Below, in pieces: positions 1 to 46,179 of a stretch of 46,179 nt of DNA; the first letter of the stretch is position 1, and each line of letters starts with the position of its first letter. Origin of the DNA: Peptococcaceae bacterium (GTDB lineage: Bacteria; Bacillota; Desulfitobacteriia; Desulfitobacteriales; Syntrophobotulaceae); NCBI GenBank assembly GCA_012517475.1, contig JAAYUV010000006.1, positions 1 through 46,179 on the forward strand. The letters are read 5' to 3'. A program made the position numbers and the translations under genes. A model generated the notes under the pieces. It saw only the letters and a list, made by a program, of their open reading frames with translations. It was not told where the DNA came from and did no database searches.

Positions 1-132
1 CCTATCACTAATTATAAGGAATTTTTTTGTGGTTTTACAGGAATAATCAGGAATATCTTCTGTTTTTGTTCAATCTCTTCGTTTTAGACTCTTAAGCAAG
101 AGTTGACATTTAAATTTTATTTTTATGCAACG

Positions 133-933
133 CTAATGATTGTTAATATAAGTCTGACCGTAAATACTGCCAAAATCTAATTTATCTTTTGAAGTTGAAC
201 TTGTGTTCATGATTGTTTGAAGCAGAGATGAAGGAACAACATTTTCTCCACCAAAAACGGTAATACCACTCAAAGAAGAGCTTATTGTTTGCAGAAAATT
301 TTTCGTTTGACTGGTTAAGTCTTCTTTTACTAAGATTACCGCCATATTATTCTTCACCGCATAGACTGCACCAGCCAAGGCATCTGCAAAATTTTCCCCT
401 ATAGCTATACAGAACTTATTATGGTCGAACCCGGTCCAGAACTTATTCAGTATAGCAACATTCCGTGCGTATTTGTCTGCCCCTAAAATTCTTATAGGAT
501 TACTGAATTTATCGGCTACATTGTCACTAATAATGTCCTGGTCACCAATAATGTAAGCCTTGGTTATTGGTTTAGAGCTAATATAATTTTCTATACTGCT
601 TGTAATATTATCCCTGGGTACTAAAATAATCGGTATTTGTTTTTCCGCAGCTAGAGGACCAATAGATAAAGCATCTGCATAATCATTACCGGTAGTCACA
701 GCAACTTCATTGCTGTCCCCTAATTCTTCAGCAATTTTTACAGCAGTATCATATCTATCCTCGCCTGCTATGCGTTTAACGGTATAGCCGGCATTTATCA
801 GGCTATTTTCTTCTTCTGTTGAAATAACACCGGAACCGCCAATCAGGTAAACATTTTTTACTTTAAGATCTTGTAATACAGAAAGCGTATTTGAATTTAA
901 TGAATCTTTATCTGTAAGAAGAATAGGTTTTTT
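133..933 (-). pseudogene. Truncated cell-wall-binding repeat 2 (CWB2) protein remnant
   Basis: Reading on the minus strand, an open frame of about 267 codons runs from a stop at 934-936 to the stop at 133-135. It has no plausible initiation signal at its upstream end. It contains tandem CWB2-type units: KNVYLIGGSGVIS, then RIAGEDRYDTAVKIAEELG, then TTGNDYADALSIGPLAA, followed by a diverged second unit (FGGENVVPSSLL). CWB2 units normally occur in threes and anchor clostridial surface proteins to wall polymers. Here the N-terminal part, including any signal peptide, is missing, so it is a remnant or the tail of a gene broken by the in-frame stop near 935. The GTG at 697-699 could only start an internal fragment. 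The adjacent receiver gene is also broken, which suggests a decaying region. Family call sure; pseudogene status likely. Confidence 0.7.
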
Positions 934-987
934 CTAAGGACATAATAATATTTTTACATGGAGTTTTCGTAATTAGGAGGTACATTT

Positions 988-1379
988 ATGAAGATACTGA
1001 TTGCTGAAAGTAATTATTCCGAAAGAGTGTTAATGACGAAATCCTGTCCGGATATGGAGAGTGCGATTTTGTCACTGATGGTTTAGAGGCGATTAATGCA
1101 TATTTGGCTTCTTTAAAAGCAAAAAAACCCTATGATCTGATCAGTCTTACTCCCAATTTACCGTTTGTCGATGGGGTAAGAGTGTTGAGTGCGATTCGAT
1201 TAATTGAGAACGCAATCGAAATTGACCGTGAAGCCCAAGTCAAGGTCATGTTTACAACAGAACCTGATAACTTTGATTTTACGTCTCAAGCAACCAATTA
1301 TGAGTCCAATGCCTTTCTGTTAAAGTCAACCGACACGCTGCAATTAGCCGAAAAACTTCAAGAGCAAGGCTTGGTGTAA
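988..1379 (+). pseudogene. Frameshifted CheY-like receiver domain with no phosphoacceptor Asp
   Basis: A good ribosome site (TAGGAGG, 974-980) precedes an ATG at 988 that opens MKILIAESNYSERVLM, a typical receiver N-terminus. That frame stops near 1086. The continuation lies in the +1 frame, starting around 1035 (ILSGYGECDFVTDGLEAI) and running to the stop at 1377-1379. Joined, the product would be about 130 residues, the size of a stand-alone receiver. Where receivers read LLDIMMP, this one reads ISLTPNLP, so the phosphorylated Asp is Thr. The later Lys (AFLLKSTD) is retained. It therefore looks like a degenerate receiver inactivated by a single-base indel near 1040, unless the indel is a sequencing error. 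The 91-codon downstream piece (1104-1379) has no ribosome site of its own. Confidence 0.65.
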
Positions 1380-1509
1380 GAAGCTGCATAATAAAGAGTT
1401 TTCAAATAGGGTTTACTTCTACAAATTAAATAAATATCCTCCTCAATTTACAAAATTAGGTAGATTGATTGATTCTCTACTTAGAAATGCTTGTTATAAG
1501 TGTTTTTCT

Positions 1510-1533
1510 GAGGCTTCCAAGGACGGAAGCCTC
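1510..1533. terminator. Perfect hairpin between the receiver remnant and the thioesterase
   Basis: GAGGCTTCC (1510-1518) pairs with GGAAGCCTC (1525-1533) around a 6-base loop. It lies between the 3' ends of two convergent genes. Neither side has a strong T-tract (TTGAATTT on the plus side), so termination is likely but not certain. Confidence 0.45.
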
Positions 1534-1571
1534 TTGAATTTACTTATCCCATTTACTAAAAATCGTATAGC

Positions 1572-1967
1572 TTATGCTTTTCGATATCCCGTAGTGGATA
1601 CACTCGCCACAAGATTCCCTTTATCATCGTTGACTGTAATGTCATAAAAACAAATATTCTTTGCGTTTTTTACACACTTTGCTTCCGCAAATAGGATAGG
1701 ACCTTTTGTTGCGCTGATATAGTTAATTTGGCTTGACAGTGACACTGTCAGTTCGTTTTCGCAGTTTGCTGCTATTGCAAAAACAAAATCTGCTAAGGTA
1801 AATATTGCACCGCCCATAACAAACCCCGCGGCATTTAAATGATTTTCGTTGATTGAAAGACTACACTTTGCGCAATTCACATCAACTTCTTCAATTATTA
1901 TTCCTGTAGTTTTGGTTGCATATAAATCGTTGCTGAATCTTTCAATTGCTAGTTGTTTGTAATCCAT
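1572..1967 (-). CDS. PaaI-type hotdog-fold thioesterase
   Basis: This 131-residue protein is a single hotdog domain of the PaaI/YdiI acyl-CoA thioesterase type. The central helix region reads LNAAGFVMGGAIFTLADFVF (about residues 44-63). It corresponds to the HGG..ATLAD signature, with MGGAIFTLAD giving the conserved Gly-Gly and the Asp. It is followed by the beta strands SLSSQINYISATKGPILFAEAKC and VNDDKGNLVASVSTTGYRK. Such enzymes hydrolyse acyl-CoA thioesters as small cytoplasmic oligomers; the substrate cannot be told from sequence. It is monocistronic, with its 3' side facing the hairpin at 1510-1533 and its 5' side facing repeat element A. The ATG at 1965-1967 is weakly supported by a GGTGGATGAAAG stretch upstream. 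Confidence 0.8.
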   Translation of the reverse strand: MDYKQLAIERFSNDLYATKTTGIIIEEVDVNCAKCSLSINENHLNAAGFVMGGAIFTLADFVFAIAANCENELTVSLSSQINYISATKGPILFAEAKCVKNAKNICFYDITVNDDKGNLVASVSTTGYRKA

Positions 1968-2169
1968 CTTTCATCCACCATTCTTATGTAATAATATCTT
2001 CTACTTTTCATTTTACAATTAGACCTAGTAAGCTGGAAAGAGAAACCGCTGGCATAGCATTTACAATTACACCATTAATATCTGGGATGTTTACCCCTAT
2101 CCCTTCAATTCCCAAAATAATCGCATAACCCCTTAAGAAATTCTGATTGTTCTTCTTTGCTAAATACTA

Positions 2170-2273
2170 ACGCAATGTCCTCTAACCGCTGCAAGCGGAG
2201 CACGGATTGCGAAGCGCGGCTGTTTGCGTCAGGAGGGCGCAATCTGCCGAAAAGCGGTTTGAGGACGTTGCGT
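2170..2273 (-). repeat. Covarying hairpin element A (short form)
   Basis: The left arm (2170-2190) and right arm (2253-2273) are complementary at 19 of 21 positions. Read on the minus strand, the interior is CCGCTTTTCGGCAGAT, then TGCGCCCTCCTGACGCAA, then AACAGCCGCGCTTCGCAA, ending in CCGCTTGCAGCGG. It matches element F at about 90 percent and the backbone of element E, although the outer arms differ from both. It lies between the 3' end of the DUF4349 gene and the 5' side of the thioesterase. Confidence 0.85.
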
Positions 2274-2361
2274 AAACTAAGCAAAAGAAAGCCGCCAACA
2301 CAACTGTCGGCGACTTTAAGAGTCAATTCTTCCATAAAATTTATACCAGCAAAACTGTTCC

Positions 2362-3651
2362 CTACTCCGTCTTCTTCCTCTTCCGAACCTTCTTCCACAC
2401 AAACCACGCTATCCCCAGCAAGATCGCCACCGGAATCGCGTACCCGATAAACACGATCAAATAATTGACGGCATTCCAGAGGAAACTGATAGTCTTAATC
2501 ACGGCATTCTTGGCCGCCTGTAAAGTATTGCTGATAGATACCGGGGTCCAGGGATCGTTTACCGTCAGTTTGCTCTGGGTGGGAGAAATGTTCATCCTGA
2601 TTTCGGAATACTGAACGTGATTGTCCCAGTACTTCAATTGCCCTTTCAGGCTTTCCATTTCCCTGCGCACATTGGCCAAAGAATCTTCTATCTTTAGAAT
2701 TTCCTCCACGGTTTTGGCCTGCTGCAGGATTTCCAGGTACCTTTTCTCCTGAGCCTGCCAGGATTTCAGCCTGGTCTCCACATCAAAATATTGTCTGGAA
2801 ACATCATCGGAGGATAAATGTTCGTTCTCTACCGTTCCGAATTGAGACAGGTTTCCTTTAAAGCTTTGGAATTTATCTGCGGGAATTCGCAAAGACAGAT
2901 AAACCGTCATTCCTTTTTCATTGTTGTTTTGGTTTGATTCCGCAATATAGCCGCCTTCGGCAGTCACTTTTTCCTCTACGGCTTTCATCGCGGCAGCCAC
3001 ATTATCCGCCTTCAGGGATACATCCAGCACATATATGATTTTTTGCTGGATAGGTTCGGTTTGGGCCCCTGCTCCGGCACTGGCACTGGCTCCGGCTTCA
3101 GCGGCTGTTATCCCTTCCGTTTTGGCATCGAGGAAAGCGGTATCCCTGGTTGATTTCTGCATTACGGATGAATTGGCTCCGTCGGCTTTCCCTTTGGCAT
3201 CCAAAGAAGGACTTGGCGGTACGGACGGCGCCACTGAATTATAAACCCCTTCGTTTGCCGTGGAATACCGGGTTATCGTGTCGGCCGCTTTTTGGGAGGC
3301 AGACCCCACTCTCAAAGGTGAAGTAGCATTTTGGAGAAATCCTGTCGATCCCAGATAAACGGCAAAAACGACGACGGCTGCAGCGGACAAAATTTTCAAT
3401 GTTCTCTTGATCATGAATTTGTTCTGCAAAACCTTCAAGGTGGGAGTGTTATTCTTCTTGATATTGGAGATTGGCTGTTCTTCTTTCGCTTCGAAAGCTT
3501 GGGAGTCATTGGATACCGAGATTTTTTCCAGGGTCTTCTTTTTGATACGGTCCTTGAGGTCTTCATCCTGGCGGATATAAGCAAAGAATTCCTTTACACG
3601 CATCAAATCACCATCTTCTTCCCACATGGCTGTAATTTTATCTTCTTTCAT
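2362..3651 (-). CDS. DUF4349 membrane protein, probable anti-sigma partner of the adjacent ECF factor
   Basis: This protein of about 429 residues has a charged cytoplasmic N-terminus, one membrane segment near residue 90 (ILSAAAVVVFAVYLGSTGF), and a low-complexity Ala/Gly stretch (AGASASAGAGAQ). A DUF4349 domain follows: IIYVLDVSLKADNV, then LSLRIPADKFQSFKGNLSQF. Next come a helical coiled-coil-like stretch (QQAKTVEEILKIEDSLANVR) and a second C-terminal membrane segment ending in KKVRKRKK. The middle would lie outside the membrane. The ATG at 3649-3651 overlaps the sigma-factor stop (TGATG) and has the ribosome site GGAGGTGAG, so it is preferred over the upstream GTG at 3657. Position and coupling suggest that the N-terminal region restrains the sigma factor. 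No zinc-binding anti-sigma motif is visible, so that role is inferred. Confidence 0.8.
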   Translation of the reverse strand: MKEDKITAMWEEDGDLMRVKEFFAYIRQDEDLKDRIKKKTLEKISVSNDSQAFEAKEEQPISNIKKNNTPTLKVLQNKFMIKRTLKILSAAAVVVFAVYLGSTGFLQNATSPLRVGSASQKAADTITRYSTANEGVYNSVAPSVPPSPSLDAKGKADGANSSVMQKSTRDTAFLDAKTEGITAAEAGASASAGAGAQTEPIQQKIIYVLDVSLKADNVAAAMKAVEEKVTAEGGYIAESNQNNNEKGMTVYLSLRIPADKFQSFKGNLSQFGTVENEHLSSDDVSRQYFDVETRLKSWQAQEKRYLEILQQAKTVEEILKIEDSLANVRREMESLKGQLKYWDNHVQYSEIRMNISPTQSKLTVNDPWTPVSISNTLQAAKNAVIKTISFLWNAVNYLIVFIGYAIPVAILLGIAWFVWKKVRKRKKTE

Positions 3652-4154
3652 CAACACTCACCTCCAGCCATTTCTGTCGTATAGATCGTGCGGAAATTTT
3701 TCTTGGCCCGGTATAACAGACTGTCCACAGCTTGCTGGGTAATACCAAGAATTGACGCAGTTTCATTGGAACTGAAGCCTTCTATCAATCTCAGCTGAAT
3801 CACCGCTACCTGAGGTTCCGTCAATTGGGAAAGTGTTTTGCTTACAGACTGCACGGTTGCAAATTCTTCCCCGTAATCCCTGCTGTTTTGTGTGCCCTGC
3901 AATTCCTCGGTTAATTCAATGATATGGACTTCTTTCCTGCCCCGGTAGAAATCTGCGATGTAGTTCGAAGCAATGCGCAAAGCCCAGCTTTTAAGCGAGC
4001 TTCTCCCCTCAAAACCCGAGATGGACTTCCAGATTTTCGCCATGATCTCGGAAGTTACATCCTCAATCTCGGATGAAGGGATACGCAAACAGACAAACCG
4101 GTACACTGCAGGAAAAAGCTCTTCGTAGATTTCATCAAAAGAAATTGGTTCCAC
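3651..4154 (-). CDS. ECF-type RNA polymerase sigma factor
   Basis: This 167-residue protein has the two-domain layout of extracytoplasmic-function sigma factors. Region 2 spans about residues 8-75 (YEELFPAVYRFVCLRI, EIEDVTSEIMAKIWKSI, SSLKSWALRIASNYIADFYR) and binds core polymerase and the -10 element. Region 4 spans about residues 105-155 (LSQLTEPQVAVIQLRLIEGF, ETASILGITQQAVDSLLYRA) and carries the helix-turn-helix that reads the -35 element. It is translationally coupled to the downstream DUF4349 membrane protein by a 1-base overlap, as is usual for sigma/anti-sigma pairs. Upstream DNA at 4155-4250 is AT-rich and should carry an autoregulated promoter, but no motif could be assigned. The signal and regulon are unknown. 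Confidence 0.88.
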   Translation of the reverse strand: MEPISFDEIYEELFPAVYRFVCLRIPSSEIEDVTSEIMAKIWKSISGFEGRSSLKSWALRIASNYIADFYRGRKEVHIIELTEELQGTQNSRDYGEEFATVQSVSKTLSQLTEPQVAVIQLRLIEGFSSNETASILGITQQAVDSLLYRAKKNFRTIYTTEMAGGEC

Positions 4155-4258
4155 TCCCTGAGCCCCCTTAATCAGACATCACAATAAGACACTTCTCTTT
4201 TCATTTGTTATAGACGTAAAGATTATTCTTTATCTGACTCAAAGAAGGTAAAATAAAA

Positions 4259-4328
4259 GGGCTATTGCAAAATGACTAGTTTCCGTAATGTATTATGGAA
4301 ACCCTCTTAAGTAGTTTTGCAACAACCC
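4259..4328 (-). repeat. Covarying hairpin element B (arms only)
   Basis: This 70-bp imperfect palindrome runs from GGGCTATTGCAAAAT on the left to GTTTTGCAACAACCC on the right. Both arms match the arms of element C in inverted orientation: GACTAGTTTCCGTAATGTA on one side and TTGCAAAACTACTTAAG on the other. The interior of about 177 bp present in C is absent. On the minus strand the hairpin is followed by CCCTTTTATTTT, so it could terminate the chromate-transporter operon. Confidence 0.85.
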
Positions 4329-4363
4329 ACTGATACGAAACGGGTTCAAAACAATGCAAGCAA

Positions 4364-4894
4364 TTATTTTTTAAAGATAAAATAACCCAGAAGCATGGAA
4401 ATCACGACAAGGAAAGCGGGATGAATGAAAGGTACAAAAAGCATGATGATTAAAGCTATAATACAGAATATCCAGGTTGTTTTTCCGCTTAAAGCTTTCT
4501 GTCCCATTTGGATTGCCGTCTGAGCCAGAAGCACCGCAACTACCGGTCTTACTCCCTTTAACATGGCCTTCAGTGCAGGTGACTCTGCGTAATTCATAAT
4601 CAACCCGCCAAGAAGAACAACAATGAGAGTCGTCGGCAGTATAGCCCCCATAATGGCGATGAAGGAACCTAACCAGCCTTTGACCCGAAAGCCGATCATT
4701 CCGGCCAGCTTCGTGGCAATCGGTGCCGGAAGAGAGTTGGCAATAGCCAGAACATCGGCGAATTCTTCATTGGTCAGCCATTTATATTTGGTGACAACTT
4801 CAGCCTGCACGAGGGGAATCGATGCCGGTCCGCCCCCGAAGCTGAAATTGCTTGCTCTGAAAAAGCCAATAAATAAATCCCAGTAAGTATTCAT
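4364..4894 (-). CDS. Half-size CHR-family (chromate) transporter, second subunit
   Basis: This 176-residue hydrophobic protein carries the CHR-family N-terminal signature. FFRASNFSFGGGPASIPLVQ (residues 11-30) is followed by the conserved WLTNEEFADVLAIANSLPAP and IATKLAGMIGFRVKGWLG. About five membrane segments follow. Full-length ChrA is a tandem duplication of about 400 residues; here two separate half-size proteins lie side by side, the known short-chain CHR pair that works as a heterodimer. It is encoded 21 bp downstream of the paralogous half and is about 50 percent alike by eye. Substrate is uncertain: family members export chromate, but many anaerobe copies have no tested role. The 3' end runs into element B, a possible terminator. 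Confidence 0.83.
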   Translation of the reverse strand: MNTYWDLFIGFFRASNFSFGGGPASIPLVQAEVVTKYKWLTNEEFADVLAIANSLPAPIATKLAGMIGFRVKGWLGSFIAIMGAILPTTLIVVLLGGLIMNYAESPALKAMLKGVRPVVAVLLAQTAIQMGQKALSGKTTWIFCIIALIIMLFVPFIHPAFLVVISMLLGYFIFKK

Positions 4895-4915
4895 TTTCCT
4901 ACCTCGTATTCTCCA

Positions 4916-5455
4916 TTAGAATATAAAATAGCCGACGATCATGGAAATGACGATCAGCAATGCAGGATGCATTTTGAAAAAGTATAATGCTGCGGCTGCA
5001 CCGGCTCCAATTGCAAAAGTTAAGTAGTCCATGGGAACTTTAATTTGAAAGGCACTGACTGCCATATCATAAGCAACAGATACCAAAAGAGCAGTTACAA
5101 TTGGTCTTACTCCCTTTAGCGCTGCCTTCAGGCCTTTGGAATTGGCGTATTTTGTTAAGAGACTTCCTAAAAAAATTAAAATAAGTACAGTAGGTAAAAT
5201 CGTAGCGATTAACGCCACAATTACGCCCGGCCAGGAAGCAACCTGATATCCTATATAGCTTGCCAGTTTTGTTGCAATCGGCCCTGGCAAAGCATTGGCA
5301 ACGGCAATGGTGTCGGAAAACTGGGCATTGGTCATCCACTTATAATTCGTGACTGCTTCAGCCTGAATTAACGGAATAATTGCAGGTCCGCCACCGAAAC
5401 CTAAATTACTTGCTCTGAAGAAAGCCAAGAACAGATTCCATAAATCGGTTAACAT
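4916..5455 (-). CDS. Half-size CHR-family (chromate) transporter, first subunit
   Basis: This 179-residue membrane protein opens with FFRASNLGFGGGPAIIPLIQ (residues 12-31), followed by WMTNAQFSDTIAVANALPGP and IATKLASYIGYQV. It ends with two strongly hydrophobic segments (ALYFFKMHPALLIVISMIVG). It is the partner of the half-size CHR protein just downstream, with short spacing and the same strand, so a two-gene operon is very likely. The ATG at 5453-5455 follows an AGAGGATGTTA-like ribosome site. The pair should form an antiparallel two-subunit anion exporter in the cytoplasmic membrane. No chromate-responsive regulator (ChrB, ChrI) is adjacent, so the physiological substrate remains open. Confidence 0.83.
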   Translation of the reverse strand: MLTDLWNLFLAFFRASNLGFGGGPAIIPLIQAEAVTNYKWMTNAQFSDTIAVANALPGPIATKLASYIGYQVASWPGVIVALIATILPTVLILIFLGSLLTKYANSKGLKAALKGVRPIVTALLVSVAYDMAVSAFQIKVPMDYLTFAIGAGAAAALYFFKMHPALLIVISMIVGYFIF

Positions 5456-5527
5456 CCTCTTTCACCTTTCTCTATTTTTGAATGATTGAAATCATATCTA
5501 ACCCAGAAAATATTATAACAAATGCCT

Positions 5528-7543
5528 TTATTCTTTTAAACCTTCTTCCTCGGGGAATATCCTTTCATTCACTACTTTTTTCATTTTCCTTTTTGCCCGG
5601 AACAATGAAACAGAGTTATAGAGGATATTATTGCGGGAATCCGGCTGCCTGTCCGACTCGTCCTCCAGAATAGATATCACCTGATCCTGGTTATGGCAAA
5701 CCTGGAATCCTGCCGGTTTTAACAGGATTTGTCCCTTTCCGCCGGAAAAAGAGGTAAGTTCCAACGGGTAGTTCATGGATGTGACCAGGGGCATTTGACC
5801 CGTGATCACGATGGAATCGCCGGCAAGCTGGGGATCGTTGCACTCCCCTTTCATTTTGGAGACGTCCGACATGACCCTGCCGGACAAATCTTTGGGAACG
5901 GTTATTTTAAAGGCAGTAACCGGCTCCAGGAGGACGGTCCGGTTGTTCTCCAAGGCCTGTTGAACTGCCCGGATCGTCGCGATCCGAAAATCGCCGCCAT
6001 GGGTATGTTCCAAATGATGCCTGCCGCCAATCAGCTTTACCCTGACATCCCTGACCGGGCTCCCGGTGAGAGCCCCGTGCTGCAGGGCTTCCGGAATGCA
6101 TTTTTCTATGGCCTTTTGAAATTGAACGGGCAGATCATCCGTAGAAATCAGGGAACAAAACACGTTGCCCCCGCCCGGTACATTGGGCTCTAACTCTACC
6201 TCTACTTCCGCATAATGTTTCTTGGGTTCGTAATGACAGAATCCCCGGCTTATTCCGGAGATGGTCTCATAGTATTTCACAACCGGATTAGCCAGGTGAA
6301 CTTTGATACCGAAACGGGTTTGCAGCACGGTTTCCAGAACTTCCATATGGATCGTTCCCATAATATTAATAATCATTTCTTTGGTTTGGGGATTCCACTC
6401 GTATTCCAGCAGGGGGTCTTCCTCATTCAGGCAGAGCAAGGCACTGTGAAGCTTTGACCAATCCCCGTCCTGATCGGGCCTGACCTGGGTCTGCAACAAC
6501 CGCGGAATCATGATTTCCGCAGCCGGGCAATCCCTGCCAAGCACTTCCCCTGCCCGGATATCTTTTAGACCGGATATAATGCCGATATCCCCGGCTGAAA
6601 GTTTTTCAGGGAACGTGCATTTGTTTCCGATGAATGCTCTGATCTTTGTGACTTTGCATTCTTCTCCATTGGAATTTACAAGCGAATCCCTTACGCAGAC
6701 CTCGCCCGACAATACTTTGGCGTAAGCGAATTTATCGGCTTTATCTTCATTTTTTATCTTGAATATTTGGATTGAAGGAGGTTCTTCCCCTGTTCCTGCG
6801 AGCTGGGGAGGGGCTGGTATAAGGTCAACCACCATATCGAGCAGCGCACAAATTCCCTGGCCGGTTTTGGCGGATCCGGCCAGTACCGTAAAAATCTCCC
6901 CCGACCGGAACAGTTTCCGAAAAGAATTGAATAAGTCAGAAGAGGACAGATTCTCGTCTTCCAGATATTTCAGTAAAATCTCCTGATCCTTTTCGGCCAG
7001 CCGTTCGGTGAATTCCGCTTTTTCGCTTTCTAAGTCAAAAAAGGCAGTGAACGGCTTATCTTGGTCCAATGGAATGAAAACGGCATCCCGCGACAAACTC
7101 CCGGCGATTTGGTCAAAGACTTGCCCGATTTCCACATCCGGACGGTCGGATTTATTAATGAAAAATATGGTAGGGATCTTATAGGTTCTGAGCAATTCCC
7201 AAATTAACTCGGTATGCTGCTGGACCCCGTCAATGGCGGAAATAATAAGGACTGCCCCTTCGACAACGGGCAAAGACCTTTCCAGTTCGGAGACAAAATC
7301 GATATGCCCGGGGGTATCGATGAGATTAATTTTACAGTCCCGCCAAAATACGGAGGAGAGTTCGGAAAAAATGGTAATCCCTCTTTTTATTTCAATGGGC
7401 GACCCGTCAAAATAGGACGAACCCTCATCCACACTGCCTATTTTCCGCACTGTTCCGGTTTGAAATAAGATTTGTTCAGCCAGGGATGTTTTTCCGGCAT
7501 CGACATGAGCGGTCAAACAAATATTCCGCAGGTTCGTATTCAT
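5528..7543 (-). CDS. TetM/TetO-like ribosome-protection translational GTPase
   Basis: This 671-residue protein belongs to the EF-G superfamily, on the ribosomal-protection branch. GTPase motifs are clear: G1 AHVDAGKTS (residues 12-20), G2 IKRGITIFSELS, G3 DTPGH and G4 NKSD (usually NKxD). A domain II beta barrel and domains III-V follow. The region GGRHHLEHTHGGDFRIATIR lies where TetM has its domain-IV decoding-centre loop. Tet(M) is about 639 residues; this copy has about 30 extra C-terminal residues rich in Lys and Glu. Such proteins bind near the A site and displace tetracycline, but chromosomal relatives may serve other ribosome-rescue roles. It stands alone, divergent from the DUF1540 gene, with no tet leader peptide or transfer genes nearby. 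Specificity for tetracycline is not established. Confidence 0.8.
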   Translation of the reverse strand: MNTNLRNICLTAHVDAGKTSLAEQILFQTGTVRKIGSVDEGSSYFDGSPIEIKRGITIFSELSSVFWRDCKINLIDTPGHIDFVSELERSLPVVEGAVLIISAIDGVQQHTELIWELLRTYKIPTIFFINKSDRPDVEIGQVFDQIAGSLSRDAVFIPLDQDKPFTAFFDLESEKAEFTERLAEKDQEILLKYLEDENLSSSDLFNSFRKLFRSGEIFTVLAGSAKTGQGICALLDMVVDLIPAPPQLAGTGEEPPSIQIFKIKNEDKADKFAYAKVLSGEVCVRDSLVNSNGEECKVTKIRAFIGNKCTFPEKLSAGDIGIISGLKDIRAGEVLGRDCPAAEIMIPRLLQTQVRPDQDGDWSKLHSALLCLNEEDPLLEYEWNPQTKEMIINIMGTIHMEVLETVLQTRFGIKVHLANPVVKYYETISGISRGFCHYEPKKHYAEVEVELEPNVPGGGNVFCSLISTDDLPVQFQKAIEKCIPEALQHGALTGSPVRDVRVKLIGGRHHLEHTHGGDFRIATIRAVQQALENNRTVLLEPVTAFKITVPKDLSGRVMSDVSKMKGECNDPQLAGDSIVITGQMPLVTSMNYPLELTSFSGGKGQILLKPAGFQVCHNQDQVISILEDESDRQPDSRNNILYNSVSLFRAKRKMKKVVNERIFPEEEGLKE

Positions 7544-7635
7544 TGTTTGCCCCTTTCAATTGCTTACATATTCCTGTATACAACGGAAATGCTATTAACA
7601 GCCTGAATAAATCGATAAAAAGGATGTGAAAACCC

Positions 7636-7809
7636 ATGTTTAAGAAGGGAAAAATCATTTCGGGTGTAAAATGCAATGTGAACTCCTGCAAATTCTGGGC
7701 AAAAGGAAATCATTGCTCAGCCGGGGAAATCGAGGTGGATCCCCCCAACTCTTACAGTTCTGAAATGACAGACTGCAGTACGTTTGAACCCAAAAACTAT
7801 TTCGATTAA
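7636..7809 (+). CDS. DUF1540 small cysteine protein
   Basis: This 57-residue ORF starts at ATG 7636, preceded by AAAAGGATGTGAAAACCC, and stops at 7807-7809. It carries the DUF1540 pattern: GVKCNVNSCKFWAKGNHC, a central EIEV strand, and TDCSTFEP near the end. Four cysteines (residues 13, 18, 27 and 47) are placed as expected for a small metal-binding domain. DUF1540 proteins are common in spore-forming Clostridia and often have sporulation-linked expression, but no reaction is known. It is transcribed away from the TetM-like gene and converges on the CPBP protease gene. Confidence 0.75.
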   Translation: MFKKGKIISGVKCNVNSCKFWAKGNHCSAGEIEVDPPNSYSSEMTDCSTFEPKNYFD

Positions 7810-7846
7810 TTCTTATACTTGATGCGGTCTTCAGCCTATGCAAGGT

Positions 7847-8461
7847 TTAATATTCGATATACCCTTTTTTGATTAAAATCGCCGTCATGTAATTGACCAG
7901 CAAATGACAGCAGACCGGGGCCCAAATGGTCTGGGTTATCCAATAGGAACCACCCAGAATCAAGCCCATGAGAAACACTTCGATCAGAAGAAAAATTTTC
8001 CTCAGATATCTGAAGTGAATCACGGTAAACAAGACGGCGGTAATACAAAGCCCAAAATAGGGCTGCATAACCCCCCGGAACAGAAATTCCTCAGCCAGGG
8101 CACCAAAAAAGAAAATGAGGAAAAGTTCCGGCAAAGAGAAATAGTCCATCAGATACCGGTTTATTTCATCTTTTAACCGGTCCTTGGAAATGAATTTGAG
8201 GAAGAAAAACTGTACCCCTAAGAGCAGGCAGCCGCCAGCTAAGAAGGTCAAAAGGAAGCTTCCTGTAAAACGGATTTCAAAAATCTCAAAAAACGATCTT
8301 CCCGGGGTAATAAATTTTACAAATAAAAAGCCGGCTAAAAATAAAATAGCCTGGGACAGGATCATATTATATAGCAATACTTTTCGATTGATCCGCATTC
8401 CGGTTTCTTCATTCACAGTTTTTTCATTCACACCGGTCTGGATTCCGTTTTCTTCGTTCAC
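7847..8461 (-). CDS. CPBP-family intramembrane glutamic protease (CAAX protease-like)
   Basis: This membrane protein of about 204 residues has the Abi/CPBP signature. Motif 1 is EEFLFRG, within FGALAEEFLFRGVMQPYFG. The motif 2 region is FTVIHFRY, and a final motif is PVCCHLLVNYM, giving the paired Glu and two His expected at the active site. About six hydrophobic segments surround them. Bacterial members process membrane substrates or give bacteriocin immunity; the substrate here is unknown. The frame opens upstream to a GTG at 8500, but the GTG at 8459-8461 has an AGAGG site 9 bases ahead and is preferred. The N-terminal tail has a small repeat (VNEENG, VNEKT, VNEETG). It follows the DMT-transporter gene closely and is probably its last operon member. 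Confidence 0.75.
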   Translation of the reverse strand: MNEENGIQTGVNEKTVNEETGMRINRKVLLYNMILSQAILFLAGFLFVKFITPGRSFFEIFEIRFTGSFLLTFLAGGCLLLGVQFFFLKFISKDRLKDEINRYLMDYFSLPELFLIFFFGALAEEFLFRGVMQPYFGLCITAVLFTVIHFRYLRKIFLLIEVFLMGLILGGSYWITQTIWAPVCCHLLVNYMTAILIKKGYIEY

Positions 8462-8523
8462 TTTCTGATTCCTCTTTTTGCAGTGGATAATAGCGACCAC
8501 CTGAACAACGGCCGTCAGGTGCT

Positions 8524-8973
8524 TTACGATGTAAGATTCCCTTTAAATATAAAAAGCAAACCTGCGATCATCAGTACCACTCCCACAAGCCGGTAAAGAT
8601 TAAAATGGATGACAGGCACGTTAAATAATCCAAAATGATCAATAATCATGCTGATCATAATCTGCCCCAGCATAATGGCAAAAACCGCCGAAGCTGCTCC
8701 GATATTAGGTACGGCGCTTACCATGGAAGTTACAATAAAAGCCCCGAGTAACCCTCCGATAAGCTGCCATTTCGGGACTTGCATGATGCCGGGTAAATTT
8801 CCCTTGCCAAAAAATAACACAACCAATAATAAAGCGGCCGTACCTAGAGCAAAGGAAAAGAAAGAACTTTCATATACCCCTATCCTTTTTCCTAACGAAC
8901 TGTTGATCGATGATTGAATCCCAAACGCCCAACCTGAAAGAACCATAAGAATGACATAAATTATCTTATTCAT
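8524..8973 (-). CDS. DMT-superfamily YdcZ/DUF606 membrane transporter
   Basis: This 149-residue protein consists of about five hydrophobic helices. It opens with MNKIIYVILMVLSGWAFGIQ and contains SSINSSLGKRIGVYESSFFS, the family hallmark near residues 21-40. GGLLGAFIVTSMVSAVPNIG and AASAVFAIMLGQIMISMIID follow. This is the usual single-unit size for DUF606 (YdcZ) members, half-size relatives of drug/metabolite exporters that probably dimerise. The gene begins 32 bp after the M20 peptidase stop on the same strand, so it could export a product released by that enzyme; this link is inferred from position only. Confidence 0.75.
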   Translation of the reverse strand: MNKIIYVILMVLSGWAFGIQSSINSSLGKRIGVYESSFFSFALGTAALLLVVLFFGKGNLPGIMQVPKWQLIGGLLGAFIVTSMVSAVPNIGAASAVFAIMLGQIMISMIIDHFGLFNVPVIHFNLYRLVGVVLMIAGLLFIFKGNLTS

Positions 8974-9005
8974 TGCTGCCTGCTTTTCTCCTTAGCACAT
9001 AATAT

Positions 9006-10202
9006 CTATATCATATCAAGGAAACCCATACTTGTTAAGATAAGCACCCGCAAACCAATGACAAGGGATTCCTCATCAATATTAAAACGCGGGTGATGAT
9101 GCGGGTTGACAATTCCTTTCTCGGCATTTCCCGCCCCGATAAACAGCAGGGCTCCCGGAACATCCTGAAGATAAGCGGAAAAATCTTCTCCTCCCATTAC
9201 CGGAGAAACCGTTTCCAAAGCGTCTGCGCCGACCGTTCTCAGGAGAATATCCGAAATCTTGGAAACGAACGAATCATCATTAATCACAGGGTCATATCCC
9301 AATTCATATTGAAAAGTATACCCGGCACCGTAGGCCGAACACACCCCGGCAATCATTTTTTCCATGACAGCCGGTATCTCTCTTCTTTTTTCCCGGCTGA
9401 AAGTTCTGACCGTTCCTTTCATGTCAACCTGGGACGGAATGACGTTATATGCCGTTCCGCCGCCGTGAATACCGGTTATGGACAAAACCAGGGGATCAAG
9501 GGGATTGTTCATGCGTGAAACCAAAGCCTGTAAACCGGTAATAACCTGGGCACTGACCAAGATAGGATCGATCGTTTCCTGGGGCATCGCAGCATGTCCT
9601 CCCTTCCCCAGGATGGTAATATCAAAGTTATCCGGTGCGGCCATCAAAGGTCCCCTGGCAATTCCGATCTTTCCGACGGACAAGGGGACCCATAAATGGA
9701 CAGCAAAGATCCCGTCCACCCCTTTTAAAACGCCTTGCCGGACAATTTCTCTTGCTCCCCCCGGATGATATTCTTCAGCATGTTGAAAAATAAACCGGAT
9801 TTCTCCCTTGATTTCACTTTGAAATCTCGCAAGGATTTTTGCAGCGCTTAACAGCATCGCAATATGTCCGTCATGACCGCAGGCATGCATCACGCCGGGT
9901 TGCAAGGATTGATAGTCGATTTGGTTCTCCTCCTGGATCGCCAGCGCGTCCATATCACTCCGAAGGGCGAGTGCCTTCCCTTCTTTTCCTCCCTTTAATA
10001 CGGCCAGCACACTGGTTTCCGTCGGCCTGCTGACCGACAATGAGGGTATTTCCTGCAAAGCGTTATATATTCGCTCCGATGTTTGAATTTCCTTAAAAGA
10101 CAATTCGGGATTTTGGTGAATCACTCGTCTGGTCTGAATCAATTCATTTTGATTTTGCAACACCATTTCTTCTATCGCAGCTAGTATTTCGGACTTTAGC
10201 AT
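9006..10202 (-). CDS. M20-family amidohydrolase (N-acyl amino acid/hippurate hydrolase type)
   Basis: The product is about 398 residues. Metal-binding motifs of the M20D group are visible: LALRSDMDALAIQE, then GVMHACGHDGHIAMLL with the CGH-D-H metal ligands, then FIFQHAEEYHPGG. A lid/dimerisation domain (NFDITILGKGGHAAMPQETI) and the final metal ligand region (VSPVMGGEDFSAYL) follow. Relatives are cytoplasmic, Mn- or Zn-dependent enzymes that cleave N-acyl amino acids or indole and benzoyl conjugates; the substrate is not determined here. The ATG at 10200-10202 lies 8 bases after GAGGAG and is preferred over the GTG at 10208. Downstream are a DMT exporter and a CPBP protease in tight array. 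An ATGAAT-N5-ATTCAT inverted repeat lies upstream at 10296-10312. Confidence 0.85.
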   Translation of the reverse strand: MLKSEILAAIEEMVLQNQNELIQTRRVIHQNPELSFKEIQTSERIYNALQEIPSLSVSRPTETSVLAVLKGGKEGKALALRSDMDALAIQEENQIDYQSLQPGVMHACGHDGHIAMLLSAAKILARFQSEIKGEIRFIFQHAEEYHPGGAREIVRQGVLKGVDGIFAVHLWVPLSVGKIGIARGPLMAAPDNFDITILGKGGHAAMPQETIDPILVSAQVITGLQALVSRMNNPLDPLVLSITGIHGGGTAYNVIPSQVDMKGTVRTFSREKRREIPAVMEKMIAGVCSAYGAGYTFQYELGYDPVINDDSFVSKISDILLRTVGADALETVSPVMGGEDFSAYLQDVPGALLFIGAGNAEKGIVNPHHHPRFNIDEESLVIGLRVLILTSMGFLDMI

Positions 10203-10324
10203 TTCCACAACTCCTCTTACCTTGCTATATCTATTATTCTCCCCGGAACAGATAAAATCCTTGGTTCACATGAAGTATTTCGGCAAATGAAGCGAATGAA
10301 TACAGAATTCATGAAATGTAATTC

Positions 10325-10352
10325 TTGCTTTTCGTACAGATTTTGTTACTAT
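10325..10352 (+). promoter_or_regulatory. Possible sigma-A promoter of the PII leader
   Basis: TTGCTT (10325-10330) and TACTAT (10347-10352) are separated by 16 bases. This would start transcription just before the tandem 14-bp repeat and the leader terminator. It is a by-eye match only. Confidence 0.35.
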
Positions 10353-10360
10353 ATAAGTAA

Positions 10361-10388
10361 GTTATACGAAGTGTGTTATACGAAGTGT
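10361..10388 (+). repeat. Tandem 14-bp direct repeat in the PII leader
   Basis: GTTATACGAAGTGT occurs twice head-to-tail (10361-10374 and 10375-10388), between the possible promoter and the leader terminator. It could be an operator or an RNA-binding site. Within this window it is found only here. Confidence 0.7.
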
Positions 10389-10404
10389 GGGGGACAATGA
10401 GGTT

Positions 10405-10436
10405 CTCGGACAGTATGTTCGGGATTTTTTTTATTT
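10405..10436 (+). terminator. Intrinsic terminator inside the PII gene leader
   Basis: CTCGGACA (10405-10412) pairs along its length, with two G-U pairs, with TGTTCGGG (10416-10423) around a 3-base loop. It is followed by ATTTTTTTTATTTT. It lies about 90 bp upstream of the PII start codon and downstream of the putative promoter, so it is positioned as an attenuator rather than a gene-end terminator. No alternative antiterminator stem was obvious by eye. Confidence 0.7.
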
Positions 10437-10526
10437 TGGAAGGAGAGATAACTGTTTTTTGATGATGCGTATATGAACTGGTAAGTTCATCTATATTATA
10501 CTTAAGGAAATTGTGAGGTGTAAGTT

Positions 10527-10865
10527 ATGAAAAAAGTAGAATGTGTTATTCGTCCCGCTAAATTAGAGGAAGTCAAAGAGGCTCTTGGGAAATATGGTGT
10601 AAAAGGCATGACGGTAACCAATGTCATCGGATGCGGACTCCAGCAAGGTAAAACAGAGTTTTACCGCGGAAGTACCTATACCATCAACCTCTTGCCCAAA
10701 GTAAAAATTGAAGTGGTGGTACCGGATGAGTCCTTAGACAATGTGATTGATATTATCGTCAAAACTGCCAGGACCGGGGAAATCGGAGACGGGAAAATCT
10801 TTGTCTACGATATGCTCAATGCTGTAAGAATCAGAACCGGTGAATCCGGCGAAAACGCTGTCTGA
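10527..10865 (+). CDS. PII-family nitrogen regulatory protein (GlnB/GlnK type)
   Basis: This 112-residue protein has full PII length and signatures: MKKVECVIRPAKLEEVKEAL at the N-terminus, a T-loop (GKTEFYRGSTYTINLLPKVK) with Tyr51 present, and the C-terminal signature TGEIGDGKIFVYDMLNAVRI. PII trimers bind ATP/ADP and 2-oxoglutarate and control nitrogen transport and assimilation targets by direct contact. Whether Tyr51 is uridylylated here is unknown. There is no amtB or glutamine synthetase gene next to it, so a GlnB-like stand-alone role is as likely as a GlnK role. The ribosome site is GTGAGGTG. The 317-bp region upstream carries a possible promoter, a tandem repeat, an intrinsic terminator and an ATGAACT-GGTA-AGTTCAT hairpin at about 10473-10490, suggesting attenuation. 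Confidence 0.92.
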   Translation: MKKVECVIRPAKLEEVKEALGKYGVKGMTVTNVIGCGLQQGKTEFYRGSTYTINLLPKVKIEVVVPDESLDNVIDIIVKTARTGEIGDGKIFVYDMLNAVRIRTGESGENAV

Positions 10866-10901
10866 TACCAATACCCTAGTTATTTAAAATATGGTGAGGG
10901 G

Positions 10902-11150
10902 TTGTTGCAAAACTACTTAAGGAGGTTTCCATAATGTATAGCCGCTCTCGGCAGATCGTGAAGGCCACTAGCCTTCACGCATCCGTGGCGAGCCGCTTGT
11001 TGCCATCCATGGCATCGCGGCACTAGTCCATCCCGTGAAGGCTATCGAAAGCCTTCACGCGTCGAAACAGCCGCGCTCCGCATCGCGTTACGCATGCGTA
11101 ACGCGCTTGACGCTGTCTATACATTACGGAAACTAGTCGTTTTGCAACAG
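10902..11150 (+). repeat. Covarying hairpin element C (long form)
   Basis: The left arm (10902-10940) and right arm (11118-11150) pair as TTGCAAAAC...GTTTTGCAA, then GTTTCC with GGAAAC, then TAATGTATA with TATACATTA. The interior of about 177 bp contains CCGCTCTCGGCAGAT, GTTGCCATCCATGGCATC followed by GCGGCACTAG, and AACAGCCGCGCTCCGCATCG. It also contains several perfect hairpins: GTGAAGGC-CACTA-GCCTTCAC, GTGAAGGCT with AGCCTTCAC, and CGCGTTACGCATGCGTAACG. It lies between the convergent 3' ends of the PII and chemoreceptor genes and ends in CTTTTTGT, so it may also terminate. Confidence 0.87.
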
Positions 11151-11229
11151 CTTTTTGTAAAAAAAGAGAATGCCCCGGACTAATGGGACATCCCCTGGAA
11201 AAACATCTTGTTACCTTGACTCAAACCAA

Positions 11230-13134
11230 CTAATTGACTTCCACCATATTTTCTACCGCTGCGAGAATATTCTGGCCTGTAGCAGTAATTTGTTCACTCG
11301 ATCTTAATGACTCGTTGATGGCTTTGCTGACATCGTTCATCTTTCTTTCCAGTTCAGAGGATACTTCGGAAATATTCTTGATCAATGACAGCATCATATT
11401 TTCATCATTCATCGTGGATTTCACTACCTGACCGGATTGATCAGCAAGCTTCTGTACTTCCTGGGCAACAACCGCAAAACCTCTGCCGTGTTCTCCCGCC
11501 CGCGCTGCCTCAATCGCCGCATTCAAAGAAAGCAAGTTGGTCTGGCTGGCAATATCAACAATCTGTTTGGATGCTTTGACAAAGTTATTTAGCTTAATTT
11601 CCATCTGTTTGACACTTTCTTTTAACTGAGCAGCGGTTTGTACGGTTTTCTCAGCCTGCCCGTTAATATCCGTCAATGTCCCGGCACTTTCCTCATTGGC
11701 TTGAGCCAATTCTGTAAGCGAATTCTTGATTAAACTGACGTTTTCCTTCAATTCGTTGGCTTTAATCAAGCGTTCATTGCTTAATTCTTCAATCTCTTTC
11801 AGCATCGCGTTGATTTCAGTATTCTTCACTGTTTCCGATAAAACCTTGTTCCGTGTATAATCCATGCAATTGGCTTGTACATTCAGACCGTTAAAAATGT
11901 CAATGGCCATGTCTTCACAAGTATGGCATCCGCATGCGGTACAATTAATATTGCGGGAGCTTTCATCGTTTTTATAAAGAGAAACGAAGATTTCATCGAT
12001 TTGAGATTTTGAGGGGATAACTTTCGGTTTGATTGCTCTTGTCCGGTCGTATTCACGCAGGAAATCCTTCAGGTTAAGTTCTTTATCAAATTTTTCCCCT
12101 ATCCATTTAAATTTTTTATTGAGATGACCTTTTGTCCCTTCCTGAAGCTTTTCCTTTTTCATTTTGTTAAATTTGTAATCAATATCATCAATGGCATGAT
12201 GGTTAATACAGGCCGCAGAACCGATATTGCACCCGTGAATGCAATTCAAGGCATCAACTACCAAGGGAATCGGTTTATTTTCTTTGATCCTGCTTTTATA
12301 ATTGGATAAATAATCATAAACAATTTCCGAACCTTCTACTTGTTTCACCCAGGCATCATCTACGACCGCTTCAATATTTTCTTTCAAGCCGCCGGGACGG
12401 CTGTATAAAAAGCCCAGGGAACAGGGAATATCATCAAAATCTTTTTCCTCGTAAACACTCAGGTTAATCCCTTTATTAGCCAAATACGCTGCAATCTTCT
12501 TATATGTAACATTATAAGAAATCATCCCGTCCGTATTTTCCATCTCATTTTTTTTGGCGATACAAGGAGACAGAAATGCTAATTTGTTGTTAATATTTAA
12601 GTACTTTCTTAAATAAATAGCCGTACACATCATAGGACTGTGAACAGGTGACAGGTTGCTGATGATTTCCGGATTAAATTTTTCAATATAGCTCACGATG
12701 GCGGGACAGGGCTGGGCAACTACGGAGGAGAGTTTATATTCTTTAATTGCTTTTAAGTATGCCCAAGTCGTGATATCTGCTCCATAAGAAACATCATACA
12801 CGGCACTAACCCCGGTTGATTTCAGATAGGCCAAAAGTCTTTTATAGTTGGAAAAATTAGCTCTGACCGCAGGAGCAGCAATAACGGTAATTCTGGTGCC
12901 GTTTCTCAGATCATTGAAAAATTGTTCCGTATCATCGATATATTCTCTGGCATCATGATCACAAACCTCAAGACATTTGCCGCAATTAATACACCATTCG
13001 TTATTCACTTTGACTTTTACGACATTATCGCTGTTTGTATAAGCGATATTCGCGTTAACCGGACAGTGCCGGATACATTTGTTACAGCCTTCACATTTTG
13101 TTTCATCCGTAACGATTAAATTAGTATTTGCCAT
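11230..13134 (-). CDS. Soluble [FeFe]-hydrogenase-like chemoreceptor (sensory hydrogenase fused to MCP signalling domain)
   Basis: This 634-residue protein has no membrane segment. Residues 1-65 hold two [4Fe-4S] motifs ([24 protein letters not shown]). Residues about 80-370 are an [FeFe]-hydrogenase H-cluster domain with reduced motifs: L1 [12 protein letters not shown] (Cys143), L2 [11 protein letters not shown] (Cys191) and L3 [15 protein letters not shown]. Catalytic enzymes carry TSCCP at L1. Near residue 400 is a further Fe-S motif, [20 protein letters not shown]. Residues 430-634 form a chemotaxis signalling coiled coil with the hairpin tip signature [20 protein letters not shown]. The layout matches sensory (HydS-like) hydrogenases, thought to report H2 or redox state to CheA or other partners. 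No che genes are adjacent and no catalytic hydrogenase is encoded here. Monocistronic; family call sure, ligand inferred. Confidence 0.85.
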
Positions 13135-13418
13135 GCTTTTTTCCTCCCCCAGGTAGAGAAAAATATATCTATATATGTATCTAACAAACTAACTTGATTC
13201 TAGCATATTTTACAAAATTTTAATATAGATTTTTAGAATGTACAAAATATTTGGGAAACTTTTCGATTTGAAAAGTTGTTTTACTATTTTTATTTTTTTA
13301 CCAGTTTTGGTTTTTTTATTAGCAGATAGCAAACAATTACCTGAGTAATAAAACTACAAATACAAATAATAAGTACGACTCCCAAACAAAAAATCTTAAT
13401 TTAAGGAGGGAAAACGAC

Positions 13419-13625
13419 ATGCCAGGAGAAAGAAATACAAACCAACCCGTAGTTTCAGGTGCCGGAAAAGGCTTGGATTCACTCAAATACGAAATTGCCA
13501 ATCAATTAGGCGCTACCCTCGGTGGCGACCGTACTGCCCGTGAAAACGGAACAGTAGGCGGCTATATGACCAAACGTATGGTTCAGTTTGCTGAGCAGCA
13601 GCTGAAGAGCGGCCAGAGAATCTAA
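13419..13625 (+). CDS. Alpha/beta-type small acid-soluble spore protein
   Basis: This 68-residue protein has both SASP signatures: LDSLKYEIANQLGATLG, in which the E-I pair is the germination-protease (GPR) cleavage region, and GYMTKRMVQFAEQQL near the end. SASPs coat DNA in the dormant spore, shift it toward A-form and protect it from UV and heat. They are made in the forespore under sigma-G. A strong ribosome site (AAGGAGGG) precedes the ATG. The 284-bp AT-rich region upstream (13135-13418) shares the string CCTGAGTA (about 13350) with the region before the second SASP gene, perhaps part of a forespore promoter, and holds an AACTTTTC/GAAAAGTT hairpin at 13257-13277. Otherwise nothing is recognised there. 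Confidence 0.93.
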   Translation: MPGERNTNQPVVSGAGKGLDSLKYEIANQLGATLGGDRTARENGTVGGYMTKRMVQFAEQQLKSGQRI

Positions 13626-13661
13626 CTGATCGCTGAAAATGCAACCCTTTAGCGAAAGCAC

Positions 13662-13691
13662 AAGAAGCATTCCTTAACCGGAATGCTTCTT
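13662..13691. terminator. Bidirectional hairpin between the SASP gene and thiC
   Basis: AAGAAGCATTCC (13662-13673) pairs with GGAATGCTTCTT (13680-13691), a perfect 12-bp stem with a 6-base loop. It lies between the convergent SASP and thiC genes. T-tracts are weak, but the position fits a shared terminator. Confidence 0.65.
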
Positions 13692-13716
13692 ACTATGTGC
13701 GCTGAGCATGGCGATT

Positions 13717-15018
13717 CTATATAATATTAACAGTCTTGCCGTTAAGAATATTATTCATATTTCTTACCGCACACATTTTGCCGCACATTGTACAGGAATC
13801 CTCAATCTCCGGTTTTGAACTGTCTCTATATCTTTTTGGTTTTTCCTGATCAATGGCTAAAGCAAACATTTTGTTCCAATCCAGCTTTCTTCTGGCTTCA
13901 CTCATTGCATTATCCCAATCCCGGGCACCTTTTATTCCTTTGGCAATATCTGCAGCATGAGCGGCTATCCTTGCGGCTATGATTCCATCCTTCATATCCT
14001 CATAGTCAGGAAGTCTCAGGTGTTCGGCCGGGGTTACATAACAAAGAAAATCGGCCCCGCTGGCAGCGGCAATTGCTCCTCCGATTGCACTGGTGATGTG
14101 GTCATACCCTGGTGCGATGTCCGTAACGATTGGCCCAAGGACATAAAATGGCGCTCCATGGCACAGTCTTTTTTGAATGATCATATTTGCTTCAATCTCA
14201 TTAATAGCCATATGTCCGGGCCCTTCTATCATAACTTGGACATCTTTTTTCCAGGCTTCTTTGGTTAATTCTCCTAAAACGATCAGTTCTTCAATCTGGG
14301 ATAGGTCAGTTGAGTCATTAATACTGCCAGGTCTGCAGGCATCACCAAGACTGATGGTAACATCGTATTGATTGCATATTTCAAGAACTTTATCAAAATG
14401 CTCATAAAAGGGATTCTCATTGCCTGTTAATTCCATCCACGCGAAAAGGAGAGAACCTCCTCTCGATACGATATTTGTCAACCTGCCGTTTTTCTTGAAT
14501 CTTTCTGCTGTTGCCTTATTGATACCGGCGTGGATCGTCATGAAATCCACCCCGTCTTCAGCGTGAGTCAAGACTACCTCCAAGAATTCCTCAGCAGATA
14601 TGGATGCAAGATCTTTATCATAGAAACCTACAGCATCATAGACAGGAACGGTGCCGATCATAACCGGGGAAATCCCGATAAGCTCCTTTCGGAAGTCTCT
14701 GGTTTTCCCGTAAGAGCTAAGATCCATGATCGCATCTGCTCCTAATTCAACAGCCTTTTTGGCTTTTTCCATTTCTGTTTCAAAACACTTGCAGTCTTTG
14801 GAAATGCCAAGATTCACATTGATTTTCGTCTTAAGTCCTTGACCGATTCCACCTGGTTTTAAATTGATATGATTTTTGTTTGCCGGAACAGCTATCCTTC
14901 CTTGGGCAACCAAAGACAATAGATCATTCACATCTCTGCCTTCATGTTTAGCTACAAATTCTATTTGTGTTGTTATAATCCCTTTGCGTGCTGCTTCCAT
15001 TTGCGTATTGTAATTCAT
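13717..15018 (-). CDS. thiC: Phosphomethylpyrimidine synthase ThiC
   Basis: This 433-residue radical-SAM enzyme rearranges aminoimidazole ribotide into HMP phosphate, the pyrimidine half of thiamine. Recognised segments include [87 protein letters not shown] and [20 protein letters not shown]. The C-terminal cluster motif [12 protein letters not shown] (C-x2-C-x4-C) binds the [4Fe-4S] cluster. The length suits the short Clostridial form without the long N-terminal extension. It is a single-gene unit here: no other thi gene follows, and expression should be governed by the TPP riboswitch and terminator just upstream. Confidence 0.96.
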
Positions 15019-15144
15019 AATTTCCTCCTTGTTATTTCATACTTCCTGGAGGTAACCCTATGTTAAACCTTAAGGAAATAGAAAAGCACAAACAGCAAGA
15101 TAACAAAACCATACCCCCTTTCACTTTAAAATAAAAACAAATAA

Positions 15145-15164
15145 GCTTACCCGTATGGATAAGC
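15145..15164 (-). terminator. Terminator of the TPP riboswitch expression platform
   Basis: On the minus strand GCTTATCC pairs with GGGTAAGC (one G-U) around the loop ATAC and is followed by TTATTTGTTTTTATTTT. It sits between the TPP aptamer and the thiC start, as expected for a transcriptional-OFF switch. Confidence 0.75.
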
Positions 15165-15189
15165 CAAAAAATAAAGCGCTTTTGTTTTT

Positions 15190-15265
15190 CCCTACGGTGG
15201 TACTAGCCACATCAGGTTCAAAGGGTTAAGAATACTTCTTTCTCAGCCTTACGGCACCCCCAAAG
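15190..15265 (-). promoter_or_regulatory. TPP riboswitch (THI box)
   Basis: Read on the minus strand, the region runs GGGGGTGCC, GGCTGAGA, ACCCTTTGAACCTGAT, GGCTAGTACC and CCGTAGGGAA. These are the highly conserved TPP aptamer elements in their order and spacing. It precedes thiC and an intrinsic terminator, so thiamine pyrophosphate should prematurely end thiC transcription. Confidence 0.96.
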
Positions 15266-15332
15266 ACTATTCAATTGGTTCAATTATAACACCATAAAAA
15301 GGAGGTGTAAATAAAATAATCCGAAGTTCTGT

Positions 15333-15950
15333 TTATTTATTCTCATGATCAAAATATCCTTTTTCAATACAATCCTGAATCATCGTATTGATATATTGCC
15401 AGAGCTCCACTGACCCTTCCTTGACATGCAGGTTTTTTTGAAACACCCGCTCACTGGGAATATGATGTTTTTTCCAGGTATGACCTTCCGTTCGGGTATT
15501 CAGCAAAAGGGGCTCCAGCCTGTCCAGAACGGCCGCAAATTTTGCTTCGGAAGTCTCTTTGGCTTCAAACTCCTCCCAAAGACTCTTAAATTCATCCTGC
15601 TGGTCTTCCGGCAAGAAACCAAAAAGCCGTAAAGCTGCTTCACTCTCCCGCTGCAGCTTGCTGCTGTTCCCCTCAATATCATAGATAAATGTATCCCCGG
15701 CATCAATTTCCACGATATCATGGATTAAAACCATTTTCACGACTTTTAGGATATCCAGTCCCGGATCATTGGCATACTCTTTCAGAATAATCGCCATCAC
15801 GGCAAGATGCCAGGAATGCTCCGCATCATTTTCTTCCCTGCTGCCGTCACTGATCAGGGATTGCCTGTAAATCTTTTTTAATTTATCAATCTCTAAAATG
15901 AAATTGATCTGTTGGTTTAATCTTTCATTCATACTTTTACACGTATCCAT
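15333..15950 (-). CDS. HD-domain phosphohydrolase (YfbR/5'-deoxynucleotidase-like)
   Basis: This 205-residue HD_3-type protein has the metal ligands in order: DAEHSWHLAVMAIIL (His near residue 46), MVLIHDIVEIDAGDTFIYD (the HD pair), and a late FAAVLDRLEPLLLN helix carrying the last Asp. The WKKHHIPSE region follows. Relatives such as YfbR dephosphorylate deoxynucleoside 5'-monophosphates; others have unknown substrates. It lies 42 bp after rarD on the same strand and is likely co-transcribed with it. The start is uncertain: no strong ribosome site precedes the ATG at 15950, and a second Met lies six residues in. Confidence 0.8.
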   Translation of the reverse strand: MDTCKSMNERLNQQINFILEIDKLKKIYRQSLISDGSREENDAEHSWHLAVMAIILKEYANDPGLDILKVVKMVLIHDIVEIDAGDTFIYDIEGNSSKLQRESEAALRLFGFLPEDQQDEFKSLWEEFEAKETSEAKFAAVLDRLEPLLLNTRTEGHTWKKHHIPSERVFQKNLHVKEGSVELWQYINTMIQDCIEKGYFDHENK

Positions 15951-15992
15951 CTTTGTACCTGCCTAAAATTTAGATATAAGATTCTTAATGAC

Positions 15993-16898
15993 TCATAACC
16001 TGTGGTATTTCTTGTAACGGGCATACCCGTTCACCTGGGAAAACGAATAGATAAGGAGTGCGGTCCATATAAAGGAAAAAGTGAGGATGTGTATCCAGGT
16101 AAAAGACTCATGGTACAAGTAAATCCCTAAAAGCAAACTCATGGTTGGAGACAGATATTGAATAAAGCCAACTGTTGTCAGAGGAACTTTTTTAGCCCCA
16201 TCGGAAAAAAGAAGCAAAGGAATAGCCGTTACAATACCGGTCCCCAGGATAAAAAGCATTTCCCGAAGGGATAAAGAAGAATAAACCGGCTGGCCGTGGA
16301 CATTTTGGTACAGGAGATAACCTATGGCGAGAGGAAGAACCGCTAAGGTTTCTAAAGATAACCCCATGACCACTTCCGTATCTACCCTCTTCTTGACCAG
16401 GCTATAGGCCGAAAAAGTCAAAGCCAGGATAACGGCGATCAGGGGGATTCGCCCAAAGCTGAAGGTGATAATCCCAACCCCGATAGCAGCCAGAACGACC
16501 GCGATCAGCTGAAAGCTGTTTAATTTTTCCTTTAGCACCACCCGGCCGAGAAAGATCGTCAGCAATGGATTAATATAATAGCCCAGACTTGCTTCGATGA
16601 TTTGATTGGAATTCACCGCATAAATATACGTAAACCAATTTAACGTGATAATGATCCCGCTTACATAAAGGACGACACTCTTGCCCTTTTTGAGCTGGGC
16701 GAAAAGCTCTTTCATTCTCCCCTGTAAGATAAGAATCATAAAAACAAAGAGAAATGACCAAATAATCCGGTTGGCGATAATTTGATCGGAAGGAACCCGG
16801 GTCAGTTGTTTCCAGTATAAAGGAAGTACTCCCCATAAGAAAATCGCAGTAAAAACTTCTACTATACCCCGAGCCAGGTCTTTATGATTGTCGGACAT
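15993..16898 (-). CDS. rarD: RarD-type EamA family permease
   Basis: This 301-residue protein has ten predicted membrane helices in two EamA repeats. The RarD-type N-terminus is visible (GIVEVFTAIFLWGVLPLYWK, VPSDQIIANRIIWSFLFVFM), as are NWFTYIYAVNSNQIIEASLG and YYINPLLTIFLGRVVLKEKL. The second repeat ends with IQYLSPTMSLLLGIYLYHES. RarD proteins belong to the drug/metabolite transporter superfamily and were linked with chloramphenicol sensitivity, but their natural substrate is unclear. It is followed closely by the HD hydrolase gene. A terminator at 16939-16959 separates it from glnS upstream. Confidence 0.88.
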   Translation of the reverse strand: MSDNHKDLARGIVEVFTAIFLWGVLPLYWKQLTRVPSDQIIANRIIWSFLFVFMILILQGRMKELFAQLKKGKSVVLYVSGIIITLNWFTYIYAVNSNQIIEASLGYYINPLLTIFLGRVVLKEKLNSFQLIAVVLAAIGVGIITFSFGRIPLIAVILALTFSAYSLVKKRVDTEVVMGLSLETLAVLPLAIGYLLYQNVHGQPVYSSLSLREMLFILGTGIVTAIPLLLFSDGAKKVPLTTVGFIQYLSPTMSLLLGIYLYHESFTWIHILTFSFIWTALLIYSFSQVNGYARYKKYHRL

Positions 16899-16938
16899 CT
16901 GAATTACCCTTCTTTATTAATGTTACGTACAAAAGATT

Positions 16939-16959
16939 CGAACCCTGGAAAAGGGTTCG
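16939..16959 (-). terminator. Terminator of glnS
   Basis: On the minus strand CGAACCC pairs with GGGTTCG around TTTTCCA, and is followed by AATCTTTTG. It lies 12 bp beyond the glnS stop. Confidence 0.6.
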
Positions 16960-16970
16960 GGTGGGAGCTG

Positions 16971-18599
16971 TTATTTATTTGCTTTGGCCCAGCTGTCTCT
17001 TAATCCTACTATTCGGTTAAACACCGGATTTTCCGGGGTATGGTCTTTGATATCCGCACAGAAATACCCTTGCCGTAAGAACTGGAATTTAGACCCCGGG
17101 GAACAAGCGTTAAGACTCGGCTCCAATTTTGAATTTTTTAGAATAATGCAGGAATCCGGATTGAGCTTGGAAAGGAACTCATCATTATCTGCCGCTTCTT
17201 CCTCTTCGGAAGGCTGTTCATCCCGGATTAAATAATCGTAGAGCCGTATTTCCGCGTTGATGGCATGGGAAGCCGATACCCAATGCAGCGTCCCTTTTAC
17301 TTTTTTCTGGCTTGCAGCCCCGCCGCTCTTGGTTTCGGGATCATAGGTACAGTGAATTTCAAGAATATTCCCGTCCTCATCCTTAATGACTTCCTGGCAT
17401 TGGATGATATAAGCGTGTTTTAATCTTACCTCAGCCCCGGGAGAAAGTCTGAAATACTTCTTCGGAGGATCTTCCATAAAGTCTTCCTTTTCGATGTATA
17501 AGGTCCGGGAAAACGGAATCAGCCTTTTACCGGAATCAGGGTTTTCCGGATTATTCTCCGCTTCCAGCATTTCAACCGAATCTTCAGGGTAATTGAGCAG
17601 GACCACTTTTACCGGATCCAAAACAGCCATTGCCCGCTGGGCTTTCATATTTAAATCTTCTCTCAGGCAATGTTCCAGGAGTGCAACATCTACAAGGCTG
17701 TTGGCCCTGGCCACACCGATCCTGTCACAAAAATCGCGGATTGCTTCAGGGGTATAGCCCCGTCTTCTAATACCGGAAATAGTCGGCATCCTGGGATCAT
17801 CCCAGCCCCTGACATAGCCTCCCTCCACCAATTGCCTCAGTTTTCGTTTGCTCGTAACGGTATTGGTCAGATTTAAGCGGGCAAATTCGTACTGTCTGGG
17901 CTTATTTTCCGTAATCAGATTATCGATCAGCCAATCATATAATGGGCGATGATCCTCAAATTCCAGGGTACAGATGGAGTGTGTGATATTTTCCAGGGCA
18001 TCCGACAACGGATGGGCAAAATCATACATGGGATAGATACACCATGCATCTCCCGTACGGTGATGATTCTCGTGCATAATGCGGTAAATAACCGGATCAC
18101 GCATGTTGAGATTGGGCGAAGACATATCGATTTTAGCGCGCAGCACCCTGGACCCATTCGGGAATTCCCCTGCCCGCATTCTCATAAACAAATCCATATT
18201 TTCCGCAGCCGTACGGTTACGGTAAGGACTTTCCGTGCCGGGCTGGGTTAAGGTTCCCCGGTATTCTCTGATCTCTTCGGCCGAGAGATCGCAAACATAG
18301 GCGTTTCCGTCCTCAATCAATTTCACGGCAAACCGGAAAAGCTGTTCAAAGTAATCCGAAGCATAAAACAGCCTGTCATCCCAGGAAAAACCAAGCCAGC
18401 GGACGTCTTCCTTGATGGAATCTACAAATTCCACTTCCTCTTTGCTGGGATTGGTATCATCAAAGCGCAGATTGCATAAACCGTGAAACTCTTCGGCGAC
18501 ACCGAAGTTCAGGCAGATAGACTTGGCATGTCCGATATGAAGATAACCGTTTGGCTCGGGAGGAAAACGTGTATGTACCCGGCCGTTATTTTTATTCAT
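16971..18599 (-). CDS. glnS: Glutaminyl-tRNA synthetase
   Basis: This 542-residue class I synthetase is of the GlnRS rather than GltX type. It opens [20 protein letters not shown] with HIGH at residues 21-24, then [57 protein letters not shown], and a KMSKS-equivalent [11 protein letters not shown]. The C-terminal two-barrel anticodon domain ends at [12 protein letters not shown]. It charges tRNA-Gln directly. Many Firmicutes lack glnS and use GltX plus GatCAB; its presence fits those Clostridia that acquired it. No tRNA or gat genes are nearby. An upstream pair of 12-bp direct repeats (18683-18714) may be a promoter or operator feature. Start codon ATG, weak ribosome site. Confidence 0.95.
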
Positions 18600-18682
18600 T
18601 TGTAAATCGTCCCGAATAATCGTATGGATAAAATTTGAAGAAGATGATGGTGTATTAATACTCCTTACCCCCTAGGAAGAAC

Positions 18683-18714
18683 ACTTTGTATTATAAAAGA
18701 AAACTTTGTATTAT
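18683..18714 (-). promoter_or_regulatory. Direct repeat near the glnS promoter
   Basis: ACTTTGTATTAT occurs at 18683-18694 and again at 18703-18714, a 20-bp (two helical turn) period. On the minus strand this reads ATAATACAAAGT twice, with TATAAT available as a -10 element. It could be an operator; the evidence is only the repeat. Confidence 0.4.
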
Positions 18715-18752
18715 TTTAGTATAGTTCATTTTGGAAAAATAGCAAATCAAAA

Positions 18753-19661
18753 TTACGTATTATTGATCCGGTAGAGACTGTCGGCCAAATCCAGCAATTC
18801 GTCCCTTACAGCCAGTTTTCCCAACCATCTCGGAGGGATTTGATCCAGTCCGTAACAGGCCCCTGCTATCCCCCCGGTAACAGCGCCGATGGTATCCGTA
18901 TCTCCGCCAAGGTTTACAGCCATGATGACGGCCTCTTCAAAGGACTGCGTCTGAAATGCGCAGTTCAGGGCAGCCTCGAGGGTGTGCACGACGTAACCTG
19001 TCGTCTTGATTTCCTCCGGCGGAAGATCAACCCTGAACTTGAAACCATCCCTGTATTCTTCTGCCGTCTCCCGGATTCCTGTCCTTAGATCTTCTCCCTC
19101 AATCAGTCTTCTTACCAGGTCGCAATACAGCATAACACATTTTCCGGCCGCAGGATCATAGTGGGTAAGCGCCGATTGCCGGTAAGCCATTTGCAGCATG
19201 CGGTCCCGGTCCGTATAATAAGCAAGAACCACAGGAATTGTCCTCATCAGGGAACCGTTCCCCCCGCTTCTCCCTCCGCTCTGCAGGTGCGCAAATTCAG
19301 AGACTTCCAGCCACTCCGCTTCACTTACAGTTCCTCTTCTGATTCCCTCGGCAAGAGCAAGCCGGCAGATATTGCCGATGTCCTTAGGATCTGATCTCGC
19401 CCAATCTGCAAAGAAGCGGGCAATGTGCACAACCGGGTCTTCCGGGTCCGTCAATATTCCTTTCGCTACGGCTATTGTCATATCCGTGTCATCAGTTACT
19501 TCACCAGGGAACAATTTCCAGTATCCTTCCCCGATCATTTCTGTATGCAAGCCAAATTTTTCTGTTATTTCCTTTTTGGTCATAAACTCCAGGGTCGCCC
19601 CCAGCGCATCGCCGACAGCTACCCCGCATAAAGATCCGGCAATTTTCTGCCATTTGGTCAT
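18753..19661 (-). CDS. ADP-ribosylglycohydrolase family protein
   Basis: This 302-residue single-domain ARH/DraG-type protein has the family metal-binding motifs. These are GVAVGDALGATLEF near the N-terminus, VTDDTDMTIAVAKGIL (residues about 55-70) and VNLGGDTDTIGAVTGGIAGA near the C-terminus. The two Asp-rich motifs hold the dinuclear Mg centre. Relatives remove ADP-ribose from arginine or other acceptors (DraG reactivates nitrogenase reductase) or hydrolyse related linkages; no nif or draT gene is in the window, so the substrate is open. A clear AGAGGTG ribosome site precedes the ATG. It lies upstream of glnS on the same strand with a 153-bp gap that has its own promoter-like repeat, so it is probably separate. 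Confidence 0.88.
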   Translation of the reverse strand: MTKWQKIAGSLCGVAVGDALGATLEFMTKKEITEKFGLHTEMIGEGYWKLFPGEVTDDTDMTIAVAKGILTDPEDPVVHIARFFADWARSDPKDIGNICRLALAEGIRRGTVSEAEWLEVSEFAHLQSGGRSGGNGSLMRTIPVVLAYYTDRDRMLQMAYRQSALTHYDPAAGKCVMLYCDLVRRLIEGEDLRTGIRETAEEYRDGFKFRVDLPPEEIKTTGYVVHTLEAALNCAFQTQSFEEAVIMAVNLGGDTDTIGAVTGGIAGACYGLDQIPPRWLGKLAVRDELLDLADSLYRINNT

Positions 19662-19747
19662 ATTGACACCTCTTTAATAGAAATAGTACTTGGCAAAACC
19701 AATACTTCCCATTAAACTAAAATTAGCGAATACTTCAGGAGGTTCCT

Positions 19748-19927
19748 ATGCTCAAATCAAAAATTTTCAGTTCAGCCAGTCCTGCTCTTTTAGAGAAAGA
19801 AATCAACGCATGGCTGGAAGAAACAAGCTGGGTTACGGTGAAACAAATAACCCAAAGTTCCAATCAGGAAAAAACGATTATTTCGATTTGGTATGAAGAA
19901 CCCGATGTTCCAATTCTACAAAAATAA
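19748..19927 (+). CDS. Small protein, Cse60-like (sporulation) candidate
   Basis: This 59-residue ORF starts at ATG 19748 behind CAGGAGGTTCC and stops at 19925-19927. The pattern MLKSKIFSS, then LLEKEINAWLEE, then VKQITQSS and TIISIWYEE resembles the small Cse60 family. That family has a lysine-rich first strand, an EINEFL helix and two beta strands, and in Bacillus is expressed under sigma-E. The match is by pattern only. It stands alone between divergent and convergent minus-strand genes, with a hairpin terminator downstream at 19980-20001. Function unknown. Confidence 0.6.
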   Translation: MLKSKIFSSASPALLEKEINAWLEETSWVTVKQITQSSNQEKTIISIWYEEPDVPILQK

Positions 19928-19979
19928 GAAATATCCTTTTGGTTTCTTTTTTCAAGAGACAGAGGACAAAAATGGTGAC

Positions 19980-20001
19980 GCCCTGTCTCAAAAGACAGGG
20001 C
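19980..20001. terminator. Convergent-gene terminator hairpin
   Basis: GCCCTGTCT (19980-19988) pairs perfectly with AGACAGGGC (19993-20001) around CAAA. It lies between the plus-strand small gene and the 3' end of splB. Flanking T-tracts are short. Confidence 0.65.
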
Positions 20002-20026
20002 TATCTTTACGCAATAGATAAAACAA

Positions 20027-21061
20027 TTATACGAAATAAAGCACTCTGGCCTCGGGCAGGTGTTGATTCAAACAGGATAACAAAGAAGTCTGCATAGTTT
20101 GCATAATATCCGGCCTATAAATAAACTTGCCGTATCCGAACTGTCCGTACTTATATTTTCTTTCCCCTTCTTCCATGCTCAAATCTGTGTGAGGAAACAC
20201 TTCCAGAATATTTGTTTTAGCCCGGTTGGTGTAACGATGACTGATGAGTTCGAAACTGATTTCTCCCTTTTGCTCAGGGGAAAAATCCCGGAAGGTTTGG
20301 CTTACATCTTTTATCAGTTTTTCGTAGTCTTCCTCCCATCCCGGATAATACATAATCGGAGCAATCAAAAACCCCAGTGGGTATCCGGATTCAAATACTT
20401 TACGAGCAGCTGCAATTCTTTCATCAGCAGAAGGGGTAGCGTGTTCATACTTTTCTATCACTTTTTGGGTATTAATGCTAAAACGGATCGTTGTATGCCC
20501 GTTATGCTCAATCCCTAACAAACCGTCAATGTCCGTAAATTTGGTTACAAACCGAAAACGGGCAAATTCTTCCCGGGCAAAAAAATCAATGGTTGTTCCT
20601 AAAAGTCCAGTGTATCTTTCCACCGGTACAGGATCCGAAACGGCAGAACCTTCAAACAAGGTCGTTTCGGGAATTCTTTCCTGAATAAGTTGTTTGGTAA
20701 TCCCCAGAACTTCCTCAATGTTGACATAGATCCGGATATAGGGTTTTTTGCCTAAATTCGTTGCCAGGTAGCAGTACTCGCACATACCGGAACAGCCTGT
20801 AACAATCGGCAGCTGGTAGTGGGCAGAGGGTTTGCAGGTTTGAAATTCTTTTTCTTTTCTTACTCCGATTACAAGCGTTCTTTTTCCTTCCCTGTACGCC
20901 TCTGAAGCAGTTTTCCCGGGTATTCCCGTCACCCGGTTGTGCGAAGCAATTTTGCTTGTTTCAATCCCCATTTTCCGGAATGTCGAAACCAAATTCCTTC
21001 CAAGCTCGTAATCCAGCGCTCTTTCTTCGAATAATACCCTGCGGGGCACAAAAGGTTTCAT
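20027..21061 (-). CDS. splB: Spore photoproduct lyase
   Basis: This 344-residue radical-SAM enzyme reverses the UV-induced thymine dimer (spore photoproduct) during germination. The cluster motif GCSGMCEYCYL puts cysteines at 90, 94 and 97, the same numbering as in Bacillus subtilis. It is preceded by the family segment TCKPSAHYQLPIVTG. Where the Bacillus enzyme has FEAACTSD with the catalytic H-donor Cys141, this protein reads FEGSAVSD, so that Cys is replaced by Ala140; Cys76 in TCKPSAH is present. The loss resembles the clostridial type of the enzyme. The gene lies 17 bp after a small membrane-protein gene on the same strand, so the two are probably co-transcribed. No splA is present. Confidence 0.95.
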   Translation of the reverse strand: MKPFVPRRVLFEERALDYELGRNLVSTFRKMGIETSKIASHNRVTGIPGKTASEAYREGKRTLVIGVRKEKEFQTCKPSAHYQLPIVTGCSGMCEYCYLATNLGKKPYIRIYVNIEEVLGITKQLIQERIPETTLFEGSAVSDPVPVERYTGLLGTTIDFFAREEFARFRFVTKFTDIDGLLGIEHNGHTTIRFSINTQKVIEKYEHATPSADERIAAARKVFESGYPLGFLIAPIMYYPGWEEDYEKLIKDVSQTFRDFSPEQKGEISFELISHRYTNRAKTNILEVFPHTDLSMEEGERKYKYGQFGYGKFIYRPDIMQTMQTSLLSCLNQHLPEARVLYFV

Positions 21062-21078
21062 CCTGGTTTCACCTGTCT

Positions 21079-21669
21079 TTAGGAATTAGAAAGCAAAGTA
21101 ATCTTATTTTGTTCAAAATATTGAAGAATTATCTTTTTCTCGTTTTCTTCCGCATGATTCGTTGGAAGGACTTCCCCTTTTTGCATCCCGTTCCATTTAA
21201 TATACAGCGTTTGCTCAAATTTTTTACCAATGATGGGATCTTCATAACGCAAATCGATCACGATAAACTGCGGCTCCACATTCCCTTCTTTGGCCTGTTT
21301 TTCTAACCGGTCCAGGTCAATCATCAAGGTGGCGGAGGCGTTTTGGGGAATATCATTGACCACGGCGTACTCGTCTTCGGCAATCGGTTTTTGCTTCAGA
21401 CTTGTGTGAAAAACCAGTGATTTGCTCCATAACCCGACTGCGGGATGTTCGCCGACGTTGGTAAATTTGATTTCAAACTGGGGAGTTTTATTAAAAACAA
21501 CCTTCGGTGAATCCTTGAAGGTAAAATACGGCCGGTTCGCTTCCCTTTCCTCGCGCCAGGCAGATAAGGTAATATACACGGTGATTAAAGCCGTAACGGC
21601 CAGCACGGCGGTTGCAATTGTAGCAATAAGACTGGTGTAATTGGAAAAATTTCTTTTCTTTGCTGCCAT
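21079..21669 (-). CDS. Single-pass membrane protein of unknown function
   Basis: I do not recognise a family. The product is about 196 residues: a short basic N-terminus (MAAKKRNFSNYTS), one membrane segment (residues about 15-37, LIATIATAVLAVTALITVYI), and a mainly beta-strand exterior domain. That domain contains FTFKDSPKVVFNKTPQFEIK, FTNVGEHPAVGLW and a late IDLRYEDPIIGKKFEQTLYI. The pattern FEIKFTNVGEHPA suggests an immunoglobulin-like fold, but this is a guess. The ATG at 21667-21669 follows AGGGGTG and is preferred to the GTG at 21675. The gene sits directly upstream of splB with 17-bp spacing, so it may be expressed with it. Confidence 0.6.
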   Translation of the reverse strand: MAAKKRNFSNYTSLIATIATAVLAVTALITVYITLSAWREEREANRPYFTFKDSPKVVFNKTPQFEIKFTNVGEHPAVGLWSKSLVFHTSLKQKPIAEDEYAVVNDIPQNASATLMIDLDRLEKQAKEGNVEPQFIVIDLRYEDPIIGKKFEQTLYIKWNGMQKGEVLPTNHAEENEKKIILQYFEQNKITLLSNS

Positions 21670-21775
21670 ATCCACACCCCTATTACTAACAAATTATGAT
21701 CAGGATACTTTATATCTATACAGGAATTCTTCGGTTTTCAATTCGATTTAAATATATTAGAAAGGCCTGAAGCTT

Positions 21776-23383
21776 ATGATTTTCGATACAACCCGTTATC
21801 CCTATCCTTCTAAAAGAACCTGTGTTTTTGCCCAAAACGGAGTGGTGGCTTCATCTCAATATTTAGCTTCCCAAGCCGGGCTGGATATATTAAAAAAAGG
21901 CGGTAATGCCATTGATGCGGCCGTTGCCTGCGCGGCCTGCCTCGCCGTGACGGAACCAACTTCCAACGGAATCGGCGGGGATGCCTTTGCCTTGGTCTGG
22001 TACAAAAATAAACTCTGCGGTTTAAACTCAAGCGGTCCGGCTCCGCGTGCCCTTAACCCTCAGGCTTTAGCGGACAAAGGATTAACCCGCATTCCCCTTT
22101 ATGGCTGGATCCCCGTGACCGTTCCCGGCGCTCCTGCCGCCTGGGCGGAGATGATCGGAAAATTCGGGAACCTCTCCTTATCAGAAGTGCTTCGGCCTGC
22201 TGTTCATTATGCGGAAGACGGATATCCGGTTTCAGCGGTTGTCAGCCAAAATTGGGAACACTACCTGGGTCTTTATCAAAAGGAATTAAAAGGTGATGTT
22301 TTCCGGGAATGGTTCCGAATGTTTGCGCCAAACGGCAAGGCTCCATCCCCGGGCGAGATCTGGCGTTCTCCTCAAATGGCCTCAACTCTGGCAATGATCG
22401 GGGAATCCAACGCGGAAAGCTTTTATCAGGGAGAACTTGCCGAAAAGATATGCGCTTATTCCGGAAAACACGGGGGGTATTTGCGCCCGGATGATCTGAG
22501 GAACTACAAGCCGGAATGGGTTGATCCCCTTCATGTCCATTACCACGGATACTCCATATGGGAATTGCCGCCCAACGGTCATGGAATCGTCGTATTAATC
22601 GCCTTGCATATTCTTCAGCAGCTGGATTTAGATCCTGACTCCCCGGAATTTGACCATGCGGCTATTGAAGCAGTTAAACTTGCTTTTGCCGACGGATTCT
22701 CCCTGATCGGTGATCCGAAATTTCAGGAGATTCCTTTGCATCAATTTTTATCCGAGGAACATGCCAAATTCCTTTCCAAAAAAATTGATCTCAAATCATC
22801 CTCCCCGACACCGCAGCAATCTTATCAAGGAGGAACGGTATACCTGGCCACAGCCGACCGGGAGGGGAATATGGTTTCTTTTATTCAAAGCAATTATACA
22901 GGTTTCGGTTCAGGCCTGGTTATCCCGGATACAGGAATCGCCCTGCACAATCGAGGCAGTTGTTTTAACCTGGTAAAAGGACATCCCAATAGTCTTGAAC
23001 CGGAAAAACGTCCCTATCATACCATCATTCCCGGATTTATGACGAAAGATTCCCGGGCAATCGGACCTTTCGGCGTCATGGGGGCCATGATGCAGCCGCA
23101 GGGGCACCTGCAGGTAATCATCAACCTGATTAATCGCAAACTCAATCCCCAGGCCGCTCTGGACGCTCCGAGATGGCAATGGACCGGAGATAACACCCTT
23201 CTGGTAGAAGGCTCCTTTAGCCCGGATTTGGCAAACGTCTTAAAGGACTTCGGCCATCAAATTGAGATAAGCGGCAGCACGGCTTCATTTGGACGCGGAC
23301 AAATTATATGGAAGGATTATTCGCAAGGAGTATATATTTCCGGAACCGAACCAAGAGCAGATAGTTTGCTTGCCTGTTACTAA
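21776..23383 (+). CDS. Gamma-glutamyltransferase family protein (YwrD-like)
   Basis: This 535-residue Ntn-hydrolase has no signal peptide. Recognised parts are ASQYLASQAGLDILKKGGNA and IDAAVACAACLAVTEPTSNG, then IGGDAF, the large-subunit core. The autoprocessing site is QGGTVYLATADREGNMVSFI, where the Thr after Gly-Gly should become the N-terminal nucleophile of the small subunit (near residue 357). Next come NYTGFGSGLVIPDTGIALHN and the later RPYHTIIPGFM and GVMGAMMQPQGHLQV. Canonical enzymes read TTH at the cleavage site; the TVY here matches the YwrD-type branch, whose members cleave gamma-glutamyl or related amides in the cytoplasm. It is monocistronic; the upstream intergenic gap (21676-21775) holds a divergent promoter region. 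Confidence 0.85.
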   Translation: MIFDTTRYPYPSKRTCVFAQNGVVASSQYLASQAGLDILKKGGNAIDAAVACAACLAVTEPTSNGIGGDAFALVWYKNKLCGLNSSGPAPRALNPQALADKGLTRIPLYGWIPVTVPGAPAAWAEMIGKFGNLSLSEVLRPAVHYAEDGYPVSAVVSQNWEHYLGLYQKELKGDVFREWFRMFAPNGKAPSPGEIWRSPQMASTLAMIGESNAESFYQGELAEKICAYSGKHGGYLRPDDLRNYKPEWVDPLHVHYHGYSIWELPPNGHGIVVLIALHILQQLDLDPDSPEFDHAAIEAVKLAFADGFSLIGDPKFQEIPLHQFLSEEHAKFLSKKIDLKSSSPTPQQSYQGGTVYLATADREGNMVSFIQSNYTGFGSGLVIPDTGIALHNRGSCFNLVKGHPNSLEPEKRPYHTIIPGFMTKDSRAIGPFGVMGAMMQPQGHLQVIINLINRKLNPQAALDAPRWQWTGDNTLLVEGSFSPDLANVLKDFGHQIEISGSTASFGRGQIIWKDYSQGVYISGTEPRADSLLACY

Positions 23384-23503
23384 AAATCAACTTGCTGGAA
23401 TAGATATCTATTAAATGGAAAAACTAGGAACGACATGAAAAATGCTTATCCCTAAAGATAGCGATTGTTTTCAATGGTATTCGTGAAAGGGGCTAAAGCA
23501 GTA

Positions 23504-24652
23504 ATGAAGGTACTTTTTCTTCCATTTCTTAAAATACCGACAGGACACCATACGGTAGCTGATGCTTTGATTCGTTCCCTGGAACGGAGAATAAGCAGTG
23601 TCCGCTGCAGCAAAATTGATTTTTTTAGTTACGCAGACAAGTTATTGGAAAAAGCTTTCCGCGTCACCTATCTTACCTGGATTGACCATTCCCCTCAAAC
23701 TTTCGTTTGGTTGTACAGAAATTTTGTCTATCCCTCTAAATCAACCAAACATTTCAATTGGTATGAGATTAAATTTTTGGACAAAATGAAAGACCTGATC
23801 CAGGAAGAGCAGCCTGATTTAATCGTTTGCACCCAGGCTTTCCCCTCCTTCTTAATCAACCGCTTAAGATTCTACGGAATCACCACCCCGCCGGTGGTCA
23901 ATGTCTATACGGATTTTTTTGTGAATAAATTATGGGGAATTGAGGGGATCGATTATCACTTTGTTCCCGATCAAACCATGAAGTCCCAGCTTGTGGCCAA
24001 GTATAATATTAACCCGAATCGTGTGATTATAACTGGAATTCCTATTGATGAATGCTTCCATTCCCCCACACCTTACCATTCTATTCCGCCCTATCATATT
24101 CTCATCTCAGGCGGAAGCGGCGGCTTGGGAGACATAGAAAACCTGATTACCAGTCTTCCCCAGGATAAAAATTATTATTTTTCTCTTCTCTGCGGAAACA
24201 ATAAGAAACTTTATAAGGATGTCTTTTCCCTGAAGAAGAGCAATCTGAAACCTTTATCTTATATTTCCTCCAGGGATACCATGAACGCGCTGTACAATCA
24301 AGCTCATGCCATCATAACCAAACCGGGCGGAGTAACCTTAAGCGAAGCACTCTGCAAAAGGCTTCCGATTTTCATCCATTCCGCCTTACCTGGCCAGGAA
24401 GAGGTAAACATGGAATACCTCTACGGGAAAAAGCTGATTTATCCGTTGGATGTCTCTGCTCCGATTGTCGATCAGCTGGATTTCTTTTTCAGAGAAAAGG
24501 ATGAGCGATTGCTCTGGCAGCAAAGAACGGATGCCTATATGAGCGAAATTGAATGTCCTGCCTGGAAGAAAATTACCGAATTGCTCTTAACCTATTCTTT
24601 GTCACCTCAAAAATATCATCAACCCGCCACGGCTACCCGAAGTACCAGTTAA
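23504..24652 (+). CDS. MGDG synthase-type glycosyltransferase
   Basis: This protein of about 382 residues belongs to the GT28 diacylglycerol glycosyltransferase group (MGDG synthase/UgtP). The N-terminal domain starts MKVLFLPFLKIPTGHHTVAD, the TGHHTVA being the acceptor-binding loop (G-GH in relatives). It continues with QEEQPDLIVCTQAFPSFLIN and an NVYTDFFVNKLW segment. The C-terminal nucleotide-sugar domain shows ILISGGSGGLGDIENLI and AIITKPGGVTLSEALCKRLP, then PGQEEVN. It should add a sugar to a membrane lipid at the cytoplasmic face. The ATG at 23504 is preferred over the TTG at 23465 because AAAGGGG lies just upstream. It is followed 17 bp later by the deacetylase gene, an evident operon. 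Confidence 0.85.
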   Translation: MKVLFLPFLKIPTGHHTVADALIRSLERRISSVRCSKIDFFSYADKLLEKAFRVTYLTWIDHSPQTFVWLYRNFVYPSKSTKHFNWYEIKFLDKMKDLIQEEQPDLIVCTQAFPSFLINRLRFYGITTPPVVNVYTDFFVNKLWGIEGIDYHFVPDQTMKSQLVAKYNINPNRVIITGIPIDECFHSPTPYHSIPPYHILISGGSGGLGDIENLITSLPQDKNYYFSLLCGNNKKLYKDVFSLKKSNLKPLSYISSRDTMNALYNQAHAIITKPGGVTLSEALCKRLPIFIHSALPGQEEVNMEYLYGKKLIYPLDVSAPIVDQLDFFFREKDERLLWQQRTDAYMSEIECPAWKKITELLLTYSLSPQKYHQPATATRSTS

Positions 24653-24669
24653 AGGAGGTGACTCTGGTT

Positions 24670-25941
24670 ATGCTTTTGGAAATCATTGCTCTTTTCTTTG
24701 CCTTGCTGCTGTTTATCGTTACCGTATATTTTGTTATTCCCGAAATCTTCCTTCATTCCTTAGGAATCGGGTCCTGGAAACGCCAGTACTCACCCGGTGT
24801 GTCTCTTACGTTTGATGACGGCCCCGACCCTGTTTACACTCCGAAGCTTTTAGAGATCCTCGCCAAAGAAAACATAACCGCTTGTTTTTTTCTTCTTGGG
24901 GAAAATGTAGAGAAATATTCGGAGATTGTTCGGCTGATCGACCAGCAGGGACATCAAATTGGGTCCCATGGTTTTCGGCACCGGCATGCCTGGCTGATGT
25001 CCCCCCAAAAAACCTGGAAATTATGGGATAAAAGCATGGAAGCGATCCGGAATACCATTGGGAGAGAACCGGATATGATCAGGCCTCCCTGGGGCGGAGT
25101 CAATCTCTCTCTGTATCTTTGGAGCCATTTCAGGAAAAAACGAATCGTTGGTTGGAATGCCATGGGAAAAGACTGGATAGGCGAGCGGCCTTGTTCCAGA
25201 ATTATAGACCGTATTTTAAAAGACACCAGAGAAGGGACAATTGTTCTTCTCCATGACAGCAGAGGCGACAAGGATGCCCCTGCCAATACCCTGGCTTGTA
25301 TTGAGGAACTTTCGTCCAAAATAAGATCCACTTTGAAATTACCGATCGTACCCCTTACATTTCCCCAATGGTCTTTAGCCAAAAGGATAAGTTTTCGGCT
25401 TTGGGAAAAGTGGGAACATCTTTATGCCAGGATCAATCATATCCAAAGAATTGATGAGAAGAACGTCTTTCGGATTTCCCTGAACAAGTACCGGGGACCG
25501 GATATTATTAACGGGAATGGAAAACTGCTGGCTTCCAGGGGAGACCTCGTCGGCGAAATCCATTTGGACAACATCCGTCTGCAATCCGCGGGCGCCAACC
25601 TGCAAAACGCCGGAATCCGCGCTTTAAAGCAGGTACGCCAGTCTTTGCCCAACCTGGCAAAATATATTTCTCTGGATCCGAATTATAAGTATGTTCAGGT
25701 ATATGTCGGAATTACCCTGTTAAACCGCGGTGTCAGAGGGCTTGGTTTCCACGTTCAGGAATATCCCGCCGCCAACGCCAGATTCATCGGATTATTGCAG
25801 AAGATGTTGATGCTGGTCTACCACCCTGCAGGAAAACGAAACACGGAAAGCCTGGGCGACAAACCCAAGATCGTTTGGATTTCTAAAGAAGATTTAATGA
25901 AGAAATACCAGCAGGAAAACAAATCAAAAATAATCAGCTGA
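24670..25941 (+). CDS. Polysaccharide deacetylase (NodB domain) with a C-terminal YkoP-like domain
   Basis: The product is about 423 residues. One N-terminal membrane segment (LLEIIALFFALLLFIVTVYF) precedes a NodB domain of about residues 45-250. Its motifs are VSLTFDDGPDPVYTPKLLEI, IGSHGFRHRHAW and MIRPPWGG, and the domain ends near IVLLHDSRGD. These are the metal ligands (Asp, two His) of carbohydrate esterase family 4. The remaining 180 residues carry FRISLNKYRGPDIINGNGK, GDLVGEIHLDN and GFHVQEYP, resembling the YkoP-like domain found downstream of such glycosyltransferases. The ATG at 24670 follows AAAGGAGGTG and is chosen over an earlier ATG at 24553 that lies inside the glycosyltransferase gene. 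With its neighbour it probably builds or trims a surface glycan or glycolipid. Confidence 0.85.
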   Translation: MLLEIIALFFALLLFIVTVYFVIPEIFLHSLGIGSWKRQYSPGVSLTFDDGPDPVYTPKLLEILAKENITACFFLLGENVEKYSEIVRLIDQQGHQIGSHGFRHRHAWLMSPQKTWKLWDKSMEAIRNTIGREPDMIRPPWGGVNLSLYLWSHFRKKRIVGWNAMGKDWIGERPCSRIIDRILKDTREGTIVLLHDSRGDKDAPANTLACIEELSSKIRSTLKLPIVPLTFPQWSLAKRISFRLWEKWEHLYARINHIQRIDEKNVFRISLNKYRGPDIINGNGKLLASRGDLVGEIHLDNIRLQSAGANLQNAGIRALKQVRQSLPNLAKYISLDPNYKYVQVYVGITLLNRGVRGLGFHVQEYPAANARFIGLLQKMLMLVYHPAGKRNTESLGDKPKIVWISKEDLMKKYQQENKSKIIS

Positions 25942-25968
25942 TTTCTTAACTCTTTTATATATTTTATG

Positions 25969-26194
25969 GATATTTGAGCAAATACCCGCTCACCACGCGC
26001 CGAAGACTGCTCTATGCCCTCCATGGCATCGCGGCATTAGGTCATCCGTGACCGTCAACCGTTGCGCATCTTAACGCTCATCAAGCTGCACTCGTAACGT
26101 TTCTCTGAGTCGCATATAATGTCGTCCTGACATATGCGACACTAGGCACATCCTGTGCCGTCGCCACGGTTCGCTCACTATTTGCTCAAATATC
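25969..26194 (+). repeat. Covarying hairpin element D (long form)
   Basis: The outer arm GATATTTGAGCAAATA (25969-25984) is perfectly complementary to TATTTGCTCAAATATC (26179-26194). Inside are two copies of the hairpin module: TGCCCTCCATGGCA then GCGGCATTAG and GGTCATCCGTGACC near 26013-26054; and a diverged copy near 26109-26160, with GTCGCATAT pairing to ATATGCGAC, then ACTAG and GGCACATCCTGTGCC. It lies between the deacetylase gene and the UxaA pair. Nothing coding is seen in 25942-26298. Confidence 0.83.
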
Positions 26195-26316
26195 TAAAAA
26201 TGAATGATAGAGCCCGGAAAAATTGCTGATTATTTTTTGCCTTTTGATTTACTGATGTTTTCCTTGTCCAAACGTGATATAGTATATAAATATATAACAT
26301 GGAGGAGGTAGAAACA

Positions 26317-26604
26317 GTGCAGAAACAAGCTGTTGTTATTAATCAGAAAGATAATGTGGCAACAGCCGTTCAGGACCTGACCGCCGGATCTGTCGTGAGC
26401 TTTTTTGTAGGTCAGGATGTTGAACAGCTGACTTTATGTGAATTCATTCCCTTTGGGCATAAATTTGCGCTGTGTGATATTGGCAAAGGCCAGGAAATTT
26501 TGAAATACGGTGAAAGCATCGGCAGTGCCCTGAAACCCATTCCTGAAGGAAGTCATGTACACGTTCATAATATGCAGAGCAACAGAGGACGCGGTGACCT
26601 GTAA
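26317..26604 (+). CDS. UxaA-family hydro-lyase, small SAF-domain subunit
   Basis: This protein of about 95 residues corresponds to the SAF domain of altronate dehydratase/sulfolactate sulfo-lyase (SuyA-like) enzymes: VVINQKDNVATAVQDLTAGS, the strand EFIPFGHKFAL, then KGQEILKYGESIGSALKPIP and GSHVHVHNM. The conserved GHKFAL and YGESIG motifs are present. It pairs with the large subunit 100 bp downstream; together they make the two-subunit form of a dehydratase that in other bacteria is one chain. The GTG at 26317 is preceded by GGAGGAGGT at the right distance, whereas the ATG at 26299 lies before that site and is rejected. Substrate (altronate, galactarate, sulfolactate or other hydroxy acid) is unresolved: no sugar-acid or sulfonate genes are adjacent. 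Confidence 0.82.
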   Translation: MQKQAVVINQKDNVATAVQDLTAGSVVSFFVGQDVEQLTLCEFIPFGHKFALCDIGKGQEILKYGESIGSALKPIPEGSHVHVHNMQSNRGRGDL

Positions 26605-26703
26605 CTCAGAGGGTGTATCCCATATCGGGGACATTCCCTCCTATAAAGGAATCCCAGTAATTCAAGGGGTATATCCCCATACCTATCAAGGAGGATAAAA
26701 CAG

Positions 26704-27861
26704 ATGAAATTTCAAGGATATTTGCGTCCCGACGGCAAAGTTGGTATCAGAAATTATCTGGCCGTTATTCCAACTTCAGTCTGTGCAGCTACCGTAGCCT
26801 TTCATATAGCTTCCCAGATTCCGCAGGCGGTTGCCCTGGCAAACCAGCACGGCTGCTGCCAGATTGGGGCAGACCATGAACAAACAGTCAATACCCTCAT
26901 CGGACTCGGAAAAAATCCCAATGTTGGGGCGGTTCTTGTTGTCGGTCTAGGCTGTGAAGGAGTGCCGATTGCCAAAGTCGCCGAGGAGATAGCCGTTTCC
27001 GGCAAGAGTGTTGAAACGATTGTCATCCAGGATTGCGGGGGAACCCTCAAAGCAACCGCCGAAGGAACAAGGATTGCAAGCAAAATGGCACGCGAGATCG
27101 CCCAATTGAAAACACAGGAATTCCCTGTCAGTGAATTAAGCCTGGGAGTTGAATGCGGCGGTTCCGATTTCACCTCCGGTCTGGCTTCCAACCCGGCTGT
27201 CGGATATGCCTCGGACCTCCTCGTCCAAGCGGGCGGAACTTCCATGCTGTCCGAAACTACAGAGTTTATCGGCGCTGAACATGTTTTGGCCAGAAGAGCG
27301 AAATCCCCCGAACTTGGCGAGAAAATCATTCAGTTTGTCCGGGATTGTGAACAAAGGGCAAAGCAGATGCATGTGGACATCCGGGGCAGTCAACCCACTC
27401 CCGGAAATATCCAGGGTGGTATCAGTTCTATCGAAGAAAAATCTTTAGGGTGCATTCATAAAGCCGGGCATTCCCCTATTCAAGGAGTTTTGGCCTATGG
27501 AGAAACCCCTCAAGGCAAAGGATTATTTGTTATGGATACCCCTGGTCAGGATGTCGAATCCATGACGGGTATGGCTGCAGGAGGAGTTACCGTGATGATC
27601 TTTACGACCGGCCGGGGAACTCCCACCGGTTTCCCCCTCGCCCCCGTAATTAAAATCACTGCCAATGCCGAAACCTATTCTAAAATGACGGATAATATTG
27701 ATGTTGACGCATCCGGCATCATTTCCGGGGAAAAATCAATTGAAGAAGTGGGAAAAGAAATCTTCCAGGAGATCCTGGAAGTGGCCAACGGGAAGATGAC
27801 GAAAGCTGAAAGCCTTGGTCACAGGGAATTTGGGATTTATAAGATTGCGCCTACTTTTTAG
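26704..27861 (+). CDS. UxaA-family hydro-lyase, large catalytic subunit
   Basis: This 385-residue protein matches the C-terminal domain of UxaA/GarD/SuyB. It opens FQGYLRPDGKVGIRNYLAVI, the family signature, and continues HGCCQIGADHEQTVNTLIGL, VVGLGCEGVP, VECGGSDFTSGLASNPAVGY and TGRGTPTGFPLAPVIKI. The Cys and His residues of these segments would hold the iron centre that removes water or sulfite from the substrate. Its ribosome site is AAGGAGG. The stop codon lies within a hairpin (27844-27868). The 99-bp gap after the small subunit contains a GGGGTATATCCCC palindrome. Co-expression with the small subunit is nearly certain; the reaction is not specified by sequence alone. Confidence 0.85.
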   Translation: MKFQGYLRPDGKVGIRNYLAVIPTSVCAATVAFHIASQIPQAVALANQHGCCQIGADHEQTVNTLIGLGKNPNVGAVLVVGLGCEGVPIAKVAEEIAVSGKSVETIVIQDCGGTLKATAEGTRIASKMAREIAQLKTQEFPVSELSLGVECGGSDFTSGLASNPAVGYASDLLVQAGGTSMLSETTEFIGAEHVLARRAKSPELGEKIIQFVRDCEQRAKQMHVDIRGSQPTPGNIQGGISSIEEKSLGCIHKAGHSPIQGVLAYGETPQGKGLFVMDTPGQDVESMTGMAAGGVTVMIFTTGRGTPTGFPLAPVIKITANAETYSKMTDNIDVDASGIISGEKSIEEVGKEIFQEILEVANGKMTKAESLGHREFGIYKIAPTF

Positions 27862-27868
27862 GCGCAAT
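27844..27868 (+). terminator. Hairpin overlapping the UxaA stop codon
   Basis: ATTGCGCCTA (27844-27853) pairs with TAGGCGCAAT (27859-27868), a 10-bp stem with a 5-base loop that contains the TAG stop. No T-tract follows. A second hairpin is found at 27917-27938. Confidence 0.5.
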
Positions 27869-27916
27869 GTACATTAGGGTAACAAGCAAACAAAGAGAAA
27901 ATAGACCATATGTATG

Positions 27917-27938
27917 GCTGCTGACATTAGTTAGCAGC
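27917..27938 (+). terminator. Second hairpin downstream of the UxaA operon
   Basis: GCTGCTGAC (27917-27925) pairs with GTTAGCAGC (27930-27938), with one G-U, around ATTA, and is followed by TAATACTTTTCC. It is a likely terminator placed just before element E. Confidence 0.5.
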
Positions 27939-27960
27939 TAATACTTTTCCCATGGGCTTA

Positions 27961-28166
27961 CGTACTGTACTCAAACCGCTTTTCGGCAGATAGGCAGTTT
28001 TTTGCCATCCTTGGCACCGCTGCACTAGGTCATCCGTTACCGTTGCGTCCTCCTGACGGGCGGCTCCTTGCCATCCATGGCATCGCCGCACTAGGCCATC
28101 CATGTCCGTCGTAACAGCCGTGCTTCGCAATCCATGCTCCGCTTGCAGCGGTTTGAGTACAGTACG
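27961..28166 (+). repeat. Covarying hairpin element E (long form with two modules)
   Basis: The 20-bp arm CGTACTGTACTCAAACCGCT (27961-27980) is perfectly complementary to the arm at 28147-28166. The backbone matches element A read on its minus strand (TTTTCGGCAGAT, TGCGTCCTCCTGACG, AACAGCCGTGCTTCGCAA, CCGCTTGCAGCGG). Inserted into it are two copies of the hairpin module: TTGCCATCCTTGGCACC then GCACTAGGTCATCCGTTACC, and TTGCCATCCATGGCATC then GCACTAGGCCATCCATGTCC. The rest of 27939-28351 is non-coding AT-rich DNA. Confidence 0.88.
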
Positions 28167-28351
28167 TTAATCATAAGCAATTAGGATACAAACCGTTTCG
28201 GTACTCTTACCCGATCATGAAGCCATCAAATAGAGAATACGAGATCTAAATCTCTTGACATTCCTAATTCCAAATGCGTTGCGTTTAAGAACTTTGATTT
28301 TATTGTTAACCCTGTATCCTTTCAAAAATCCGCTACATATATTACTCATAT

Positions 28352-28370
28352 GATAATGATTATCAATATA
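28352..28370 (+). promoter_or_regulatory. Candidate Fur box upstream of asnB
   Basis: GATAATGATTATCAATATA matches the classical 19-bp Fur consensus GATAATGATTATCATTATC at 17 of 19 positions. It ends 20 bp before the asnB ATG and overlaps a GATAAT that could act as the -10 element, which would suit iron-dependent repression. Confidence 0.65.
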
Positions 28371-28390
28371 GTTTATAGGGAGTGTTGCTT

Positions 28391-30232
28391 ATGTGCGGTA
28401 TCGTTGGCTGGTTGGATTGGAACAGAGACCTTACTTCATCGGGGAGTATCATTGACGGAATGGTTGATACCCTGGTTCCCCGCGGTCCTGATGCAAGGGG
28501 CCAATGGCTGTACGATCACATTGCTTTTGGACACAGCAGGCTTGCTGTCGTAGACATTGAGGGCGGCAAACAGCCGATGACCCGAACCCGGGACGGAAGA
28601 TCCTTTACCATTACTTATAACGGAGAACTCTATAATACGGAAGATCTGCGCAAAGAGCTCTTGTTAAAAGGATATGTTTTTCAGGGTCATTCTGATACGG
28701 AAGTGCTTCTTCTCTCTTACATAGAGTGGGGATGCGACTCTGTCCATAAACTTAACGGAATATTTGCCTTCGGGATTTGGGACAGTTTCAATGAATCTTT
28801 ATTTTTAGCCCGTGACCGGATGGGTGTAAAACCCTTATTCTATTTTCCTCAATCAGATTCTCTTATCTTTGCTTCAGAAATCAAAGCACTGTTGGCTCAT
28901 CCGCAAATCCCCGCAGAAATAGACGAAGAAGGGCTTGCTGAACTGTTCATGATAGCTCCGGCCCGCACCCCCGGAAACGGAGTGATCAAAAATATCAAAG
29001 AACTTAAACCCGCCCACTGCCTTCTGATGAGCCGCCGGGGAGTAACCATATGGCCCTACTGGCAGCTGGAAAGCAAACCCCATGAAGACAATCTTGAAAC
29101 CACGATTGAAAAAGTGAGATATCTCGTCATCGATGCGATAACCCGGCAGCTGGTATCCGATGTCCCGCTGGGAACCTTGCTTTCCGGGGGGCTTGATTCC
29201 AGTATTATAACGGCGATCGCAGCAAATCAATATAAGGAACAAAATCAAGTGCTTTCTACTTTCTCTGTGGATTATGTAGATAATCACAAATATTTTCAAG
29301 CTAATGATTATCAGCCTAACCCGGATGCCCCGTGGATAGAAAAGATGTCCCGTCATTTTTCAACTGATCACCATGCTTTCTATTTTGATACACCCGAATT
29401 GATTCGTTCGCTGGAAGATGCCGTTCTGGCCAGAGATCTTCCCGGAATGGCGGATGTGGATTCCTCCCTTCTCCTGTTCAGCAGAAAAATCAAGGAAAAT
29501 GTTACGGTAGGTCTTTCCGGCGAATGTGCAGACGAAATTTTCGGAGGTTATCCCTGGTTCCACAGGCAGGACCTGCAAAACGCAGGTACCTTTCCTTGGG
29601 CATCCCATATCGACACAAGACTTCAGGTTATCTCGCCGGAAATCAGTAAACAGATTGATCCCCAAAATTATGTCGCAGGACGGTATGAAGAAGCATTACA
29701 GGAAATTCCCAGCAAACAGGCTGATAAAGGTCAGGACAACGTGTTTACCCGGATTGGTTATCTGACCTTAACGAGGTTCATGCCTACTTTATTGGACCGC
29801 AAAGACAGGATGACAATGGCCACCGGACTGGAGGTGCGCGTTCCCTTCTGTGACCATCGAATTGTTGAGTATGTATGGAATATCCCCTGGGAAATCAAAA
29901 ACTATCAGGGCCGAGAAAAAGGTCTTTTACGGCTGGCGATGGAGGGAATTCTACCCGAAGACATTCTCTGGAGAAAGAAAAGTCCTTATCCTAAGACACA
30001 TAACCCTCAGTTCTTATCCGGTGTCAGGCAAAAACTCCTGGCAGTGCTGGATGATCCTTCTTCCCCGCTTAAGGATCTGGTGAATAGGAAATATATTACT
30101 GAAATAGCCGAAAACCCTTCTTCCAACGCCAACAAACCCTGGTTCGGCCAGTTGATGGATACCCCTCGCCTTTTCGCTTTTCTCTATCAGCTTGATTTCT
30201 GGTTTAGAAGATATAAAGTCAGGATTGTTTAA
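28391..30232 (+). CDS. asnB: Glutamine-hydrolysing asparagine synthetase
   Basis: This 613-residue protein is a class II amidotransferase joined to a synthetase domain. MCGIVGWLDW places the Cys nucleophile at position 2, exposed after Met removal. The glutaminase domain continues with PRGPDARGQWLYDHIAFGHS, SRLAVVDIEGGKQPM, TYNGELYN and GHSDTEVLL. The synthetase domain has the pyrophosphate loop LLSGGLDSSIITA and VGLSGECADEIFGGYPWF, then LEVRVPFCDHRIVEY. It makes asparagine from aspartate with ATP and glutamine. The ATG at 28391 after AGGGAGTG is preferred over the TTG at 28382. It is monocistronic and lies just downstream of a strong Fur-box match, which is unusual for asparagine synthesis; a specialised amidation role (as in some secondary metabolism) cannot be excluded. 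Confidence 0.92.
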   Translation: MCGIVGWLDWNRDLTSSGSIIDGMVDTLVPRGPDARGQWLYDHIAFGHSRLAVVDIEGGKQPMTRTRDGRSFTITYNGELYNTEDLRKELLLKGYVFQGHSDTEVLLLSYIEWGCDSVHKLNGIFAFGIWDSFNESLFLARDRMGVKPLFYFPQSDSLIFASEIKALLAHPQIPAEIDEEGLAELFMIAPARTPGNGVIKNIKELKPAHCLLMSRRGVTIWPYWQLESKPHEDNLETTIEKVRYLVIDAITRQLVSDVPLGTLLSGGLDSSIITAIAANQYKEQNQVLSTFSVDYVDNHKYFQANDYQPNPDAPWIEKMSRHFSTDHHAFYFDTPELIRSLEDAVLARDLPGMADVDSSLLLFSRKIKENVTVGLSGECADEIFGGYPWFHRQDLQNAGTFPWASHIDTRLQVISPEISKQIDPQNYVAGRYEEALQEIPSKQADKGQDNVFTRIGYLTLTRFMPTLLDRKDRMTMATGLEVRVPFCDHRIVEYVWNIPWEIKNYQGREKGLLRLAMEGILPEDILWRKKSPYPKTHNPQFLSGVRQKLLAVLDDPSSPLKDLVNRKYITEIAENPSSNANKPWFGQLMDTPRLFAFLYQLDFWFRRYKVRIV

Positions 30233-30319
30233 TATCTACACGATTTATTAGGGTCAACTAAAAGAGATTTATCTGAGAAGCGCAGGCAATAGTCAGAGAT
30301 ATTCAAAGGAATGACATTT

Positions 30320-30355
30320 AAGGAACCCGTTTAATGCTAAATCAACTGGTTCCTT
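30320..30355 (+). terminator. Possible terminator downstream of asnB
   Basis: AAGGAACC (30320-30327) is complementary to GGTTCCTT (30348-30355) across a 20-base loop, followed by CTTTAATG. The loop is long and the T-tract short, so support is modest. Confidence 0.4.
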
Positions 30356-30414
30356 CTTTAATGCAATCATGCTGAAATCGGGTTACCCTACATGTACGAA
30401 CTGAGTGAAAATAA

Positions 30415-30699
30415 ATGTCCGAAGCCGAAGTCAGTTTAAGGCTAGCTTTATACCTAATAAAAAATCATTTAGTTAAATCAAATGTTTCAGTTGCACTTGA
30501 TGGAGCTCAAATTAAAACAGGAAATGAAATTCACTTCCCTATTGAAGCTTTCCTTACTGAGAACCTTTGTGAAAATATTAGTCAAAACCCTGGTTGGCAA
30601 GGCGTTTATAAACTAGGACAATATGAACAGCAAATCGAGATCCACTCATACCCTGGAAAAGGTGATGTGATCGCCAGATTGAAATCAGGAAGTACATAA
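30415..30699 (+). CDS. Unrecognised small protein, possibly a truncated gene
   Basis: I do not recognise this 94-residue ORF with confidence. It begins MSEAEVSLRLALYLIKNHLV, a helical start, and continues VSVALDGAQIKTGNEIHFPI, then WQGVYKLGQYEQQIEIHSYP and a GKGDVIARLKSGST end. The last part reads as if a longer domain had been cut off just after a GDV-strand. A stop codon directly precedes the ATG and no clear ribosome site is visible. Base composition is more AT-rich than neighbouring genes. It may be the N-terminal remnant of an accessory gene. It lies between asnB and element F; 30233-30414 otherwise holds only the possible terminator. Confidence 0.45.
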   Translation: MSEAEVSLRLALYLIKNHLVKSNVSVALDGAQIKTGNEIHFPIEAFLTENLCENISQNPGWQGVYKLGQYEQQIEIHSYPGKGDVIARLKSGST

Positions 30700-30783
30700 G
30701 ACATACTCTTCCACCGGAAGAAAACCAGCAGTCGAACCCAGAATCCTGTTCATTAAAAATTCCGCTATTTTTAACCAGAGACT

Positions 30784-30891
30784 GGCAATGCAATGTATAA
30801 ACCAGCGCAAGCGGAGCATGGAGTGCGCAGCGCGGCTGTTTGCGCCAAGGAGGGCGCAATCTGCCGAAAGCGGTTTATACATTGCATTGCC
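30784..30891 (-). repeat. Covarying hairpin element F (short form)
   Basis: The 20-bp arm GGCAATGCAATGTATAAACC (30784-30803) is perfectly complementary to the arm at 30872-30891. Read on the minus strand, the interior is CCGCTTTCGGCAGAT, TGCGCCCTCCTTGGCGCA, AACAGCCGCGCTGCGCAC and CATGCTCCGCTTGCGCT, about 90 percent identical to element A. The arms share only the innermost bases with A. An AACCTGGA-GAAA-TCCAGGTT hairpin follows at 30932-30951; the rest of 30900-31153 is AT-rich and otherwise unassigned. Confidence 0.87.
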
Positions 30892-31153
30892 GTACCTTAT
30901 TATTGTTTATTTTTATCTTTCCATAAATAAAAACCTGGAGAAATCCAGGTTCTAAATAGGGAGGTAAGGTTTAGGTTAATAATATAATACCTTAATAAGC
31001 TTAGAAAAAAATTAAAGAAAGGCCAGGATCTAAATAATATAGAAAAATTACAAGTGGTAAAACCTGACTAAAATAATATAAACTTCCTGAGTATTTTGGT
31101 TTCCATCTGAAGACACTATTGTTAAATTAAGAATTAAAGGAGAGGAAATCAAA

Positions 31154-31312
31154 ATGGCTAAATATCAATTACCTGTTGACAAGCAAAGTGTGGCCAGAGA
31201 ACTAAAAGTTAATCTCGGTCCTGATGCCACCTCGAGACAAAATGGCTCCGTAGGAGGAAGTATGGTTAAGAAGACTTTCGAATTTGTCAGTGGTCAGGCA
31301 AATAAGAGATAA
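31154..31312 (+). CDS. Second alpha/beta-type small acid-soluble spore protein
   Basis: This is a 52-residue, unusually short SASP: MAKYQLPVDKQSVARELKVN then LGPDATSRQNGSVGGSMVKK and TFEFVSGQANKR. The second signature (GGSMVKKTFEF) is intact. The first helix reads SVARELKVNLG, where classical members have the glutamate-isoleucine GPR cleavage pair; here the pair is Glu-Leu. It should bind spore DNA like the first SASP at 13419. Ribosome site AAAGGAGAGG precedes the ATG. The upstream region shares the string CCTGAGTA (about 31093) with the other SASP gene. A strong hairpin terminator follows at 31329-31353. Confidence 0.85.
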   Translation: MAKYQLPVDKQSVARELKVNLGPDATSRQNGSVGGSMVKKTFEFVSGQANKR

Positions 31313-31328
31313 CTGTTAGACAATCAAA

Positions 31329-31353
31329 AGAGGGTGTTCAACGAACACCCTCT
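31329..31353. terminator. Strong bidirectional terminator after the SASP gene
   Basis: AGAGGGTGTTC (31329-31339) pairs perfectly with GAACACCCTCT (31343-31353) around AAC. On the minus strand it is followed by TTTTGATTG, so it can serve both the SASP gene and the convergent ParM operon. Confidence 0.8.
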
Positions 31354-31409
31354 CCTTAGATATTTTATTTCCTATTGGTATTTTATGTTTTGGAATATAA
31401 TGCTTCCAC

Positions 31410-31958
31410 TTACGAATTTTCACCGCTTGCGGTTCTGTTGTTCCTGATAAATTCAATAACCTTTTCGTCATCCTCTTCCCCAATGACATTGTTCAATAGA
31501 AAATCAAGCCCCGGCAGCATGCTTTTGTCGGTTGGCTGAGAAGCTTGCAGCAAATCGTCTATCTGCAATTGAGGCAGGTTATCCGGCTCTACCGGGGTAT
31601 CCTGCATGGTGCCGATGCTGAAAATATCCTTTTGATTTGATTTTCCCTCGTTGGAAAAGGCGATGAAAGGTTTTATGACCTTTTCCTCAGTCGCGGCCAA
31701 AGAAGAATATCCCAGTTCTTCTAAAGCCAGTTCGTCAAGGGGACTCTCCGCTGCACTCTTGTCCATTCGGAAAACATTGTTTTGTCTTGCCCAGCTAGTG
31801 GAGGGATTTCTTGCATCATTTCCCGGCAATAACGCTTTTTTCAGGGCAGCTTTAACAAAGGCCGCCCTCTCCTCAGGTGAAATCTGGGAAAGAACACGCC
31901 ACAATTCAAAATCCTCATTTTCAGAAATGTAGAGTAAAAGATGTCCTGATGTTTTCAT
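31410..31958 (-). CDS. Partner protein of the ParM-like actin (ParR-like position)
   Basis: This 182-residue protein has no family that I recognise. The N-terminus (LLLYISENEDFELWRVLSQI, SPEERAAFVKAALKKALL) could form a short beta strand plus helices of the ribbon-helix-helix type used by ParR adaptors. The rest is acidic and apparently disordered (ESPLDELALEELGYSS, MQDTPVEPDNLPQLQIDDLL) and ends in a helix (IGEEDDEKVIEFIRNN). Its ATG overlaps the ParM stop by one base (TAATG), so the two are translationally coupled, exactly as parM-parR pairs are. An acidic C-terminal tail that contacts the filament would fit that role. No tandem iterons typical of a parC centromere were seen in 33065-33250. 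Confidence 0.6.
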   Translation of the reverse strand: MKTSGHLLLYISENEDFELWRVLSQISPEERAAFVKAALKKALLPGNDARNPSTSWARQNNVFRMDKSAAESPLDELALEELGYSSLAATEEKVIKPFIAFSNEGKSNQKDIFSIGTMQDTPVEPDNLPQLQIDDLLQASQPTDKSMLPGLDFLLNNVIGEEDDEKVIEFIRNNRTASGENS

Positions 31959-33064
31959 TAATCAACATTTACTTTCCTTGTAAGATTATTGACAAGGTTT
32001 GCCGCCATAATGCGGAAACCTGCCGCATTACCAAACTGAGGATCATCGATAAGGACCTTGTTTTCTAAGTTCAGGTATTCAAACACCATTTCTCCCACTT
32101 TTCCGGCTACCAAAACAGTATGGATTCTACCGGCCATTGGTTTCAATGTCTTCATCACTTCGCGGGAGATGTCGGCAGCAAGTTGGGACAACATTCTTTT
32201 CATAACCGGATTTAAGTCTATTGCGCCGTTATTCCACGGATAAAGGCCTTTATTCACCCTGAATATTTTATCAAGCTCTTTATCGTCCGTTTCAATCGGA
32301 CTGGCATGATTTGCAGTCATTTCCTTCAATTTTTCAGCGACACCGGTGTAAGCCCATTGCAGACCTTTTTCAATGCTGAAAGAGTTGGGCGGGTCCAGCA
32401 TGATTCCGTCATAAAATGTTGCAATATCGGTAGTCCTGAAGCCCGGATCGATCACAACGACATAGCCTCCGAATAATTTTGCATTGGTGGCATTCCCGTC
32501 TTCCGTCAGCGTTTCTTTAATAAACACACCGTAGCTCTGCGGCAAGACCCGTGACCGCAGAATATTCATGCTTCTGGTTTGCCCTTTAAAAGGACCCGAC
32601 AAAAAGGTTACGGAGAAAGAACCTTTTAGTTCCGCCTCATATTTATCTTTTAAGGACGCGTAAAATTTAACGGGAACCCCTGTTCCTAAATAGATGTTGG
32701 TTTTAGGATAAGGCTGAGCAAGAGCCAGGCCGACAATTAACAGCGACATGGCTTCTTCATCTGTCGATTTATCTTCATCCCAACAGTAGTGGGCTTCTTT
32801 TGGGTTGAGACTTTCGGCAAGGCTCCCCATAAAGTAATGGCGCTCTACACCGGTGGAGTTATTCTTCACAATGACATCCAGTGATGCAACCTGCCGATCG
32901 ATATCACTTCCCCGCTCCAGTTCCGTCCTGCCCAGTGTGGAGAAAATTCTCTCACTGCCATTGCAAATGACTGCCGGGAATAATATTTTTGTATCGCCAA
33001 TATCAAGTTTTATGGCGCCAAAACCGGGATCAGCACCAGCCACCAGAATATCGTTTTCGAACAC
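31958..33064 (-). CDS. parM: ParM/StbA-like actin-family ATPase
   Basis: This 368-residue protein has actin/Hsp70-fold motifs. Phosphate-1 is VAGADPGFGAIKLDIGDTK (residues about 8-26), phosphate-2 is YVVVIDPGFRTTDIATFYDG (about 203-222), and the adenosine region is HTVLVAGKVGEMVFEYL (about 322-338). A GAIDLNPVMKRMLSQLAADI helix precedes the last. Members polymerise into filaments that push plasmid copies apart. Here it sits in what appears to be chromosome, between a SASP gene and DUF421/YihY genes, with its coupled partner downstream. No replication or transfer genes are present, so either it serves a chromosomal or sporulation-linked role, or it is a relic of an integrated plasmid. Confidence 0.85.
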   Translation of the reverse strand: MFENDILVAGADPGFGAIKLDIGDTKILFPAVICNGSERIFSTLGRTELERGSDIDRQVASLDVIVKNNSTGVERHYFMGSLAESLNPKEAHYCWDEDKSTDEEAMSLLIVGLALAQPYPKTNIYLGTGVPVKFYASLKDKYEAELKGSFSVTFLSGPFKGQTRSMNILRSRVLPQSYGVFIKETLTEDGNATNAKLFGGYVVVIDPGFRTTDIATFYDGIMLDPPNSFSIEKGLQWAYTGVAEKLKEMTANHASPIETDDKELDKIFRVNKGLYPWNNGAIDLNPVMKRMLSQLAADISREVMKTLKPMAGRIHTVLVAGKVGEMVFEYLNLENKVLIDDPQFGNAAGFRIMAANLVNNLTRKVNVD

Positions 33065-33250
33065 GTTCTTTCCCCCTTATATCACAAATAGTAAGGCCAT
33101 TCTAACAATTTCTTATTTAATAATTGTATACCAAATCCAAGCTCTTGGGAAGATTCCAAACTCTTCATTTTTCTTAATTTTTTGAGGAATAATCTTTTTG
33201 TGTAAGGAAAAAAATAATTTAGAGCATTTTTCCCTGAAAGGAGTTCATTC

Positions 33251-33946
33251 ATGCTTGTCAGCATTATCCGTACCGTTATTCTCTATTTAATTATCGTATT
33301 GGTTCTAAGGGTCATGGGCAAAAGACAAATCGGTCAATTACAGCCTTTCGAGCTGGTGATTATTCTCATGATTTCGGAACTTGCCGCCATACCCAGCCAG
33401 GATATCGGAATTCCTCTTATTGCCGGCCTGCTTCCGGTCCTTATCCTCCTGCTCCTTGGAATTACAATCTCCCAGATCTCTTTAAAAAGTGAAAAAGCCA
33501 GGGCCATGATCTGCGGAACCCCTACCATCCTCATTGATAAGGGGCACATTCTCGAGGATGAACTCCGTAAACTCCGGTATAATCTCAGTGATCTTCTGGA
33601 ACAGCTGCGGGTAAAAAATATTCCGGATATTGCCGATGTCGAGTACGCTATTCTGGAAACAAACGGTCAACTCAGTGTGATTCCGAAACCAACCAAGCGT
33701 CCGGCTAACCCGGAAGATTTAAAAATAGAAGTCCCCAGTGAAAAGCTGCCTTATACCCTGATCATGGATGGAATTTTACAGCACAAGAACTTTCCCAAAG
33801 CCAATGTCAACCAAAAATGGCTGGAGCAAGAACTGCAAAAGGCCAATATCGATGATTATAGGAAGGTTCTCATAGCGAGTATCGGTACGCAGGGCAAATT
33901 ATACGTACAAGAAAAAGCAAATAAAAATAATTTGAATAAAGGGTGA
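33251..33946 (+). CDS. DUF421 membrane protein (YetF/YrbG type)
   Basis: This 231-residue protein has three N-terminal membrane helices (ILYLIIVLVLRVMGKRQIGQ, LQPFELVIILMISELAAIPS, AGLLPVLILLLLGITISQI). A cytoplasmic alpha-beta domain follows with the family hallmarks GTPTILIDKGHILEDELRKL, LRVKNIPDIADVEYAILETN and GQLSVIPKP. YetF-type proteins are widespread in spore formers; in some Bacilli they affect spore or membrane properties, but no reaction is known. The ribosome site is GAAAGGAG. Its stop overlaps the start region of the DUF4363 gene, the usual partner, so they form an operon with the YihY gene. Confidence 0.87.
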   Translation: MLVSIIRTVILYLIIVLVLRVMGKRQIGQLQPFELVIILMISELAAIPSQDIGIPLIAGLLPVLILLLLGITISQISLKSEKARAMICGTPTILIDKGHILEDELRKLRYNLSDLLEQLRVKNIPDIADVEYAILETNGQLSVIPKPTKRPANPEDLKIEVPSEKLPYTLIMDGILQHKNFPKANVNQKWLEQELQKANIDDYRKVLIASIGTQGKLYVQEKANKNNLNKG

Positions 33947-33954
33947 GTTTAAGT

Positions 33955-34335
33955 ATGCGTTCCACCATCGCGATCATTTTAGGTTTTTTTATCCTAATCA
34001 GTATTTCCGTGTGGATAGGGGTTCAGGTTAAACATACCGCAGAAACAATCCAGGTAGAATTAAATCAGGCTGAAACCCTTATTCATTCCAATGAGTGGAG
34101 TGAAGCCTCAGCCCTGATCGATAAAACGTTCAATAATTGGACAAGCGCCAGACACTGGTGGGCTATCATTCTGAATCACAGCACGTTGGACAGTATCGAG
34201 ATCAGTTATGCACGGCTGCAGCAATTTACCCAAAACAAAGAAACTTCCCTTTCTCTGGCCGAATTGAACACGCTAAAAGTCCTGCTGGAAAACATACCGG
34301 AGTCGGAGTCGCTGCGGTTAAATAATATTCTTTAA
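33955..34335 (+). CDS. DUF4363 small membrane-anchored protein
   Basis: This protein of about 126 residues has a single N-terminal membrane segment (STIAIILGFFILISISVWIG) and a helical exterior domain (VELNQAETLIHSNEWSEASA, LIDKTFNNWTSARHWWAIIL, then NHSTLDSIEISYARLQQF). This length and layout fit DUF4363, a family typically encoded directly after a DUF421 gene. The ATG at 33955 follows AAAGGGTGAG and is preferred over the GTG at 33943, which overlaps the DUF421 stop. Function unknown; it is likely the extracellular partner of the DUF421 protein. Confidence 0.75.
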   Translation: MRSTIAIILGFFILISISVWIGVQVKHTAETIQVELNQAETLIHSNEWSEASALIDKTFNNWTSARHWWAIILNHSTLDSIEISYARLQQFTQNKETSLSLAELNTLKVLLENIPESESLRLNNIL

Positions 34336-34362
34336 TGATAGATTTCTCCGGGCGGCGCATAT

Positions 34363-35196
34363 TTGGGTACTTTGGGAGTGAAGATTTTGGATTGGCGGAA
34401 GTTCTTTATCCGTTTCTGGGAACTTGTCAATAATAATGAACTCATGGCCGTAGGAGGACAGGTAACGTATTATATGATCCTGTCCTTTTTTCCATTATTG
34501 ATATTTGTTTTGACCTTGGCCGGCTATGCCAACTTGAGCAGTGAACAGGTTTTTGAGGAGTTCAAATATCTCATCCCCAATGAAACCTATCTTCTGGTGG
34601 AAAGCATTATTTATGAAATTTTCACCACCCGGAGCCCTACCCTGTTATCGATCGGGATGTTAGGCGCGGCCTGGGCTTCTCTCAACGGAATCCATGCCTT
34701 ATTGAGGGGAATGGTCAAAGCTTACGGGATAAAAGAAAACCGTTCTTTCTTCAGGCAAAAATTCATCTCGGTCACGCTGCTGATTATTTTCGTCGTTACC
34801 CTTCTGGGCTCTTTCAGTCTTTTGTTTCTGGGGGAAATGTTCGGGGACTGGCTGTTTCATATCATGGGAGCGGCAAGCATCTTTCAGGGTTTTTGGCACG
34901 TTATCCGGTTGCTGATCCAATTTATTCTGCTCGTGATCACTTTTATCATTATCAACAGAATGGCAACAGGACCCCTTTATACCATACGGAAGGTATTTCC
35001 GGGGTCCCTATTTACTGCAATCGGATGGGTTTTAATTTCCCTGGGTTTTACTTTTTATTTTAAGCATTTTAACAGTTACACCGTTACCTATGGCAGTATC
35101 GGCGGGGTTATGGTTCTTCTCCTTTGGCTTTACTGGAGCATTGTGATTTTGCTTTTAGGCTGTGTTCTGAACGCGGTTCTAATTTCAAAGCTTTGA
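34363..35196 (+). CDS. YihY/BrkB-family membrane protein
   Basis: This protein of about 277 residues has six membrane helices and the family signatures ELMAVGGQVTYYMILSFFPL near the N-terminus, GMLGAAWASLNGIHALLRGM, and YGSIGGVMVLLLWLYWSIVI near the end. BrkB/YihY proteins are inner-membrane proteins of unknown activity, once misnamed ribonuclease BN. The start is unclear: TTG 34363, GTG 34378 and TTG 34387 are in frame, and only the last has a well-placed GGGAG. It follows the DUF4363 gene by 27 bp, and its 3' end overlaps lysA, on the opposite strand, by 12 bp. Confidence 0.87.
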   Translation: MGTLGVKILDWRKFFIRFWELVNNNELMAVGGQVTYYMILSFFPLLIFVLTLAGYANLSSEQVFEEFKYLIPNETYLLVESIIYEIFTTRSPTLLSIGMLGAAWASLNGIHALLRGMVKAYGIKENRSFFRQKFISVTLLIIFVVTLLGSFSLLFLGEMFGDWLFHIMGAASIFQGFWHVIRLLIQFILLVITFIIINRMATGPLYTIRKVFPGSLFTAIGWVLISLGFTFYFKHFNSYTVTYGSIGGVMVLLLWLYWSIVILLLGCVLNAVLISKL

Positions 35197-36438
35197 GAAA
35201 TCTATGGTAGCGAAATAATCTTCCAACGTTTCCGCTCTTCTGATAAGCTCTACGGTTCTGTCTTCTTTCAACAGCAATTCTTTGGAGCGGAGCTTGCCGT
35301 TATAATTAAAGCCCATCGCATGCCCATGCGCCCCGGCATCATGGATTACGATGACATCTCCGATATCGATTTTTGGAAGCATCCTGTCCACTGCGAATTT
35401 ATCATTATTCTCACAAAGGCTTCCGGTCACATCATACCGGTGATCGGATTCTTCGTTTTCCTTGCCGACTACGGTAATATGATGATAAGCGCCATAAATC
35501 CCCGGTCTCATTAAATCAGCCATACAGGCATCCAAGCCAATATAGTTTTTGTAAATTTCCTTTTTATGAAGCGCCGTAGCCACGAGATAGCCATAAGGAC
35601 CGGTAATCATCCTGCCGCATTCCATAGCAATTCTCATTGGATCCAGGCCGTTCGGGACGATGATCTCTTCGTATACTTTGCGGATGTTATCCCCCACGTA
35701 TTCCAAATCCACAGCTTCCTGTTCGGGACGATAAGGGATTCCAATACCCCCTCCGAGGTTGACGATTTCAATCCGGATGCCTACTTTTTGTTTAATTTCC
35801 ACTGCCAGCTCAAACATCATGCGGGCAGTTTCCACAAAATAATCAGGATCCAGCTCATTGGAAATGACCATGGTATGAAGACCGAATCTTTTGGCGCCGA
35901 GACTTCTTAATTTGGCGTATCCGTCAAAAATTTGATCTTTGGAAACTCCGTATTTGGCATCTTCAGGGTTCCCGATAATGGTATTGCCGCCTTGACGGAG
36001 AGGCCCCGGATTATACCGGAAAGAGATCATTTCAGGTATTCCCGCTTCTTTTGCCAGAAAATCAATATGCGTAATATCATCCAGGTTAATTAAAGCCCCT
36101 AATTCCCGTGCCTTCCTGTATTCTTCCGCAGGGGTATCGTTGGATGTAAATACGATATCTTCCCCTTTCAATCCCACTTTTTCCGCCAAAACCAATTCCG
36201 CAAGGGAACTGCAGTCTGCCCCGATCCCTTCTTCTGCGAGAATTTTCATAATATATGGGTTGGGTGTAGCTTTGACAGCAAAATGTTCCTTAAATCCTTT
36301 GACCCAAGAGAATGCTTTTTGCAGACGCCGGACATTATCCCGAATAGCCTTTTCATCATAAATATGAAAAGGGGTTTTATAGTTCTCAACAATGTTTTGA
36401 AGTTCTTCTGCGGAAAAAGGCAGATTTTTTTGTACCAT
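35185..36438 (-). CDS. lysA: Diaminopimelate decarboxylase
   Basis: This 417-residue fold-type III PLP enzyme makes the last step of lysine synthesis, meso-DAP to lysine. The PLP lysine is in KEHFAVKATPNPYIMKIL (about Lys56). The phosphate loop is VNLGGGIGIPYRPEQ. EIIVPNGLDPMRIAMECGRM, then ITGPYG and the substrate residues SLCENNDKFAVDR follow, with DVIVIHDAGAHGHAMGFNYN near the end. The ATG has a GGAGGA site 9 bases ahead. The 335-bp leader carries a lysine riboswitch and terminator, so the gene should be shut off when lysine is plentiful. Its 3' end overlaps the convergent YihY gene by 12 bp. Confidence 0.95.
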   Translation of the reverse strand: MVQKNLPFSAEELQNIVENYKTPFHIYDEKAIRDNVRRLQKAFSWVKGFKEHFAVKATPNPYIMKILAEEGIGADCSSLAELVLAEKVGLKGEDIVFTSNDTPAEEYRKARELGALINLDDITHIDFLAKEAGIPEMISFRYNPGPLRQGGNTIIGNPEDAKYGVSKDQIFDGYAKLRSLGAKRFGLHTMVISNELDPDYFVETARMMFELAVEIKQKVGIRIEIVNLGGGIGIPYRPEQEAVDLEYVGDNIRKVYEEIIVPNGLDPMRIAMECGRMITGPYGYLVATALHKKEIYKNYIGLDACMADLMRPGIYGAYHHITVVGKENEESDHRYDVTGSLCENNDKFAVDRMLPKIDIGDVIVIHDAGAHGHAMGFNYNGKLRSKELLLKEDRTVELIRRAETLEDYFATIDFSKL

Positions 36439-36466
36439 GACGGAATCCTCCTTAGAATAATAAAAA

Positions 36467-36492
36467 GTTTACGAGGAACAACCACCGTAAAC
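36467..36492 (-). terminator. Terminator of the lysine riboswitch expression platform
   Basis: On the minus strand GTTTACG pairs with CGTAAAC across a 12-base interval and is followed by TTTTTATTATT. It lies between the lysine aptamer and the lysA ribosome site. Confidence 0.7.
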
Positions 36493-36547
36493 CACGAAAA
36501 GCCATGTAATAAGGACAAACTTTTTCCTTATCGTTTTCCATGTTCCA

Positions 36548-36705
36548 GATAGCGCTTCACTCTGTAAAGAATGACAGTCTTATACCTGTTTAATATAAGA
36601 CCAGCTTAACCCCCGGCCTGACTTAAGCTTCGGCAGTTATCCCTTTCAGTAATCTTCTTCGATTGCCTTCTCCGAATACCTACTTTTGATAACCGCGCCT
36701 CTATC
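36548..36705 (-). promoter_or_regulatory. Lysine riboswitch (L box)
   Basis: On the minus strand the conserved aptamer parts appear in order: GATAGAGGCGCGG, AAAAGTAGG, CGGAGAAGG, GAAAGGGATAACTGCCGAAG, GGGTTAAGCTGG, ACTGTCA and GAAGCGCTATC. The ends close the P1 helix (GATAG with CTATC). It precedes lysA and a terminator, so lysine binding should reduce read-through. Confidence 0.93.
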
Positions 36706-36774
36706 CCCGCTATTGAATTATAGAAAAAATGTTACCACAATTTCATAGTGTTTACAACAGGTAAACCTTTACCA

Positions 36775-37317
36775 TCATTCTTCTGTGTCATCAACGCCGT
36801 CTTCCTTAGGTTCATGAAGCTCCGGAAGTTCATGCAAGGATTTTATCCCAAAATGAATTAAAAATTCTTCCGTGGTACCGTAGAGAATGGGCCTCCCCGG
36901 TCCATCCTTGCGGCCGATCTCTCTGATCAGTCCCTTTTCCATCAGTGTGGCCAGAGCCCGTTCAGACTGGACCCCGCGGATAAAATCGATCTCTCCCCTG
37001 GTAATCGGTTGTTTATAGGCTATAATCGATAATACTTCCAGGGCGGCATTGGAAAGAACCTGAGAGGGTTGTTTGTATAAAATTTCAATGTAACGCGCCG
37101 TTTCAGGCTTCGTCCCTAAACGATACCCATTTTCCAGTTCAATGAGGGCAAACCCGCTGGAAGCGGATGCGTATCTGTCTTTTAAAACTTCAATCAGTTC
37201 TGCCAAATTTTCCAGGGAGATCTCTAGAATTTCTGCAAGCTTTTGATTACTTAACGGTTCTTTAGCCATAAACAGTAAAGCTTCCAGGGCAGCAATTTCT
37301 GTTTCCCGAAAAAGCAT
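36775..37317 (-). CDS. scpB: Segregation and condensation protein B
   Basis: This 180-residue protein consists of two winged-helix domains (EIAALEALLFMAKEPLSNQK and LSNAALEVLSIIAYKQPITR, then GEIDFIRGVQSERALATLME). It forms a dimer that joins ScpA and SMC in the bacterial condensin, which loads on DNA near the origin. The ATG overlaps the scpA stop (TAATG), so they are coupled. The C-terminal tail is acidic (EPKEDGVDDTEE). It is the last gene of the trpS-scpA-scpB operon; the downstream gap (36706-36774) separates it from the lysine riboswitch. Confidence 0.95.
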   Translation of the reverse strand: MLFRETEIAALEALLFMAKEPLSNQKLAEILEISLENLAELIEVLKDRYASASSGFALIELENGYRLGTKPETARYIEILYKQPSQVLSNAALEVLSIIAYKQPITRGEIDFIRGVQSERALATLMEKGLIREIGRKDGPGRPILYGTTEEFLIHFGIKSLHELPELHEPKEDGVDDTEE

Positions 37318-38090
37318 TATACCGACTCCTCATTCATAAAATCCCAAGCCCGGTCCGTCGGAACAATAAAAATATCATTTCCCTTCTCACTTTGCTCCGC
37401 TCTGATTCTACCTTCTTTTAATAATTCAAGCAAGGCAACAAAAGCAACCACGATCTCAACTCTTGTTTTATATCGCAGCAGCTTGGTGAATCTCATCCCC
37501 TTTGGGTTGAGGATCATCCTGCGCATGATATCGTTGAGCATCATTTCAACCGGAATTTCATCAACTTGAACGTAATGGACATATTCCCCTTTTTCGACTC
37601 TTTTCAGTACGGCATCAAATGCCCGCATTAAATCATCCATCCCTATTCCGCTTAAGGGATTGGGTGGCTTCATTTTAGAGATGATTTCTTCCAGATCAAA
37701 TTCCCGGAAATACCGGTTACCCGAAAATTCTGCTCTGGAACTAAGATAAGAAGCAATGTCTTTAAAGGCTCTGTAAGCTACAAGCCTGTCCACCAAATCT
37801 TGTTTCAGTTCTTCTTCAAGCAAAATCTCTTCTTCTGTTTTTTGCGGTTTTGGAAGCAGCTGGCGAGATTTAAGGTATAAGAGCTGGGCAGCCAATACCA
37901 GGAACTCGGAGGTAATATCCATATCCAGTTCTTCCATCTTTTTGACTGTGGCGATGAATTGATCGGCTATAACCGCAATGGGAATATCATAAATATCTAC
38001 TTTGTTTTGCTGAATCAAATGCAAAAGCAGATCTAACGGTCCCTGAAATACGGGGAGTTCGACATAAGGAGACTGTTTGCCGGCTTCCAT
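37317..38090 (-). CDS. scpA: Segregation and condensation protein A (kleisin)
   Basis: This 257-residue kleisin starts PVFQGPLDLLLHLIQQNKVD and IYDIPIAVIADQFI, the SMC-binding helical N-domain. A middle linker (LPKPQKTEEEILLEEELKQD) follows, and then a C-terminal winged helix (KLLRYKTRVEIVVAFVALLE, LLKEGRIRAEQSEKG). It bridges the two SMC heads and recruits the ScpB dimer. Start and stop overlap the trpS stop and scpB start by one base each, an unbroken coupled operon. The function is well established for the family, and all expected parts are seen. Confidence 0.95.
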   Translation of the reverse strand: MEAGKQSPYVELPVFQGPLDLLLHLIQQNKVDIYDIPIAVIADQFIATVKKMEELDMDITSEFLVLAAQLLYLKSRQLLPKPQKTEEEILLEEELKQDLVDRLVAYRAFKDIASYLSSRAEFSGNRYFREFDLEEIISKMKPPNPLSGIGMDDLMRAFDAVLKRVEKGEYVHYVQVDEIPVEMMLNDIMRRMILNPKGMRFTKLLRYKTRVEIVVAFVALLELLKEGRIRAEQSEKGNDIFIVPTDRAWDFMNEESV

Positions 38091-39064
38091 TAGAGTCCCA
38101 TCACTTCGCGCACTTCTTTCATGGTCACGGAAGCAGTTGCTCTTGCCTTTTCGGCTCCTTCCCGGAGAACCTTTTCTACTTTTCCTTCCTCTTCCCAGAG
38201 TTTTCTTCTTTCCCGGTAAGGCGCCAGGACCTTATCAATATTCTCTGCCAAATACTTTTTGCAGGCAACACAGCCAATCTTGCCGCCCATGCACTCTTGC
38301 TCAACCCTCTCCACATCCGGGGTGTAGATTTTATGGAATTTGGAAACAACGCACACATCGGGGTGGCCGGGATCATCCTTACGGATTCTTTGCGGATCGG
38401 TTATCATCTGTCTGACTCTATAGCCAATTTCATCGGTAGAAGCGGTCAAAGAAATGGCATTATTATAACTTTTGCTCATTTTTCGACCGTCAACTCCCGG
38501 AAGAAGAGGGACTTTGCCGACAAGAGCCTGCGGCTCGGGAAATACGCCGGAATAAAGGTAATTAAACCTCCGGGCGACCTCCCTGCAGAGTTCAATATGG
38601 GGGACCTGGTCTTCCCCTACGGGAACCGCACTGGCCTTATATACCAAAATATCCGCAGCCTGCAGCAAAGGGTAGCCCAAAAATCCGTAGGTATGCAAAT
38701 CTTTCCCGTCCTCACCGAGCTGCTGGATTTGATCTTTATAGGTAGGGACTCTCTCCAGCCAGGATATCGGGGTAAACATAGAAAATAACAAATGTAATTC
38801 CGCATGCTCTTTTACTTGTGATTGGGCGAATATGGGGCTTCTATCGGGATCAATCCCAACACTGAGCCAATCCAGCGCGATTTCCCGGGTAAGCGCCTTC
38901 AGATCCAGCTTGTCTTCATACCCCGTCGTTAAAGCATGCCAGTCAACGATGCCGTAATAACATTCGTATTCATCCTGAAGTGCCGCCCAATTTTGAATTA
39001 CGCTTAAGTGCCCGATATGAAGCGACCCGGTTGGACGCATTCCGCTAAAGATTCTCTTTTTCAC
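38090..39064 (-). CDS. trpS: Tryptophanyl-tRNA synthetase
   Basis: This protein of about 324 residues is the class I TrpRS of usual bacterial length. FSGMRPTGSLHIGHLSVIQN has HIGH at residues 16-19, followed by CYYGIVDWHALTTGYEDK, the Trp-site region VPVGEDQVPHIELCREVARR and the KMSKS loop VDGRKMSKSYNNAISL. A Cys-rich piece (CMGGKIGCVACKKYLAENID) lies near the end, as in many Firmicutes. The GTG at 39062-39064 is chosen because AGGGAG lies 9 bases upstream and it gives the expected start (VKKRIFSGM); the frame opens further upstream without family similarity. It begins 35 bp after the CCA-fusion gene and is coupled to scpA. Confidence 0.94.
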   Translation of the reverse strand: MKKRIFSGMRPTGSLHIGHLSVIQNWAALQDEYECYYGIVDWHALTTGYEDKLDLKALTREIALDWLSVGIDPDRSPIFAQSQVKEHAELHLLFSMFTPISWLERVPTYKDQIQQLGEDGKDLHTYGFLGYPLLQAADILVYKASAVPVGEDQVPHIELCREVARRFNYLYSGVFPEPQALVGKVPLLPGVDGRKMSKSYNNAISLTASTDEIGYRVRQMITDPQRIRKDDPGHPDVCVVSKFHKIYTPDVERVEQECMGGKIGCVACKKYLAENIDKVLAPYRERRKLWEEEGKVEKVLREGAEKARATASVTMKEVREVMGL

Positions 39065-39099
39065 GCTGTATACTCCCTTCTTGTGCCTAAGATAAGTCA

Positions 39100-41643
39100 T
39101 TATCTTTGTAAAGTATTTTGGATGTATTCTTTTTCCTCTTCTATGGATCTGATTTTTCCTTCCAGCCAAAGATTACGGATCCGCCGCAGCGTTTTCCCTA
39201 TTTCCGGCCCTTCTTTCATTCCTGATTCCACCAGTTGGGTCCCGGTAATTTTCATGTTTACTTTGGATGAAACCTCAATATAGTGCCGGATCTCCGCAGC
39301 AAATTCCCCGTGACGCAGCAACACATCAACAAGATTTTTAGGGGCCGGCATTAATACCTCGTCCATTTTGGTCAAATCGGAAATCCTTGATTTTAATTCC
39401 TGGCGCAGGCGAAGGTATTCCAATGTGCTTTTGTGCAAATATTTATTGATTCTCAACCCATTCAGGATGGTATGGACTCCCTGCTCCTCAATGGATTTAA
39501 GGCTGACCAGCCAGCGTCTCTCTAAAGGCCACTCCGAAGTATTTTCTTCCTCTTGAAAATTCCAGGGAAAATCCTGATCAAACCAGCTCTTAAAAACACC
39601 ATATTCCATCAGCTTCCTGCCCATTTTTTGATAGTTTGCTTCTTTATAAATCAGCATGAGTTCTTCTGTGAATCTTTCGGCGCTGATTTTGGCAAATACT
39701 TTTGCTTCTAAGGCAATGTTCACCGCATCCCTGGTGTTCTTGGCCAATTTGAATCCGTAACGTTCCGAAAAGCGGATCGCCCTTACAATACGTGTCGGAT
39801 CATCAATAAAGCTGAGGTTGTGTAAAAATCGGATCTCACCTTGCTGTAAATCACGGAATCCTCCGTAGAAATCTACTACTTCACCAAACCGTTCCCTGTT
39901 TAAACACATGGCCATCGCATTAATGGTAAAATCCCTGCGGAACAAATCATCTTTCAAGGTAGATTCTTCCACCGTTGGCAGGGCTCCCGGGTAATCATAA
40001 TCTTCCCTTCTGGACCCGGCAATATCAAAATGGGTGCCGTCATCCATCATGATCCTGGCAGTTCCAAACGGCTGATGGGTTATTACTTTTGCAGGATAAA
40101 GTCTTTGACTGAGGTTTTCAGCAAAAGCAATCCCGTCCCCTTCCACAACCATATCGAGATCCTTGTTCGCAACTCCCAGCAGCAAATCCCTCACAAAACC
40201 TCCGACAAGGTAAATAGGAACATCCATTTCTGCAGACACATCTTTGATGGTTTCCAAAGCCGTTTTTATTTCTTCCGGAAGCTTATTAATTAAAGCCAAT
40301 ATTTCTTCCCTGCGGGCCATACTTCTTTCCCGCGCCAACATGGTTGTAGTGGGAACCGCCCTGCCATAAATCAAACGCAGAATATCCGATCTGGAGACAA
40401 TCCCAACCAGCTGCCCGTTTTCTACCACAGGAAGTCTGCCGATATCATGAAGTACCATCTTTTTTTGTACTTCTTCCCAACTAAGGTCCGGACTGACCGT
40501 TACCACATCTTTGGTCATGAACCCTTTAGCGGGGGCGTGCTGCAGCCCATGTTTCAAGGCCTTGTCCACGTCCCTCCGGGAGATAATTCCCACCAGGCGG
40601 TCATCATTGTCCACCACAGGCACTCCGGTATGCCCGTATTTCAGAAGGATCTTTCCTACCTCTTCCATCGTCATATCGGGAAAAACGGTTTTCACCGGAA
40701 AACTCATAATATCTCTGATTAAACTGGGTTTCTCGATACGTTTTCTGATTTCTTCCCGTATTTGACGGATTACGTCTTGAATATCGCGTTCCTTCACTAC
40801 GGCTGATGCGGCCTTTTCATGGCCGGATCCGCCAAATATTTCTACAATCTTATTTACCGGAAAATTGTTCCCTCTTGATCTGGCTACCACGTAGACTCTG
40901 TCTTCCATCTTCACAATGATAAACCAAATATCGGCACTTTCGATTTCACCGATTCGATGGGTAAGCAGCGCCAGCCCTTCTACAAAATCCCGGCACTCCG
41001 CATAGGTAAAATACACCGGAGTACCCTCAAACAATTCCGTACTGCCGTTGTCAAGAAGAAGCTGAAAAAGATCCATTTGTTCACCGGAAAGCGGTTTGCG
41101 TAAATATTCGGCAACAACCCCAAGCTGAGCCCCCTGATCAATGAGATGGGCTACAGCCATCACATCCCGGGAAGTTGTATTTTCAAACAAGAGACTGCCT
41201 GTATCGTCGTAAATCCCCAGCGTCATCAAGGTTGCATCAAAGCTGCTTAATTTGATGCCTTTGCTTTTAATTTTTTCCACAAGAATGGTTGTGCAGGCGC
41301 CCAGGGCTTGAAATGTATGATTTTTCCCGATCGGGCCGGATGACGGGTGGTGATCGATGATTTCCAGATCAACCTGGCTGAAACGATCAAGAATATTTTT
41401 GTTCCCAACCGCACGGCTTAAATTGTTGGTATCTACGAGAAATATTTTTTCTACTTTGCCCGGATCAATATCCTTTAACCGGTAAAATGGCAGGTGTTCT
41501 TTGGCCAAGGCAAGAAAGTCCTGCACATACGAATTGTTCTTTCCTTCAATGACCAGAACTGCGTCGGGATAAATTTTCTGGACAGCAACCATGGAAGCTA
41601 AGGCATCAAAGTCCAAATAACGGTGTGAAAGGATAATCTTCAT
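39100..41643 (-). CDS. DHH-CBS-CCA (poly(A) polymerase-type) nucleotidyltransferase fusion
   Basis: This 847-residue multi-domain protein starts with a DHH phosphoesterase domain (residues 1-300): SHRYLDFDALASMVAV, FLVDTNN, EIIDHHPSSGPIG and GSGHEKAASAVV, the last being the DHHA1 part. A CBS pair follows (about 310-430; MTMEEVGKILLKYGHTGVPV, LVGIISRRDVDKAL, IGRLPVVENGQLVGIVSR). The class II nucleotidyltransferase part is YLVGGFVRDLLLGVANKDLD then MVVEG, with RRDFTINAMAM and DDPTRIVRAIRFSERYGFKL. Such fusions add A, or CCA, to tRNA 3' ends, or take part in RNA end repair; the DHH domain might degrade RNA ends or nucleotides. The ATG at 41641-41643 follows GTGAGGA and is preferred over the GTG at 41655. 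It lies upstream of trpS, possibly in one operon. Confidence 0.9.
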   Translation of the reverse strand: MKIILSHRYLDFDALASMVAVQKIYPDAVLVIEGKNNSYVQDFLALAKEHLPFYRLKDIDPGKVEKIFLVDTNNLSRAVGNKNILDRFSQVDLEIIDHHPSSGPIGKNHTFQALGACTTILVEKIKSKGIKLSSFDATLMTLGIYDDTGSLLFENTTSRDVMAVAHLIDQGAQLGVVAEYLRKPLSGEQMDLFQLLLDNGSTELFEGTPVYFTYAECRDFVEGLALLTHRIGEIESADIWFIIVKMEDRVYVVARSRGNNFPVNKIVEIFGGSGHEKAASAVVKERDIQDVIRQIREEIRKRIEKPSLIRDIMSFPVKTVFPDMTMEEVGKILLKYGHTGVPVVDNDDRLVGIISRRDVDKALKHGLQHAPAKGFMTKDVVTVSPDLSWEEVQKKMVLHDIGRLPVVENGQLVGIVSRSDILRLIYGRAVPTTTMLARERSMARREEILALINKLPEEIKTALETIKDVSAEMDVPIYLVGGFVRDLLLGVANKDLDMVVEGDGIAFAENLSQRLYPAKVITHQPFGTARIMMDDGTHFDIAGSRREDYDYPGALPTVEESTLKDDLFRRDFTINAMAMCLNRERFGEVVDFYGGFRDLQQGEIRFLHNLSFIDDPTRIVRAIRFSERYGFKLAKNTRDAVNIALEAKVFAKISAERFTEELMLIYKEANYQKMGRKLMEYGVFKSWFDQDFPWNFQEEENTSEWPLERRWLVSLKSIEEQGVHTILNGLRINKYLHKSTLEYLRLRQELKSRISDLTKMDEVLMPAPKNLVDVLLRHGEFAAEIRHYIEVSSKVNMKITGTQLVESGMKEGPEIGKTLRRIRNLWLEGKIRSIEEEKEYIQNTLQR

Positions 41644-41827
41644 GAAATTCCTCACATAATTCGTCAGATACCTGCCAGTACCCTGTAAACTCTACTAAAT
41701 ATTACAATTACAGTAAATTAAATTATATCACTATTTTCAATCAGTGGGCAACTCAGCTGGCTAAGCTAATAATAAAATTAAGTATTTGAATATTACAAAG
41801 CGAACCGCGGAGCAGAAAAAAATAAAA

Positions 41828-41846
41828 ATCCCGTTAGAAACGGGAT
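41828..41846 (-). terminator. Intrinsic terminator of the 41871 gene
   Basis: On the minus strand ATCCCGTT pairs perfectly with AACGGGAT around TCT and is followed by TTTTATTTTTTT. It is 25 bp beyond the stop of the hypothetical gene. The rest of 41656-41827 is AT-rich with nothing recognised. Confidence 0.85.
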
Positions 41847-41870
41847 CACAGATATACCTTTTTATGGACT

Positions 41871-42215
41871 TTATTCCATACGCTTATTGATTTCATTCAT
41901 TGCGGTATCAATGGCCGCCTGAGGCAAACCCTCTTTTTTCAGCCGGTGATCAATTGCTTCCATCCAGAAACCGCATTTTGCACCCATTTTGCGAAAAGCT
42001 TTGGCATTAATTTTAGATTTGTGAGAACGCGTTTCAGCATTTGCTTTTACGATACTGCAGATAAAACGTGCTTTCAGACAGGTGCCCTGATCCATCTCAT
42101 TGTATTCTGTGTTTAACTGATCAATTAAACCTGAATAATACGTTTTAAATTCTTCAAAGGATATCTCGGTCTCCATGTGAAGATATTCTTTGAGCTTGGC
42201 AAGTTTTTCTTCCAT
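41871..42215 (-). CDS. Conserved-looking cytoplasmic protein of unknown function
   Basis: I do not recognise this 114-residue protein. It is all-helical by appearance and begins MEEKLAKLKEYLHMETEISF, then EEFKTYYSGLIDQLNTEYNE. Two further helical stretches follow (CLKARFICSIVKANAETRSH, FRKMGAKCGFWMEAIDHRLK), and it ends with QAAIDTAMNEINKRME. It has three cysteines and no signal peptide or membrane segment. A good ribosome site (GGAGGTTAG) and a strong terminator show that it is a real, singly transcribed gene. Nothing in the context suggests a role. Confidence 0.7.
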   Translation of the reverse strand: MEEKLAKLKEYLHMETEISFEEFKTYYSGLIDQLNTEYNEMDQGTCLKARFICSIVKANAETRSHKSKINAKAFRKMGAKCGFWMEAIDHRLKKEGLPQAAIDTAMNEINKRME

Positions 42216-42278
42216 ACCTAACCTCCGTCATTTTGTTACCTAGTCTATTATAGATGCAAATTTGTGAATTGGAAACAA

Positions 42279-42545
42279 TTATGACCGCATTTCTTCTTCA
42301 ATTCTTTTTTCAATTTCTTCATCGGATAAATCGAATTGATCCATCATCTCATGAGCTTTTTGCCTTTGCCCATAATAGTAATCTCTTCTTCTGTTTTTCA
42401 TTTCTTCAAAATCATGAGGTTCATTCCAATAGGAATCCTGCTTCCTGCCTCTCAAAAATTTAAACAGAAAGTATGATAAAAAACTGGTTACCAGCAGCAT
42501 GATCAATGCTGAGTAGAAGCTTCCAAAACCGAATCCGATAATCAT
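42279..42545 (-). CDS. Small membrane-anchored protein of unknown function
   Basis: This 88-residue ORF has one N-terminal membrane segment (YSALIMLLVTSFLSYFLFKF, residues 11-30), a basic stretch (LRGRKQDSYW), and a long charged helix with many Arg, Lys and Glu (FEEMKNRRRDYYYGQRQKAH). It ends MDQFDLSDEEIEKRIEEEMR. A GAGAGGG site precedes its ATG. It resembles no named family known to me. It is divergent from the plus-strand Tyr/Pro-rich gene, and the gap between them (42546-42675) should hold both promoters. Confidence 0.6.
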   Translation of the reverse strand: MIIGFGFGSFYSALIMLLVTSFLSYFLFKFLRGRKQDSYWNEPHDFEEMKNRRRDYYYGQRQKAHEMMDQFDLSDEEIEKRIEEEMRS

Positions 42546-42675
42546 AAAACCCTCTCAACTCAGGAAATTAATTCCATAATTGTATCATTCAGCCAAAAGC
42601 AACAATATACTATTTATAGCTTATCTTCTCATAAATTTGCAAGATTTTCAATTACTCATAAAAGGAGGACCAGGA

Positions 42676-43134
42676 ATGAGGAATAACCAAACCTTCGGGA
42701 ATAATTATCCTGGATATGCTTCCCAGTGGAACACATATTCCAATTACTCCGCTTCAGCAGGTAATCCCTTATTCATGTCCTCCCAAATTCATCACCGGCA
42801 ATTATCCCTGCCGAGAAATCCTGGTTATTTACAGGATAGAAATCCTGGTTATTTGCAGGATTATTCCCCGTTATACCCAAATGTAACTCCCGGATTAGTG
42901 CCAGCACCGGTTCTCCCAATCAGTTCCCCGGTTTATAACGGATTTCAGTTACCATATCCGGTAATTCAAACCGCAAATCAATATCCACATCCATATGAAT
43001 ATTCATTAAACAATCCAAACAATCTGGAAAGAATTCTGATCGCAATCCTTATTCTCGTGTCCCTGGATCTGATCTTTGTCCGGCCTGTAAAACAAGCCCG
43101 TCAGGAAAATCTTATGCTTCCGGTAAGTGAGTAA
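42676..43134 (+). CDS. Tyr/Pro/Asn-rich small protein with a C-terminal membrane segment (spore-surface candidate)
   Basis: This 152-residue protein starts at ATG 42676, behind AAAGGAGG, not at the upstream ATG of the longer frame. It is low in charge and rich in Asn, Tyr, Pro and Ser (NNYPGYASQWNTYSNYSASA). Two exact tandem copies of RNPGYLQD are encoded by a 24-bp direct repeat near 42817-42864. The C-terminal part has a hydrophobic segment (LERILIAILILVSLDLIFV) followed by a short basic tail (RPVKQARQEN). Such composition is typical of spore-coat or exosporium proteins in Firmicutes, and the next genes are spoVA genes, but that role is inferred. It is convergent with spoVAF, with 8 bp between them. 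Confidence 0.7.
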   Translation: MRNNQTFGNNYPGYASQWNTYSNYSASAGNPLFMSSQIHHRQLSLPRNPGYLQDRNPGYLQDYSPLYPNVTPGLVPAPVLPISSPVYNGFQLPYPVIQTANQYPHPYEYSLNNPNNLERILIAILILVSLDLIFVRPVKQARQENLMLPVSE

Positions 43135-43142
43135 CACTTATT

Positions 43143-44633
43143 TTACGGACTTGTTCTTTCCTGAGGCTGCCGGATGCGGTCCTTGGATTTAAGGATGCTT
43201 GGCCGTTGATTGGCGATTGGAACCGGATTCCTAACCAGGATTGTTTTCAGTGCTTTAAAATCAAGAGGGATAAGCGGCCACAGGTATGGTACACCGAAAG
43301 AATTGGTGCGCCATAGTAAAATGAAGACCAAAAGAACTCCTATGCCAAGTCCCCAGAAATTAAACAAACCTGCGGCCAGAACCAGGAATATTCTTACCAA
43401 CCTGTTGGCCTGTGCCAGTTCGTAACTGGGAGTTGCAAAAGTACCCACAGCCGCGATCGATAGGTACATAATTACTTCCGGGGTAAAGAAGCCTACTTTA
43501 ATGGCCACGTCCCCCATCATAAATACGGCGATTAAGCCCAAGGCAGTGGCTAAGGGTGAAGGGGTATGAATCGCTGCCATCCGCAGCATGTCTATGGCAA
43601 TATCACCGGTTATGGCTTGAAAGAGAAGACCCACTTTAGCGGATTTTTCCACCCCGATGAATTGAAGGGAATGAGGCAAAAACTGAGGATTCAGGGCGAA
43701 AGCCAGCCATAACGGCAATAGGAACATAGAAGCGAGTATGGCAACAAATCTGACCCAGCGCAAATAGGCCCCAACCACGGGCTCCTGCCGGTATTCCTCA
43801 GCATGCTGGACATGATGCCAGAACGTACAGGGCGCAATGATCACGCTGGGAGAAGTATCGACCAAGATAACGACATTCCCCTCGAGCAAATGAATCGCAG
43901 CAACATCCGGCCGCTCCGTATACCGGACTCTTGGAAATGGATTCCAATACTTACTCCCCAGTATAAATTCCTCTACCGTTTTTTCCGCCATGGGAATCCC
44001 GTCAATTTTGATATTCTTGATCTCTTTTTCAATGTAATCCACCATTTTGGGATTGGTAATATCCTCAATATAGGCAATACAAACATCCGTCTTGGAACGG
44101 CTTCCTGCCTTGACAAGTTTCATCCTTAATCCCGGATCGCGCAAGCGGCGCCGGATGAGGTTGGTATTAAAAACCAAAGTTTCTGTAAAACCGTCGCGGG
44201 ATCCGCGGGTCACGCGCTCAATGTCAGGCTCTTCGGGCATACGGGCCGGATAAGTTCTTACATCTACGATGATAGCTTCGGTCTTGCCTTCGATCAGGAT
44301 GGCCATGGTTCCCGACAAAACGAAATAGAGCACCTCATCCATGGATTCCACTTCTGAAACCTGCAGATCCACGATTTTGGATTTCAGTTTATCAAGGGCA
44401 TTGACAACGAGCTCGGATCTTTCAATCTCTTCAAATGTTTCCAGAATCAAGTTGGATGCAGGTCTTCCTACCAGTCCATTCACAGAATAGATGGCAATCT
44501 TTTTGCCGCCGACATTCATTTTCCGGACGATGATATCAAAACTTTCCGGAACCCCTAGTTTTTTATTCAGATAATCAATATTTTCTTCATAGTTTTTAGA
44601 AATCGCGACATTTGTTTCAGCTGTTAATGACAT
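43143..44633 (-). CDS. spoVAF: Stage V sporulation protein AF (GerA-family membrane protein)
   Basis: This protein of about 496 residues has a large N-terminal soluble domain of the GerAA type: DKLKSKIVDLQVSEVESMDE, GTMAILIEGKTEAIIVDVRT, YPARMPEEPDIERVTRGSRD and GFTETLVFNTNLIRRRLRDP. Four to five membrane helices follow (VRFVAILASMFLLPLWLAFA, AVFMMGDVAIKVGFFTPEVI, RIFLVLAAGLFNFWGLGIGV). Length and position directly after spoVAE identify it as SpoVAF rather than a germinant receptor subunit. In the forespore inner membrane it assists the SpoVA dipicolinic acid channel. The ATG at 44631-44633 is preferred over the TTG at 44639 because of spacing from AAAGG. Likely sigma-G operon. Confidence 0.9.
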   Translation of the reverse strand: MSLTAETNVAISKNYEENIDYLNKKLGVPESFDIIVRKMNVGGKKIAIYSVNGLVGRPASNLILETFEEIERSELVVNALDKLKSKIVDLQVSEVESMDEVLYFVLSGTMAILIEGKTEAIIVDVRTYPARMPEEPDIERVTRGSRDGFTETLVFNTNLIRRRLRDPGLRMKLVKAGSRSKTDVCIAYIEDITNPKMVDYIEKEIKNIKIDGIPMAEKTVEEFILGSKYWNPFPRVRYTERPDVAAIHLLEGNVVILVDTSPSVIIAPCTFWHHVQHAEEYRQEPVVGAYLRWVRFVAILASMFLLPLWLAFALNPQFLPHSLQFIGVEKSAKVGLLFQAITGDIAIDMLRMAAIHTPSPLATALGLIAVFMMGDVAIKVGFFTPEVIMYLSIAAVGTFATPSYELAQANRLVRIFLVLAAGLFNFWGLGIGVLLVFILLWRTNSFGVPYLWPLIPLDFKALKTILVRNPVPIANQRPSILKSKDRIRQPQERTSP

Positions 44634-44639
44634 ATTCAA

Positions 44640-45002
44640 TCAACCTTTCGGATTAAATACAACTGCCACAAGATAACCGAATAAGATGGCAGCAGCGATT
44701 CCTACAGCAGCAGCTTGAATCCCCCCGGAAAAAGCGCCAAGAAAACCATTGGAGTTTGCACCTTCGATAGCACCTTTAGCCAACGAATACCCAAACCCCG
44801 ATAAGGGAACGGTTGCTCCCGCCCCTCCTATTTTTACCAGAGGCTCGTACAGACCCAATCCACCCAAAATCACACCTGAAGTGACAAATGTGACCAGTAC
44901 ATGGGCAGGGGTAATATTTGCTTTTGTCAGGTCCATGAGCAATTGCCCAATTACACAAATTAATCCGCCAACAATAAAAGCCGGAAGCACATGATTTAAC
45001 AC
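44640..45002 (-). CDS. spoVAE: Stage V sporulation protein AE
   Basis: This small membrane protein of about 120 residues has the SpoVAE signature: LPAFIVGGLICVIGQLLMDL, HVLVTFVTSGVILGGLGLYE, GGAGATVPLSGFGYSLAKGA and a final VGIAAAILFGYLVAVVFNPK. Its four helices form part of the channel that moves dipicolinic acid and Ca into and out of the spore core. Two in-frame GTG codons (45011 and 45002) compete; the second lies 8 bases after GAGG and is reported. It lies 21 bp after spoVAD and 6 bp before spoVAF on the same strand, so the three are one transcription unit. Confidence 0.92.
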   Translation of the reverse strand: MLNHVLPAFIVGGLICVIGQLLMDLTKANITPAHVLVTFVTSGVILGGLGLYEPLVKIGGAGATVPLSGFGYSLAKGAIEGANSNGFLGAFSGGIQAAAVGIAAAILFGYLVAVVFNPKG

Positions 45003-45023
45003 TTTTCTCACCTCGCTGGTATT

Positions 45024-46031
45024 TTATTTTTCAATACTGACCGCATGCCCTATGGCAGGTATTGACTCACCCTGCAGGGCGGAAACAGGACTGTGCAGCG
45101 AACCGCTTCCAATCAATAAGACTTTTTTCAATTCACCGCTGGCCATTCTATTGAGAATATGACCCGTCAGGACTACTGCCGAACACCCGCAGCCGCTTCC
45201 TCCTGCATGGGTATCCTGTTCCGGACTGTAAATCATCACTCCGCAGTCTGAAAAATTATTGGAGATTTGTAAACCACTTCTTTTTAAAATATCTATAACC
45301 AATTGCAGACCTATCAGACCCAGGTCTCCGGTGACAATAAGGTCATAAAAATTAGGTTGTCTGCCCAGGTCCTGGAAATGATTGAGTATTGTATCAGCAA
45401 TAGCCGGAGCCATGGCGGCTCCCATATTGCTTGCATCCGTCTCCCCAAAATCGATGACCCTTCCGATCGTTGCCGAAGTTACCTTTGGCCCTTCTCCGGT
45501 ATCTGATAACAGGACTGTCCCTGCTCCGGTCACCGTCCATTGGGAATACATTGCACGCTGGTTACCTTGCTCTGTAGGCAGTCTATATTGCCTCTCGGCC
45601 GTATCATGATGACTCGATGCACTGCAAAGCGTCTTAGAGCCGAATCCACCGTCAATCAGCATGGCTCCGAGGGCCATGGATAAAGCCATTGTAGAACAAG
45701 CCCCGTAAAGACCGATGAATGGTAACCCGATCTGCCTGGCAGCAAAATTGGAAGAGATAATCTGATTGAGGAGATCTCCGGCCAGGATATAATCTACGGA
45801 ATCCACGGGAATGTTGACTTTCCCGGCTGCACCCCGCATCGCTTTCTCCAGCATTTTTGCTTCTGTCTTTTCCCAGGATTTTTCGCCGTCATACGTATCT
45901 TGAAGAATCTCGTCAAAAGAACCCTGAAGAGGCCCATCGCCTTCCTTAGGTCCAACGACATTAAAGCTGGAAAGAATAACCGGCGGGTTCTGAAAAATAA
46001 CTGATTGATTTCCGCTTTTCCTGGAATGCAT
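45024..46031 (-). CDS. spoVAD: Stage V sporulation protein AD
   Basis: This 335-residue protein has the thiolase-like SpoVAD fold, which binds dipicolinic acid during its uptake into the forespore. Segments include NPPVILSSFNVVGPKEGDGP, FIGLYGACSTMALSMALGAM, ASSHHDTAERQYRLPTEQGN, TVTGAGTVLLSDTGEGPKV and THAGGSGCGCSAVVLTGHIL. The length equals other SpoVAD proteins when translation starts at the ATG 46029-46031, which lies 9 bases after AAAGGAG; the frame is open up to 46157 without family similarity. spoVAC, usually just upstream, is not encoded in the 148 bp remaining. A GCGCAC-AAC-GTGCGC inverted repeat lies just upstream of the ribosome site. Confidence 0.93.
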   Translation of the reverse strand: MHSRKSGNQSVIFQNPPVILSSFNVVGPKEGDGPLQGSFDEILQDTYDGEKSWEKTEAKMLEKAMRGAAGKVNIPVDSVDYILAGDLLNQIISSNFAARQIGLPFIGLYGACSTMALSMALGAMLIDGGFGSKTLCSASSHHDTAERQYRLPTEQGNQRAMYSQWTVTGAGTVLLSDTGEGPKVTSATIGRVIDFGETDASNMGAAMAPAIADTILNHFQDLGRQPNFYDLIVTGDLGLIGLQLVIDILKRSGLQISNNFSDCGVMIYSPEQDTHAGGSGCGCSAVVLTGHILNRMASGELKKVLLIGSGSLHSPVSALQGESIPAIGHAVSIEK

Positions 46032-46179
46032 CTTCTTCATCTCCTTTTGTGCGCACGTTGTGCGCTTCATATATATTTCGCAGAAATCATCGCTCCTGCG
46101 ATGCGATGTAAGACAACCGACTAACCTCATGCGAAAGCCTCTGGGGGACAATAGCATGTCGGTAAAGTCAGGATTAGAC

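Follow-up and report, generated by a model that had tools for sequence, protein, structure and literature searches.

Several palindromic elements in the window, as the whole 46,179-nt stretch of DNA analysed is called here, carry inside them pairs of small hairpins with TCC loops. The question raised by this locus is what the double hairpin (the module, from here on) is: a signal acting in transcripts, a product of replication errors, a passenger of the elements around it, or a mobile unit in its own right.

Anatomy of the module

The module is a 51–52 nt unit in which an outer stem (stem 1) encloses hairpin 1 and is followed by the linker AYTA, hairpin 2 and the end GTCR, both hairpins having a TCC loop. 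In the consensus GCCGCTCCTTGCCATCCATGGCAYCGCGGCAYTAGGCCATCCATGGCCGTCR, derived from 18 copies of this genome, stem 1 reads GCCGC/GCGGC and encloses TGCCA-TCC-ATGGCA, and hairpin 2 is GGCCA-TCC-TGGCC, preceded by A-Y-T-A, the only four unpaired bases before it, and followed by GTCR. The stems are 5–6 bp long, with G as first base. Module boundaries are good to about 1 base, the net gain being 52 nt in element E and at L241, and 51 nt at L203 and L065. The TCC-loop hairpins are present where the earlier note placed them. The same note counted GCGGC as part of a constant linker between the hairpins; a linker outside the stems exists, and is A-Y-T-A, but GCGGC belongs to stem 1, as its 3' arm. Nor is it constant, since the versions GCGGC, GCTGC, GCCGC and GCGAC occur in the window and the 5' partner changes along with them.

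Modules of the window, and the elements which host or lack them, are as follows (R1, match of the module).

2157–2275, minus strand: element A, short version of E, no module (alignment with E)
10899–11156, plus strand: element C, nested, made up of an outer repeat GGGTTGTTGCAAAAC.., an inner palindromic element, a module and further palindromes
10992–11040, plus strand: module copy in element C (R1, 51.4 bits)
25969–26194, plus strand: element D, inverted-repeat host of D1 and D2 (inverted-repeat listing, sequence)
26006–26057, plus strand: module copy D1 (R1, 63.9 bits; alignment A1)
26109–26163, plus strand: module copy D2, diverged type (ssDNA fold z -5.45 for 26098–26164)
27960–28167, plus strand: element E, host of E1 and E2 (21-nt perfect terminal inverted repeat)
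27994–28045, plus strand: module copy E1 (R1, 65.3 bits; precise 52-nt insertion)
28060–28111, plus strand: module copy E2 (R1, 74.7 bits; second 52-nt insertion in E)
30784–30891, minus strand: element F, short version, no module (20-nt perfect terminal inverted repeat)

Copy D1 is made up of stem 1, hairpin 1 TGCCC-TCC-ATGGCA, ATTAG, hairpin 2 GGTCA-TCCG-TGACC and the end GTCA, and D2 of a long stem GTCGCATA..TATGCGAC with a GTCC loop, ACTAG, the hairpin GGCACA-TCC-TGTGCC and the end GTCG. E1 (stem GCAG[T]/GCTGC, end GTTG) and E2 (compensatory stem GCGGC/GCCGC, end GTCG) both feature hairpin 1, ACTAG and a hairpin 2 with one mismatch, the two mismatched stems being GGTCA/TTACC and GGCCA/TGTCC. 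Hairpin 2 of the module in element C is broken after ATCC by another palindrome (CGTGAAGGCTATCGAAAGCCTTCACG). The number of copies per element (two in D, one of them diverged, two in E, an interrupted one in C, none in A and F) agrees with the earlier count. Terminal inverted repeats are found in both D and E, and differ between the two. Both elements are intergenic and lie beside ordinary genes, which encode a polysaccharide deacetylase with a YkoP domain, a SAF-domain protein, an altronate dehydratase and an asparagine synthase.

Palindromes are layered at more places. The outer repeats of element C also form a 73-nt element without inner part at 4256–4328, and within 10899–11156 the inner element carries the module, the hairpin 2 of which carries the further palindrome. 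At L030, L033, L043 and L058, palindromes such as CGTGAAGGCTAT..AGCCTTCACG, CGTTACGCATGCGTAACG and CGAAAACTATAGTTTTCG lie within or right at TCC loops, both of modules and of host elements. Further palindromes are found within the module's own loops too, which would fit a preference of such sequences for insertion into hairpin loops.

Filled and empty sites

Between the repeat ends, element E measures 208 nt and the short A-type element 104 nt, a difference of twice 52 nt. Alignment with A, F and three more short copies places the two 52-nt stretches of E at two different points, E1 being a precise insertion relative to A, L013, L019 and L027. Since E amounts to a short element plus two 52-nt stretches, and module D2 is missing at the equivalent place of the related element L032, the module is a separate unit entering larger elements. 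The longer palindromic elements are a layer independent of it.

Empty sites were sought by searching joined flanks in relatives. At one site G002 and G017 are filled (TAGG-ACCGC...TC(G/A)-TTTGACAGG, 52 nt) and G012 and G023 empty (TAGG-TTTGACAGG), with flanks 98% alike. The YpsA/SLOG-family gene of G007 contains a module as an in-frame insert of 17 codons (L203 1501-1549; G007:C1:1041340-1041388), missing in G021 and in this genome (G000); its linker is ATTCG, not ATTAG, and avoids a stop codon. In G000 a stretch of 51 nt splits an IS transposase gene, as comparison with G021 shows; the infC leader is filled in G000 and empty in G001, and a further site pair (CTCCTTTTT-..-TGCCG) distinguishes G012 from G010. 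No target-site duplication is found in the best site pairs (L241, L203). The left target is not strictly defined, two clean cases having TAGG and CTGG there; left flanks end in TC or TT in 35 of 71 copies outside recognised inverted-repeat elements, a set which still includes some copies from such elements.

Copies reside in intergenic DNA, for instance before infC and a DegT-like gene, in genes, and in larger inverted-repeat elements. Where copies stand in tandem the period is 51, and one site holds a single module in G012 and two in G002 and G023. Three identical modules of G264 have different left flanks, one of them differing in both flanks. G017 has one new insert of 69 nt, at the start of which 15 nt of the module's end are repeated. 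At some sites the differences resemble deletions between direct repeats of 9–17 nt; the direct repeats at L155 and L157, at first considered as long target duplications, are better read as partial neighbouring modules plus a deletion.

The precise insertions in E, together with clean filled and empty pairs without target duplication, make the module a non-autonomous mobile element which nests in larger ones. The expansion and contraction of module number supposed earlier is thus borne out by E, which is A plus two insertions, by the site with one or two modules, and by the empty sites in relatives.

Linked change of linker and end

The linker pyrimidine (Y) and the terminal purine (R) change together. 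The count took in 121 distinct copies whose linker has Y and whose fourth base after hairpin 2 is a purine. They comprise 71 T-A, 42 C-G, 6 T-G and 2 C-A; the matched types ATTAG...GTCA and ACTAG...GTCG total 113, the unmatched ones 8 (Fisher p 1.5e-23, without correction for relatedness). With copies in inverted-repeat elements set aside, T-A has 39, C-G 35, T-G 5 and C-A 1. The association is partly inherited along lineages, the counts being made without tree correction. As descent from only two lineages could give the same pattern, near-identical copies were compared. Pairs with at most two other differences comprise 19 in which both bases had changed and 6 with a change in one; among disjoint nearest pairs both positions had changed in 33 cases versus one position in 8. 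That the two bases so repeatedly change together suggests a direct contact between them, and the covariation supports a predicted single base pair between guide and end; the other guide positions hardly vary.

YTAG lies at the 5' foot of hairpin 2, GTCR on its 3' side. In IS200/IS605 and REP systems the cleavage site is chosen through its complementarity to a tetranucleotide found 5' of a hairpin (PMC8266576), and the module has what appears, by analogy, to be the same guide geometry.

Stem covariation and folding

In the 18 copies of this genome, the 15 stem positions form standard pairs in 94.8% of cases, versus 87.3% in shuffles, and pairs changed on both sides number 7 versus 2.1; neither value was reached in any of 500 shuffles, and slid versions of the 15 pairs gave far lower pairing. 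Hairpin 2 had been among the criteria for choosing this set; a second test therefore used copies selected on the sequence of hairpin 1 and linker alone. All five pairs of hairpin 2 are formed in 32 of 67 distinct sequences (9.9 with right halves re-dealt), and at least four of the five pairs of stem 1 in 25 of 45 (9.5 expected). Mismatches are hence below chance level in both selections, and the folded nucleic acid envisaged in the earlier note finds support in stem covariation. The z-scores for folding of single copies are modest (-1.4 to -5.5 as DNA), and the case for folding is therefore carried by the comparative evidence. Among 113 unique modules 131 cells are changed on both sides, and G-T (33) and A-C (34) cells are equally rare; these modules were found with a model including the structure, which biases the pairing rate upward and affects the G-T/A-C comparison less.

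Double changes without wobble intermediates would also be left behind if no enzyme were at work, and replication slippage with template switching perfected imperfect hairpins and duplicated them locally. Tandem copies, the change in copy number at one site, and the deletions between direct repeats are all consistent with such a process. Slippage does not, however, carry a complete unit with constant ends to unrelated sites, and gives no account of the coupling of linker and end, the two bases not lying opposite each other in a palindrome; as an explanation for the module it is unlikely.

The three stems also fold as RNA, and many copies are intergenic, as those before infC and the DegT-like gene, both features being expected of a processing, stability or attenuation signal maintained by selection in transcripts and multiplied by ordinary duplication. 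G-U pairs should be favoured in an RNA under selection, but not necessarily in a DNA hairpin or palindrome; the missing G-U preference speaks against maintenance of the structure mainly at the RNA level. Copies moreover lie within genes and within other mobile elements, and orthologous sites lack them. At gathering score no Rfam family covers the modules, so that in the search of the window the module corresponds to no known RNA family, and a structured RNA seems rather improbable. The window gives only two ordinary regulatory RNAs, a lysine riboswitch (36542–36711, minus strand, 113 bits) and a TPP riboswitch (15172–15271, minus strand, 76 bits).

Distribution

A covariance model of the module has 78 matches in this genome. 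Of the class, 82 genomes were scanned and 47 gave matches, all 47 belonging to two of the sampled families; the complete genome G012 has 39, G002 has 29, G017 and G023 about 30 to 37. Copies were also found in 4 of 299 genomes of a phylum-wide sample, all from one other family, and a scan of genome contigs yielded matches only in Gracilibacter sp. BRH_c7a and one Clostridiaceae MAG. Phages and plasmids were discarded as carriers, one exact pattern having no match in IMG/VR and one 51-mer each none in phages and plasmids. The orientation of copies in G002 is not biased with respect to replication (17 vs. 12, with the origin assumed at 1 and the terminus at the middle). Many contigs of this genome (C5, C9, C11, C52, C74, C95, C108) end in or beside these elements; assembly breaks are therefore probably due to the repeat, and the copy numbers are minimum values. 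A variant found in another family of the order (L087-L092, L095-L097) features ATCAG before hairpin 2 and AAGTCC after it, sits within larger GC-rich inverted repeats, and does not follow the Y-R rule.

Copy number is in part explained by the host elements. Inverted-repeat (MITE-like) elements contain 49 of 134 distinct copies, as counted by a simple filter which undercounts, and in some element families one and the same module recurs many times, as would be the case were the module a mere passenger multiplied along with them by their DDE transposases. Yet many distinct copies reside outside such elements, clean empty sites lack the module only, and the module entered the existing element E twice, at different points. 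Passive carriage is contradicted as sole explanation, and is in that form quite improbable.

Search for a mobilising enzyme

A transposase of the Y1 type, resident in the same genome, had been named as a possible partner of the module. This genome encodes a Y1 protein of 270 aa (C44:50807-51136). PF01797 (Y1_Tnp) is absent from seven carriers (G012, G017, G023, G007, G008, G001, G003) and none of the Y1 genes examined has a module nearby, presence/absence and flank searches thus ruling out a Y1 transposase as obligatory partner. Y2_Tnp is absent from the Dehalobacter-like genomes G002, G012, G017 and G023, and the Y1 and Y2 genes examined have no modules at their ends. Mobilisation is not the work of a resident Y1 or Y2 gene in every carrier.

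IS91-like elements also insert without target duplication, and modules lie in or beside IS91-type transposase genes in G264 and G211, but mobilisation by such a Y2 rolling-circle transposase is very improbable, given that intact IS91-type copies of carriers have no module at their ends and Y2_Tnp is missing in the four genomes just named; the association looks like the outcome of modules inserted into IS91 genes. Where modules occupy such positions in genomes of another family (L304-L306, L308), the IS91-type transposase genes may be a vehicle between lineages.

The best explanation, to which we give about even credence, is by analogy a two-hairpin, REP-like mobile ssDNA element, end-guided and cut in trans by an HUH-type nuclease. 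In single-stranded DNA, YTAG at the 5' foot of hairpin 2 would be in contact, across the base of the hairpin, with the GTCR end, and would in this way fix the cleavage point for the nuclease, as in IS200/IS605 and TnpA-REP systems. The target would be a similar sequence on the left, often TTC, TTT or GTC, and the module's own GTC end may therefore invite tandem insertion. The HUH-type enzyme may have been present earlier or be transiently supplied, or another activity may do the work. More doubtful, at best a tentative proposal, is that modules represent a new superfamily of self-addressed two-hairpin miniature DNA elements, moved without a known HUH transposase; guide-directed cutting and joining of ssDNA would then be done by an undescribed enzyme or a host repair route.

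Comparison with known repeats

An end-guided, REP-like element has its closest terms of comparison in the IS200/IS605 family and in REPs. IS200/IS605 elements have two subterminal hairpins and insert without target duplication. The module likewise has two hairpins, and the site pairs L241 and L203 show insertion without target-site duplication. In IS200/IS605 elements and their non-autonomous derivatives, too, a guide tetranucleotide 5' of a hairpin contacts the cleavage site (PMC8266576). The module differs in having no transposase gene, in measuring 52 nt in all, and in its hairpins being four bases apart; no parent IS200/IS605 element was found for it.

GTAG REPs and REPINs, mobilised by RAYT/TnpA-REP, are likewise small palindromic repeats, found in tens of copies and mostly extragenic, and share with the module an unpaired N-T-A-G before the hairpin and a ssDNA logic, in which the motif helps to choose the cut (PMC3733652, PMC3116915, PMC8266576). 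The module in contrast consists of two different hairpins in a fixed 52-nt unit, with YTAG for GTAG (the motif at the 5' foot of the hairpin is TTAG or CTAG), has a fixed GTCR end covarying with the motif, forms head-to-tail tandems, and occurs in Bacillota with no associated RAYT gene. No RAYT gene flanked by repeats was found among the Y1 genes fetched, several rich carriers being without PF01797.

With CGTC REPs, including dRS3 and RPE-4/RPE-6, the module shares the CGTC tag, the occasional in-frame insertion into genes, and the lack of a known dedicated transposase (PMC3733652). Published CGTC families are single hairpins of 8–9 bp, with stems starting with AT and mostly a CCA tail, and are found mainly in alphaproteobacteria (PMC3733652). 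The CGTC of the module comes after the second hairpin, and neither the AT start nor the CCA tail is present. Membership, as defined by a CGTC tag, an AT-starting stem of 8–9 bp, a loop of 4–5 nt and a CCA tail, was rejected on stem and tail.

The module is not a MITE, as it has neither terminal inverted repeats nor target-site duplications; inverted repeats are found in the host elements. The double-hairpin elements of fungal and cryptophyte mitochondria, as far as their description goes, are short mobile repeats with two hairpins, resembling the module in name and shape and residing in a different kind of genome. No paper describing the module was found in the open literature searched, most subscription papers being out of reach. 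By analogy, the module would work like REPs and IS200/IS605 derivatives, and it falls within neither the GTAG nor the CGTC definition of REPs.

Significance

Small elements nesting in hairpins of larger ones explain the layered palindromes at many contig ends of this genome. The spread of REP-like repeats without a transposase, as CGTC REPs, is an open question (PMC3733652). The module family provides natural compensatory data on the contact between a motif 5' of a hairpin and the end of the element; with these data, and with clean empty sites in sequenced relatives, the choice of the cleavage site is directly testable with 52-nt oligonucleotides.
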